Of a DNA stretch of 49,399 nt, positions 1 through 49,399 are shown piece by piece. The stretch's first letter is position 1. Every line of letters begins with the position of its first letter. Both the position numbers and the translations under genes were made by a program. The notes under the pieces were generated by a model. That model worked only from the letters and a program-made list of their open reading frames with translations. It was not told the DNA's origin and did not search any database. The stretch comes from an uncultured Thomasclavelia sp. (lineage in GTDB: Bacteria; Bacillota_I; Bacilli_A; Erysipelotrichales; Coprobacillaceae), in NCBI RefSeq assembly GCF_944324745.1, contig NZ_CALUXO010000038.1, positions 1 through 49,399 on the forward strand. The letters run 5' to 3'.

Positions 1-90
1 ATTCTTCATTATTCATATTTATTTAATATCACAGGTCCATCTTATCGAATCAAAGATAAATTAAATCCTAAAAAAACTGAGAACACTTAA
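1..90 (+). pseudogene. istB: C-terminal end of IS21-type helper ATPase (IstB-like), cut by window edge
   Basis: Frame 1 is open from the first base and ends in TAA at 88-90, giving 29 residues. The segment reads ITGPSYRIKDKL near its end. IstB-like ATPases of IS21 elements commonly finish with a hydrophobic strand followed by a G-x-SYR-[LI]-[KR] tail, which is what is seen here. It would act as the AAA+ target-selection helper of the transposase. The rest lies outside the window, so whether the element is intact is unknown. The family call rests on one short tail motif. Confidence 0.55.
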
Positions 91-429
91 TTGCAACAAA
101 TTGGTCAAATTATCTTGACTTTTATACCCCTAATACCCCCTTCCAATTTACATACCGAAAGAAAGTTATAAGGTATTGAATATATGTTATCCTATAGAAT
201 ACATCAATATTAGTATTCTACGAAGTAAAATTGCATTTTGTGCATAAAACGTAGAGAATTTATTGACAATATGTTAAATTTTGGTAAAGGGATAGTTAAT
301 CAAACAATATAAATAATAAATATTCAAAATATTAAAATAAAAAAGTATTGAGGAAAGGAGGATATAATAAAATATTTTGAGATATCATATATTTAAGGGA
401 TTCTCATAAAAAACAAAGGGGTGAAAAAA
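91..429. other. AT-rich gap between IS21-like gene end and secreted peptide gene
   Basis: No convincing gene is seen. Positions 109-150 contain a C-rich direct repeat (ATACCCC then ATACCCCC, around 125-140) shortly after the IstB-like stop. This could belong to the right end of the IS element, because IS21 ends carry multiple transposase-binding repeats. A TTGACA lies at 263-268, but no good -10 box follows at normal spacing, so I assign no promoter. Purine-rich AGGAAAGGAGG lies at 351-362 without an ORF start behind it. Confidence 0.4.
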
Positions 430-777
430 ATGTTAAGAAGAATGAGAAAATATATTGCAGGTATTTTAGTATTAATGATTCTAAGCGTTTCAGTTGTATC
501 AGCTCAAACATTTGTTACTTGTCAACAGAAAAAACAAACTGGACATGGATATTATCAGGCAAATTGTAGTGGTAATTCTCTAAGAATGACATGTTATTAG
601 AGTGATTCTAGCGAAAGATATCATGTAAATAATTATATAGGTGTAAGTGGTAATGATTATAAATATCTTGTTGGTGTAAATGCTGGAAGAAGAAATGGAA
701 GTCATAGTCAAAATGTAGGCACAGCATATAATGCTTATTATCATGTACATCATTACACAGTTAATTTAATACAATAA
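430..777 (+). pseudogene. Small secreted peptide (bacteriocin-like precursor) interrupted by an in-frame TAG
   Basis: ATG at 430 follows an AAAGGGGTG ribosome binding site. The first 25 residues form a clear Sec signal peptide: basic MLRRMRK, a hydrophobic core, then VVSA before Gln. The frame stops at TAG 598-600 after 56 residues, but stays open for another 58 codons to TAA 775-777. The second part is rich in Tyr, His, Asn and Gly and looks like genuine protein, not random frame. Three Cys (residues 31, 47, 55) fall in the mature part before the stop. It sits directly upstream of a DUF1430-type permease and ABC ATPase that usually accompany small secreted bacteriocins of the lactococcin-972 group, so a bacteriocin-like role is inferred. 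I do not see the lactococcin-972 sequence motif itself. TAG is used as an ordinary stop by other genes here (e.g. at 11127-11129), so code reassignment is unlikely. Either a truncated 56-residue product is made or the gene is broken. Confidence 0.6.
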
Positions 778-800
778 AAGGCTATATAGCCTTTTATTTA
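776..800 (+). terminator. Hairpin terminator after the secreted peptide gene
   Basis: AAAAGGCTA and its complement TAGCCTTTT flank a tiny loop and are followed by a T-rich run. It separates the peptide gene from the permease and could let the peptide be made in excess over its exporter. Confidence 0.7.
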
Positions 801-818
801 TAAATGGAAGTTTTTATT

Positions 819-2951
819 ATGAAAATAAAAAAATTCTTAATAATAATAGCTGTTTTATTATCTCTTACGGTCAGTTATTATCTGGTAAAAAACTATAATT
901 TTAATTTGGTAGTTAGATATCATTCTTATCAAGATTATGTCAGTATTGTTGAAAATAAAGCAGTAGTACCACTAAGTATCGTTACTAAAGACAATTTTCA
1001 GGCAGATTTATTTATTGAAAAATTAAAAGAATCTTTTGACGATAGAACCTTTGTAATCACATCAGTTGATAAAGATGAACAAGATCGAAATATCTATAAT
1101 ACTATTCTATATAGTAATAATGAAGATTTGATTAAAGATCTGGCTTTAAGAAAGGCAAAGGGATTATCTTTTGATAATAATGATGAAGGTTACTACAGCA
1201 GTGATTTTTATGATGAAAATGCTACCGATTACCTGGAAATAATTGATAATCAATTATTTGATACTTATCATGAACAAGTTAGAATTATGACTTTAAATAC
1301 TGGTAAAGAAATTTTAGCTGATAGTAATGGTTTTATGTTGTTCTTTTTTGATGATGATCCAGTAACGTTAGAAAAAGAATTTGCAGATTTTTTAGAAACA
1401 ACAGGTCTTAGAAATCAGATTAGTTTTTCTAATTTTTATGAAGGATACTCAGGAGTTGCAATCAATGATTTGATGATGGATGGAATGAGGGATATAAGAA
1501 TTATTACTCTATGTGTATTAATAATTTATGTTTTGTTTTTTGTAATCTTAATTTATAAAAAGCGTAAAACAATATTGATTCAAAATATTCATGGGATTTC
1601 ACTAGCTAATATCTTGTCTAAAGATTTGGTAAAAACTTTTATATTTCATTTTATTATTTTTGTTTTTGGTATTTTAGCTGGTACAAATCTATTGACTTCA
1701 GGGAAAGTTTTTGATGAAAAAGATTTGATAAATCAAATAATTGAGATAATTAAGTTGGTTGGATTTGGCTATATTTTTGCCATCTTGATAATATATTTTT
1801 TATTAAAAACAATGCTTAGAATTAATAACATCAAAAAATCAGAACAATCTACCAAAAATTTATTTATCATGTTGGCAGTTAAAATTGTTTTCTTGATTGC
1901 AGTATCTACTAGCTTTATCAATATAACTGGTCAAACAGTAAAACAAGTAAAACTCTATTTATTCTTTAATAAATATTATGATGTACTAGAAAATCTAGCT
2001 ACAGTAGGTGTTCTTTATCCATCAGTTTCAGATTCACATACAGTATTTGAATATTATTTTAATCATGGTGGTTATTATGCTGATTTTGATACTTATGAAA
2101 CTAATACATATGAATTTTTACAGGAAACATTTGGTGATGATATGGATGAAGAAGAATTACAAGCTTCAGCATTAGAATATCCAGTTATTTATGCTAATAC
2201 AGACTATATTGATTCATTTAATCGGCCTATCTACAAGACCGATGGAACTGAAATAGATTTAAGCAAAATTGATGAAAATATAATGTTGGTACCTGAAAAA
2301 TGCCGATTAGATGATTTTTCAAAGTACAGTAATGGCATTGATGAGAATATCGAGGTTATCAAGATCAAAAATCCAGGGGCATATATTGATTATACGTTTA
2401 ATACTGCTTATGAAGTAGTATTAGAAGATCCAATCATCTATATAATTACAAAATCTGATTTATTATCTAATCAATATTTAACCGTTCCACTAGATAAAAT
2501 AAGTAGGGAAGAAATTACTGCTCAGGTATTAGAATTGACAGATAAGAAGGCTCAAATTGAAAGTAATCAAAATCAATTAGAGTTGGAAATGTATAATATT
2601 AAAAATACCTTAATTGATAATGGAATTCTATTTGTTTTATATCTGATCATTTATATCAGTATTATTTATCAAACTTTGTATCTTTTTATCGACGAATTTA
2701 AAAAATTGTTAATAATTGAGTATTTATTTGGTAAAACACGGTTACAACGATATGGAGACATTTTTGTTTTGAATTTATTAAGCTATTTTATACCACTATT
2801 TTGTTGCATTATTCTAAGAAATAATATAGCTGATTTGCTTAAGTTATATTCAATTACATATATTGGTGAAATTTTGGTAATGTATTTAATGATACATAAA
2901 ATTGAAAGACATAATACAAGTATTATATTGAAAGGGGAAAGTGGACTATGA
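819..2951 (+). CDS. Bacteriocin-associated integral membrane protein (DUF1430-type ABC permease)
   Basis: A roughly 710-residue membrane protein. An ATG at 819 is preferred over the one at 804 because GGAAG at 806-810 gives a properly spaced ribosome binding site only for 819. It has an N-terminal membrane anchor, a long acidic extracellular domain (about residues 35-215), a cluster of four hydrophobic segments (about 220-370), a second acidic extracellular domain (about 375-585) and three C-terminal membrane segments. This FtsX/MacB-like layout with two extracellular domains matches the permeases annotated as bacteriocin-associated integral membrane protein. The stop overlaps the start of the ABC ATPase gene by ATGA (2948-2951), so the two are translationally coupled and should form one transporter. 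Likely role: export of, or self-protection against, the adjacent secreted peptide. The substrate is inferred from position only. Confidence 0.8.
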   Translation: MKIKKFLIIIAVLLSLTVSYYLVKNYNFNLVVRYHSYQDYVSIVENKAVVPLSIVTKDNFQADLFIEKLKESFDDRTFVITSVDKDEQDRNIYNTILYSNNEDLIKDLALRKAKGLSFDNNDEGYYSSDFYDENATDYLEIIDNQLFDTYHEQVRIMTLNTGKEILADSNGFMLFFFDDDPVTLEKEFADFLETTGLRNQISFSNFYEGYSGVAINDLMMDGMRDIRIITLCVLIIYVLFFVILIYKKRKTILIQNIHGISLANILSKDLVKTFIFHFIIFVFGILAGTNLLTSGKVFDEKDLINQIIEIIKLVGFGYIFAILIIYFLLKTMLRINNIKKSEQSTKNLFIMLAVKIVFLIAVSTSFINITGQTVKQVKLYLFFNKYYDVLENLATVGVLYPSVSDSHTVFEYYFNHGGYYADFDTYETNTYEFLQETFGDDMDEEELQASALEYPVIYANTDYIDSFNRPIYKTDGTEIDLSKIDENIMLVPEKCRLDDFSKYSNGIDENIEVIKIKNPGAYIDYTFNTAYEVVLEDPIIYIITKSDLLSNQYLTVPLDKISREEITAQVLELTDKKAQIESNQNQLELEMYNIKNTLIDNGILFVLYLIIYISIIYQTLYLFIDEFKKLLIIEYLFGKTRLQRYGDIFVLNLLSYFIPLFCCIILRNNIADLLKLYSITYIGEILVMYLMIHKIERHNTSIILKGESGL

Positions 2952-3577
2952 AAAATATCTTAGAAGTAAAAGATTTAAATAAATATTTTGGTAAACATCA
3001 TGTATTAAAAGATATTAATTTTGAAGTTGCTAAACAAGATTTCTTCATTATTACTGGTCCATCAGGTTGTGGGAAATCAACCCTGCTCAATATTATTGGT
3101 ATGTTAGATACATATGACAGTGGCAGTATCAAAATATTTGATCAGAATATCCCAAAACCATTTTCCAGAAAAGCCGAGAAGTTATTAAAAAATAAAATTG
3201 GATACTTGTTTCAAAATTTTGCTTTAGTTGAAAATGAAACTGTTAAATATAATTTAGAAATAATTATGGATGGTCAGAAAAAAACTAAAATCAAAAAAAT
3301 TCAAGAAGCATTAAAACAAGTAAAACTGGAAGGTTATGAGGATAAAAAAATATATGAATGTTCTGGTGGCCAGCAACAAAGAATTGCTTTAGCAAGATTA
3401 TTGATAAAACCATGTGAATTAATCTTAGCCGATGAACCGACTGGCAGTTTAGATCCACAAACTAAGGAAGAAATTATCAATATTCTATTAGAACTTAATC
3501 GTGATGGAAAAACTATTGTAATGGTAACTCATGATGAGCAGTTATTAAAATATGCTACTAAACGATTAGAATTATGA
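2948..3577 (+). CDS. ABC transporter ATP-binding protein (MacB/lactococcin-972-type bacteriocin group)
   Basis: A 209-residue ATPase with all canonical motifs: Walker A GPSGCGKST (about residues 37-45), Q-loop, signature CSGGQQQ (about 138-144), Walker B LILADEP (about 158-164) with D-loop SLD, and the H-loop His in VTHDE (about 194-198). It belongs to the LolD/MacB-like clade and is somewhat short (usual length 210-240), which is typical of the bacteriocin-export subgroup. It overlaps the upstream permease gene by 4 nt and should power it from the cytoplasmic side. No separate immunity gene follows; the next 570 bases are non-coding, so the transporter itself may provide protection. Confidence 0.88.
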   Translation: MKNILEVKDLNKYFGKHHVLKDINFEVAKQDFFIITGPSGCGKSTLLNIIGMLDTYDSGSIKIFDQNIPKPFSRKAEKLLKNKIGYLFQNFALVENETVKYNLEIIMDGQKKTKIKKIQEALKQVKLEGYEDKKIYECSGGQQQRIALARLLIKPCELILADEPTGSLDPQTKEEIINILLELNRDGKTIVMVTHDEQLLKYATKRLEL

Positions 3578-3800
3578 GAAAATAGAATGATTGGAATTGA
3601 TTTAATCATATAAGAAGAAAATGCTAGATTATATTGTTATTACATTTGTGCTTTATTTATCAATATATAAAAAATTAAACAGCATAATTAAATATGATTA
3701 TAATGTCCTTATCTTCAATATTTAACAGATTAACGATATCATTATGTATATAGCTCCTTTCCATGATTATCTAGCCAATGCCCATGATAAAGTGAGCTGT

Positions 3801-3840
3801 AAAACAACGGTTATGAAAAATAACTGTTGTTTTATTTTTA
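3801..3840 (+). terminator. Strong intrinsic terminator
   Basis: AAAACAACGGTTAT pairs with ATAACTGTTGTTTT (14 bp with one G-U) around a short loop, then TTATTTTTA. It lies 220 bases after the ABC ATPase gene and is the first good terminator for that operon. Confidence 0.75.
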
Positions 3841-4075
3841 ATCAATAAGTTTATCATCTTAAAGTTATCTTTTAAAAATCAGTCTTCTAGAGAATTCGAA
3901 TAGCTAGAAGTTACTGTATTTAACAATTTAATTTGTAGATCTATGTTTTGAGTTAATGATATATCTATTGGAAACTTTATTTAAGATGTAAATAACTAAA
4001 TGTCAGATTCAAGTTTAACGATTTATGATATTTTGCATAATAGTAATAATATTAATACTCAAAGATTTAAATTTA

Positions 4076-4134
4076 ATAAAAATAGCAGTTTTAAATGAAG
4101 TTATTACGTAATTTAGTACTTCAAAACTGCTATT
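4076..4134 (-). terminator. Terminator of tRNA-Arg transcript
   Basis: AATAGCAGTTTT at 4081-4092 and its exact complement ending at 4134 form a long hairpin. On the minus strand it lies just past the 3' end of the tRNA and is followed by a T-rich run. Confidence 0.65.
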
Positions 4135-4147
4135 TGTTAGTAATTTC

Positions 4148-4224
4148 TGGCGTCCACGAGAGGATTTGAACCTCCGACCCCATGCTTAGGAGGCATGTGC
4201 TCTATCCAGCTGAGCTACGTGGAC
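4148..4224 (-). tRNA. tRNA-Arg (anticodon CCT)
   Basis: Read on the minus strand it is 77 nt including an encoded CCA. The acceptor stem is GTCCACG/CGTGGAC, the D-arm is GCTC...GAGC, and the anticodon stem is CATGC/GCATG with loop CTCCTAA, giving anticodon CCT (codon AGG). The T-arm GGAGG-TTCAAAT-CCTCT is standard. It stands alone, transcribed towards the bacteriocin-like cassette. Confidence 0.97.
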
Positions 4225-4298
4225 ATAATTTATTCTTAATGATTTTAACATCACTTGAGTTAAAAAGCAAATTATTATAACTATGGTTGAAAAAATGC

Positions 4299-4304
4299 TA
4301 TAAT
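4299..4304 (+). promoter_or_regulatory. Extended -10 promoter for cutC
   Basis: TGCTATAAT (TG at 4296-4297, -10 box 4299-4304) lies 24 bases before the cutC start. No good -35 is seen, which fits an extended -10 promoter. Confidence 0.5.
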
Positions 4305-4327
4305 GGTTAAAAAGGTGAGGTGGAAAA

Positions 4328-5065
4328 ATGAGTAAGATTTTAGAAGTGTGTTGTGGTAGTTATTATGATGCTATACAGGCTGAAAATGGTGGAGCACGTA
4401 GAATTGAATTAAATAGTGCTTTACAGATGGGAGGTTTGACACCATCAATGGCAACATTGTTGAAAGTCAAAGAAAATACTAACTTAGAAGTTATATGTAT
4501 GGTTAGACCTCGTGGAGCGGGATTTTGTTATAATGAAGAAGAGTTTGAAACAATGAAGTTAGATGCTGAAATATTATTAGATAATGGTGCTGATGGAATC
4601 GCATTTGGTTGTCTAACGGCTGAAGGGGATATTAATATTAAACAGACCAGGGAAATGGTTGATATTATTAAGTCTTATCATAAAACAGCTGTTTTCCATC
4701 GGGCAATTGATTGTGTAATGGATATTGATGAATCAATAAATATTTTAATAACTATTGGAGTTGATCGAATCTTGACCAGTGGCATGCAAGAAAAAGCTTA
4801 TCAAGGACGTCGTATGATTAAATATTTACAAGATGCTTACGGTAAAAGTATCGAGATATTAGCTGGTAGTGGAATTAACGATCAAAATGTTTTAGATTTG
4901 ATTAAATTTACTGGTGTCCAGCAAGTTCATAGTTCCTGCAAAGAATGGCTTTTAGATCCTACTACTCATTTAAATAATGCTGATTTTGGCTATCATGGTG
5001 ATGATTATGATGCTGTAAATTATGAACTGGTAGAAAGATTAGTTGAATTAGTTGAAAATGAATAG
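4328..5065 (+). CDS. cutC: CutC family protein (copper homeostasis-type TIM barrel)
   Basis: 245 residues, the normal length for CutC, starting LEVCCGSYYDA and carrying the family hallmarks RIELNSALQMGG (about residues 25-36), GGLTPS, MVRPRGAGF (about 58-66), FHRAID (about 121-126) and LTSG (about 147-150). The family is a TIM-barrel linked genetically to copper tolerance, though its biochemical activity has been disputed. The start is supported by AAGGTGAGG upstream. It is monocistronic: it has its own extended -10 promoter and is followed by a hairpin terminator. No copper transporter lies nearby, so a role in copper handling is from family knowledge only. Confidence 0.93.
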   Translation: MSKILEVCCGSYYDAIQAENGGARRIELNSALQMGGLTPSMATLLKVKENTNLEVICMVRPRGAGFCYNEEEFETMKLDAEILLDNGADGIAFGCLTAEGDINIKQTREMVDIIKSYHKTAVFHRAIDCVMDIDESINILITIGVDRILTSGMQEKAYQGRRMIKYLQDAYGKSIEILAGSGINDQNVLDLIKFTGVQQVHSSCKEWLLDPTTHLNNADFGYHGDDYDAVNYELVERLVELVENE

Positions 5066-5070
5066 CATTT

Positions 5071-5106
5071 TAAACTCTGTTACCTTGGTAATGGGGTTTT
5101 ATTTTT
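5071..5106 (+). terminator. Terminator after cutC
   Basis: AAACTC...GTTACC TT GGTAA...GGGTTTT hairpin followed by ATTTTT. Confidence 0.6.
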
Positions 5107-5118
5107 AGCCGGCTGTGG

Positions 5119-5124
5119 TATAAT
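5119..5124 (+). promoter_or_regulatory. Extended -10 promoter for AI-2E-family transporter
   Basis: TGGTATAAT with the TATAAT at 5119-5124, 36 bases before the start codon at 5161. Confidence 0.5.
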
Positions 5125-5160
5125 ACCGTTTAAGAAGTTAAACAAACCAGGAGTGATTAG

Positions 5161-6357
5161 ATGAAGTTATTTGATTTAGATGATGAACTAAAAAAACAAA
5201 TTAAACCAGGTTTGATTATTGCTGGGTTTACAGTTTTTCTGATTTATATATTATTTAATTTAGGAAATATTGTAAATATAATTGCTCGGTTTTTAGGGCT
5301 GTTAGAATATTTGATTTTTGGTACTGTAATTGCCTATGTTTTAAACCAGCCAATGAAGTTAATTGAAGGGTTTATTGAAAGAAATAATAAACCAAATACT
5401 TTCTGGTATAAAAAGAAACGTGGTTTGGCGATGTTACTTACGCTTATTTTGTTTGTTGTATTATTAGTGACGATTGCCAGCATTGTTATTCCTAGTATTA
5501 TTCAAAGTTTGATTTCTGTTATGAGTAATATTTCTAATTTATTGAATTCGATATTTGATAATATTGATAAAATATTTATTTATTTTAATAGTGATTTTCG
5601 AACTCATGATATTGAAAGTGTTAATGAGCTAATTAATATGCCTTGGCAAAATATCGTTCGAGGACTTTTAGAGTTTTTAACTAAAAATGCTGATGGTTTG
5701 ATGGCTAATGCTACAAATTTTTTGGGTACCGTTGGGGTCATGTTTACTAGTTTTATTTTTTCATTATATTTACTAGGAAACAAAGAAAAGTTTTTATGTC
5801 AGTTTCGTAAATTGATAGGAGCTATTTTTGGTTATAAGATATCTAAAGCATTATTTAAATATGCGCATAAAACTAATGTCATTTTTTCTAGTTTTATTAC
5901 TGGTCAATTGCTAGAGGCCTGTATTTTATGGGTATTATATTTTACAACTATGCATCTATTTGGTTTTCCATATCCTGAGTTGATTGCTACGATAATTGCT
6001 GTTTTTTCGTTTGTTCCATTTTTTGGTCCCATTGCAGCAATGTTTGTTGGGGCAGTTTTGATTTTATCAGAAAATGCTATTACTGCGTTATTATTCATGA
6101 TTTATTTTCAGGTTTTATCGCAAATAGAAGATAATTTAATTTATCCTCGAGTTGTTGGTAGTTCGGTGGGATTACCAGGAATCTGGGTATTATTATCAAT
6201 CTTTATTTTCAGCAATCTTTTCGGGGTGTTTGGCACAATTATCGCAGTTCCTTCTAGTGCTTGTATTTATACTTTGGTCAAAGAAGTAGTTAATAAGGTA
6301 TTAAAAAGAAGAAAATTAGTAATTACGCTTGATACAATTGAACAAAAAAATGATTAA
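5161..6357 (+). CDS. AI-2E family transporter (PF01594-like membrane protein)
   Basis: A 398-residue polytopic protein. Hydrophobic segments occur near residues 18-60, 85-120, 180-205, 240-330 and 340-380, with the amphipathic region between about residues 110 and 180 that is usual for the family. The conserved C-terminal part contains PFFGPIAA and LVKEV-type ends. Family members include TqsA/YdiK-like exporters and sodium/proton antiporters; the AI-2 label is historical and does not establish substrate. A RBS (CAGGAGTG) precedes the ATG. The gene has its own promoter and terminator, so it appears monocistronic. Confidence 0.88.
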   Translation: MKLFDLDDELKKQIKPGLIIAGFTVFLIYILFNLGNIVNIIARFLGLLEYLIFGTVIAYVLNQPMKLIEGFIERNNKPNTFWYKKKRGLAMLLTLILFVVLLVTIASIVIPSIIQSLISVMSNISNLLNSIFDNIDKIFIYFNSDFRTHDIESVNELINMPWQNIVRGLLEFLTKNADGLMANATNFLGTVGVMFTSFIFSLYLLGNKEKFLCQFRKLIGAIFGYKISKALFKYAHKTNVIFSSFITGQLLEACILWVLYFTTMHLFGFPYPELIATIIAVFSFVPFFGPIAAMFVGAVLILSENAITALLFMIYFQVLSQIEDNLIYPRVVGSSVGLPGIWVLLSIFIFSNLFGVFGTIIAVPSSACIYTLVKEVVNKVLKRRKLVITLDTIEQKND

Positions 6358-6377
6358 CCTGATTATCAGGTTTTTCT
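6356..6377 (+). terminator. Terminator after AI-2E-family gene
   Basis: ACCTGAT/ATCAGGT short hairpin followed by TTTTTCTTTT; overlaps the stop codon region. Confidence 0.7.
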
Positions 6378-6404
6378 TTTAATCAATAACGATGGGGGTG
6401 TAAC

Positions 6405-7331
6405 ATGGAGATACTAACAGTTAAATCAAATTTTGATCAATTACCATTATCAGTGGCCATTGCTACTCCTAAACAACCTAAAGCTATTGTTCAAATTGTT
6501 CATGGCATGTGTGAACATAAAGAACGTTATTTTGCTTTTATGGATTATTTAGTCGGTGCTGGTTTTGCTGTTATTATTCATGACCAACGTGGTCATGGTC
6601 AAAGTGTTTTATCAAAAGATGATTTAGGTTATTTTTATCAAGATGGGGCTACGGTGATGATTGAAGATACTTATCAATTAACACAATTGATTAAAGCCAG
6701 ATTTAATGATTTGCCATTATTTTTAATGGGACATTCGATGGGATCATTTGTTGTCAGGTGTTATTTAGATCGTTATAAACATGCGATTGATGGTTTACTT
6801 GTTTGTGGGAGTCCTAGTTATAATCGATTAGCTAAACTAGGAAAACTGATTTGTTTATTAATGCAAAAGATCAAGGGAGACCACTATCGAAGTCAAATGA
6901 TTGCTAAAATGTCAATTGGTTTATATAATCGTAATTTCACTATACCTAATGAATGGATTTGTAGTGATAGCCGGATTGTTAATCAATTTAACCAAGATGA
7001 ATTATGTAATTTTAATTTTACTGTTAACGGTTATTATAATTTATTGGATTTAATGATTCGTACTTATCGTAAACGATTAGATGGAATTAATAGTGATTTA
7101 CCAGTTTTATTTATTTCTGGACGTCAAGATCCTTGTATAGTTAATCCTGAAAGCTTTATCAAAGCAGTGAATCAGTTTAGACATCGCGGATATTTAAATG
7201 TCGTATCAATTTTGTTTGATGATATGCGACATGAAATCTTAAATGAAACTAATAAAGAAGAAGTATATACTACGATTGTTAATTATTTAAATCGTTGGAC
7301 TAATGATATAGGGGGAAAGATTAATGAGTGA
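6405..7331 (+). CDS. Alpha/beta hydrolase, monoacylglycerol lipase/lysophospholipase type (Hydrolase_4)
   Basis: 308 residues. The oxyanion-side motif VHGMCEHKERY is at about 33-43, HDQRGHGQS at about 64-72, and the nucleophile elbow GHSMGS at about 109-114 (Ser 111). The acid is likely in SGRQDP (about 239-244) and the catalytic His in MRHEI (about 275-279). This is the pattern of cytosolic monoglyceride lipase/lysophospholipase L2-like serine hydrolases. No signal peptide is present. It overlaps the following acetyltransferase gene by 8 nt, so the two are probably cotranscribed. Substrate is unknown. Confidence 0.88.
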   Translation: MEILTVKSNFDQLPLSVAIATPKQPKAIVQIVHGMCEHKERYFAFMDYLVGAGFAVIIHDQRGHGQSVLSKDDLGYFYQDGATVMIEDTYQLTQLIKARFNDLPLFLMGHSMGSFVVRCYLDRYKHAIDGLLVCGSPSYNRLAKLGKLICLLMQKIKGDHYRSQMIAKMSIGLYNRNFTIPNEWICSDSRIVNQFNQDELCNFNFTVNGYYNLLDLMIRTYRKRLDGINSDLPVLFISGRQDPCIVNPESFIKAVNQFRHRGYLNVVSILFDDMRHEILNETNKEEVYTTIVNYLNRWTNDIGGKINE

Positions 7332-7752
7332 ATTTAATTATCAGTATAATTATGGAAAAAAAGATTTTGATGCGGCAAAAATGATTCGACAAAAAGTTTT
7401 TGTAGAAGAGCAGGGCTTTTCTAATGAATTTGATGAAATTGATGATAAAGCTTATCATCTAGTTATTTATCAAGATAATTTACCACTGGCCACTGGGAGA
7501 ATGTATCCTAAAGATGATCAAACGATGATTTTAGGAAGAATTGCAGTTTTAAAACCATATCGTAAACATCATTTAGGTTCTAAAATAGTTATCGGATTGG
7601 AAGATAAAGCTCGTGAATTGGGCTATATGAAAACTGAATTATCAGCGCAACAGCAGGCAATGTCATTTTATCAAAAACTAGGCTATATTTCTTATGGTGA
7701 TGTTTATTATGATGAATGGTGTCCCCATGTTTCCATGTCAAAACAACTTTAA
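7324..7752 (+). CDS. GNAT family N-acetyltransferase (YjcF-like)
   Basis: 142 residues. The start follows GGGGGAAAG and overlaps the hydrolase gene. Visible GNAT features are IRQKVFVEEQGF (about 21-32), a central strand ATGRMYP, the acetyl-CoA loop GRIAVLKPYRKHHLGSKI (about 80-97) and a C-terminal AMSFYQKLGY (about 117-126). These match the YjcF/ElaA-like branch of small-molecule acetyltransferases. The acceptor substrate is not known. The coupling to an alpha/beta hydrolase suggests a two-gene metabolic unit, which is inference. Confidence 0.88.
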   Translation: MSEFNYQYNYGKKDFDAAKMIRQKVFVEEQGFSNEFDEIDDKAYHLVIYQDNLPLATGRMYPKDDQTMILGRIAVLKPYRKHHLGSKIVIGLEDKARELGYMKTELSAQQQAMSFYQKLGYISYGDVYYDEWCPHVSMSKQL

Positions 7753-7763
7753 CATTACTTTAA

Positions 7764-7791
7764 TTGACTTATTATGACAGTATAATATAAT
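7764..7791 (+). promoter_or_regulatory. Sigma-A-like promoter for pgsA
   Basis: TTGACT (7764-7769), 16-base spacer, TATAAT (7786-7791), 21 bases before the pgsA start. Confidence 0.65.
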
Positions 7792-7812
7792 TAAGTAAAA
7801 AGAGGGATTGAA

Positions 7813-8406
7813 ATGGAAAAAATGAAAGATAAAACAAATTTTTTTAATATACCAAACTGTCTGTGTTATTTTCGAATCTTTTTAATACCGGTTTTTCTAT
7901 TAGTATATTTTTACGCAGAATTTAAGTATCATTATCTAGTAGCGGCTTTAATTCTAGTTTTATCAGGACTCAGTGATTTTTTAGATGGATTTATTGCCCG
8001 TAAATTTAATATGATTACAGATTTTGGTAAATTGATTGATCCTATAGCTGATAAATTAACGCAGTTTACGATTGCTATTACGTTATTATTTAGTTATCCC
8101 TTAGCATGGATCTTGCTAATTATTATTGTAATTAAAGATGGAATGCTTGGTCTAGTTGGTTTGTATTTATTTGATTATGGTTTAAAAATAAAAGGAGCTT
8201 CCTGGTGGGGAAAAATTGCTACAGCTTATTTTTATGTCGTAGTTATTTTATTGATTGGTTTACATATTCCAAATACTTTTGCCAGTCAGGTGATGATTTT
8301 TTCAAGTAGTGCTTTGATGTTTTTATCATTTATATTATATGCTAAGGAATTAAGAGAAATGGTTAAAAATAAGGAAAAATTACGCAATGAACAAAAGAAC
8401 AGTTAA
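7813..8406 (+). CDS. pgsA: CDP-diacylglycerol--glycerol-3-phosphate 3-phosphatidyltransferase
   Basis: 197 residues with several membrane helices. The CDP-alcohol phosphatidyltransferase signature D-x2-DG-x2-AR-x8-G-x3-D-x3-D is complete (SDFLDGFIAR followed by FGKLIDPIADK, about residues 55-85). It would make phosphatidylglycerol phosphate for anionic membrane lipids at the inner leaflet. Length and the early NCLCYFRIFLIP segment fit bacterial PgsA better than phosphatidylserine or cardiolipin synthases. Its own promoter lies upstream, and the next gene starts inside its last 20 bases, indicating translational coupling. Confidence 0.88.
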   Translation: MEKMKDKTNFFNIPNCLCYFRIFLIPVFLLVYFYAEFKYHYLVAALILVLSGLSDFLDGFIARKFNMITDFGKLIDPIADKLTQFTIAITLLFSYPLAWILLIIIVIKDGMLGLVGLYLFDYGLKIKGASWWGKIATAYFYVVVILLIGLHIPNTFASQVMIFSSSALMFLSFILYAKELREMVKNKEKLRNEQKNS

Positions 8407-8767
8407 AGAAGAATGTTATCTGGATATGCTTGAAGATGAAGTTAATAGCGTGGAATCAGTTTTGAATTATATTGACAAAGTCAAAAAGAAAGTTGGAGTT
8501 TTTGATGATGAAGTAATTCAAAAGGATTTGATCCGTTCATACTTTGATTTAGAATTAGCCTTAGCATCACTTTGTATCTTACTTAGAAAAATGTCAGAAA
8601 ATATGTTTATTTATATTGATGAAGATATCCGGCGAGATATTAACAGTATCATCCATTCAAATAAATTTGAGTATCATGATCATGAAAAGATTTATGTTTA
8701 TTCTAAAAAAGGCAAAGAGCCAATCGAATTAAATCGTTTATTACAGTTTGCCCGTTCCTTTCTCTAA
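8387..8767 (+). CDS. Hypothetical protein, helical, coupled to pgsA
   Basis: 126 residues, not recognised. The ATG lies inside the pgsA 3' end (20-nt overlap) with AAGGAAAA as a ribosome binding site. The protein is acidic in its first third, predicted largely alpha-helical, with no signal peptide or membrane helix. The N-terminal half reads like a four-helix bundle segment (EDEVNSVESVLNYIDKV, then LDLELALASLCILLRKM). No catalytic motif is seen. Overlap with pgsA suggests cotranslation and perhaps a membrane-lipid-linked or cell-division-linked role, but nothing in the sequence demonstrates this. Confidence 0.65.
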   Translation: MNKRTVKEECYLDMLEDEVNSVESVLNYIDKVKKKVGVFDDEVIQKDLIRSYFDLELALASLCILLRKMSENMFIYIDEDIRRDINSIIHSNKFEYHDHEKIYVYSKKGKEPIELNRLLQFARSFL

Positions 8768-8816
8768 TCGACAAATTCATTAGATGACCATTGCTATAAT
8801 ATCATTGGTGGTTAAA

Positions 8817-8999
8817 ATGGATTTTAGGAAGAATGCGGGAATTGTCTTAATTATGCTGGGGATCATTTTAACGATGGATCGTACCCAGGATTTTCAGGGA
8901 ATTGTCAGTACAATTGCATATTATATTAAAGGATATTGGCCGTTAATTCTTTGTTTTTTTGGGATTTATATTTTAAGTTCTCCTAAAAAGAAAAAGTGA
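8817..8999 (+). CDS. Small two-helix membrane protein (LiaF/DUF5668-like)
   Basis: 60 residues from ATG 8817, which has GGTGG five bases upstream. An alternative ATG at 8784 would place a TATAAT (8795-8800) inside the coding region, so 8817 is preferred. Two hydrophobic segments are seen, NAGIVLIMLGIILTM and YWPLILCFFGIYIL, and the protein ends in a basic SPKKKK tail. The WPL-x2-[ILC]-x-G-[IL] pattern resembles the LiaF-type transmembrane module found in envelope-stress regulators. It is too short to be LiaF itself. A good hairpin terminator follows directly. Confidence 0.6.
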   Translation: MDFRKNAGIVLIMLGIILTMDRTQDFQGIVSTIAYYIKGYWPLILCFFGIYILSSPKKKK

Positions 9000-9038
9000 A
9001 CAACAACTATTGATTAAACTATCAATAGTTGTTTTAAT
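9000..9038 (+). terminator. Terminator before gpmI
   Basis: AACAACTATTGAT pairs with ATCAATAGTTGTT around TAAACT, followed by TTAATTT. Confidence 0.75.
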
Positions 9039-9041
9039 TTA

Positions 9042-9070
9042 TTGATTATTAACCCTAAACAAGTTATAAT
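9042..9070 (+). promoter_or_regulatory. Sigma-A-like promoter for gpmI
   Basis: TTGATT (9042-9047), 17-base spacer, TATAAT (9065-9070), 27 bases before the gpmI ATG, which has an AACGGAGGA ribosome binding site. Confidence 0.75.
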
Positions 9071-9096
9071 TGTACGTGATAACGGAGGATGTATAA

Positions 9097-10614
9097 ATGA
9101 AAAAAAGACCTATAGTATTATGTATCTTGGACGGATACGGATTAAGTGAACGAATTGATGGTAATGCAGTTAGACTTGCCAATACACCAAATTTAGATGA
9201 CCTGATGGCTATTTATCCAACAACTACAATTAAGGCTTCAGGAATGCCAGTTGGTTTACCTGATGGACAAATGGGTAATAGTGAAGTTGGACATATGAAC
9301 ATCGGAGCTGGTAGAACTGTTTACCAATCATTAACTTTAATTAATAAAGCTTTAAATGATGGAACATTTTATCAAAATGAAGAATTTTTAAAAGCAATTA
9401 AAAATGCCAAAGATAATAATAAAAAATTACATATTTGGGGATTATTATCAAATGGTGGGGTGCATTCATCAAATGAACATATGTATGCATTATTAAAATT
9501 AGCTAAACAAGAAGGATTAGAAAAAGTTTATGTTCATGCTTTCTTAGATGGACGTGACGTTGCTCCTGATAGCGGTGTTGATTTTGTTCAAGAATTAGTT
9601 GACAAAATCGCTGAAATCGGAGTTGGTGAAATTGCTACTGTAGCTGGTAGATACTATGCTATGGACCGTGATAAAAGATTTGATCGTGTTGAATTAGCTT
9701 TCAATGCTATTGTTAATCATGAAGGTGAAAACTTTGATGATCCGGTTCAATATGTTAAAGATTCATACGAAAAAGAAGTATATGATGAATTCGTAGTACC
9801 AGGTTACAACAAAAGCGTTGATGGACAAGTTGAAGACGGAGATTCAATTATCTTTGCTAACTTTAGACCAGATAGAGCAATTCAATTATCTACAGTTATT
9901 ACTAATGATGGATTCTATGATTATGAATTCAAAAACGTACCAAAAGATATTACATTTGTCTGCATGATGAAATATGCTGATAGTGTTAATGGAAGCATTG
10001 CTTTTTCATTAGCTAAATTAACAAATACTTTTGGTGATTATATTGCTGAAAAAGGATTGACTCAATTACGTATTGCTGAAACTGAAAAGTATGCTCACGT
10101 AACTTTCTTCTTTGATGGTGGTGTAGACAAAGAAATCAAAGGTGCTACTCGAGTATTGATCAATTCTCCAAAAGTAGCTACTTATGATTTACAACCAGAA
10201 ATGTCTGCTTATGAAGTTAAAGATAAATTAATCGAAGAATTAGATAAAGATATTCATGATGTTGTTATCGTAAACTTTGCTAACTGTGACATGGTAGGAC
10301 ACACTGGGGTAATTCCAGCTGCCATCAAAGCTGTAAGTGTTGTTGATGAATGTGTAGGAGCTGTTTATGATAAAGTCTTTGAATTAGGTGGGACAATGTT
10401 AATTACTGCTGATCATGGTAACAGTGAAATGTTATTAGATGAAGAAGGTAATCCATTTACTGCCCATACAACTAATGACGTACCATTAATTGTAACTAAC
10501 AGCCACTTGGAATTAAAAGAAGGTGGAAAATTAGGTGATTTAGCACCAACAATGTTACAATTATTAGGATTAGAAATTCCTGAAGAAATGGATGGACAAT
10601 CTTTACTTAAATAA
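9097..10614 (+). CDS. gpmI: 2,3-bisphosphoglycerate-independent phosphoglycerate mutase
   Basis: 505 residues, typical of GpmI (about 510). It interconverts 3- and 2-phosphoglycerate in glycolysis using two Mn ions and a phosphoserine. Metal and active-site motifs are all visible: LDGYG (about 10-14), the nucleophile Ser in MGNSEVGHMNIGAG (about 60-73), HAFLDGRDV (about 148-156), VNFANCDMVGHTG (about 391-403) and ADHGNSE (about 440-446), with TAHTTNDVPL after it. Codon choice is more biased to C-ending codons than in neighbours, as expected for a highly expressed glycolytic gene. Its TAA shares an A with the ATG of the next gene. Confidence 0.97.
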   Translation: MKKRPIVLCILDGYGLSERIDGNAVRLANTPNLDDLMAIYPTTTIKASGMPVGLPDGQMGNSEVGHMNIGAGRTVYQSLTLINKALNDGTFYQNEEFLKAIKNAKDNNKKLHIWGLLSNGGVHSSNEHMYALLKLAKQEGLEKVYVHAFLDGRDVAPDSGVDFVQELVDKIAEIGVGEIATVAGRYYAMDRDKRFDRVELAFNAIVNHEGENFDDPVQYVKDSYEKEVYDEFVVPGYNKSVDGQVEDGDSIIFANFRPDRAIQLSTVITNDGFYDYEFKNVPKDITFVCMMKYADSVNGSIAFSLAKLTNTFGDYIAEKGLTQLRIAETEKYAHVTFFFDGGVDKEIKGATRVLINSPKVATYDLQPEMSAYEVKDKLIEELDKDIHDVVIVNFANCDMVGHTGVIPAAIKAVSVVDECVGAVYDKVFELGGTMLITADHGNSEMLLDEEGNPFTAHTTNDVPLIVTNSHLELKEGGKLGDLAPTMLQLLGLEIPEEMDGQSLLK

Positions 10615-11129
10615 TGAAAAAAATAATTACTTTCATTATAATGATATTATTGATTAGTGGATGCCAGTTTGCATCCATTAATCATATTCAAAAAGATACT
10701 AGTTTATCAGGAATTCATGAGCTAAATTATCAGGAATTAGAAGAAAAATTAAACAGTGACGATTTGTTTGTTTTATATATTGGTCGACCTGATTGTGGGG
10801 ATTGTCAAGAATTCTATCCAATATTGACGGCATATTTACAAGAAAATGAAGGAGTTTATCTTTATTATTTAAATATCCAGGCTTTTCGTGATGCTGCGAT
10901 GCAAGAAGATGCTAGTGATGACGAAATTGCATTTTATGATAATATGCGCGAAGAACTTGATTTTGATTGGACACCTACGTTAAAATTAGTTAATAATGGT
11001 GAAACAATTGATGAGTATACTTATTTAAGTAGTGAATACTATGAAATCGAAGATGAAGAAAAACGCGCCCAGGCTAAACAAGAATATATTGATGAATTTG
11101 AAACCTGGATGAGCAATATTTATGAGTAG
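10614..11129 (+). CDS. Thioredoxin-fold lipoprotein
   Basis: 171 residues. A lipoprotein signal (MKKIITFIIMILLISGC, Cys 17 as lipidation site) is followed by a thioredoxin-like domain with an active-site CxxC in RPDCGDCQEF (about residues 59-68) and the strand-loop DWTPTLKLV carrying the expected cis-Pro (about 123). It would be anchored on the outer face of the membrane and act in thiol-disulfide exchange, resembling proteins annotated as bacteriocin transport accessory protein or thiol-disulfide oxidoreductase. Start and the gpmI stop overlap (TAATG), so it depends on gpmI translation. The C-terminus is strongly acidic. The partner protein is unknown. Confidence 0.82.
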   Translation: MKKIITFIIMILLISGCQFASINHIQKDTSLSGIHELNYQELEEKLNSDDLFVLYIGRPDCGDCQEFYPILTAYLQENEGVYLYYLNIQAFRDAAMQEDASDDEIAFYDNMREELDFDWTPTLKLVNNGETIDEYTYLSSEYYEIEDEEKRAQAKQEYIDEFETWMSNIYE

Positions 11130-11137
11130 GTGATTTA

Positions 11138-12010
11138 ATGAAGAAATGTCCATATTGTAAAAAGAATATCCCAGATAGCGCTAAAGTTTGCCCTCATTGT
11201 GGTAATCGTTTAGAAAAAGGCTATCAGCCCATGAAAAGAACTAATTCTTTTCCTAACTATATTTATATGATCTTAGCTTTGATTTTGGTCTTTTCACCAA
11301 TTCTTACTACTATCATGTTTGGAAGCTTTTTAAATGATAGTGTTACAACAGGTGAGAATGCTCCAACGACACCGGAAAATACCATTACGTTAGGGCCACT
11401 TGGCAATGTTGATGCTTCATCAGAAATAATTGAATATCAGTTTAATTCATTAGATGATTTTAGTGATTTAGTTACTAATAGTGGTACTTATGTTGATAAA
11501 ATTAAAGCAGTGGAAAATGATTTAGAAACAATTGCTAAAAAATATAATGAAGATGTTTCAATTAATAAAGATTATAATTTCTATGTTACTAATCAAAATA
11601 ATGTTTATAGTGATATTACATATCAGATTACTGTTAATGATCAGGAAAATATTCAAATTTCATTAAATTATGATTTATCTGGAAAAACTAACGAGTTTGA
11701 ATTGATTGATAATATGAGTGGTTTTGAAACTTTTGAGGCTATGAAGATAAATGATCAAAGCTGTCTGCTAGCCAAGGAAATAGTTACTTTATTCACTGAT
11801 GAAACTGAATTTAGTTGCTTTAATCAAGTTGGCGAAGAGTTTAATGGTTTAGAAGGAAGTATTAATAATCAAAGTTTAGGTAACTATGGTTTAGGGGTAA
11901 ATGAAAGTCAAGATGAAACTAAGGTAGCAATGCGAATCCTTGGATATGAACAAGATTATCGATTCCGTTTGACTTATCGTAGTGAAATTAACATGGATAA
12001 ATTAGTTTAG
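11138..12010 (+). CDS. Zinc-ribbon membrane protein, function unknown
   Basis: 290 residues. It begins with a zinc ribbon CPYCKKNIPDSAKVCPHCG (two CxxC pairs, residues 4-22), then a single transmembrane helix (about 42-65), followed by an acidic extracellular domain of about 220 residues rich in Asn, Asp and Glu with no recognisable catalytic motif. The layout (cytoplasmic zinc finger, one helix, outer domain) is common in Firmicutes zinc_ribbon_2 proteins whose functions are mostly unknown. It starts 8 bases after the lipoprotein gene with GTAGGTGA as ribosome binding site, so gpmI, the lipoprotein and this gene form one transcript ended by a hairpin at 12010-12034. Confidence 0.78.
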   Translation: MKKCPYCKKNIPDSAKVCPHCGNRLEKGYQPMKRTNSFPNYIYMILALILVFSPILTTIMFGSFLNDSVTTGENAPTTPENTITLGPLGNVDASSEIIEYQFNSLDDFSDLVTNSGTYVDKIKAVENDLETIAKKYNEDVSINKDYNFYVTNQNNVYSDITYQITVNDQENIQISLNYDLSGKTNEFELIDNMSGFETFEAMKINDQSCLLAKEIVTLFTDETEFSCFNQVGEEFNGLEGSINNQSLGNYGLGVNESQDETKVAMRILGYEQDYRFRLTYRSEINMDKLV

Positions 12011-12036
12011 GCACTTAATCAAGTGCCTTTTTTAAT
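12010..12036 (+). terminator. Terminator of gpmI operon
   Basis: GGCACTT/AAGTGCC hairpin with AATC loop followed by TTTTTT; overlaps the stop codon of the upstream gene. Confidence 0.85.
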
Positions 12037-12052
12037 GTCTAGAATTATTTAA

Positions 12053-12397
12053 TTATTGTTCATCTTTTTGTTGAGCTAGAAAAGCAATAAAATCTCTTAC
12101 CATCTTACATTTATAATCAGAGACTTGAATAGTTGTTGGTAAATCGACATAGGTATTTTCTTGATCACGAATTTCATCTAAATTAATAGGCTTATTAGTA
12201 TAACCTAAAATATAGTCAGAAGTTACATTAAAATATTCGACCATTGCTCTTAAAACTTTAGTGCTAGGATCTCTAGTTCCTTGTTCATAGGCAGCTAAAG
12301 TTCTAGGTTTAACTCCTAAAATCTTGGCTAACTCTGGTCGTTTTAGATTATGTTCATCTCGTAAATATGCGATTCGTTCACCAGTTAATCTAGACAT
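12053..12397 (-). CDS. XRE-family helix-turn-helix transcriptional regulator
   Basis: 114 residues from ATG 12397, which is preceded by AGAGGTG; a longer open frame upstream to 12487 is hydrophobic and lacks a ribosome binding site, so I exclude it. The Cro/CI-type helix-turn-helix spans about residues 6-62 (RIAYLRDEHNLKRPELAKIL, then TLAAYEQGTRDPS), with the typical FNVTSDYILGYT end. The C-terminal 45 residues contain no known domain. Target genes are unknown. It is divergent from the alpha/beta hydrolase gene at 12611 and shares that intergenic region. Confidence 0.9.
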   Translation of the reverse strand: MSRLTGERIAYLRDEHNLKRPELAKILGVKPRTLAAYEQGTRDPSTKVLRAMVEYFNVTSDYILGYTNKPINLDEIRDQENTYVDLPTTIQVSDYKCKMVRDFIAFLAQQKDEQ

Positions 12398-12580
12398 TGT
12401 TTTCACCTCTTTTGTATTATAGGTTAATAAAGTTAATTTTATTAAAAAGTACACAAAATAGACTAAAAAATTAAATAATGTATACAATAGGTGTTAATTA
12501 ACCGTTTATTTAACACAAAAGTTTCTTTAAAGAAAATAAGAGATAACGGTAATTAGATTTAATATTTTGGTTAAACATGT

Positions 12581-12586
12581 TATAAT
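12581..12586 (+). promoter_or_regulatory. Extended -10 promoter upstream of hydrolase-pfkA cluster
   Basis: TGTTATAAT with the TATAAT at 12581-12586, 25 bases before the start at 12611. No good -35 is visible. Confidence 0.5.
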
Positions 12587-12610
12587 CATAGATAAAAAGT
12601 AGGTGAATTT

Positions 12611-13318
12611 ATGGAAAAAAGGAAAATAATGATTGCCGGTATTCCAGCAATCATTTGGGGCCATGAAAGTGATCAAGTATTCATTGCAGTTCATGGCAAT
12701 AAATCAAATAAAGAAGATTCAATAATAGAACTTTTAGCCACCTTGGCTGATAAAAAGGGTTATCAAGTTATTAGTTTTGATCTGCCAGAGCATGGACAAC
12801 GAAAAGAAGAAGCAACACAATGCAAGGTTCAAAACTGTATTATTGAATTAAAAAATATTTTTAATTATGCTTTAAAAAACTATCGGACCATTAGTCTATT
12901 TGGTTGCAGTTTAGGTGCTTATTTTAGTTTGATGGCTTATCCAGAGATTATTTTTAAACAGGTTATATTTGTATCGCCGGTTGTTAATATGTTAGCTATT
13001 TTAGATAATATGATGAGATGGTTTAACATCAGTGAAGAAACGTTAAAAGAAAAACAAATTATCAGTTTACCGATCGATGAGACTTTATATTATGATTATT
13101 ATAGTTTTGTCAAAGAACATCCGGTTTCTAAATGGAAAAGTTTAACAGCGGTATTATATGGTGAAAATGATGATACGGTATCATTTGCAGATATTAATGA
13201 TTTTTGTCACCAATTTCAAGGACAATTGACAGTTATGAAAGATGGTGAACACTATTTTCATAGTGAAACACAACTAGCGTTTGTAAAAGAGTGGTTAGAT
13301 CAAAGAATAAAGGAGTGA
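12611..13318 (+). CDS. Alpha/beta hydrolase (esterase/lipase-like)
   Basis: 235 residues. The oxyanion strand is VFIAVHGNKSNKEDS (about residues 24-38), the FDLPEHGQR loop follows, the nucleophile elbow is FGCSLGAYF (about 97-105; Cys-Ser-Leu-Gly with Ser as nucleophile), the acid is likely in YGENDDTV (about 180-187) and the catalytic His in DGEHYFHSE (about 211-219). The lid contains an insertion of about 40 residues. It is a cytosolic serine hydrolase of unknown substrate. It lies 4 bases upstream of pfkA, so it is probably the first gene of an operon with pfkA, the HAD phosphatase and hisC. Confidence 0.82.
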   Translation: MEKRKIMIAGIPAIIWGHESDQVFIAVHGNKSNKEDSIIELLATLADKKGYQVISFDLPEHGQRKEEATQCKVQNCIIELKNIFNYALKNYRTISLFGCSLGAYFSLMAYPEIIFKQVIFVSPVVNMLAILDNMMRWFNISEETLKEKQIISLPIDETLYYDYYSFVKEHPVSKWKSLTAVLYGENDDTVSFADINDFCHQFQGQLTVMKDGEHYFHSETQLAFVKEWLDQRIKE

Positions 13319-13322
13319 AAAA

Positions 13323-14282
13323 ATGCCAAGAATTGCAGTTTTAACTTCAGGTGGTGATGCTCCAGGGATGAATGGCGCTATTCGGGCTATCGTCCGGGTA
13401 GGAATTAAACACGGGTTTGAAGTTTATGGAGTTTATGAAGGTTATCAAGGACTAGTACAAGGAAAAATAAAAAAATTAGGGTATAGTGATGTTTCAGAAA
13501 TCTTAGCTCGAGGGGGTACGATTTTGGAGTCATCAAGACTGCCAGAATTTATTGAAGATTGGGTTCAAGAACAGGCGATTGCTCAGTTACAAAAATATAA
13601 AATAGAAAATTTAGTTGTAATTGGTGGCGATGGTAGCTATCGTGGAGCTTTAGCATTATCAAAAAAAGGCATTAATTGTATTGCCATTCCAGGAACAATT
13701 GATAATGATATTAATGGGACCGATGAAACCATTGGTTTCCATACCGCTTTGTATAATATTATTGATGCGGTTAATAAGCTTCGGGATACTTCAAGTAGTC
13801 ATCATCGTTGTTTTGTTGTTGAAGTAATGGGAAATAATGCTGATAATCTTGCTTTATATTCAGCGATTGCCTGTGGCAGCGAATTAGTTATTACTAAAAA
13901 AACCGGATATGATGAAGATTATATTATTAATGAATTAATAAAAAATGAGGAAGTTTACCATAAACGTCATGCAATAGTTATTGCCAGTGAACGAATTTTT
14001 GACGTGGAAAAATTAGCTAAGCGAATTAGTGATCAAACTGGTTTTTCAGGACGTTCGATAGTTTTAGGGCATATTCAACGTGGTGGTTCACCGGTACCTG
14101 AGGATCGAATTTTAGCATCTAGAATGGCTAATAAAGCTATTTCACTAATTGAAGAAGGTGAAAATGGTAAATGTGTTTGTTTAGAAGATGGCCATATTGT
14201 AGCTAAAGAAATTGAAACAGCCCTAAATGAAGATAATAAAAATAATCAAAGATTATATCAGTTATTTGAAGATTTAGTTTAA
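13323..14282 (+). CDS. pfkA: ATP-dependent 6-phosphofructokinase
   Basis: 319 residues, the standard bacterial PfkA length. It phosphorylates fructose-6-phosphate to fructose-1,6-bisphosphate. Motifs: LTSGGDAPGMNGAIR (about 7-21, ATP site), IGGDGSYRGA (about 100-109), the catalytic GTIDNDI (about 123-129), EVMGNNADNLA in place of the more usual EVMGRxxGxLA (about 167-177), and the substrate-binding GHIQRGGSP (about 245-253). Gly at the GGDGS position is compatible with ATP as donor. The N-N-A-D replacement for R-x-x-G near residue 170 is unusual and may alter fructose-6-phosphate contacts. RBS AAGGAGTG is present. Confidence 0.95.
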   Translation: MPRIAVLTSGGDAPGMNGAIRAIVRVGIKHGFEVYGVYEGYQGLVQGKIKKLGYSDVSEILARGGTILESSRLPEFIEDWVQEQAIAQLQKYKIENLVVIGGDGSYRGALALSKKGINCIAIPGTIDNDINGTDETIGFHTALYNIIDAVNKLRDTSSSHHRCFVVEVMGNNADNLALYSAIACGSELVITKKTGYDEDYIINELIKNEEVYHKRHAIVIASERIFDVEKLAKRISDQTGFSGRSIVLGHIQRGGSPVPEDRILASRMANKAISLIEEGENGKCVCLEDGHIVAKEIETALNEDNKNNQRLYQLFEDLV

Positions 14283-14297
14283 AAACTGGGAGGGACC

Positions 14298-15110
14298 ATG
14301 AAGAAGATTTTATTTAGTGATATGGATGGTACGGTGATTGATGGTGATCAGTTAATTAATCAAGATGATAAATTACTATTAGATAAGTTTAGTCAAATGG
14401 GTAATCTTGTTGTCTTTAATACTGGACGCAATTTTCAAGAAGCTCAAAATGCCATTAAACAATTCAATTTTTATTATGACTATTTGATTTTAAATAATGG
14501 GGCCCAAATAGTTGATCAAAGTGGGAATGAATTATTTAAAAAAGTTATTGCTCGTGATATTGGGATTGAAATCATTGATCATTGTTTACAATTTGCAAAC
14601 TTGTGGATTTATTTTTATGATGGTAAAAAGACTCTAGCCTATTTTCAAGGTAATACTTATAAATATGATGATCATGGTAAATTAATGATAACTAATGATG
14701 ATGATTTTAAAAAAACATATTCTAAGATCAAGGAATTTGATATAATTGCTTTACATCAAGATGACCAGCAAATCGATGATTTATTAAAAATTCAGGCATT
14801 TCTAAAAGAAAATTATAGATATGATGTTCAAGGAACATTAAATAATTTTTATTTAGATATTACACCAGGAAATTGTAGTAAAGGTACTGGAATTAAAAAA
14901 TTATTAGACTTACTGGCCGAAAAGATGATTAGTTATGCCATTGGTGATTCATATAATGATATTAGTATGTTTGAATATGTTGATTACGGCTGTACTTTTA
15001 ATCATGTCAACAACGAAATAGCTAAATATGCTAATGTTCAAGTAACCAATGTTGCAAAGTTAATTACCAAGATACTAGAAGGGGGAAATAAAGATGAGCT
15101 GGCAAGATAA
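14298..15110 (+). CDS. HAD-superfamily hydrolase, Cof/YidA-type phosphatase
   Basis: 270 residues. HAD motif I is FSDMDGTVI (about 6-14), motif II is VFNTGR (about 39-44), motif III Lys lies in CSKGTGIKKL (about 193-202) and motif IV is AIGDSYNDISMFE (about 214-226). The C2-type cap between motifs II and III places it in the Cof family (IIB), which dephosphorylates sugar phosphates, FMN and similar small molecules. The exact substrate cannot be read from sequence. The start follows GGGAGGG, and the gene overlaps hisC by 17 nt. Confidence 0.9.
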   Translation: MKKILFSDMDGTVIDGDQLINQDDKLLLDKFSQMGNLVVFNTGRNFQEAQNAIKQFNFYYDYLILNNGAQIVDQSGNELFKKVIARDIGIEIIDHCLQFANLWIYFYDGKKTLAYFQGNTYKYDDHGKLMITNDDDFKKTYSKIKEFDIIALHQDDQQIDDLLKIQAFLKENYRYDVQGTLNNFYLDITPGNCSKGTGIKKLLDLLAEKMISYAIGDSYNDISMFEYVDYGCTFNHVNNEIAKYANVQVTNVAKLITKILEGGNKDELAR

Positions 15111-16149
15111 ATTACGACCAGTTGAGCCATATGTAGCGGGGGAACAGCCTAAAATCGTGGACATGATTAAATTGAACACGAATGAAAATCCATATGGACC
15201 AAGTGAAACAATTAAGGAAGTTTTAAAAAATATTGATATCGATAAACTAAGATTATATCCAAGCAGTGATGCCGATGATTTAAAAAAAGCTTTAGCTAAT
15301 TATTATCATCTAAATGAAGATCAGGTTTTTCTAGGAAATGGTTCTGATGAGGTTTTAGCGTTAACTTTTTTAACGTTTTTTAATGGAACTGATCCGGTTT
15401 TATTTCCGGATATAACTTATTCATTCTATCCGGTTTACTGTGATTTATATCAGATGAAATATCAACAGATTCCTTTAGATGCTGATTTTAAAATTAATTT
15501 AGCGGCTTTTAATCAACCTAATAGTGGTATTATTTTTCCTAATCCCAATGCTCCAACCGGTTTATTAGTTGATTTAGAATTTATTGAAACAATTTTACAA
15601 AACAACCAAGATAGTATTGTTGTTATTGATGAGGCTTATATTGATTTTGGCGGAACCAGCTGTGTACCTTTAATTAATAAATATGATAACCTTATCGTCA
15701 CTCAAACATATTCAAAATCACGCTCATTAGCTGGAATTCGTTTAGGAATTGCTCTAGGAAGTAAAGAAGCTATCAAACATCTTTATGATGTTAAAAACTC
15801 TTTTAATTCTTACCCAATTGATTATCTGGCACAACAGGTTTGCTTAGCGAGTATCTTAGATGATCAAGATACAAAAACTAAATGTGCTAAAGTAATTAAA
15901 ACTAGAGAGTGGGTCAAAGAGAAATTAAAACAGTTAGGTTTTATCGTCCCTGATAGTTATGCTAACTTTGTCTTTGTCAAACATCCCGATATTTCTGGAG
16001 AAGAATTGTTTTTAGCGTTAAGAAAAGTTGGTATTATTGTTCGTCACTGGAATCAACCACGAATCGAAGAGTATTTACGAATTAGTATTGGAACTGATGA
16101 ACAAATGAAACGACTAATCAGTTTTTTAAAAAAATATTTACAAAAATAA
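15094..16149 (+). CDS. hisC: Histidinol-phosphate aminotransferase-like (class I/II PLP enzyme)
   Basis: 351 residues, matching HisC. Features: LNTNENPYGPS (about 28-38), GNGSDEVL (about 81-88), FPNPNAPTG (about 148-156), DEAYIDF (about 178-184) and the PLP lysine in TYSKSRSLAGIRLG (about 205-218). HisC transfers the amino group to imidazole-acetol phosphate, but enzymes of this group often also act on aromatic keto acids. No other histidine gene is nearby, and the partner genes here are pfkA and a HAD phosphatase, so an aromatic aminotransferase role is possible. Overlap with the HAD gene indicates coupling. A perfect hairpin follows the stop. Confidence 0.88.
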   Translation: MSWQDKLRPVEPYVAGEQPKIVDMIKLNTNENPYGPSETIKEVLKNIDIDKLRLYPSSDADDLKKALANYYHLNEDQVFLGNGSDEVLALTFLTFFNGTDPVLFPDITYSFYPVYCDLYQMKYQQIPLDADFKINLAAFNQPNSGIIFPNPNAPTGLLVDLEFIETILQNNQDSIVVIDEAYIDFGGTSCVPLINKYDNLIVTQTYSKSRSLAGIRLGIALGSKEAIKHLYDVKNSFNSYPIDYLAQQVCLASILDDQDTKTKCAKVIKTREWVKEKLKQLGFIVPDSYANFVFVKHPDISGEELFLALRKVGIIVRHWNQPRIEEYLRISIGTDEQMKRLISFLKKYLQK

Positions 16150-16175
16150 CCAGATCGATCGATCTGGTTATAATT
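16147..16175. terminator. Bidirectional terminator between hisC and yaaA
   Basis: AACCAGATC GATC GATCTGGTT is a 9-bp stem with AT-rich flanks giving T-runs on both strands; it serves the converging genes. Confidence 0.8.
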
Positions 16176-16896
16176 TTTGATAAACTTTTAAACTATCACG
16201 AAGAAATACTAAATTATTTTTAGTTGAAAGTTCTTCTTGGTAAATATAATCATCAACAATTAAGGCTTTTAACTGTTCGAAAGTAGTAATCTTTTGTTTG
16301 ACCATTGCCTCTAACATCTTGCCACGAGCTTGTTTAACACGCATCGAATTACGAACTAGACGATCACTTTTTCTTTCGACAAAATCAATGTTAATAATAT
16401 TAGGATGTTCAACCATTTTATTAAATTCTTTTGAAGCTAAGGAAATGATGTAGTCATCATTAGAAAAATACTCTTTAACTGGATCATGCCAGAATGAATA
16501 TAAATCAAAATCTAGTTTCATCGTCATATCTAAACGATAAGGATAGATACCCGTATGATATTTTAAAACCCCATAATAAGCTGATAGGATTGCTAAATGC
16601 TCGTCCAGGTAGTCAAAGTCATCTTTTTGATAACTGTTTAATGAGAGCTGTTTAAAAACAGTTCCCTGATAACAATATAATGCCGGGGTCATCAAAGGAT
16701 TATCGTCATGATAATAATCATAAACTTGACTGGATAATTTAAAAGATATTTTCATTAAGTCATGTAACTCTTCAATTGAAAATTTACTTAAATATTGATG
16801 TAATTTATCAGTTTTTGATTCAAATAGTAACTCTGTTGGTTTAACAGCATTTAATTTAGGTTTCATTGTTTTAGCCGGAGCTACAATTATTTTCAT
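16168..16896 (-). CDS. yaaA: Peroxide stress protein YaaA (UPF0246/DUF328)
   Basis: 242 residues from the ATG at 16896 (MKIIVAPAKTM), chosen because homologues begin with MKIIISPAK and a GGTGATT ribosome binding site is present; upstream frame to 16974 is not conserved-looking. Family motifs seen are ISPAKTM-like N-terminus, LSAYYGVLKYHTGIYPYRLDM (about 119-139, in two parts) and IINIDFVERK. YaaA lowers free iron and protects DNA during peroxide stress in E. coli. Here it is divergently transcribed from the nucleoid-associated protein gene, with about 60 bases between them for both promoters. Confidence 0.92.
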   Translation of the reverse strand: MKIIVAPAKTMKPKLNAVKPTELLFESKTDKLHQYLSKFSIEELHDLMKISFKLSSQVYDYYHDDNPLMTPALYCYQGTVFKQLSLNSYQKDDFDYLDEHLAILSAYYGVLKYHTGIYPYRLDMTMKLDFDLYSFWHDPVKEYFSNDDYIISLASKEFNKMVEHPNIINIDFVERKSDRLVRNSMRVKQARGKMLEAMVKQKITTFEQLKALIVDDYIYQEELSTKNNLVFLRDSLKVYQKL

Positions 16897-16939
16897 TTCA
16901 ATCACCAAGATAATTATATCGTAATTAAAAAAAATATGA

Positions 16940-16945
16940 TATACT
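16940..16945 (+). promoter_or_regulatory. -10 element of nucleoid-associated protein gene
   Basis: TATACT at 16940-16945 (within TATGATATACT). The predicted transcript would begin near 16951, only a few bases before the possible start codons at 16956 (ATG) and 16962 (GTG). Confidence 0.4.
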
Positions 16946-16955
16946 TTTGTTGGTG

Positions 16956-17969
16956 ATGAAAGTGAATAATACAATTATAATTGATAAAATATTAATCCAC
17001 ATGCTAGATTTAGAACATAGTAAAGTTATCTATTCGGATACCTTTATTAATCTAGTTGAAGGAACAACTGAATATTACGATAAAAAAATTCAAAAATGCT
17101 TTAGTAATACCGGGATCAAAGAATTGGTAGTTGGAAGTGAACATCATTTAATTACGGCAGCTACTAAAATGTTAGAAAGCGATGAAGCTTTTAAAGAAGA
17201 ATCAATTAAAATAACTCAGGATTTATTTGACTTATGTAAAAAAATTGAAGAAATGCCTAATGCTAATTTGATGTTTGTAGAATTAAAACTAAATGGGGTC
17301 AAATATATTTTAATAATTAAATTAAACTATAAAATGATGCCAATGAGCGTAATTGAAGAAATTGATGGAAAACAAAGCATTCGTTTTGTCAATCAACAAA
17401 TTTTGCCAAATAAAACATCAGCAGTTGAAGAAGCAATTATTATTAATGTCGAAGAAAAAGTTATTTCTATCATTGAAAAACGATTTATGATTGATGGAAA
17501 ACCTGGATATTATTTGAATGAACAATATATCAAAGGTGAACCAAAGTTAACCGATAAACAAAAAATGAGTATCATCAATAAAGTAGTTAAAAAAGTTGAT
17601 AGTCAATATAATGTTGTTGATGGCGATCCATTACCATTAGTTAAAAAAGAACTAGTAGATCTAGTTAAATCTCATCGTCCAGTTAAACCAATGGAAGTAG
17701 CTAAAAAAGTTATGGGTGATGATTATAATGCCAGTGAAGAAGTAGAAGTTAATATGAAAGATATGGGAATTGAAGAAGATGATGAAATCATTAATGTTCC
17801 AATTTCTTTAGAACGGATGTCACGTTGTAAACTGGTTTTAGATGATGATCGCGTAATCGAATTAAATGTCGAAGATTATCTAGAGGGTGTCGATATTGAA
17901 AAGCAGGTTGATCCTGATGGTAAATCACGGATTATTTTATCAAATATTCAAGATATTATCGTAAAATAA
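16956..17969 (+). CDS. Nucleoid-associated protein (NdpA/YejK-like, PF04245)
   Basis: 337 residues from ATG 16956. Candidate starts are TTG 16947, ATG 16956 and GTG 16962; GGTGATG at 16952-16958 could serve as ribosome binding site for the GTG, while the ATG could be read from a nearly leaderless mRNA. The N-terminus (IIDKILIHMLDLEHSKVIYSD) and the central KLNGVKYILIIKLNYK segment match the 37-kDa nucleoid-associated family. The C-terminal 90 residues are strongly acidic with a Val-Glu-Val repeat character. The family associates with DNA and its physiological role is poorly defined. The gene stands alone between yaaA and the converging addA. Confidence 0.78.
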   Translation: MKVNNTIIIDKILIHMLDLEHSKVIYSDTFINLVEGTTEYYDKKIQKCFSNTGIKELVVGSEHHLITAATKMLESDEAFKEESIKITQDLFDLCKKIEEMPNANLMFVELKLNGVKYILIIKLNYKMMPMSVIEEIDGKQSIRFVNQQILPNKTSAVEEAIIINVEEKVISIIEKRFMIDGKPGYYLNEQYIKGEPKLTDKQKMSIINKVVKKVDSQYNVVDGDPLPLVKKELVDLVKSHRPVKPMEVAKKVMGDDYNASEEVEVNMKDMGIEEDDEIINVPISLERMSRCKLVLDDDRVIELNVEDYLEGVDIEKQVDPDGKSRIILSNIQDIIVK

Positions 17970-17997
17970 TAAACCTGGTGAACCAGGTTTATTTTTA
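17968..17997. terminator. Bidirectional terminator between nucleoid protein gene and addA
   Basis: AAACCTGG TGA ACCAGGTTT hairpin with T-rich run on the plus strand and AT-rich DNA on the other side; the converging genes share it. Confidence 0.75.
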
Positions 17998-20900
17998 AAA
18001 GATGACATAACGGTCAATATATAAATAATATACTAAAGCTTCAATCTTAGTTTGAGGAAAAACTCGAGCTAAGATTTTTTTGTAATATTCTAATTGCATC
18101 TGATGTAAACTGATTAAAGTTGCTTCATCAACATTAGCTTTCAACCGATCAGTTTTATAATCAATCACGGTTATTTTATCTTCGTTAATACAAACAGCAT
18201 CGAAAATTCCATGAATGATCTGACCGTCTTCAAGCATTGAAAACTCTTTTTCTTTATAAAGATGTAAACTATTAGCCATTAAGGTAAATACATCGCTAGT
18301 TATAAATTTTTCAATATGTGGCAAATAACGTTCAATAACCTGCCAAGCCTGGTTATCAAAAAGTTGATAGCTTTTGATGCGTTGTATTTCTTTAGATAGA
18401 TCAAGATCATTACTAATATTTAATTGTTCTAAAAAACTATGAATTATCGTACCCCTTGAAGAAGCTTCGATATTTTCATCATTTAAATCATAGCTTGCTG
18501 GGATGAACTCGCGATCACCGTCAGCTATTTTTTTAGTAACGGCAATAGTTTTATCTCCAGGATTATCAAAAGGATAATGATAGTTTTGATAATGGTCATA
18601 TAATGCTAGATCAACTTTGGTTTCATCATCATTGGTGATGATGATTTGCTGATCGATATCATCGTGACTAAAAATATTAATAGAAAAACGACTATGTTTA
18701 GTGTTATCTTGGATTAACTGTTTGTTTTGATGAATCATGATAGTTTGAAAATTATGTTTGATCAAGTCAACTGTTTCATCATCATAGTTATCATCTAATA
18801 AGGTTTTATTAATTCCTTGAGCAATGATATCATCATGGGACATGATAGCTATCATCAGCCAGTCAAGATAACTGTTTTGACGACGGGCATTATGATATAG
18901 GATTACTTTATCTTGATCACGAGGATTTTTGATAAAATCAGTTCCATTATTTATTACATAATCTTGCCATCGAGCCAGATCATTAACATCTTTAATTAAT
19001 CCGGTTAAAATTAATTTTTGCGAAGCTCGAGTTAATGCCACATAGAAAATACGCATTTCTTCATTAATTGCTTCATTGGTTTGGTAGTTGCCAATAATTT
19101 TACGATATTTATTATCATATTCAATAATAGCATCATGATATGGCTCTAGATCAGTTTTAATTCTTGGCTTCATGGCAATACCTAACTGTTTATCACTGAT
19201 AATTTGTTCTCTGGCATCTTGCTGGTTAAATTTATTATGCAGATTAGAGACAAAAACAATAGGGAATTCTAATCCTTTGGATTTATGAATGGTCATAAAC
19301 GAAACGACATTATCATCATGGCTGGAAACTGTTGCTGGTGACATGCCTATACCATTATCTAACAAATTAGTAAAGCTGGTTGTGATTTTATTTAATGATT
19401 CATCTTTTTGTTCTTCTAATTTTTGAATAAACAGCTCCACGTTAGCCACTCTTTGTCCGCCGTTGATCAAAGAAGCTAAAAATGGTAAATATTGGCTGTC
19501 GTCTAAAAATTTTAACAGTCCCTCTTTTACAGTATGAGTATTAAAATATTCACGCATTTGCTGATAATAATCTAAAAAAGCTTGTAATCTTTGAAAATCA
19601 GTTCCTTTTGCTGCAATATAATTGATAATATTATCATAAATTGAAATACTATCATCTTGACGGATACTGGCCATAAGATTTTCATCAAAATTACTGATCA
19701 AATAATTACCCATCATTAAACTAGTCATTGCAATATCATCTAAATGATTATTAAAAGCTTTTAAGACATGAATTAAATCAATAATTTCAATTTCCTGTAA
19801 AAATCCCTGCGATAAAACAATATGACTAGGAATAGCATAACGATTAAAGATCTTTTTAAAAGCAATAAAGCTACGGGTATTACGCATCAAGACAACAATA
19901 TCACGATAATTCGTTAAACGTAAACTATGATCATAATTTTCTAATTCCAGCTTACCAACGATATCCTGAATTCGTTTGGCAACCATCTTGGCTTCGATTT
20001 CAGCATCAGTATTATTACTACCAGTTTGATATGATAATAAAATTTCACTAGTAAATTGATTTTGTGATTCAATGCGCTGATTAGCCTTTTTAGTAACCAT
20101 TTCTTTTTCTTCGATTTCCTTAGCGCCTTCTTTTCGTAAATAATCATAATTTAACTTAGCACTGTCATCTAAATAATAATCCAAACCGCCAATATCTTTG
20201 TCCATAATTTGATTGAAAATATAGTTGACGCTATCTAAGACAATCTTGTTGGAACGATAATTATAGCGTAAATCGATTCGCTTTGTACCTGGTAGCTGAT
20301 TGAAAGTTAAATATTTTTGATTAAAGATTTCGGGATCAGCTTCACGGAAACGATAGATCGATTGTTTCATATCACCAACCATAAAGCGATTGATCTTTGG
20401 CTCTTGATAATTAGCAATTTTATTAATTAAAGTTTCTTGAATCTGATTAGTATCTTGATATTCATCAATCATAATTTCTTTTAACTGATGATAGAGCAAG
20501 TCAACTACCTGGTATTGGGGCTCTAAAAGTTCTAACGCATAGGCTTCTAGATCATTGAAGTCTAAAATGTTATTAGCTTGTTTATATTGTTTATAGGCTG
20601 CTTTGAATTCATTTAAATAAGTTACCAGCTGTTCAATTGGTTCCAAGGACGTTTGTAAAACCTGTTTAAATTCTTCAAGATCATCATAAACTAAATCATT
20701 AAACTTGCTTTGATAAAACTTGACGATGTTATTTTTTCGACGATTATATTCAGCTTTGTATTCTTCATTATTTTCATTAAATAACCCACGACTATCATAG
20801 CTTTTGATTAATTTAGCTTTACTGGCAAAAATGATTTGTTCAATGTCATTATTGTCAAGTGCTTTTAGTAAATCAAAATAATATTTTAAATGCGCATCAT

Positions 20901-21690
20901 ATGGTGATGGTAAATTAGCTTTTTTAGGATTATCATCAAATGGATTTTGATAATAAAAACTTAATTGATGGGTAGCAGCATAGTTAGCTAACTCATAAAC
21001 TTTATTTAATCCCATGATTGCCTGTTGCTTTAATAATTTAATGACCTGTGGGGTAATAGGCCAGGTTTGATATGACTGATCAGTTAGGATATGCTGGTAA
21101 ATATTAGTTTTGATTTCTTCAAGATACTGGTCGAAATTATAAATAGTATTGCTTAAGTTTTCAAATTTAAAGATTGCGCCTTTAAATTTTTGAAAATAAT
21201 AATCCGCAAAGTAGGTACCAACAAAGTCATTAAACTGATCATCTTGACACCATTTAGCTAAACATTGATCTAAAACTTGATGCTTGATTAAAGTCGGATC
21301 ACTACAAATTTCAAAATTACTATTTAAATTAATTAAGTATCCGTATTGTTTTAACAAAGTACTACAAAATCCATGGAAGTTTGTAATATAAGCTTTCGGT
21401 AATAACTGTTTTTGTTTAAGTAAGTGGTCTTTTAATTCAGTCGAAATATCTTCTTGTAAACGTTGTTGTAAAGTGGCCTCTAAGCGCTGTTTCATTTCTA
21501 AGGCTGCAGCATTAGTAAAGGTTAAAACTAACAGGGAATCAACATTATAACCATCATCTTCAATTAGTGACATGATACGGTTAACTAAGATTTTTGTTTT
21601 TCCAGAACCAGCAGGAGCTGAAACTAAAATGGAACAATTACGAGTTTCTACTGCTTCTTGTTGGCCACTATTTAACGAACTAACCGGCAT
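17995..21690 (-). CDS. addA: ATP-dependent helicase/nuclease subunit A (AddA)
   Basis: 1231 residues from ATG 21690, which has GGAAGGTG at good distance; a GTG at 21699 in the same frame is an alternative. UvrD-type SF1A helicase: P-loop APAGSGKT (about residues 25-32), motif II IDEYQDTN (about 410), motif III MVGDMKQSIYRFR, motif V FMTIHKSKGLEFP and motif VI VALTRASQKL. The C-terminal RecB-type nuclease domain carries VIDYKTDRL (about 1175). With AddB it processes double-strand breaks to Chi-like sites for RecA loading. It overlaps the 3' end of addB by 11 nt, so both subunits are coupled. Confidence 0.96.
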   Translation of the reverse strand: MPVSSLNSGQQEAVETRNCSILVSAPAGSGKTKILVNRIMSLIEDDGYNVDSLLVLTFTNAAALEMKQRLEATLQQRLQEDISTELKDHLLKQKQLLPKAYITNFHGFCSTLLKQYGYLINLNSNFEICSDPTLIKHQVLDQCLAKWCQDDQFNDFVGTYFADYYFQKFKGAIFKFENLSNTIYNFDQYLEEIKTNIYQHILTDQSYQTWPITPQVIKLLKQQAIMGLNKVYELANYAATHQLSFYYQNPFDDNPKKANLPSPYDAHLKYYFDLLKALDNNDIEQIIFASKAKLIKSYDSRGLFNENNEEYKAEYNRRKNNIVKFYQSKFNDLVYDDLEEFKQVLQTSLEPIEQLVTYLNEFKAAYKQYKQANNILDFNDLEAYALELLEPQYQVVDLLYHQLKEIMIDEYQDTNQIQETLINKIANYQEPKINRFMVGDMKQSIYRFREADPEIFNQKYLTFNQLPGTKRIDLRYNYRSNKIVLDSVNYIFNQIMDKDIGGLDYYLDDSAKLNYDYLRKEGAKEIEEKEMVTKKANQRIESQNQFTSEILLSYQTGSNNTDAEIEAKMVAKRIQDIVGKLELENYDHSLRLTNYRDIVVLMRNTRSFIAFKKIFNRYAIPSHIVLSQGFLQEIEIIDLIHVLKAFNNHLDDIAMTSLMMGNYLISNFDENLMASIRQDDSISIYDNIINYIAAKGTDFQRLQAFLDYYQQMREYFNTHTVKEGLLKFLDDSQYLPFLASLINGGQRVANVELFIQKLEEQKDESLNKITTSFTNLLDNGIGMSPATVSSHDDNVVSFMTIHKSKGLEFPIVFVSNLHNKFNQQDAREQIISDKQLGIAMKPRIKTDLEPYHDAIIEYDNKYRKIIGNYQTNEAINEEMRIFYVALTRASQKLILTGLIKDVNDLARWQDYVINNGTDFIKNPRDQDKVILYHNARRQNSYLDWLMIAIMSHDDIIAQGINKTLLDDNYDDETVDLIKHNFQTIMIHQNKQLIQDNTKHSRFSINIFSHDDIDQQIIITNDDETKVDLALYDHYQNYHYPFDNPGDKTIAVTKKIADGDREFIPASYDLNDENIEASSRGTIIHSFLEQLNISNDLDLSKEIQRIKSYQLFDNQAWQVIERYLPHIEKFITSDVFTLMANSLHLYKEKEFSMLEDGQIIHGIFDAVCINEDKITVIDYKTDRLKANVDEATLISLHQMQLEYYKKILARVFPQTKIEALVYYLYIDRYVIF

Positions 21691-24556
21691 TTTCTTCACC
21701 TTCCTTAATTAAGTATTCTAAATTTTCGTCATTTACTAATGTATATTCATTATAAAATACATCAAAATTACAAATAGCACGATAGTTACAATATGTACAA
21801 GGATTGACCTTGGTAAAAATAGCTGGATCATTGCTGCCTTTAGGGGCAATGGCAATATTACCACTTTCAAGTTGCTGGTAAAGTGTTTCAATATGACCAG
21901 TGACATAGTCAATTAATCGCTTTAAAGCAAAACTACTTAAAATATTACCTTTATAACTATCATCCTTTTTGACATAACGAGCTTTGATAATATTAGAACT
22001 TGTATCAAAATCATTATCGATGTTAGTTACGATTTTTTCATTAACATAACCATTCATTCGATATTGTTTAAAATAGTTTTCGCTTAATTCTGCTTCATTA
22101 ATTTTTTTAGTACTGCTTAAAATTCTTCTTTTAGTATTAAAGTATAATAAAGCTCCTAAATCTAATTGATATTTACTGGCTAAAGTATCTAAATATAGCA
22201 GCATTTGAATATTAAAACCTTGAATAGCCAGTGAAATATCTAAATCTTTGTTGCTGGATTTATAGTCAATGATTTTCAAATAATTTTCATATTGATCAAC
22301 GCGATCAACGATTCCGGTAAATTTAAAATCTGGATATTGACGGTTGATTTCTAATTCACTTTCAATAATATTAAAATCAGATGCCTGTAATTGCTGGTTT
22401 AAAACAATGATCGTATTAATCAAATCTTGACTGATCATTCTAATAATATAATGATTATTATAGTTGGTTAGACGGTCTAATAATTGATTGTCACTTAGAT
22501 ATTGATTGATTGTCTGGTGAATCATCGTTTTTAAATTATTAAGATCTAATTCTTTTTGACTGAACAAATCTTTGCTTTGTTCTAAGACATAATGAACGAT
22601 CGAACCGATTTCGTTGGTTTGAAAGATTACTTGTTTAAATGGATATATTTTTAAGCCGTATTGATGATAATACTTATAAGGACAGCCATTATATGTTTCT
22701 AATTTACTAGCTGATAGATAGTTAGAAAATAAAGGAACTGATAAAGTAACTGGCTGATTTTTATTTTGTTTATAATAAGCAATCATTTGATTTATCGCTT
22801 CTTTTTGAGTAGTTTGACCACCTTTTAAATACAGATTTTTAAGTAAGCTGGCATGAAGATAATCTTTGGATATATCAAGATTTTTAATATCAAACAGCTG
22901 TTTTAATTGGGTATATAATGATGATTTTAATAGCGGTTGTCCATCAATGGTGCCATTAGCAAAACTGATAACAACAAAATTATCATTGCTGTTTAAAACC
23001 TTTAGAATATTATTTTGGTTGACAGCAATTTTAAAGTTTAAATCAGGTAATTTCAAACATTGATAATCATGATCTAATAATATTCCCGTATCTTTAAATT
23101 GTTCAGGAACAACGGTTTCATTAACTCCAGTTAAATAGATTTGCTTACAGTTGATAATTCCGCTATAAGGCTGATGATAATTTAATAAGTATATATGATC
23201 TTGGTATAGGATTTTATCTTCTTTTAATTGCGGTTTTAATTGATTAACTAATAAATTAAAGTCATTTAAAGTAAAACTTTGATCACTAGTTAGATCTTTA
23301 AAGAAATTTATTAGCAGTAAAGAATTTTCATTAGTTATCATTTCTTGATTAATAAAATCAATCATCACTTTAGAAAAATCAGTTAAACTACGACAATTAT
23401 CAAAACAATAATTATTAAACGAATCAGGAATTCTTTTAGTTTCAATATAGATTTTTTTAATTTTATCAACAAAATTATAATCACTGTATTTTTTAAGAAC
23501 TTTAGTATCAATTAAATCAATCAAATCATCATTTTGGTGATTTAATTGATATTTAAGCAATAATAAACAGGCTTCTAATTCTTTAAAGACTCGATTTTGC
23601 GTTAAGTTATGGGGAATATTAAAATTAGCCAAGGTTTCTAAAAGTAATGTTTGATATTCTTGATTAGGATAATAAATAGCATAATCATGATAATGTCCTT
23701 GATTATCCACTAAATCACGATAAATATTTAACACAACACTTTCAATTTCTGCTTTTGGAGTTGTCTGAATAATCGTATATAATGGATTATTTCCTGGATA
23801 TTTTGGTGCCTGTAAAGAAAAAGTATATTGGTTTAAATGGTTTAAATAGCCGCTATCATGATTATCATTAATGGTTTCTGAAGTCAGATAACTTAGATAT
23901 GGCTGATTTAAATCACGAGCATCATTATTACATGTTAATAAAACAATAACATCGCTGTATTTTGATAATTGTTTAACAAAATGATAATGATGTTTGGTTA
24001 AGACTTTTTCAGTAATGAAATAATAATGATTGTTGGCAATTTGATCATCCAGTTGCTCCAACAATAAATCAGCAACTTTGAATACTTTATCATTTAAATT
24101 TGATTCTTTAATTTGAAAATATAGTTCAATTATAGTTTCCATCTTTGTTTTAGACATAGCTGGAATATTGTTTAGGACGTTTTTATCAAGTTCTTCTAAA
24201 TAAAATAGATCATAGATATCTAATAATTCACTAATTAAGTCGATTTTATTGGGAGTATTAAATAGATTATCATCGCTTTCAATTAGTAATTTAATGATTA
24301 AAATTTTATCTAATTTACTATATTCTTGAATATTGATATGATAAATACTAAGCAATTTTGTGATTAACTGTTTATAAGTGATTATTTGAATATTGAATAG
24401 AGTATCAATGTAATTGAAACAAGCTTCTTCAAAAAATAAAGGATCATCAACAATCAAATAGTAAGTATCAAAAATGTTGTTTTGAGCTTGTTTGATAGTT
24501 GTTTGAATCAGTTTTTTTATATTAGTGGTATAATTTAGATTACAGATAGTTTTCAT
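21680..24556 (-). CDS. addB: ATP-dependent nuclease subunit B (AddB)
   Basis: 958 residues (usual 1100-1170, so short). The C-terminal RecB-type nuclease domain is clear: IDYKSS motif (about 765) and the four Fe-S cysteines, one in NGCPYKYY (about 624) and three in CTYCNYRAIC (about 918). The N-terminus begins directly with strand-like sequence; the Walker A motif usually found within the first 20 residues of B. subtilis AddB is absent, although other segments of the inactivated helicase fold are recognisable (LIVDDPLFFE; YLTGVNETVVP). An ATP site is therefore lacking, as in some other AddB/RexB proteins. Start ATG has CGGAGGAA. First gene of the addBA operon. Confidence 0.93.
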   Translation of the reverse strand: MKTICNLNYTTNIKKLIQTTIKQAQNNIFDTYYLIVDDPLFFEEACFNYIDTLFNIQIITYKQLITKLLSIYHINIQEYSKLDKILIIKLLIESDDNLFNTPNKIDLISELLDIYDLFYLEELDKNVLNNIPAMSKTKMETIIELYFQIKESNLNDKVFKVADLLLEQLDDQIANNHYYFITEKVLTKHHYHFVKQLSKYSDVIVLLTCNNDARDLNQPYLSYLTSETINDNHDSGYLNHLNQYTFSLQAPKYPGNNPLYTIIQTTPKAEIESVVLNIYRDLVDNQGHYHDYAIYYPNQEYQTLLLETLANFNIPHNLTQNRVFKELEACLLLLKYQLNHQNDDLIDLIDTKVLKKYSDYNFVDKIKKIYIETKRIPDSFNNYCFDNCRSLTDFSKVMIDFINQEMITNENSLLLINFFKDLTSDQSFTLNDFNLLVNQLKPQLKEDKILYQDHIYLLNYHQPYSGIINCKQIYLTGVNETVVPEQFKDTGILLDHDYQCLKLPDLNFKIAVNQNNILKVLNSNDNFVVISFANGTIDGQPLLKSSLYTQLKQLFDIKNLDISKDYLHASLLKNLYLKGGQTTQKEAINQMIAYYKQNKNQPVTLSVPLFSNYLSASKLETYNGCPYKYYHQYGLKIYPFKQVIFQTNEIGSIVHYVLEQSKDLFSQKELDLNNLKTMIHQTINQYLSDNQLLDRLTNYNNHYIIRMISQDLINTIIVLNQQLQASDFNIIESELEINRQYPDFKFTGIVDRVDQYENYLKIIDYKSSNKDLDISLAIQGFNIQMLLYLDTLASKYQLDLGALLYFNTKRRILSSTKKINEAELSENYFKQYRMNGYVNEKIVTNIDNDFDTSSNIIKARYVKKDDSYKGNILSSFALKRLIDYVTGHIETLYQQLESGNIAIAPKGSNDPAIFTKVNPCTYCNYRAICNFDVFYNEYTLVNDENLEYLIKEGEENAG

Positions 24557-24587
24557 GAAATTCCTCCGTTATTATAGTTAAAATAAA

Positions 24588-24615
24588 TAAAAGTGAAATT
24601 ATTGATTTCACTTTA
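24588..24615 (-). terminator. Terminator of MBL-fold gene
   Basis: AAAGTGAAAT/ATTTCACTTT hairpin overlapping the 3' end of the MBL gene; followed on the minus strand by TATTTATTTT. Confidence 0.7.
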
Positions 24616-25402
24616 AACTATTTTTTTGATAAATCATTTCTGCTTTACGATAAGCAACATAATAAGCTTGCTGGTCATCAAAAGTTGGAGCACTATTTTC
24701 AACCCCTTCAATTTTACCATCAAGTAACTGTTTACAAAGAGATGACAAGTCTTTCATTAAATTTAAATCTAATTGATTATATGAACTTACTTTTGACATC
24801 GTTTCTTGCTGATTGTGGCCACCCCAGAATTTCCAGGTATTATCAACCCCTTTACTTTCTAGATAGGCAATAACTTTGTCTAAATTGGCTAAATAATCTT
24901 TTATAGGCAAACTATGATACAGCTGCATCCAGACACCACAACCAGATCCGATAGCATCACCACTATAGAGACAATGATGCTCATAATCTAAAAAAATCAT
25001 CGAACCAGGAGTATGTCCAGCTAGCAAGATGGCTTCGATATGATGGTTACCAATGTCAAATAGCTGATGATCTTGGATATCTTTAATTTGACTAAAATCG
25101 ATCAATGGAAAATCGGGCATCAATTTTTGGTTATCCAAATAAACTTGTTTATCTAAATAAGATAAATAAATCTCATCAAACTCTTTCATAGCCCCGGTAT
25201 GATCTAAGTGTCCGTGAGTACAAGCTGCAACAACTGGTAAATTAGTTAATGATCTAATTGTTGGTAGGATGGGTTTTTTAAATAAACCCAAATCAATTAA
25301 AAGGGCTTTTTGACTGCCGATAATTAAATAACAAGAATCTAAATCTTCATCATTAATGTAATAACTATGGGGATTGATTTGAACTGTTTGATATAGTGTC
25401 AT
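24608..25402 (-). CDS. MBL-fold metallo-hydrolase (glyoxalase II-like)
   Basis: 264 residues. The metal-binding HxHxDH motif is CTHGHLDHTG (about residues 61-70), a further ligand is in LAGHTPGSMIFLD (about 132-144; His in GHTPG), and the last Asp in YSGDAIGSG (about 151-159). A late His in WGGHNQQET (about 196-204) completes the site. This is the MBL pattern of GloB/flavodiiron-like hydrolases; substrate is unknown. RBS is GAGGAAG. It is transcribed towards addB and ends in its own terminator, so it is probably a separate unit. Confidence 0.88.
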   Translation of the reverse strand: MTLYQTVQINPHSYYINDEDLDSCYLIIGSQKALLIDLGLFKKPILPTIRSLTNLPVVAACTHGHLDHTGAMKEFDEIYLSYLDKQVYLDNQKLMPDFPLIDFSQIKDIQDHQLFDIGNHHIEAILLAGHTPGSMIFLDYEHHCLYSGDAIGSGCGVWMQLYHSLPIKDYLANLDKVIAYLESKGVDNTWKFWGGHNQQETMSKVSSYNQLDLNLMKDLSSLCKQLLDGKIEGVENSAPTFDDQQAYYVAYRKAEMIYQKNSLK

Positions 25403-25698
25403 ACTTTCTTCCTCGATAAAAATGATTGTTTTCTTTATTTAAAAGTATACTGGAAATATCAAAAAATTCAAGTTAAGAGCCTTTTATAATCAAGGATGAA
25501 AAGCAGTTTAAATACTAAAAATAATCTTTTAAAACCTTTTAATTAACTTTGAAATGGTTGTATTTTCGCTTGATAAGCCAAAAAATAAAAAAATAATTTA
25601 AATAAAATTATTAAAACCACAAATAATTAATCTTATTTTCTATTTGAAATTTTACATATTTTGCGTAATCAAGTAAAATAAAGGCTGGAGGGAAGAAA

Positions 25699-26763
25699 AT
25701 GGGAGATATAAGCAATGGAACAAGAATTCTATTAATACAATATTTATTGAAACGTTTAACGGATCAAGAACATGCGTTATCACGCGAAGAACTTATTTCC
25801 AGAATTAGTTATATCAGCGCTTCTGTTTCCGGAAATACTATTAAGTCTGATATTGAATCGATTAAAACATTTGATAGTTTAATTAACGAATGTCATGATA
25901 TTTTAGTTCAGCCTTATAAATGCAGCCGTGGTGGTAAGATTGATTATGTTACTAAACAAAAAAAGGGGTCGTTTGTAAAAACGCCGTTTTATAGTGATGT
26001 CCATTTAATTTTGTTAGCGCGACTATTAAAAAGAATAATTCATCTTGAAGGCCAAAATGATCCTAAATTAATTGAAAAGGTCTTAGCTGATAGCTCGATT
26101 CATCGAATTAATCATTATCATTTACTAGATGATATTGATGGTAAAAGTGATGAGAGTTCTATTTTTTTCAGCTTACAGATGATCATTGAGGCTATCAATG
26201 AATATTCATGCCTAGATTTTAAGTGTTTGGAATATAATGTAGTCAACAACGAGATAATTGATACCGTCAATTCTCAATCAATTTTGTTATATCCAACCAA
26301 CATTGATATAATTGACGATATGATTTATGTAGTTGGATATCAGTTTACTAAGGATGAAGACATTGAGCTGAAGTATTATCGAATAGATCGTATTAGTGAT
26401 TTGAAAATATGTTATTGTCCTAAAAATATTCAAAACAAGATGGAATCGTTTAGAAATGAAATTTGGAAAAGTAATGATCCACTGCAAATTGCAACTAAAA
26501 ATAATATTAATTTAGAATTAAGAATTTATTCTAGTAATAGTTATATTTTAGATAAACTTAAAAGTCGTTTTAAAGATAATATTGTTAAAGTTGAATCTTT
26601 TCATCAATTTGTTGAAATATCAATCAAGGATGTAGCAAATGATGAAAACTTAATAGAATGGTTAATCCGGTTATCAAGTAATATCGAAGTGTTAAAACCA
26701 ATTGAATTGAAAGATAAAATAAAAAATCGCATTCAACGAATGCAAGTAGTATATCGAGTATAA
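25699..26763 (+). CDS. HTH-WYL domain transcriptional regulator
   Basis: 354 residues. The N-terminal about 75 residues form a winged helix-turn-helix (ILLIQYLLKRLTDQEHALSR, then ELISRI and TIKSDIESIKTFD), the typical DeoR/HTH_11-like head of WYL regulators. The WYL core occurs at about 190-245: LLYPTNIDIIDDMIYVVGYQ followed by KYYRIDRISDLKI. The C-terminal about 100 residues resemble the WCX extension. WYL proteins bind nucleotides or nucleic acid and control DNA damage, defence or metabolic genes. Its target is unknown; the upstream 296 bases are unusually AT-rich and probably hold its promoter. A hairpin terminator follows directly, so it is monocistronic. Confidence 0.8.
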   Translation: MGDISNGTRILLIQYLLKRLTDQEHALSREELISRISYISASVSGNTIKSDIESIKTFDSLINECHDILVQPYKCSRGGKIDYVTKQKKGSFVKTPFYSDVHLILLARLLKRIIHLEGQNDPKLIEKVLADSSIHRINHYHLLDDIDGKSDESSIFFSLQMIIEAINEYSCLDFKCLEYNVVNNEIIDTVNSQSILLYPTNIDIIDDMIYVVGYQFTKDEDIELKYYRIDRISDLKICYCPKNIQNKMESFRNEIWKSNDPLQIATKNNINLELRIYSSNSYILDKLKSRFKDNIVKVESFHQFVEISIKDVANDENLIEWLIRLSSNIEVLKPIELKDKIKNRIQRMQVVYRV

Positions 26764-26794
26764 AAAAATCATCATTTTTGATGATTTTTTATTA
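26762..26794 (+). terminator. Terminator after WYL regulator
   Basis: AAAAAATCATCA/TGATGATTTTTT hairpin with TTTT loop, followed by ATT. Confidence 0.85.
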
Positions 26795-26893
26795 GAAAAA
26801 TATTATCTACTTGATAAGTGTTTAGAGTATTAACATTAATGTAAAATAATGGTAAAATATTATCATAGAATAAAAAAGTAAGGAGGGATGAGA

Positions 26894-27235
26894 ATGCCTT
26901 TTGTTTCATTTACAACTAATCATAAGCTGACACTGCGCCAAGAAAATGAAATTGCAAGACGTACTGGTGAATTGATTAGCATCTTACCTGGTAAAAAAGA
27001 AGAAAATTTGATGTTACACTTAGAAGACAATCAAATTATGTATTTCCGTGGTGAAGATATTCCTTGCATGATGATAGCAGTAAAATTGTATAATCAGGCA
27101 ACTCTTGAAGCTAAAAAAGAGTTTGCTGAAAAGTTAGTAGTAATGATCAAAGAAACTACTAATATTGAAATAGATAATATTTATGTTTCGTTTGATGAAT
27201 ATCCTAATTGGGGCAAACAAGGTACATTAGTTTAG
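26894..27235 (+). CDS. MIF-like tautomerase superfamily protein
   Basis: 113 residues from ATG 26894, preceded by AGGAGGG at proper distance; an ATG two codons earlier is too close to the ribosome binding site. The chosen start places Pro directly after the initiator Met, as required for the catalytic Pro-1 of macrophage migration inhibitory factor and related tautomerases. Length (about 114), the central IPCMMIAVKLYN (like the PCALCSLHSIG region of MIF), and the end IYVSFDEYPNWG (like the YINYYDMNAANVGWN end of MIF) support this family. It would act on keto-enol substrates such as phenylpyruvate. It has its own terminator. No secretion signal is present; mammalian MIF likewise lacks one. Confidence 0.8.
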   Translation: MPFVSFTTNHKLTLRQENEIARRTGELISILPGKKEENLMLHLEDNQIMYFRGEDIPCMMIAVKLYNQATLEAKKEFAEKLVVMIKETTNIEIDNIYVSFDEYPNWGKQGTLV

Positions 27236-27247
27236 TTAAAGAAGTCT

Positions 27248-27293
27248 TTTAAAACCCTCATTCTAGAGCCAATTCTAGTTGAGGGCTTTTTGT
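27248..27293 (+). terminator. Terminator after MIF-like gene
   Basis: CCCTCA...CTAG / CTAG...TGAGGG hairpin followed by CTTTTTGTTT. Confidence 0.75.
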
Positions 27294-27338
27294 TTATCTT
27301 GTGTTTTCACAACATTTTTTGTTAAAAATACTTTTAGT

Positions 27339-27513
27339 TTACAGCATGTATGGATTTGTCCACATGGACATACTTACACCAGCTTGTTCTTCGGCTTTTA
27401 ATAAATCCTTAATGCGCTCTCCATCCATGGAGTTGCTTCTTTCCATAATCTTATATACTCTTCAAATTCTTCAACACCATCAAGTTGGATAATCTTTTGG
27501 ATCGATTATTTTT
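27339..27513 (-). pseudogene. Frameshifted 3' remnant of an unidentified gene
   Basis: On the minus strand two adjacent frames each look protein-like. The first gives IQLDGVEEFEEYIRLWKEAT and runs to about 27415; the next frame gives GERIKDLLKAEEQAGVSM and ends MSMWTNPYML at a TAA (27339-27341). Joining them by one frameshift near 27410 gives a coherent C-terminus of about 55 residues. No ribosome binding site or start lies upstream, and stops interrupt the frame at about 27513. I do not recognise the parent family. The rest of 27514-27684 shows nothing coding. Confidence 0.45.
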
Positions 27514-27684
27514 AATCACAGCCTTGTAAATACAAAATCAATTAATAACGTGTTTGACTTGGTGTATATTAAAATGTTTATAAGGTTAAGAAAGTGACAA
27601 ATATTTTAAAATAAATTTTCTAATCTAATAATCTATTTTAAAACTCTTTAGATTAATATTTTTAACTTAGTTGTTTTTGGTTGA

Positions 27685-28239
27685 TTAAGGGTGTTGTTTT
27701 AAATTTAAAATCATTTTTATAACTTCAGTTTTAGCATCAGCATATTCTTGAACATATTTCCATTTTTGACTAGCAAGTTTCTTTTTAGTATCAGCGTAGA
27801 GTTTAAAGGCATTTGGATCATTTCTTAGTATATCGCGAAAATCAAGCATCCGCTTAGCTTCTAGACATCCAAAAGAAAAAACATGTAAATTAACTGCATA
27901 TTGGTGATGTTTAAATAAGCGATGCTGGTACCAATCAGGTTCTCTAATTCTTAAATAATAATCAATTGATTCTAATTGGGGCAGATAACTGGCTTCATCA
28001 TCAGAATCTTTAACTAATAATATTATATCTATAATTGGTTTAGCGGTTAAACCAGGTATTGATGTTGAACCAACATGTTCGACTGTTGCGTCAGGTAATA
28101 CTTTTAATATTGTTTGCTTTAATTTTTTAAACAGTTTAGGCCAATTAGGATTATAAGATTCTAAAGTAATATTGTTGTTGATATTTTCAACTTCACCGAT
28201 AGTAACTTTTTTTAGATATTCTTCGCGCTGTTTTTTCAT
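27685..28239 (-). CDS. GrpB family protein (UPF0157)
   Basis: 184 residues. The family core is obvious: SYNPNWPKLFKKLKQ (about 28-42), VEHVGSTSIPGLTAKPIIDI (about 59-78) and HLHVFSFG-type segment NLHVFSFGC (about 117-125). GrpB-like proteins have a nucleotidyltransferase-like fold with the GST...D.D pattern (GSTSIP and the Asp of KPIIDI), but their substrates are mostly unknown; CoaE fusions are known in other bacteria. RBS AGGAAA precedes the ATG. It follows the cold-shock gene on the same strand, separated by that gene's terminator. Confidence 0.9.
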   Translation of the reverse strand: MKKQREEYLKKVTIGEVENINNNITLESYNPNWPKLFKKLKQTILKVLPDATVEHVGSTSIPGLTAKPIIDIILLVKDSDDEASYLPQLESIDYYLRIREPDWYQHRLFKHHQYAVNLHVFSFGCLEAKRMLDFRDILRNDPNAFKLYADTKKKLASQKWKYVQEYADAKTEVIKMILNLKQHP

Positions 28240-28262
28240 TTCAAAATTTCCTTTCTAAAAAT

Positions 28263-28293
28263 AAAAAAAGAAACCGATTATTCGGTTTCTTTT
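28263..28293 (-). terminator. Terminator of cold-shock gene
   Basis: AGAAACCGA ATAA TCGGTTTCT hairpin followed on the minus strand by TTTTTTTAT. Confidence 0.88.
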
Positions 28294-28498
28294 ACCCTAC
28301 AACTGTAACGTTTTGAGCTTGAGGTCCACGATCAGATTGGTTAATATCAAATTCAACAACTTGACCTTCTTCTAATGTTTTGAATCCTTCAGCATTAATA
28401 GCTGAATAATGAACGAAAACGTCTTTTCCGTCTTCATCGTTAGTAATAAAACCGTAACCTTTTTCTTGATTAAACCATTTAACTTTTCCTGTACTCAT
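28292..28498 (-). CDS. cspA: Cold-shock protein (CspA family)
   Basis: 68 residues from ATG 28498, which has a strong AAGGAGGT; the open frame upstream to 28525 is leader. RNP1 (KGYGFI, about 15-20) and RNP2 (VFVHYSA, about 28-34) are intact. It acts as an RNA/DNA chaperone binding single strands. The 5' leader is long: a TATAAT on the minus strand at 28621-28626 would give a leader of about 115 nt, as is usual for thermosensing csp mRNAs. The protein ends in the common QNVTVVG. Confidence 0.96.
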
Positions 28499-28626
28499 AT
28501 TGGTACCTCCTTGAAATATGTGCAAAAAGGAAATACTCTATGTAACTCGTAATCACAAATATCGGATTGTGGTGGTACATAAAGGTAATACAATCTTCTA
28601 ATACTTGTGATACTATGAAAATTATA
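28499..28626 (-). promoter_or_regulatory. Promoter and long 5' leader of cold-shock gene
   Basis: Minus-strand TATAAT at 28621-28626 lacks a strong -35. The leader from about 28613 to 28499 carries no gene and ends in CAAGGAGGT. A long leader of this kind usually folds differently at low temperature. Confidence 0.45.
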
Positions 28627-28749
28627 TTGCTACTTTTGCACTTTTATTTTAACATAATCAAAGAAATAAAGCAAATTCTTTTAAAATGATGGTGATTTAT
28701 AGAAAAAAAGACGGGAATGAAAAAAATTTAATTTTTTTTCATTTTTCTC

Positions 28750-28778
28750 TTTACATTTGATAAAATATTATATATAAT
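28750..28778 (+). promoter_or_regulatory. Sigma-A-like promoter for tRNA-His
   Basis: TTTACA (28750-28755), 17-base spacer, TATAAT (28773-28778), 43 bases before the tRNA. Confidence 0.75.
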
Positions 28779-28821
28779 CATTCTTGCGTTGAGAGTTAAA
28801 TAACTCTTAGCTAAGAAACCT

Positions 28822-28898
28822 GGCGGACGTGGCGAAGTGGTTAACGCACCGGATTGTGGCTCCGGCATTCGTGAGTTCGATTCTCATCGTCCGCCCCA
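28822..28898 (+). tRNA. tRNA-His (anticodon GTG)
   Basis: 77 nt including encoded CCA and the extra 5' G (-1) that pairs with C73, diagnostic of tRNA-His. Acceptor stem is GGCGGACG/CGTCCGCC, anticodon stem CCGGA/TCCGG with loop TTGTGGC (anticodon GTG), and T-arm GTGAG-TTCGATT-CTCAT. Confidence 0.97.
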
Positions 28899-28969
28899 TT
28901 TTTTAAGAAATACACACTATAGAATTATTAAACTTTATCAAAAGTGGTAGTAAAGTGGTAAGCGAATGA

Positions 28970-29001
28970 ACATATCTAATTATTAGATATGTTTTTTTAT
29001 T
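28970..29001 (+). terminator. Terminator after tRNA-His
   Basis: ACATATCTAAT/ATTAGATATGT hairpin followed by TTTTTTATTTTTATT. Confidence 0.8.
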
Positions 29002-29038
29002 TTTATTGAATAGTAAATATTTAAGAAGTCAACAAATT

Positions 29039-29078
29039 AAAAAGCTGAGAAACTAAACTAAGTTTGTCAGCTTTTTAA
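29039..29078 (-). terminator. Terminator of small hypothetical gene (bidirectional)
   Basis: AAAAAGCTGA and TCAGCTTTTT form a 10-bp stem, directly past the stop of the minus-strand gene at 29091. Confidence 0.75.
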
Positions 29079-29090
29079 TTCAGTTATAGA

Positions 29091-29435
29091 TTAGATAATT
29101 AATTCCGATACTTCGGTTTCAAAGTTAGTAGTGTTATGGTGACTAAAATAAGTCGTATAAGTTTCATTATTATCATCATTATCAATTAATGTCATTACAA
29201 ATTCATATTCATAGCATAATTCCATAATATTTTGTAATCCTTGATAAGTGATATCATAATGACAATAATTATCATCTTTGGTAACTATTTCTATTTTAGC
29301 TCTATTTGGATAAATATCCCAATCAATTAATCGATCATCGACTCCCCAGTCAATCAAAATAAATGAAATTGGGTCGATAATACTATCATCTAGTACATCA
29401 TTGGCTCTAATTGTAATATATAAATTACTGAACAT
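29091..29435 (-). CDS. Hypothetical acidic protein
   Basis: 114 residues, not recognised. RBS is GGAGGAATG. It is strongly acidic and rich in Asp, Asn, Ile and Tyr, with alternating hydrophobic residues that suggest mainly beta-strands; no signal peptide, membrane helix, Cys pair or known catalytic motif is visible. It has its own terminator and a gap of 68 bases to the upstream YdcF-like gene. It could be a small single-domain cytosolic protein of a lineage-specific family. Confidence 0.6.
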   Translation of the reverse strand: MFSNLYITIRANDVLDDSIIDPISFILIDWGVDDRLIDWDIYPNRAKIEIVTKDDNYCHYDITYQGLQNIMELCYEYEFVMTLIDNDDNNETYTTYFSHHNTTNFETEVSELII

Positions 29436-29503
29436 TTATTCATTCCTCCATAAATTTAGTATAGCAAATATTTTTTAGATAAATGTGGGAAAAATATGGA
29501 AAT

Positions 29504-30271
29504 TTAAGATATTAAAATATCTTTTAAACAGCCAAAAAATTCTCTAATATAGTAATGTGGTGCTGTATCTAATCTTTCTCTGGCACCATATGTATGGGCT
29601 GATAGATTATGTTTATGAGCTAATATTAAACTGCGGTAGCAATGGAATCCATTAGTGATAATAACGACATCATAATCATCACTAGTCATTGAATCAATTA
29701 TTTTTTTACTATAGAGAATATTTTCGTTAGTATTGGTACTTTGATCTTCTTCAATGATTAAATTTTCATCAATCCCATGATTTACTAAATAGTCTTTCAT
29801 GGCTTTAGCTTCACTAATATCTTCACCATCGCCTTGACCCCCGCTAACGATAATATAGCTATCTGGATATTGCTCATGATAATCAACTGTGGCTTCTAAT
29901 CGATAACGCAGCAATGCAGATGGCGTTGAACCATTTAGCCGTGCTCCTAAAACAATGACAAAATCACTTGGCTGATGATATTGATTTTTGCTTTGATGGA
30001 TGATTAGCCCCTCTAAAACAATAAATAGAACAGCTATGATTGTTATTAAAGTTTTGAGACCATAATTTAATCCTTTAGGTAAGCTAGATAAAATACTGAT
30101 ATGATATCTAAGCTCATAATAGCTATAAAACCACAAAATAATTGTAAAAATTGGATAAATAAAATAAGCACTAATAAAGCGCGAGGACATAGTTACAATA
30201 ATAAAATAAATTAAAGAAATTGTACCTAATCCTATTAAAATATAGTCAAAAATCAAACAATTTCTATTCAT
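29504..30271 (-). CDS. YdcF/SanA-like membrane protein (DUF218)
   Basis: 255 residues. Three hydrophobic segments lie in the first 90 residues (about 8-28, 32-52 and 68-92), followed by the DUF218 domain with DFVIVLGARLNGSTPSALL (about 102-120), YIIVSGGQGDGEDISEA (about 138-154), EDQSTNTNEN (about 175-184) and VVIITNGFHCYRS (about 200-212). The family is typified by SanA (vancomycin sensitivity) and YdcF (SAM-binding reported); a role in envelope polysaccharide is suspected. The domain would face outward after the third helix. RBS is AAAGGAGTT. Confidence 0.88.
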   Translation of the reverse strand: MNRNCLIFDYILIGLGTISLIYFIIVTMSSRFISAYFIYPIFTIILWFYSYYELRYHISILSSLPKGLNYGLKTLITIIAVLFIVLEGLIIHQSKNQYHQPSDFVIVLGARLNGSTPSALLRYRLEATVDYHEQYPDSYIIVSGGQGDGEDISEAKAMKDYLVNHGIDENLIIEEDQSTNTNENILYSKKIIDSMTSDDYDVVIITNGFHCYRSLILAHKHNLSAHTYGARERLDTAPHYYIREFFGCLKDILIS

Positions 30272-30333
30272 ACAAACTCCTTTTTTTTTATTCTATCATA
30301 AAAAATAATAAATATTTCTTAATATTAATTAAA

Positions 30334-30363
30334 TTGCAATCACAATTTAACTTATTATATAAT
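30334..30363 (+). promoter_or_regulatory. Promoter for Fe-S aldo/keto reductase
   Basis: TTGCAA (30334-30339), 18-base spacer, TATAAT (30358-30363), 25 bases before the ATG at 30389. Confidence 0.55.
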
Positions 30364-30388
30364 AAAGATACGTTGTAGGAGGAAGATT

Positions 30389-31510
30389 ATGAAAACAAAA
30401 AGATTTGAAAAATTAGGAATTGAACCTTCATTATTAGGGTTTGGGTGTATGCGTTTTCCATTGGATGCAAATGGTAAAATAGATGAGGCTGAGGCTAAAA
30501 AAATGATTGATAAAGCTATAAGTGCCGGGGTTACATATATTGATACTGCTTATCCTTATCATAATGGGGATAGTGAACCATTTGTAGGAAAAGTATTAAA
30601 AGAATATCCTCGAGATAGTTTTTATCTGGCAACTAAACTACCAGTCTGGCAGGTTAACAGTCAACAAGATGCTTTGGATATCTTTGAAGAACAGTTGAAA
30701 CGGCTGGATGTCGATTATATTGATTTTTATTTATTGCATGCTTTAGATAGTGAAAAATGGCAGAAAGTATTAGATTATGATTTACTATTAATGGCTGAAA
30801 AACTAAAAGAAGAAGGAAAAATCCGTTATTTTGGTTTTAGTTTCCATGATGAATTTGATGTTTTTCAAGAAATTCTTGAATATTATCCATGGGATTTTTG
30901 CCAATTGCAGCTAAATTACATGGATATGGATATCCAGGCTGGTATGAAAGGATATCAGTTGGCCGAAAAAAGAGGAGTTCCTATTGTGGTTATGGAACCA
31001 ATTAAAGGTGGTTCTTTGGCAAACTTACCACAAGATATTGCTCAAAAATTTTTAGACTACGATCCTAGTCGCAGTATTTCATCATGGGCTTTAAGATATG
31101 TGGCGAGCTTATCTAATGTTAAAGTTGTTCTTAGTGGGATGTCTACTTACGATCAGGTTCTTGATAATTTAAAGACTTTTGAAAATTTTGAATATTTAAA
31201 TGAAGAAGAATTGCACTTAATTCAAGACGTTTGCGATGCTTTAAAGGCAAGAACCCAAAATGGTTGTACTGGATGCAGCTATTGTATGCCTTGCCCATTT
31301 GGAGTGGATATTCCAAGTAATTTTAAATATTGGAATAATGCCTATGTTTATGATAGTCACGAACAGTTTAAAAAGAAATTACTGGCAATGGACGAAAAGA
31401 AACAGGCGGCTAATTGTCGTAAGTGCGGTAAATGTGAAACATTATGTCCACAACATTTGGCAATTCGTGAGGATTTAGATAAAGTGAGTCAATATTTAAA
31501 AGGTGAGTAA
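30389..31510 (+). CDS. Aldo/keto reductase with C-terminal ferredoxin domain
   Basis: 373 residues. The AKR barrel spans about 1-280, with the catalytic tetrad visible as Asp/Tyr in YIDTAYPYHNG (about 50-60), Lys in TKLP (about 82-85) and His in LLHAL (about 116-120). The C-terminus carries a 2[4Fe-4S]-type region: CTGCSYCMPCPFGVDIP (about 294-310) and CRKCGKCETLCP (about 345-356). Such fusions are common in anaerobes and probably couple NAD(P)H or ferredoxin to reduction of an unknown carbonyl. RBS is GTAGGAGGA. It is upstream of treR but separated by 228 bases with a hairpin, so not obviously part of the trehalose unit. Confidence 0.93.
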   Translation: MKTKRFEKLGIEPSLLGFGCMRFPLDANGKIDEAEAKKMIDKAISAGVTYIDTAYPYHNGDSEPFVGKVLKEYPRDSFYLATKLPVWQVNSQQDALDIFEEQLKRLDVDYIDFYLLHALDSEKWQKVLDYDLLLMAEKLKEEGKIRYFGFSFHDEFDVFQEILEYYPWDFCQLQLNYMDMDIQAGMKGYQLAEKRGVPIVVMEPIKGGSLANLPQDIAQKFLDYDPSRSISSWALRYVASLSNVKVVLSGMSTYDQVLDNLKTFENFEYLNEEELHLIQDVCDALKARTQNGCTGCSYCMPCPFGVDIPSNFKYWNNAYVYDSHEQFKKKLLAMDEKKQAANCRKCGKCETLCPQHLAIREDLDKVSQYLKGE

Positions 31511-31670
31511 TTGATTGATTAAAAATCTAAAAACTAATCTCAAATATTTGCCCATTATCGATCAAAAAAATCTCGTTTAGTTAATAAAATTGGTAAATTA
31601 TGGGCAGTTGTTAATTCTAAATAAAATTTATTGGTATAAAAAAAGTAAAAATTTGCTTTTTTTAGCTGAC

Positions 31671-31702
31671 AAAAAATTATCAATTATTGATAATTTTTTT
31701 TG
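31671..31702 (+). terminator. Palindrome/terminator overlapping the treR promoter
   Basis: AAAAATTATCAA TTA TTGATAATTTTT is a 12-bp perfect stem followed by TTT. It lies between the aldo/keto reductase gene and treR, and its right arm contains the treR -35 box, so it may be a terminator, an operator, or both. Confidence 0.5.
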
Positions 31703-31715
31703 TTTTAGTTATAAT
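31687..31715 (+). promoter_or_regulatory. treR promoter
   Basis: TTGATA (31687-31692), 17-base spacer, TATAAT (31710-31715), 23 bases before treR. It lacks the TACGTA core seen at the two trehalose operon operators, so treR may not be autoregulated through that site. Confidence 0.7.
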
Positions 31716-31738
31716 GTTGACATGAGGGAGGATAATTT

Positions 31739-32446
31739 ATGAGCAAATATCAGTCAATTTTTCAGCATATTCGAGACGAAATATTGAACGGCACGATTGA
31801 AGCCAATACATATTTGCCTAGTGAAAGTGAATTACAAAAAGAATTTAATGCTTCTCGAGATACAATTAGAAAAGCATTGGATTTATTACTTAGAAATGGT
31901 TATATTCAAAAAGAAAAAGGTAAAGGTTCACTAGTATTAGATGTAAATAAAATAAATTTTCCGGTCTCTGGAGTCATGAGTTTTAAAGAATTACAAGCAA
32001 CGATGAATGAAAAAGTAGTGACTTATGTTCATAAGTTTGTTAAGTATCCTGTAACACCAAAGATGAAAAAAGAATTGTATATGGACGAGGGCGATATTTA
32101 TGAAGTTGTTCGAATCCGTGAGTTTAATGGGGAAAAAGTTATTTTAGATACTGATTATTTAAATGCTCAAGTTATACCAGGATTAGAATTAAAACATGCT
32201 CAAAACTCATTATACGAGTATATTGAAGGTACATTGGGGTTAAAAGTTAGTTTTGCTAAAAAAGAGATTGTTGTTGTACCGGCAAGTGACGAGGAAAAAG
32301 CATTATTAGATATGCATGAATATGATTTACTGGTTTGTGTAAAATCATATACTTATTTAGATGATGCGACGTTATTTCAATATACGGAATCTAAGCATCG
32401 ACCTGACAAATTTAGATTTGTGGATTTTGCCAGAAGAACGCCATGA
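31739..32446 (+). CDS. treR: Trehalose operon repressor TreR (GntR/HutC family)
   Basis: 235 residues, the usual length. N-terminal winged helix-turn-helix (FQHIRDEILNGTIEANTYLP, SESELQKEFNASRDTIRKAL; residues about 7-50) and a C-terminal UTRA effector domain (VYEVVRIREFNGEKVILDTDYL, described in parts at about 120-142; LLVCVKSYTYLDDATLFQYTES at about 198-219). TreR of Firmicutes is released from DNA by trehalose-6-phosphate. It precedes the trehalose catabolic genes on the same strand but is closed off by two tandem terminators, so it is a separate transcript. Probable operators are the TATACGTACAA elements at 32576-32630 and 38147-38163. Confidence 0.88.
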   Translation: MSKYQSIFQHIRDEILNGTIEANTYLPSESELQKEFNASRDTIRKALDLLLRNGYIQKEKGKGSLVLDVNKINFPVSGVMSFKELQATMNEKVVTYVHKFVKYPVTPKMKKELYMDEGDIYEVVRIREFNGEKVILDTDYLNAQVIPGLELKHAQNSLYEYIEGTLGLKVSFAKKEIVVVPASDEEKALLDMHEYDLLVCVKSYTYLDDATLFQYTESKHRPDKFRFVDFARRTP

Positions 32447-32448
32447 TA

Positions 32449-32478
32449 GAGAACTATTTTATATAGTTCTTTTTTATT
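32449..32478 (+). terminator. First terminator after treR
   Basis: AGAACTAT/ATAGTTCT hairpin with TTTAT loop followed by TTTTTTATTT. Confidence 0.8.
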
Positions 32479-32492
32479 TGTAACAATTAATT

Positions 32493-32540
32493 AAAAAAGC
32501 AAGTGATAATGCGTAAAAATTAATCACTTGCTTTTTTTTA
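32493..32540 (+). terminator. Second terminator after treR
   Basis: AAAAAAGCAAGTGAT pairs with ATCACTTGCTTTTTT around a 15-base loop; tandem with the previous hairpin and possibly active in both directions. Confidence 0.75.
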
Positions 32541-32569
32541 AAGAAAAATACAAAAATTTAAAATTTATA

Positions 32570-32632
32570 TTGACAACATATACGTACAAGCGTAATATAA
32601 TAGCCGTCAAAGATACGTATACGTACAAGTTG
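32570..32632 (+). promoter_or_regulatory. Trehalose operon promoter with two TreR-type operators
   Basis: TTGACA (32570-32575) with either TAATAT at 17 bases (32593-32598) or TATAAT at 20 bases (32596-32601) as -10. Two copies of TATACGTACAAG lie in the spacer (32579-32590) and just downstream of the start point (about 32619-32630, preceded by ATACG). The half-site TATACGTACAA and its complement TTGTACGTATA match the palindromic operators expected for a GntR/TreR repressor. One site would block RNA polymerase binding, the other elongation. Confidence 0.7.
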
Positions 32633-32656
32633 CAAGGAAGGAAGAGAGGCGATAAA

Positions 32657-35329
32657 ATGAATATCTTAAATTTGGTATTTAACGATCAAGCAGTCGACAT
32701 TTTTGATCAAGATATCAAGAAAGATACAGTGACGATAACTAGTCCCTTTGATAAAAAATCAGCTGATGAACTTATTGGAAAATTAAAAGACATCAGTGAA
32801 TTTGATGGAGGGCTAATTATTGGCTTAAAAAATGCTGTCTTTAAAGATGGCGAAAATACTTTTGATTTAGTGCAATTAATGATTGAAGCACTAAATAAAC
32901 CATTTGCATTAAAAAATGATAACGATGATGCTGAAAAATTATTAAGCACTGTTCAAGAAGAAGTTATCTGGAATTTGAAATATGTAGGATATCATCCTGG
33001 TAAAGATGAATATTCTGTGGAATCGCTTTTAACAGTTGGTAATGGATATTTTGGATTACGGGGAACTCTTCCAGAAATGAGAATTTCTGATGATCATTAT
33101 CCAGCTACTTATTTTGCTGGGTTATACAATCAGGCAAAATCACAAATTGGTGATGCAACAGTTACTAATGAAGATTTTATTAATGCTCCTAACGGACAAT
33201 ATTTAAGTGTAATTGTTGATGGTGAGTTATTAGATATTACTTCACAAAATATCTTATCACTTACAAGAACTTTAAATTTAAAAAATGGGTTATTTGAATC
33301 AAAAATGGTAGTTGAATTCAACAATAAAAAACAATTATTAGTTGAAACGGCTAAAGTTGCCAATATGAAAGATACTCATGAATATGCTATTGAATATAAA
33401 GTTACTCCTTTAAATTTTAGTGGCAATATCACTTTAGTTTCTGAAATTGATGGTGATGTTTATAACTATAACGTAGCCCGTTATCGTAGTCTGGAACAAC
33501 ATCATTTAGACATCTTAGAAACTAATGGACTTGATAGTAAAGCAGTATTAGTTGCAAGAACAAAACAATCTAAGTTTACAATTATCCAACAAACAGAATT
33601 AATGGGGGATGTAGTAGCTAATAATGAAGTAGTAAATGATGTTCAAGCTAATAAAGTAAGACAAACAATTGAAGTTGCAGCTAAAGAAAATGAAACAATT
33701 TCAATTGAAAAATATGTTCATGTATTATGTTTGACCAATAAACAAATTGATCAGACTGACACTGTAAAAAATAGTGAAATTTTGGCTAAACGTTTTGCTT
33801 CAATCTTAGAAGAATCTGCCAATGCCTGGCAAGAATTATGGATTAAAACTGATATTGAAGTAAGTGGTGATTTAATGTCACAAAAATTATTGCACTTGCA
33901 TACGTATCACTTATTAGTATCTGGATCACCAAATGGTAATAAAGATTTAGATGCTTCAATTACAGCTAGAGGATTACATGGGGAAGCCTATCGCGGTCAT
34001 ATTTTCTGGGATGAAATTTTCATCTTGCCATTTTATATCATGCATTTTCCTCAAACAGCAAGACAGTTATTAATGTATCGTTATGATCGTTTACCAGCTG
34101 CAAAAGTTGCTGCTAAAGAAGCTGGATATCAAGGAGCAATGTTCCCATGGCAATCTGGTTTAGAGGGGACAGAACAATCACAAGAAATCCATTTAAATCC
34201 TATGAGTGGAAAATGGGATAAAGATTATAGCCGTTTACAACGCCACGTATCATTAGCGGTTGCTTATAATGTCTGGTTATATTGGAATAATACTCATGAT
34301 CAGGATTTCATGGAAAAATATGGAGTGGAATTGTTATTAGAAATTGCTCATTTCTGGCAAAGTGCTGCTACATATGATGAAACGACTGGCCGTTATTATA
34401 TTGATAAAGTGATGGGACCAGATGAATTCCATGAAACTTATCCAGGTAGCGAAGAAGGTGGATTCAAAAATAATGCTTACACTAATATGATGGTTGTCTG
34501 GTTATTTGAATTCGTCAGTCAAATTAAAGAAATTGTTGATGAAGATAAATTATCTGCTATTGTTGCTAAAGTTGCTTTAACTAAAGATGAATTAGCCACA
34601 ATGGATGAGATTAAATCTAAATTAGGTTTAGAAATTGATCAAGATGGAATCATTGGGCAATATGAAGGATATTTTAAATTAAAAGAAGTTGACTTTGATT
34701 ATTATCGGGAAAAATACGGAAACATTTACCGAATGGATCGTATTTTAAGAGCTGAAGGAAAATCTGCTGATGATTACAAAGTTGCTAAACAAGCGGATAC
34801 ATTAATGATCTTCTACAATTTTGCTAAAGAAAAAGTTGATCAGATTTTATCAGATTTAAATTATCAGTTACCAGAAGATTATTTGACTAAAAACTTAATG
34901 TATTACCTAGATAGAACTTCACATGGTTCAACTTTGTCAAGAGTTGTTCATTGCCAATTAGCAGCAATGGTTGGTAACCAAGATATGGCATGGAAGTTAT
35001 ATCAAGAAGCTTTATATTCAGATTATCAAGATATTCAAGGTGGAACTACTGCTGAGGGAATTCATGCTGGTGTAATGGCAGCAACAATTTATATTACCTT
35101 AAGTACATTTGCGGGGATCGATATTAGGGAATCAAGATTACACGTTTGTCCAAACTTACCAGAAAAATGGGATTCAATTAAGTTTAACATCGATGTAAAT
35201 AATATTAATTATCAATTTGAAATTACAGCTAATAACTGCAAGATTACTGCCAGTCAAGATACAGTAATAGATTTCATGAATCAAGAATGTCAATTATTAG
35301 CTAACGAAACAAAAAGTATGGATTATTAA
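32657..35329 (+). CDS. GH65 phosphorylase, probable trehalose-6-phosphate phosphorylase
   Basis: 890 residues from ATG 32657, preceded by GGAAGGAAGAGAGGCG; the longer upstream frame crosses the promoter and is excluded. The GH65 fold begins near residue 110 (NLKYVGYHPGKDEYS, SLLTVGNGYFGLRG at about 128-141). The catalytic (alpha/alpha)6 barrel has HIFWDEIFILPFY (about 448-460), the general acid Glu in MGPDEFHE (about 585-592), and RTSHGSTLS (about 754-762) for phosphate binding. The first about 100 residues are an extra domain of unknown role. Placement between treR and pgmB, with a trehalose-type PTS after, indicates cleavage of trehalose-6-P by phosphate to glucose-6-P and beta-glucose-1-P; kojibiose or maltose phosphorylase activity cannot be excluded from sequence. 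Confidence 0.85.
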   Translation: MNILNLVFNDQAVDIFDQDIKKDTVTITSPFDKKSADELIGKLKDISEFDGGLIIGLKNAVFKDGENTFDLVQLMIEALNKPFALKNDNDDAEKLLSTVQEEVIWNLKYVGYHPGKDEYSVESLLTVGNGYFGLRGTLPEMRISDDHYPATYFAGLYNQAKSQIGDATVTNEDFINAPNGQYLSVIVDGELLDITSQNILSLTRTLNLKNGLFESKMVVEFNNKKQLLVETAKVANMKDTHEYAIEYKVTPLNFSGNITLVSEIDGDVYNYNVARYRSLEQHHLDILETNGLDSKAVLVARTKQSKFTIIQQTELMGDVVANNEVVNDVQANKVRQTIEVAAKENETISIEKYVHVLCLTNKQIDQTDTVKNSEILAKRFASILEESANAWQELWIKTDIEVSGDLMSQKLLHLHTYHLLVSGSPNGNKDLDASITARGLHGEAYRGHIFWDEIFILPFYIMHFPQTARQLLMYRYDRLPAAKVAAKEAGYQGAMFPWQSGLEGTEQSQEIHLNPMSGKWDKDYSRLQRHVSLAVAYNVWLYWNNTHDQDFMEKYGVELLLEIAHFWQSAATYDETTGRYYIDKVMGPDEFHETYPGSEEGGFKNNAYTNMMVVWLFEFVSQIKEIVDEDKLSAIVAKVALTKDELATMDEIKSKLGLEIDQDGIIGQYEGYFKLKEVDFDYYREKYGNIYRMDRILRAEGKSADDYKVAKQADTLMIFYNFAKEKVDQILSDLNYQLPEDYLTKNLMYYLDRTSHGSTLSRVVHCQLAAMVGNQDMAWKLYQEALYSDYQDIQGGTTAEGIHAGVMAATIYITLSTFAGIDIRESRLHVCPNLPEKWDSIKFNIDVNNINYQFEITANNCKITASQDTVIDFMNQECQLLANETKSMDY

Positions 35330-35341
35330 AAAGGAGAAATA

Positions 35342-35998
35342 ATGGTCATGAAAAAGGGTTTAGTATTTGATTTAGATGGCGTAATTACTGATACAGCAAA
35401 ATTCCATTATCAGGCATGGAAAGCATTAGCTGACTCAATTGGTATTGCTATTGATTTACAATTTAACGAACAATTAAAAGGAATTAGTCGCATGGACTCT
35501 TTAGATCGTATCTTAGTTCATGGTGGTAAAGAAAACGACTATTCAGCAGCTGAAAAAGAAGCAATGGCAGCTGATAAAAATGCTAATTATGTCAAATTGT
35601 TAGATGCTTTAACACCTGATGATTTATTACCAGGGGTGAAAAATTTTCTAGATCAAGCTAAAGAACTTAATATTCCTTGCTCTTTAGCTTCAGCATCAAA
35701 AAATGCACCATTCATCCTAAAAAAATTAGGTGTTTATGATTACTTTGATGCTATTGTTGATCCAGCGTCATTAAAGAAGGGAAAACCTGATCCAGAAATC
35801 TTTATTAAAGCAGCCCAATTAATTAATTTAGAGCCATTTGAAGCTATCGGATTCGAAGATGCTCAAGCAGGAATTGCTGGTATTAAAGAAGCTGGAATGT
35901 ATGCAGTAGGAGTTGAAGGAAGCGAACCATTAACTCAAGCTGATATGACAATTAAAAGTTTTGAAGAATTAAATATTCAAGAATTAATGAATGTATAA
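35342..35998 (+). CDS. pgmB: Beta-phosphoglucomutase
   Basis: 218 residues, typical for the enzyme. HAD motif I VFDLDGVITDTAKFHYQAW (about 8-26) holds the Asp nucleophile and acid/base pair, followed by the cap with KGISRMDSL (about 46-54; substrate-binding Arg), motif II ASASKN (about 117-122), motif III Lys in KKGKPDPEIF (about 146-155) and GFEDAQAGIAGIKEAG (about 171-186). It converts beta-glucose-1-phosphate to glucose-6-phosphate, completing phosphorolytic trehalose use. It starts 12 bases after the GH65 gene with AAAGGAGA, so the two are one transcript. Confidence 0.95.
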   Translation: MVMKKGLVFDLDGVITDTAKFHYQAWKALADSIGIAIDLQFNEQLKGISRMDSLDRILVHGGKENDYSAAEKEAMAADKNANYVKLLDALTPDDLLPGVKNFLDQAKELNIPCSLASASKNAPFILKKLGVYDYFDAIVDPASLKKGKPDPEIFIKAAQLINLEPFEAIGFEDAQAGIAGIKEAGMYAVGVEGSEPLTQADMTIKSFEELNIQELMNV

Positions 35999-36011
35999 AT
36001 AATAATGACAA

Positions 36012-36125
36012 AATAATTACTCTCTTCGAGCAATAATAACCTTACAATTGTTCATATATTAATATCTCTTATCATATATATTTCCTTTTACACATTTTAA
36101 TCTATATTCGAAGAGAGTGATTATT
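36012..36125 (+). repeat. Long inverted repeat between pgmB and the PTS gene
   Basis: Arms 36012-36029 and 36108-36125 pair over 18 bases with one G-U (AATAATTACTCTCTTCGA against its complement), enclosing 78 bases of AT-rich DNA. No gene lies inside. In the transcript it would make a stable stem inside the operon, a plausible RNase III site or stability element separating pgmB from the PTS message. No T-run follows the right arm, so it is not a simple terminator. Confidence 0.75.
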
Positions 36126-36174
36126 GATTAGGTTGGTTTAGTTAGATAAAACAAATATAACAGGAGGATAAAAA

Positions 36175-37527
36175 ATGGGGAAATTTGAAAAAGACGCCAA
36201 AGATTTGTTAGAATATGTTGGCGGAAAAGAAAACATTAATGCCGTTACTCATTGTGTTACTAGAATGCGTTTTGTTTTGGCTAATCCAAAAAAAGCGGAT
36301 ATCGACAAAATTGAAGCGCTACCATCTGCTAAAGGAACTTTTACACAATCTGGACAATTCCAGGTTATTATCGGAAATGAAGTTACTGAATTCTATGATG
36401 ATTTTGTTGCTGTAAGCGGTATCGAAGGAGTCAGCAAGGATGCCGTTAAAGATGCTTCAAAAGGGCAACAAAATTTAATTCAAAGAATTATGTCTAATTT
36501 AGGTGAAATCTTCGCACCGTTAATTCCAGCATTGATTTGTGGTGGGTTGATTTTAGGGTTTAGAAATGTTATTGGTGAAATTAATTTCTTCAATAATGGA
36601 ACTCAAAGTTTAGCTGATATTTCTCAATTCTGGGAAGGAACTTATAATTTCTTGTGGTTAATTGGTGAAGCAGTATTCCACTTATTACCAGTAGGTATTG
36701 TTTGGTCAATTACTAAGAAAATGGGTACTACTCAAATCTTAGGAATTATCTTAGGGTTAACATTAGTATCGCCACAATTATTAAATGGTTTCAGTGTTGC
36801 CTCTACTCCAGCATCTGAAATTCCAGTATGGGATTTTGGTTTTGCTCAAGTACAGATGATTGGTTATCAAGGTCAAGTAATTGCCGCAATGATGGCCGGA
36901 TTTGTCTTAGTATATTTAGAAAAATTCTTTACTAAGATTACTCCAGCAATCGTTAATATGATCGTTGTTCCATTTTGCTCATTAGTACCAGCTGTTATTA
37001 TCGCTCACGTAGTTGTTGGTCCAATTGGATGGGCAATTGGAAATTTCATTGCTGATGTTGTTTATGGTGGCTTAACATCTAACTATGGTGTATTATTTGC
37101 TGCAATCTTTGGTTTAGTTTATGCGCCAATCGTTATGACTGGTTTACATCATATGACTAACGCTATTGATACTACTTTGTCGAATATGTTTGGTGGAACA
37201 ATCTTATGGCCAATGATTGCTTTATCAAATATTGCGCAAGGTTCAAGTGTTCTTGCTATGACTATCTTACAAAAACATAATGAAAAAGCACAACAAGTTA
37301 ACGTACCAGCATGTATTTCATGTTATTTAGGGGTTACAGAACCAGCATTGTTCGGGGTTAACTTAAAATATGGTTTCCCACTAGTTTGTGGTATGATCGG
37401 TTCATGTGTGGCTGCAGTTATCTCAGTTGGATTTGGGTTGAAGCATTTAGTATTGGTGTTGGCGGTTTACCAGGAATTATTTCAATTAAACCAGAATACT
37501 GGGCACCATTTATCATGGCCATGGTAG
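36175..37527 (+). CDS. treP: PTS trehalose transporter EIIBC part (reading frame broken near 37436)
   Basis: The frame begins after an AGGAGGA site. Residues about 1-80 are the EIIB domain with phosphorylated Cys in NAVTHCVTRMRF (about residue 27). The EIIC domain follows (about 100-425) with many membrane helices and GVTEPALFGVNLKYGFP (about 384-400). At 37435-37437 (TTTGGGTTG) the frame departs from the family; the true continuation (EAFSIGVGGLPGIISI) is in the adjacent frame and runs to 38096. One missing base, probably G, joins the two into a single 640-residue EIIBCA protein. After the shift only 30 meaningless codons follow to the stop at 37527. It imports trehalose as trehalose-6-phosphate in the membrane. 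If the deletion is real, the last EIIC helices and the EIIA domain are lost. Confidence 0.88.
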   Translation: MGKFEKDAKDLLEYVGGKENINAVTHCVTRMRFVLANPKKADIDKIEALPSAKGTFTQSGQFQVIIGNEVTEFYDDFVAVSGIEGVSKDAVKDASKGQQNLIQRIMSNLGEIFAPLIPALICGGLILGFRNVIGEINFFNNGTQSLADISQFWEGTYNFLWLIGEAVFHLLPVGIVWSITKKMGTTQILGIILGLTLVSPQLLNGFSVASTPASEIPVWDFGFAQVQMIGYQGQVIAAMMAGFVLVYLEKFFTKITPAIVNMIVVPFCSLVPAVIIAHVVVGPIGWAIGNFIADVVYGGLTSNYGVLFAAIFGLVYAPIVMTGLHHMTNAIDTTLSNMFGGTILWPMIALSNIAQGSSVLAMTILQKHNEKAQQVNVPACISCYLGVTEPALFGVNLKYGFPLVCGMIGSCVAAVISVGFGLKHLVLVLAVYQELFQLNQNTGHHLSWPW

Positions 37528-38096
37528 TTGCAATCGTAATTCCATTTGTTTTAACTTTAATTGTTGGTAAAAAGAAATTAGGAGCTGCTCAAAAAGAAGA
37601 AGAAGCAAAAGTGGCTGAAAATAATGAAATGGTTATTGAAACTAACGGTGAAAATGTTTTCGTTAGTCCAATGAAAGGTAGATTCATGCCTTTAAGTGAA
37701 GTAGAAGATCAAGTATTTTCTCAAGGAATGATGGGTGAAGGTTTTGCAGTTGAATTAACTGATGGTAAAGTTGTTGCCCCATTTGATGGTGAAGTTATCA
37801 TGACATTCCCAACTAAACATGCTTATGGTTTAAAAAGAGCTGGAGATGGAGTTGAAATCTTGATTCATATCGGTATGGATACTGTACAATTAGAAGGTAA
37901 AGGTTTTGAAAGTTTTGTTGAAGTTGGCGATCAAGTAAAAGCTGGTCAAACTATTGCTAAAGTTGATTTAGATTATGTAGTTGAAAATGGAAAATCAGTG
38001 GTTTCTCCAGTTGTCTTCACTGGTGGACAACATATTACTTTAAAAGATATCAAAGAAGTAAATCAAGTTGATCGTGATATCTTAGAAATTAACTAA
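37386..38096 (+). CDS. treP: PTS trehalose transporter EIIC end and EIIA domain (second piece of the frameshifted gene)
   Basis: Meaningful protein starts at about 37437 (EAFSIGVGGLPGI); the preceding in-frame codons from 37386 are a shadow of the EIIC frame. It holds the last EIIC helix (APFIMAMVVAIVIPFVLTL), a charged linker (AAQKEEEAKVAENNE), then a glucose-type EIIA domain: FVSPMKGRFMPL, VVAPFDGEVI, and the active-site His in EILIHIGMDTVQLEGKGF. There is no ribosome binding site for separate translation, so this is the 3' part of the upstream gene. EIIA receives phosphate from HPr and passes it to EIIB. A terminator at 38106-38140 ends the operon. Confidence 0.82.
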   Translation: MWYDRFMCGCSYLSWIWVEAFSIGVGGLPGIISIKPEYWAPFIMAMVVAIVIPFVLTLIVGKKKLGAAQKEEEAKVAENNEMVIETNGENVFVSPMKGRFMPLSEVEDQVFSQGMMGEGFAVELTDGKVVAPFDGEVIMTFPTKHAYGLKRAGDGVEILIHIGMDTVQLEGKGFESFVEVGDQVKAGQTIAKVDLDYVVENGKSVVSPVVFTGGQHITLKDIKEVNQVDRDILEIN

Positions 38097-38105
38097 TAAA
38101 ATAAT

Positions 38106-38140
38106 AAGAGATGATTTTACTAATAAATCATCTCTTTTAA
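38106..38140 (+). terminator. Terminator of trehalose operon
   Basis: AAGAGATGATTT/AAATCATCTCTT stem with TACTAAT loop followed by TTAA; the run of T is modest. Confidence 0.7.
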
Positions 38141-38141
38141 C

Positions 38142-38170
38142 TTGACAACATATACGTACAAGTTTATAAT
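38142..38170 (+). promoter_or_regulatory. Consensus promoter with TreR-type operator, facing non-coding DNA
   Basis: TTGACA (38142-38147), 17-base spacer, TATAAT (38165-38170). The -35 box and the next 15 bases (ACATATACGTACAAG) are identical to the trehalose operon promoter at 32570-32590. Transcription should start near 38177. Confidence 0.8.
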
Positions 38171-38176
38171 ATTTTT

Positions 38177-38330
38177 TGTCGTGAAGAGTGCATCCATATT
38201 TTAATAGAATTATTAATATGAGCAGTAAATAATTCATAAAATAAAAGATAAAATTCTAAATCACATAACGCTTACCTATAATAGCACTCTTTACAGCTGG
38301 GTTAAAAGATGCCACTGGCATCTTTTTATA
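38177..38330 (+). ncRNA. Candidate TreR-regulated small RNA
   Basis: The region from the predicted start (about 38177) to the terminator (AAAAGATGCC ACT GGCATCTTTTTAT, 38304-38330) would give an RNA of about 150 nt. No open frame with a ribosome binding site is present. The ends are complementary: GTGAAGAGTGC (38181-38191) pairs with GCACTCTTTAC (38284-38294), 11 bp with one G-U, closing a large AT-rich loop before the terminator hairpin. The promoter carries the same operator as the trehalose operon, so the RNA should appear when trehalose-6-P is present. Targets are unknown. A very long leader for the aldo/keto reductase gene at 38465 is an alternative, but the terminator argues against it. 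Confidence 0.6.
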
Positions 38331-38464
38331 TTGGAATCTTTTTTGGCTTAATGACAATAGTATTTTTAAATGCTGCTAATTTCTAAATTAAGTAGCTTTT
38401 ATTGAAATGATAATGGTGGTAAAACTAATGAACAGATAGATATTTGGGATAGGAGGAATTTAAA

Positions 38465-39385
38465 ATGAAGTATTTTAAGTTGCCAAAGACTGATTTGACG
38501 GTGTCGCGAATTGCTCTTGGATGTATGCGAATCGCTGATAAATCAGTCGAAGAAGTAGCTAAATTAGTAGAGACAGCTTTAAATTTAGGAATTAATTTTT
38601 TTGATCATGCTGATATCTATGGTGGCGGTAAATCTGAAGAATTATTCGGTGAGGTATTAAAGCAACACCCGGAATATCGTAAAAAGATGGTCATTCAAAC
38701 CAAATGTGGTATTGTACCTGGGAAACGATATGATTTTTCTAAGGAACATATTATAAGTAGTGTTGAACAATCACTTAAAAGATTAAATTGTGATTATATT
38801 GATATTTTGTTATTGCATCGTCCCGATGCTTTGGCTAATTATCAAGAAGTAGCTGCGGCGTTTGATGAATTATATGAAAGTAAGAAGGTTAGATATTTTG
38901 GAGTTTCTAACCATACACCATTACAAATAGAATTATTACAAAAATATAGTAAATATCCAATCATTATTAATCAATTACAATTATCAATTGTCCATTCAGT
39001 GATGATTGATTCAGGATTGAATATGAATATGAAAGAAGCCTGGGCACAAGATAAAGATGGTGGTGTCCTAGATTATTGTCGTTTGCATGATATTACGATT
39101 CAGCCATGGAGTGTTTTACAAGCATCATGGGCTGAAGGAACATTTATTGATAATCCTGATTATGCTAAGTTAAATGAAAAATTAGATGAACTGGCTCAAG
39201 AATATCAGGTTAATAAGACGGCTATTGCTATTGCTTGGTTATTACGACATCCAGCTATTATGCAGCCGATTGTTGGTACTACTTCACCAAAACATCTTCA
39301 AGAGACAGTGGCGGCAATTGATGTAGAGCTTACAAGACAACAATGGTATGATTTGTATTTAGCTAGTGGGAAACCATTACCATAA
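38465..39385 (+). CDS. Aldo/keto reductase (YdhF-like)
   Basis: 306 residues with the complete AKR tetrad: Asp/Tyr in FFDHADIYGGG (about 46-56), Lys in IQTKCG (about 77-82), His in LLLHRPD (about 117-123). LGCMRIADKS at the start and the NADPH-binding PIVGTTSPKHLQE (about 275-287) fit the YdhF/AKR-11 group. RBS GATAGGAGGA precedes the ATG. It would reduce an unknown carbonyl compound with NAD(P)H in the cytosol. It is followed by a strong hairpin, so it is monocistronic. Its promoter is unclear; readthrough from the upstream TreR-type promoter is possible. Confidence 0.9.
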   Translation: MKYFKLPKTDLTVSRIALGCMRIADKSVEEVAKLVETALNLGINFFDHADIYGGGKSEELFGEVLKQHPEYRKKMVIQTKCGIVPGKRYDFSKEHIISSVEQSLKRLNCDYIDILLLHRPDALANYQEVAAAFDELYESKKVRYFGVSNHTPLQIELLQKYSKYPIIINQLQLSIVHSVMIDSGLNMNMKEAWAQDKDGGVLDYCRLHDITIQPWSVLQASWAEGTFIDNPDYAKLNEKLDELAQEYQVNKTAIAIAWLLRHPAIMQPIVGTTSPKHLQETVAAIDVELTRQQWYDLYLASGKPLP

Positions 39386-39389
39386 TGGC

Positions 39390-39427
39390 CTTAACGGATA
39401 ATTTATCGAATTATCCGTTTTTTGTTA
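39390..39427 (+). terminator. Terminator after YdhF-like gene
   Basis: AACGGATAATT/AATTATCCGTT stem followed by TTTTTG. Confidence 0.85.
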
Positions 39428-39503
39428 GAAAGATGTAATAATTTTGTCATAAATTAAAAACCAAATTATATTATAATAAATAAAAAAATGTGGAGGGAAG
39501 AAA

Positions 39504-40646
39504 ATGGAAGTTGTAATCAAGCCGCATCATTTTATGGATATTATCAAGCTTTATGGTTCGGGAATAAATGAGTTTGTTCCGGATTTAAAAATGCAACATG
39601 ATTTTTATCGAGTGGCAAATATGATCATTCATAATCCAGCGACAATTTTGAAATTAACTACTGGTGGTGATGATATTTGTCGACCATGTCTTAAGTATCG
39701 AACTGTATGTGTTGATACAATTGATCATCGAATCAGTAAAGATGAATATAATCGTTATTTAGATCAAAAAATCATTGAATTATATCAGTTGACGGCTGTT
39801 AGCTATACTGCTAAGGAATTATGTCAAATCTACGCTAAACATCCAGAATATATTTATTTAATCTGGAAAAATGAAAATCGTCAAATTACAAAAAGAAGAT
39901 ATGAAATGTTTATCAAAGGGGCTAATAAATTTTTGAGTGAAAATCGTGTAAAAGGTTTTGGCTATTGTGGTTTGGCTTGTGATTATTGTCATGATGGTAG
40001 TGACTGTCCGGGCTGTAAAGCAGGTGGCTGCCTGGCAAAGGATGAATGTAAAAATTATCAATGCTGCCATACTAATGGCTATCAATATTGTTTTGAATGT
40101 CCCCAATTTCCCTGTTTTGATAGTATTTTAAAGAAATTAAGAGTTCGAACATTTTGTCAGTTTATTAAAGAATATGGTGAAGATGCTCTGTCAAAGTTTC
40201 TTTTAAATAATAGTCAGCAGGGGATTTTATATCATTATCCAAATAAGCATTTAGGTGATTATGATCAATTTAATAACTCTAAGGATATAGTTGATTTTAT
40301 TAAGCAAGGATATTTAAAAATATTAGGTCAACAGGTTACGGTCATTGTTGATCGTCCTTTAGGGACTTTTCATCCTAAACATCCAGATTTATATTATCCA
40401 ATTAATTATGGTTATATTGATAATATTATTGCAGGTGATAATGAGATGCAAGACGCCTATATTATCGGAGTTAATGAGCCCCTTACCAAATTTACTGGAG
40501 AAGTTATTGCAATTGTTCGTCGCTTTGATGATGATGAAAATAAATGGGTCGTCGCTAGAGCGGGAACGATCAAGACAAAATCAGAAATTGAACAGGCAGT
40601 TATGTTTCAAGAACAGTTTTTTAAACATGATATTATTATAAAATGA
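39504..40646 (+). CDS. Three-part fusion: DUF1284-like, Cys-rich DUF3795-like, and pyrophosphatase-like domain
   Basis: 380 residues, start supported by GGAGGGAAG. Residues 1-145 begin IKPHHFMDIIKLYGSG and contain C-x2-C in CRPCLKYRTVC, the pattern of DUF1284 putative metal/Fe-S proteins. Residues about 150-275 begin GYCGLACDYCHDGSDCPGC and hold some 15 Cys, typical of DUF3795. Residues about 275-380 (VTVIVDRPLGTFHPKHPD, YYPINYGYI, DAYIIGV, KWVVARAGT) match the short pyrophosphatase-like proteins of Firmicutes. I see no residues proving that the last domain hydrolyses pyrophosphate; it is shorter than classical family I enzymes. The gene overlaps the HD-domain gene by 4 nt (ATGA). Each piece exists alone elsewhere, so the fusion is noteworthy. 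Confidence 0.72.
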   Translation: MEVVIKPHHFMDIIKLYGSGINEFVPDLKMQHDFYRVANMIIHNPATILKLTTGGDDICRPCLKYRTVCVDTIDHRISKDEYNRYLDQKIIELYQLTAVSYTAKELCQIYAKHPEYIYLIWKNENRQITKRRYEMFIKGANKFLSENRVKGFGYCGLACDYCHDGSDCPGCKAGGCLAKDECKNYQCCHTNGYQYCFECPQFPCFDSILKKLRVRTFCQFIKEYGEDALSKFLLNNSQQGILYHYPNKHLGDYDQFNNSKDIVDFIKQGYLKILGQQVTVIVDRPLGTFHPKHPDLYYPINYGYIDNIIAGDNEMQDAYIIGVNEPLTKFTGEVIAIVRRFDDDENKWVVARAGTIKTKSEIEQAVMFQEQFFKHDIIIK

Positions 40647-41212
40647 AAGAAATTAAAGAATTATATTTAAAGCATCGCTGTCAAGCGACGTATGACCATG
40701 TTGTTAAAGTAGCTATTGTTGCTAGTAAACTGGCAAAAAAGTATCAGCTAGATACCAAAAAATGTTATCTAGCTAGTTTATTGCACGATATTAGTGCTAT
40801 CATTACTCCTGATCAAATGTATCAAATTGCTAGACATAGACAGTTAAAAATTGATCCAGCCGAAGAAAAATATCATTTTTTATTACATCAAAGAATTTCA
40901 CGGATTATTGCCAAAGAATATTTTAAAATTGATGATGAAAAGATTTTATCAGCAATTGAATGTCATACAACATTGAAAAAACAAGCCAGTGATTATGATA
41001 AAGTAGTATTTTTGGCAGATAAACTAGCCTGGGATCAAGCAGGTGTGCCACCATATTATGATAAAGTCTGTCAGGCTTTAAAAATATCTTTAGATTACGC
41101 CTGCTACATCTATTTAAAATATCAATTTGATCATCATTGTTTTTTAATGGTTCATCAATGGTTAGATGAAGCTTATCAGCAATTATCAAGAAAGTTTCGT
41201 TTAGAAAAATAG
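40643..41212 (+). CDS. HD-domain phosphohydrolase (YqeK-like, probable Ap4A hydrolase)
   Basis: 189 residues. The metal-binding residues of HD proteins are visible: His in TYDHVVKVA (about 17-25), the HD pair in LASLLHDISA (about 44-53), His in ECHTTLKKQ (about 107-115) and Asp in VVFLADKLAWD (about 122-132). The overall order matches YqeK, which cleaves diadenosine tetraphosphate symmetrically to ADP. Its start overlaps the end of the triple-domain gene (ATGA), so both are made together; with a pyrophosphatase-like partner this suggests a phosphate-ester clean-up role. Unlike many YqeK genes it is not next to nadD. The HD call is firm, Ap4A specificity is inferred. Confidence 0.78.
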   Translation: MKEIKELYLKHRCQATYDHVVKVAIVASKLAKKYQLDTKKCYLASLLHDISAIITPDQMYQIARHRQLKIDPAEEKYHFLLHQRISRIIAKEYFKIDDEKILSAIECHTTLKKQASDYDKVVFLADKLAWDQAGVPPYYDKVCQALKISLDYACYIYLKYQFDHHCFLMVHQWLDEAYQQLSRKFRLEK

Positions 41213-41223
41213 TTTGTTTAATT

Positions 41224-41262
41224 TAAACATCAGTAGATTATTTTTACTGATGTTTTTTTATT
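41224..41262 (+). terminator. Terminator after HD-domain gene
   Basis: AAACATCAGTA/TACTGATGTTT hairpin followed by TTTTTATTT. Confidence 0.85.
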
Positions 41263-41394
41263 TAAAGAATAATTTTATCTTTTAATTTTGAAAGCAAATA
41301 GCAGTATTTTTCGATTTTTTTCCATAATTTTTAAAATTAATTGTACACTTTTAAATAGGTTAAGGATATAATGTAATTAAAAGGTGCTTTTTGT

Positions 41395-41400
41395 TATAAT
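41395..41400 (+). promoter_or_regulatory. Extended -10 promoter for signalling module
   Basis: TTGTTATAAT with TATAAT at 41395-41400. A second TATAAT lies at 41367-41372. No strong -35 fits either. Confidence 0.4.
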
Positions 41401-41420
41401 TTTGTGATTTTGGTAAGAGG

Positions 41421-44400
41421 GTGATCGATATTTCTAATCAAAAAAGAAAACTGAAAAATCGCACAGATACGTCGTTAAAAACTATTGGATTAGGTAAAAA
41501 GCAAACAACAGGTTTATTAAATTATCAATTGGTAGCTTCTTATGTTGATCAATACTTTAAACATGTTCATTCAAATAGTGTTTATGTGTTATTCGTGGTA
41601 GGAATTGATAATATTGATTTGGTTAAATATACAATGGGGACTCAAGTAGAGACGGAAATAATTATGACGGTTACCAACCAGTTATCTAATATGTTCCGGG
41701 CAATTGATGTAATTGGTCAAACAGATACGAATGAGTTTCTTGTTTTTATTACTAATCCCTTATTGGGTGAAAAAACGGTTTTAAATAAAGGCGAAAGTAT
41801 TACAAGAATAAAATTATTAGAAAATGTTGCTAAATTAAATTTAACTATTCGGGTTGGAATTTATATGACCACAAATAAAACATTGTCATTTGAAGAATTG
41901 TACCAAAAAACTCATGCAAATTTGCAAATAGCTAAGCAACAAAAGCAGCCAGTTTATCTTACATCAGATATTTCTAAAGAAGATATTAACCAGCAAAAAA
42001 AATATATGTCACCGCAATTTAGTCCGGTACCGATTAATTTTTTACTGGATCATATCGATGAAGATATTCGAATACTTGAAGTAAGCAATAATATCAAACA
42101 ACTTTATATAAGTCCTAAATTTTCTCAAAAATTAAATGATGGTAATAAACTAGAAATTCAGATTCATCCTCATGATAGTTCACGTTATGATAATATGCTT
42201 AAACAAGCAATCGAAACCATGGAACCAGTTGAAGATGAATTACGGGTATTAGATAATGGAATTGATTGGAAATGGCGCTGGTTGCGTATGATCAAAATTC
42301 CTTATCATGATAGTGAATATCCAGTCATTTTAGAGATATCTCGAGATATTACTGAATCAAAAAAGCAAGAACAGTATTTATCTGAAAGTGGAAAGATGTT
42401 GAAGATTGCTTTTGAAAATACTACTAGAGCAATGTGGGAAGTAGATGTTGAAAATAAAGTATATACTTTTTTTAATTATAAAAATGGTTTTGATTCACAA
42501 TCAGATACCTTAGCTGATTTTCCGGAATCCTTGATCTCTACTGGCTGGGTTCATCCTGATTCGGCTGTTCAGTTTCGTCGATTTGGTGCGGAACTTTTAA
42601 ATGGTAAAACTCAAGATAGTGGCAGCTTTATATTACGTTATCGTTCATCTGATAGTTATGGTTGGGCCAATCTTTCTTATCGGATGATTTTTGATAGTAG
42701 TGGAGCACCGGTAAAAGCAATTGGAGTCAAAAATTATTTATCAGACTCGTCACAGCGTAAACAAGAAATCATTAGCTCGCCAGCATTACCTGATGCGGTA
42801 TATCCAACACTGGTATTTTGTATTAAAGTAAATTTAACTGAAGATTCAATCAAAGAATTATGGGTAGAAGGAGCTGAAAAAACTGATTTTGCCAAGATGC
42901 AAAAGTATACTGATATTTTAGAGGCTGAGAAAGAGCGTCTTTTTTTGGGCGATGACAGTAAAAGCTTTATGGATAATCTTAGTTTAGAGTCTTTGTTTCA
43001 AGCTGCAAAGCATGAGGTTGTCTGGAAATCGCTAAAATATCGTCGGGTTTATATTTCTGGAGTGATTCATTGGGTCTTGAATACTGTGAATTTAATTAAA
43101 GATCCTATTAGTCAAGATGTGTATCTTTTTGATTATTTAAATGATATTGAACAGAAGAAACGTTGGGAATATGGAGTAGATATTGTTTTAGATCCGTTGA
43201 CTGGTTTTTATCAACGAACTACAGTATTAGCGATAATTAAAAACTTATTAGAAAGTGATAGTGTATGTGCTATTGCCTTAGTACGGATTAATGGCTTTTT
43301 GCAGATGACAGAAGATGTATATGGGACTCCAGCAGAAAAACAATCATACATAGCAGCAGTATTAAATCTGGCTTTTGGCGCTAATTCATTAATTGGTCGT
43401 TATGATGATGAAACATTAATTTTATTTTTCAAAGATATATTATCACCATCATCTGTTAAAAAGCGCCTAGAAGATGCCTTTTCTTTCGTTCGTTCATCTA
43501 TGTCAGGAACAAAAATTATGCGATTATTACGATTTATTGCTGGGGTGGATTGTATGACCGGTCCAGTAAGCGATTATGAAAGTATTATTTTACAACTAGA
43601 AGAGATTTGCCGCTTATGGAAAAACTCAGCGTCTGATATCGTTGTTTTTTTAGATAAAGATAATCATGAACAATTTTTGAATAGTATCAATAGAGTTGAT
43701 GATGAATTAGTTATTAGTGAAGATAATCTTTTAGAAGAAGAACTAACTAGCAAAGAAAAAGATGTTGCCTTAAATTGTCTAGCTTTTATGGCTATGTCTA
43801 ACTCAACTCATAATTCAATCAAAAATATTTTAAAAAATATTGGACAATACTACGAGGCTGATCGTGTTTATATTCTAGCATTAGCTGAAAATAATCATGT
43901 TGTAACGATGATGTATGAATGGACGAATGAAAATAAATATAGTATTCAAAGGGCTGTTTCTGGAGTGAGAATTGAAAAATTTCCTTTTTTATGTCGTTGC
44001 CTGCAAGATAAAAAGCCTGCATTTATTAAAAATAAAAAAGAATTAAGTGGTCTATATTTAAATAATGGTAATAGTGATGATTGGTGTTATACAGTAATAC
44101 CAATCGTTACTCAAAAAAACTTTTATCTAGGATTCTTTTGTATTGAAAATCCAAAAATTCATCAAGAAAGAATCGCTTTACCGACAATGATGATAAAATA
44201 TATCTTCAATATTTCGCATAATCGACCTAACATTAATAAATCAGAAATATCATCTTGGGATAGTCTAACAAATCTTCCTAATCTACGCTCATATACTGAT
44301 ATTATTGATTCAATTAATTCTGATATGTATAACTCTCTAGGAGCTGTTGCTTTAGATGTCCCGGATTTATCAGTTATTAATAGTATACAAGGATTTGAAT

Positions 44401-45482
44401 ATGGCAGCAAATTAATTTTACATGTTGCTGAAGTATTATCTGAGACATTTGGGCGTTCCTATTTGTTTAGGACCTGGGATTCTGAATTTGTGGTATTAAG
44501 CCCTAATACTACACTGGAAGTATTTATTGATAAATGTACTTGGGTTCGGGATATTTTACAGCGTTGTTATTATAAACAGATTCGCATTGGTTATACATGG
44601 TCTAGTGGGGTATTTTTTGCTAAAAAACTTGTCAAAGAAGCAAAAGCAATCATGCGCTGTGAAAAAATTAAATCTATTCCGGCTACTGAAAATCTTTCTT
44701 TATGGGGCATGCGCCATGACAACTTTGCAAATGGGGTAAAAAAGGGAAAGTTCATAGTTCATTTTCAGCCTAAAATTGATATGACAACGGAAACGATCAT
44801 TGGTGCTGAAGCACTGGTTCGTGGAATTGATGATAATGGCGAGATTATACCACCGGGCAAGTTTATTGATGTAATGGAAGAAAATGGTAGTATTAGAGAT
44901 TTAGATTTCTTTGTCTTAGATCAAACTTTTGCTTATTTGGAAAAGTGGTATTTAAAAGGTTATGATCCGCTTAATGTATCGATTAACATTTCTAGGGTTA
45001 CTTTATTAGATTCAGCAGCACCGGCATCGATCCTTGCAATTCAAAGTCGGTATCCTGATATTTTATCGGGTCTAATTGAACTGGAAATCACAGAATCGGC
45101 ATGTGATATTGAAAAAGCAACTTTAGGACATATTCTGGATAATTTTAGACAGTTTGGAATGAAATTTGGTTTGGATGATTTTGGTTCCCATTATTCAAAT
45201 ATGTCAATTTTTACAAACGTCAAGTTTGATACGATTAAATTAGATCGTAGTTTAATAAATGAATTAGCTAGTAATGAAGCTGATCGATTATTAGTTAAAA
45301 ATATTATTCAAATCTGCAAAAATGGACAGATGACTTGTGTAGCTGAAGGGGTTGAAACTAAGGCTCAAGTAAGCGCTTTATTAGCGATGGGATGTTCCAT
45401 TTGCCAAGGATATTATTATAGTAAGCCACTTAGTCCAACCGATTTTGAACAGAAGTGGCTGGATAATACAGGAGGAGATTAA
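41421..45482 (+). CDS. Multi-sensor c-di-GMP phosphodiesterase (PAS/GAF, three degenerate GGDEF, EAL)
   Basis: 1353 residues as called from GTG 41421; AAGAGGGTG touches this codon, so ATT 41430 may be the real start. Domain order: degenerate GGDEF (about 35-180; TDTNEF replaces GGDEF, residue 100), PAS (about 200-317), PAS (about 325-440), a third sensor-like segment (about 450-585), degenerate GGDEF (about 590-745; RYDDETLILFF at 658-668), GAF (about 785-912), degenerate GGDEF (about 945-1090; TWDSEFVVL near 1017) and EAL (about 1105-1350). The EAL domain retains EALVR (1129), SINIS, ELEITE (1219), GLDDFGS (1250), TIKLDRS (1271), AEGVE (1308) and CQGYYYSKP (1328), so it should hydrolyse c-di-GMP. 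No transmembrane helix is seen, so it is cytosolic. The next gene follows after 5 bases. Confidence 0.85.
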   Translation: MIDISNQKRKLKNRTDTSLKTIGLGKKQTTGLLNYQLVASYVDQYFKHVHSNSVYVLFVVGIDNIDLVKYTMGTQVETEIIMTVTNQLSNMFRAIDVIGQTDTNEFLVFITNPLLGEKTVLNKGESITRIKLLENVAKLNLTIRVGIYMTTNKTLSFEELYQKTHANLQIAKQQKQPVYLTSDISKEDINQQKKYMSPQFSPVPINFLLDHIDEDIRILEVSNNIKQLYISPKFSQKLNDGNKLEIQIHPHDSSRYDNMLKQAIETMEPVEDELRVLDNGIDWKWRWLRMIKIPYHDSEYPVILEISRDITESKKQEQYLSESGKMLKIAFENTTRAMWEVDVENKVYTFFNYKNGFDSQSDTLADFPESLISTGWVHPDSAVQFRRFGAELLNGKTQDSGSFILRYRSSDSYGWANLSYRMIFDSSGAPVKAIGVKNYLSDSSQRKQEIISSPALPDAVYPTLVFCIKVNLTEDSIKELWVEGAEKTDFAKMQKYTDILEAEKERLFLGDDSKSFMDNLSLESLFQAAKHEVVWKSLKYRRVYISGVIHWVLNTVNLIKDPISQDVYLFDYLNDIEQKKRWEYGVDIVLDPLTGFYQRTTVLAIIKNLLESDSVCAIALVRINGFLQMTEDVYGTPAEKQSYIAAVLNLAFGANSLIGRYDDETLILFFKDILSPSSVKKRLEDAFSFVRSSMSGTKIMRLLRFIAGVDCMTGPVSDYESIILQLEEICRLWKNSASDIVVFLDKDNHEQFLNSINRVDDELVISEDNLLEEELTSKEKDVALNCLAFMAMSNSTHNSIKNILKNIGQYYEADRVYILALAENNHVVTMMYEWTNENKYSIQRAVSGVRIEKFPFLCRCLQDKKPAFIKNKKELSGLYLNNGNSDDWCYTVIPIVTQKNFYLGFFCIENPKIHQERIALPTMMIKYIFNISHNRPNINKSEISSWDSLTNLPNLRSYTDIIDSINSDMYNSLGAVALDVPDLSVINSIQGFEYGSKLILHVAEVLSETFGRSYLFRTWDSEFVVLSPNTTLEVFIDKCTWVRDILQRCYYKQIRIGYTWSSGVFFAKKLVKEAKAIMRCEKIKSIPATENLSLWGMRHDNFANGVKKGKFIVHFQPKIDMTTETIIGAEALVRGIDDNGEIIPPGKFIDVMEENGSIRDLDFFVLDQTFAYLEKWYLKGYDPLNVSINISRVTLLDSAAPASILAIQSRYPDILSGLIELEITESACDIEKATLGHILDNFRQFGMKFGLDDFGSHYSNMSIFTNVKFDTIKLDRSLINELASNEADRLLVKNIIQICKNGQMTCVAEGVETKAQVSALLAMGCSICQGYYYSKPLSPTDFEQKWLDNTGGD

Positions 45483-45487
45483 GATAA

Positions 45488-48025
45488 ATGAATAATTTAC
45501 ATAGTGAAGAGTCAAATGAACAAAAAAAGGTAGTTGCATCTAAACATTATCCGATGATTATTGGAATTGGAGCATCGGCTGGTGGTTTGGAAGCTTTGCA
45601 GCAGTTTTTTGAAGCCATGCCAGGAAATAGTGGGTTAAGTTTTGTCGTAGTCCAACATCTATCACCAGATTATAAAAGTTTGATGGCAGATATTTTAAGT
45701 AAACATACTGACATGGAAGTTATTCAAGCTGAAAATGAGATGAATATTGAACCGAATACTGTTTATTTAATACCACCTAAAAATAATATGACGTTACAGG
45801 GCAATAAGCTGATTTTGACCGAGTATGTTCATGGAATTTTAAATCATCCGATTGATATTTTCTTTACATCATTAGCTAAGGTAAGAAAAGAACGTTCGGC
45901 AGCAGTAGTACTTTCGGGAACCGGAACTGATGGAACTAAGGGAATTAAATCAATTAAAGAAAATGGTGGGCTGGTAATTGTTCAAGATCCATCATGTGCT
46001 AAATTTGATGGAATGCCTAAAAGCGCTATTAGTACCGGTATTGTCGATTGGATCTTAAGTCCGAAAGAAATAGCTGAAGAGATTTTAAATTTTTCCAGCT
46101 ATCCAACAATTTTTAAAAATCATGAATCAGAAGAATTTTTTTCAGATGAAGAAATCTTCTCACATATTTGTAATGTATTAAAGAAAGTTAGCGGAATTGA
46201 TTTTACTAACTATAAACGAACTACGGTTTTGAGACGAATTGAAAGAAGAATGGTCGTTAATCACAGTGCTAGTTTTCATGATTATGCCCATTCATTAGAC
46301 ACTAATGTTGAAGAAGCAAAAATATTAGTTAAGGAAATATTGATTGGGGTAACTAATTTTTTCCGTGATGCCTCAGCCTTTGAAAAACTAAAACAAGCAG
46401 TAATTCGGCGTTTAGTAGAAAATACTAAAGAAAATGAATCGATTAGAGTCTGGAGTGCAGGTTGTTCTACAGGTGAAGAAGCATATTCGATTGCCATCTT
46501 ATTTCAAGAGGTAATGGAAGAATTGCAGGTAGAACGAAATATTAAGATATTTGCTACTGATGTCGATGTAAGTGCTATTGAAAAAGCTGGTAAGGGTATT
46601 TTTTCAGAAAGTATCTTAGATGATGTTTCTTCTGAGCGGTTAGCGAAGTATTTTACTAAGAAAAATGATTCTTATCATATTTCTAAAAGTATTCGGCGCA
46701 TGATTATTTTCGCTCCACACAATATGCTTTCTGATCCACCTTTTGGTAAATTGGATTTAATCAGTTGTCGTAATGTGATGATTTATTTTCAGCCGGTCTT
46801 ACAAAGAGGGTTGTTTGCAATTTTCCATTCAGCTTTAAAAGACGGCGGATATTTATTTTTGGGTAAGAGTGAAACAGCTAATGAATGTTCCAATGTTTTC
46901 CGTCCATATCATGGTGAAGAAAAAATTTATATTCATAAAGGGGGCGCAAAATTAGAAACCTGGTCACCTTCATCATATAATGTTCCTAATATTCAACCGC
47001 ATCTTAGAAAAACTAGTCATATCAATCAGCAGCAACATATAAATTATTCACTAGAAAATATCTATACCCAATATCTTGAAAGATTTTTGCCAGCTTCAGT
47101 AGTTATCGATAATCAAGATAATGTCATTCATTTTTTTGGGAATTATTCTGATTATTTAACGATTGCACCTGGTAAAGCAACCTTTAATTTATTTAGTATG
47201 TTGGATAAAAATATTGGTTTAGCCGCTTCTACAGCATTGAATCGTTGTCGTGAAGAACATCGATCAGTGACTTATACTGGTATACCGGTTTCTAATGTTG
47301 ATGGGGTTAAACAGATTGATTTGATTATTGAGCCAATTGATTGGGAACATAAAGATGAATATGAATTAATTGTAGTTATATTTGTTGATAAACGTAATAT
47401 TGAAACTGATGGAATTAAAGAAAAATATGATATTGATGCTTCGGCGGCTCGACGTATTTCTGATTTGGAACAAGAGCTTCATGAATCACAAAATGATTTA
47501 AAATCAACGATTGGTGAATTAGAGACGGTCAATGAAGAATTACAGGCTGCTAACGAAGAATTATTGACTGCCAATGAAGAACTGCAGAGTTCTAATGAGG
47601 AATTACAATCAGTTAATGAAGAATTATATACTGTTAATGCCGAGTATCAGCAAAAATTAGATGAAATGACAATCATGACTAATGACTTATCTAACTTTTT
47701 ATCTTCAACAATGATTGGTATTTTATTTGTTGATGGAAATTTAAATATTCGTAAGTTCACTGAATATATTGGTCGCGAATTTCAATTGATGGAGCCAGAT
47801 ATTGGCCGTTCAATTCAAATTTTCGCTCATAGTTTTCCTCAAGAAGATATTGTCGAAGATGCTAATAGTGTTTTAAGAACGTTAGTACCGGTTGATCGTG
47901 AAGTTACGGCCATGAATGGACGTTATTATACTTTACGTATTGCACCGTATCGAACAACTGAAAACCGAATCAAAGGATTGGTTATTACTATTATCGACAG
48001 TCTTGGTGGTGATAATAAAAAGTAA
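45488..48025 (+). CDS. CheB methylesterase-CheR methyltransferase-PAS fusion
   Basis: 845 residues; ATG follows GGAGGAGAT. Residues about 18-205 are a CheB methylesterase without receiver domain, with the Ser-His-Asp triad in GASAGG (Ser near 29), VVQHLSP (His near 56) and GTGTDGTKG (Asp near 148). Residues about 215-485 are Che[15 protein letters not shown], the SAM loop [13 protein letters not shown] (about 322-334) and [11 protein letters not shown]. Then comes a heptad coiled coil of NEEL repeats (about 655-725) and a PAS domain (about 735-840). Such fusions occur in chemosensory-like or photo/redox systems and usually continue into a histidine kinase; here there is none, so output must come from methylation/demethylation or protein contacts. 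Adjacent to the EAL protein, probably one transcript. Confidence 0.9.
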
Positions 48026-48052
48026 AGGATGCTATAGAAGGCATCCTTTTTA
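48023..48052. terminator. Bidirectional terminator after CheB-CheR fusion
   Basis: AAAGGATGC/GCATCCTTT stem with TATAGAAG loop followed by TTTAT; sits between the converging genes. Confidence 0.85.
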
Positions 48053-49279
48053 TAATGTCATCTTTTTTGGGAAAGCTTCGTTTCTTAAAAGATTCCACAT
48101 CTTATCAATATAAGATAAAGTATAATAGTTTTCATAATAATGATAGTAAAATGCGCCTTTTAAAGTCATACTATAAATTCCATTATCTTCATTTAAATAA
48201 TTTAATTTTTTGGCTAAAAATAGTTCTAGTTTGAATGCTCTATTTAAAGGTACTTGGAAGAAGCGCTCAAATTCATAACTGTTGATCTTAGTACTATAAG
48301 CCATCCAAAATAAATAATAAAGCATTCTTTGTCTTTGGCTAAAACGTAGCGTCAAAGCAGTCGGTAATTTGTCATTATTGATTCTTTGACAATAAGATTC
48401 CAGTGAAAAAGTATTAATTTTAAATTGATCTTTTAATAATGTTACACTAGAACAGCCAAATCCTAGATAATTAGTTCTAGTCATTGAAGAATATTGGGCC
48501 TGTTTAGAATTAGAAAAAGTCCAGATTGAAGTTCTTGAATATCCTTTATTTAAACAATATATGGTAATATTATCAAGCAGCTCCCTTTTAGCTTTTTTAT
48601 CCATCGTTTTGATCTTACTGTTAGTGAAAGTAAAATCAATAAATGGATAGATTGCCACATGATTAGCCCCAATTGAAAAAGCAAGATCAATATCGTTTTT
48701 TAAATCTTTGAAAGTTTGATTTGGTAAAGCAAAGATAAAATCCATTGAAATAGTTTCAAACGGAACTGTTTGCAAACTGGTTTTAATTTTTTCAACATCA
48801 AATTCTTTTCGCTCTAAAATTGTTTGATATTTATCTTGAAATGATTGAATGCCAATACTGATTTTAGTAACCCCTAATTCTTTTAATCGTTTTAAAACAG
48901 GAATTGTAACATTATCAGGATGTAATTCAATTCCGATTCCTTCATTAATAATAAAATATTGGTTGATCATATTAATGATTTGGCTAAAATCATCAAGGGC
49001 TAATGCTGGAGTACCACCACCAAAATAGAGACTAGTAACCGATTTTTTTGATTGGCTTTGTTTACCGACTAATTCAATTTCTTTGATTAAAGCGCTGATA
49101 TAGTTTTGGTAGATACTTTCTTCATATCTAACCTTACAATAAGGACAAAAACTGCATAGCTGTTTACAAAAAGGAATATGGACATATAAGCCTAAATCAT
49201 TGCAAGATGAATAGGGTAATTCCTGATCGTATTCATGATTAAATTTAAATGGTTTGAAAGAACGAGTCAGATACCAATG
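48050..49279 (-). CDS. Radical-SAM coproporphyrinogen III oxidase-like protein (HemZ/HemW-type), 5' end unclear
   Basis: The frame is open from 49279 to 48050, about 409 residues, beyond the first in-frame ATG at 48970. The upstream part is clearly protein: HWYLTRSFKPFKFNHEY, then VHIPFCKQLCSFCPYC with the CxxxCxxC cluster motif of radical SAM enzymes, and SLYFGGGTPAL (SAM-binding GGGTP). After it come GIQSF and the GFGCSS segment typical of coproporphyrinogen dehydrogenase-like proteins, then a HemN C-terminal domain. Starting at 48970 would remove the Fe-S cluster, so that start is wrong. No start codon is in frame before a TGA at 49280-49282; ATG 49283-49281 lies one base out of frame. Hence a frameshift, or truncation of the 5' end, is likely. 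The true substrate (haem pathway or haem chaperone) is not shown. Confidence 0.72.
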   Translation of the reverse strand, partial: HWYLTRSFKPFKFNHEYDQELPYSSCNDLGLYVHIPFCKQLCSFCPYCKVRYEESIYQNYISALIKEIELVGKQSQSKKSVTSLYFGGGTPALALDDFSQIINMINQYFIINEGIGIELHPDNVTIPVLKRLKELGVTKISIGIQSFQDKYQTILERKEFDVEKIKTSLQTVPFETISMDFIFALPNQTFKDLKNDIDLAFSIGANHVAIYPFIDFTFTNSKIKTMDKKAKRELLDNITIYCLNKGYSRTSIWTFSNSKQAQYSSMTRTNYLGFGCSSVTLLKDQFKINTFSLESYCQRINNDKLPTALTLRFSQRQRMLYYLFWMAYSTKINSYEFERFFQVPLNRAFKLELFLAKKLNYLNEDNGIYSMTLKGAFYYHYYENYYTLSYIDKMWNLLRNEAFPKKMTL

Positions 49280-49306
49280 TCATTAAGTTAAGATGATAAA
49301 ATTTTA

Positions 49307-49346
49307 GCCAGGAATTATATGTAAATATATTTTTCCTGGTTTTTAA
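49307..49346 (+). terminator. Hairpin with T-run at right edge
   Basis: CCAGGAA and TTCCTGG flank about 18 AT-rich bases, followed by TTTTTAA. Orientation suits a plus-strand transcript, but no plus-strand gene precedes it. Confidence 0.45.
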
Positions 49347-49365
49347 TATTTATTCAAGCTAAAAA

Positions 49366-49392
49366 AGTGTAGTCTTGAAACTACATTTTTCA
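49366..49392 (+). terminator. Second hairpin at right edge
   Basis: GTAGT CTTGAA ACTAC followed by ATTTTTC. With the previous hairpin it forms a tandem pair just outside the damaged radical-SAM gene. Confidence 0.4.
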
Positions 49393-49399
49393 AGGTATA

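Follow-up and report, generated by a model that had tools for sequence, protein, structure and literature searches.

The best-known small RNAs (sRNAs) wired to single sugar regulators are those of enteric bacteria. The site of the sRNA ChiX on the chbBC mRNA is intercistronic, and SR1 of Bacillus subtilis is a Firmicute sRNA under carbon-source control. Induction of SgrS depends on the activator SgrR and occurs during sugar-phosphate stress; the RNA also codes for SgrT, binds Hfq and pairs through a region close to its 3' end (PMC4021124). ChiX pairs with the mRNA of the chbBC sugar-uptake operon in Escherichia coli and Salmonella (PMC6191717). SR1 additionally codes for the small protein SR1P (PMC8152036) and is unrelated in sequence and context to the Thomasclavelia RNA described here. 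The nearest literature report is that of SR1754950 from group A Streptococcus, a candidate sRNA of about 100 nt located downstream of and opposite to treR, which likewise adjoins the trehalose repressor gene, but for which neither TreR control nor a shared structure is reported (PMC2765633). We found no TreR-controlled small RNA in the open literature, and no small-RNA reports for this lineage.

We analysed a 49,399 nt stretch of DNA (the window) from an uncultured Thomasclavelia sp. (genome G000), in which a trehalose operon is followed by a candidate RNA gene. Our overall reading, to which we assign a probability of roughly 0.6, is that this block encodes a TreR-repressed structured sRNA that is co-induced with trehalose uptake and is probably a base-pairing regulator. 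The genes of the locus all lie on the forward strand and comprise treR, the trehalose operon repressor (31739-32446; TIGR02404, 274 bits against a cut-off of 212), a GH65 sugar phosphorylase gene (32657-35329), the beta-phosphoglucomutase gene pgmB (35342-35998; TIGR01990, 274 bits against a cut-off of 189) and a trehalose PTS gene encoding EIIBC and EIIA (36175-38096; TIGR01992 and TIGR00830). The phosphorylase is probably trePP (trehalose-6-phosphate phosphorylase), judging by a below-cut-off NCBIfam GH65 match together with the context of pgmB and a trehalose PTS. In this assembly the PTS gene is frame-shifted near 37437, beside a short G run, and is read as two ORFs (36175-37527 and 37386-38096). 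A sister species of Thomasclavelia (genome G008) has the gene intact; the frameshift reflects either misassembly or the recent loss of the ability to take up trehalose.

The original prediction placed a perfect TTGACA-17-TATAAT promoter just past the operon terminator, and our analysis confirmed both points. The terminator of the trehalose operon is a hairpin at 38106-38136, present in the sister species too, and ends 6 nt ahead of the sRNA promoter (38142-38170, forward strand), which matches at 12/12 positions and carries the TreR operator ACATATACGTACAAG in its spacer. This was the sole 12/12 site across the 6 kb scanned, the runner-up reaching 10/12. Its first 21 nt (TTGACAACATATACGTACAAG, 38142-38162) match 32570-32590 in the promoter of the trehalose operon base for base; the predicted identity between the two promoters holds for the -35 element and the operator but does not extend to the last two spacer bases or the -10 element (TATAAT vs TAATAT). 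An operator search of the trehalose operon promoter (32570-32629, forward strand) found two TreR operators, at 32579-32590 and 32618-32629, the second of which is absent from the sRNA promoter. In the whole 2.76 Mb genome there are three copies of the operator 12-mer TATACGTACARG, all of them at the trehalose/sRNA locus; a reversed control pattern gave none. Near the sRNA promoter, no catabolite (cre) site with fewer than three mismatches was found. The TreR regulon features at the locus are the treR gene itself and the TreR-type operator in the sRNA promoter. In B. subtilis TreR acts as a repressor; assuming the same here, the shared operator would make the sRNA co-induced with the trehalose operon, with TreR repressing both and releasing the sRNA promoter once trehalose enters the cell. 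The TreR of Clostridioides difficile binds the treR and treA promoters and may be an activator (PMC10569727). Separately, a TreR-operator-like sequence was seen in another species of the genus (L217 about 1501; G003:C86:2405-2416). It overlaps the ribosome-binding site in front of a gene that probably encodes a ROK-family sugar kinase; this gene is possibly a further TreR target.

The block shows three features of a bacterial intrinsic-terminator sRNA gene, namely its own promoter, its own intrinsic terminator and no coding frame, and would constitute a free-standing gene whose product is a structured non-coding RNA of roughly 150 nt (38178-38331, forward strand). We infer a start at the G of GUCGUG, 8 nt past the -10 element (7 nt in the sister species). 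The ends of the RNA had been predicted to pair over 11 bp, and they do so in a closing stem, P1, whose 5' arm GUGAAGAGUGC (38181-38191) and 3' arm GCACUCUUUAC (38284-38294), both on the forward strand, form 11/11 pairs, including five G-C, and span approximately 92 nt; a comparable stem appeared in 0/1000 dinucleotide shuffles. The fold as a whole has a z-score of -4.5 against shuffles, both with and without the terminator. A long A+U-rich hairpin, P2 (38197-38243, forward strand), is predicted in both species with differing stem sequences and a 13-nt apical loop holding AURUGAGCRG, and is weak when considered alone (z -1.3 and -2.2). Closer to the 3' end lies a conserved block predicted to be single-stranded, ACGCUURCCUAUAA (38268-38281, forward strand). 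The apical loop could pair with CGCUUR in this block (UGAGC/GCUUA), over 5 bp in the window and over 7 bp in G008; such pairing arises by chance in 0.10-0.16 of loop shuffles per species, because of which we treat the putative pseudoknot as a possibility only. The RNA is closed, as predicted, by an intrinsic terminator, AAAAGATGCC-ACT-GGCATCTTTT plus T (38304-38327, forward strand; stem arms 38304-38313/38317-38326; -12.6 kcal/mol); the sister species has a terminator in the corresponding position, although its sequence differs. Our terminator scan missed it because the U-run pairs with its own A-run.

The prediction of about 150 nt without an open frame was borne out by comparison of the window with G008, in which no reading frame is conserved on either strand. 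Short GTG-led frames do share a starting position in the two species (MKSASIF and MKSVTGYLKK), as they might if the transcript were an mRNA for a very small protein, but they lack a ribosome-binding site, differ in length and resemble each other only within the conserved stem; coupled with the lack of a conserved frame, this makes a coding role barely credible. A discrete TreR-controlled sRNA is a reading that we hold with good confidence.

The RNA resembles SgrS in being an sRNA with an intrinsic terminator, encoded beside the gene of a sugar-responsive regulator and tied to PTS uptake (PMC4021124). It differs from SgrS in its TreR repressor operator and 11-bp closing stem, and the two show no sequence relation. 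No SgrT-like frame is conserved between the window and G008, although the SgrT frame is missing from some SgrS homologues too (PMC4021124); no SgrR activator lies next to the sRNA, the adjoining regulator being TreR; and no match to Rfam, SgrS included, was obtained even at E = 5. For these three reasons the sRNA is not an SgrS, and an SgrS-like function is an analogy rather than membership. The predicted TreR-controlled structured sRNA gains support from the conservation of its promoter, RNA start, P1 and terminator and from the adjoining TreR gene. The SgrS-like sugar-phosphate-stress role gains none: there is no SgrT-like frame, and the promoter would be de-repressed by a sugar repressor rather than driven by a stress activator.

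Comparison of nine genomes of the genus revealed the block in one other genome only, G008, where the whole promoter-to-terminator arrangement occupies the same position. The gene order there is as in the window: PTS gene, operon terminator, promoter with operator, RNA, terminator and aldo/keto reductase gene. A further sequence, L034 (from a Thomasclavelia MAG, isolate MAG.139), seems to belong to the assembly of G008 and contains the other half of the operon. Between the window and G008, 29/30 positions of the promoter (the 29-nt promoter plus one base) are identical, as are 15/15 at the inferred RNA 5' end (TTGTCGTGAAGAGTG) and 13/14 in the block ACGCTTRCCTATAA, whereas coding regions are 82-89 % identical in protein and only about 45-67 % identical at four-fold sites. 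P1 keeps 11/11 pairs in G008 through four substitutions, comprising one inner pair changed on both sides (C-G to U-A) and two one-sided compatible changes; covariation is limited to these because the RNA is found in only two species. The remainder of the RNA has diverged between the species yet folds alike (z -4.5 in the window, -3.9 in G008), and the A+U-rich P2 hairpin retains its loop motif in both. This pattern bears on the alternative that the promoter is a relic of an operon-promoter duplication and the RNA functionless. The 21 nt shared with the operon promoter and the restriction of the RNA to two species are what such a relic would leave, but the 15/15 and 13/14 blocks, the stem and the terminator have been maintained while about half of the neutral sites changed, and we consider it very unlikely. 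In G008 we also observed a sequence of approximately 110 bp, with the word TATACGTACAGG inside an inverted repeat, that opens contigs C124, C334, C339 and C375 near base 62-77, as the end of a repeated or mobile element would.

Aldo/keto reductase genes flank the cassette in the window (30389-31510 and 38465-39385), with treR-trePP-pgmB-PTS-sRNA between them, whilst in G008 the cassette is present without the first reductase. In another species (G002), both reductase genes are adjacent, 18 nt apart (L234 2900-4968), and probably form one operon. The simplest reading of these arrangements is that the cassette, or its precursor, was inserted between the reductases and that the RNA belongs to the cassette. 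Related treR-trePP-pgmB cassettes (L033, L035 and L036) were found in Anaerostipes and Fimousia, with TreR 84-87 % and PgmB 82-85 % identical, levels that suggest transfer of the cassette between distant gut Firmicutes. Within the fetched DNA, pgmB is not followed by a PTS gene in these cassettes, and a second TreR-type promoter is absent.

Insertion of the cassette would also have cost the second reductase its upstream promoter, which makes it worth keeping a further alternative: that the reductase gene at 38465 has the block as its regulated leader, in which TreR sets initiation, the terminator serves as an attenuator and the RNA is mainly a by-product. The reductase gene lies 3' of the RNA in both species, and in the window no promoter above 9/12 was found between 38329 and this gene. 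Against this, a strong terminator is kept in both species, the window has a second terminator-like hairpin at about 38370-38396 (-8.5 kcal/mol), G008 has a 10/12 promoter directly before the gene, and the reductase has no evident link to trehalose. No antiterminator is apparent, because P1 and the terminator are separate and do not overlap; a possible pairing in the window (AGUG-CAUC/GAUGCCACU) is absent in G008 and was discarded. Overall, we regard a leader role as unlikely.

If the block is a discrete TreR-controlled sRNA, it is likely to be a base-pairing regulator, for which the conserved apical loop and/or the ACGCUURCCUAUAA block would provide the seeds. The start of the PTS gene had been proposed as a target, but no site is predicted there; our single candidate is in the leader between pgmB and the PTS gene, about 120 nt upstream of that start, and its statistics are weak. 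The leader (36015-36127, forward strand) is predicted to form a long-range stem (z -3.8, -3.3; core ACTCTCTTCG/CGAAGAGAGT) that encloses about 75 nt and is found in the sister species too (L034 5664-5760); the loop at 36047-36057 (AUUGUUCAUAU) is the best candidate target. The arms of this stem resemble those of the sRNA closing stem, with strands swapped. Targets were scored by helix energies plus accessibility, and sites were judged orthologous within 25 columns of a MAFFT alignment. In both species, the best leader pairing joins the sRNA apical loop to (A/U)UUGUUCAUAU in the loop of the conserved stem, and this was the top orthologous site in the operon, with a joint energy of -14.0 kcal/mol; the next sites, which are coding, were close (-12.5 and -12.2 kcal/mol). 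Shuffled leaders did as well in 10/150 cases for the window and 1/150 for G008. Compared with natural 200-nt stretches, the leader pairing ranked 212/984 in the window and was about the sixth distinct site of 136 stretches in G008. We keep the site as a candidate only, because it is ordinary against natural sequence in the window and modest in G008, and it is doubtful that the PTS leader is the main target. Targets complementary to the 3' block were also considered and rejected, there being 33 matches in G000 against 86 for a control and none at a shared ribosome-binding site.

Pairing with the leader just upstream of the PTS gene of its own operon would give feedback on uptake, and the distance of about 120 nt from the PTS start codon implies that the effect would be on leader processing or stability, without direct occlusion of the ribosome-binding site. 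Were the leader the true site, the logic would be similar to that of ChiX, except that ChiX has its own locus and is destroyed by the induced operon mRNA, whereas the Thomasclavelia RNA would be co-induced with the operon. A more elaborate version, in which a new RNA family travels in a transferable trehalose cassette and its apical loop kisses the leader-stem loop to exert feedback on its own PTS mRNA, is speculative and rather improbable.

A different possibility is that mRNA is not the partner and that the RNA instead binds a protein or small ligand, serving as a 6S-like decoy, a protein sponge or a sensor. The compact fold in both species (closing stem, long hairpin and possible pseudoknot), P1 arms that are both more conserved in sequence than pairing alone needs, and the lack of a convincing mRNA target all fit such a role. 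The size class and long closing stem are also reminiscent of 6S RNA, but the sRNA does not match the 6S model (RF00013), and the Rfam search returned nothing beyond a chance match in the operon terminator. Moreover, both genomes hold a separate 6S-like RNA, located in G000 at G000:C85:67271-67437 (L176; 40.5 bits, Rfam cut-off 46.4) and also represented in G008; it appears to be a divergent 6S of the lineage despite scoring under that cut-off. With the pseudoknot not significant either, we think a protein- or ligand-binding role improbable.

The TreR-controlled sRNA appears to be narrowly distributed. Searches with a covariance model (R1) plus a motif pattern covered 43 family genomes, 40 relatives (under laxer filters) and 316 genomes of the order, and none gave a third copy, with the proviso that the covariance-model search scored part of the first-look candidates and distant copies may be missed. 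Weak covariance-model matches elsewhere (E 0.16 and above) were mostly in coding-looking sequence, without a TreR promoter, and were not accepted. The best reading is that the sRNA would represent a lineage-restricted RNA family, new in itself but of a known kind, with good support for the gene and with transcript and target still proposals. Sequence and comparison establish its promoter, operator and terminator, the conserved fold, the lack of an ORF and the conservation in the sister species, which support this reading; from them we infer transcription, TreR control, base-pairing and a target.

Base-pairing by the sRNA would most likely serve to tune sugar uptake or carbon metabolism for as long as the trehalose pathway is active. 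If this is true, a gut Firmicute has a compact and testable TreR-controlled RNA whose promoter, start, stem and terminator are conserved, and a catabolic cassette can come with an RNA regulator of its own.
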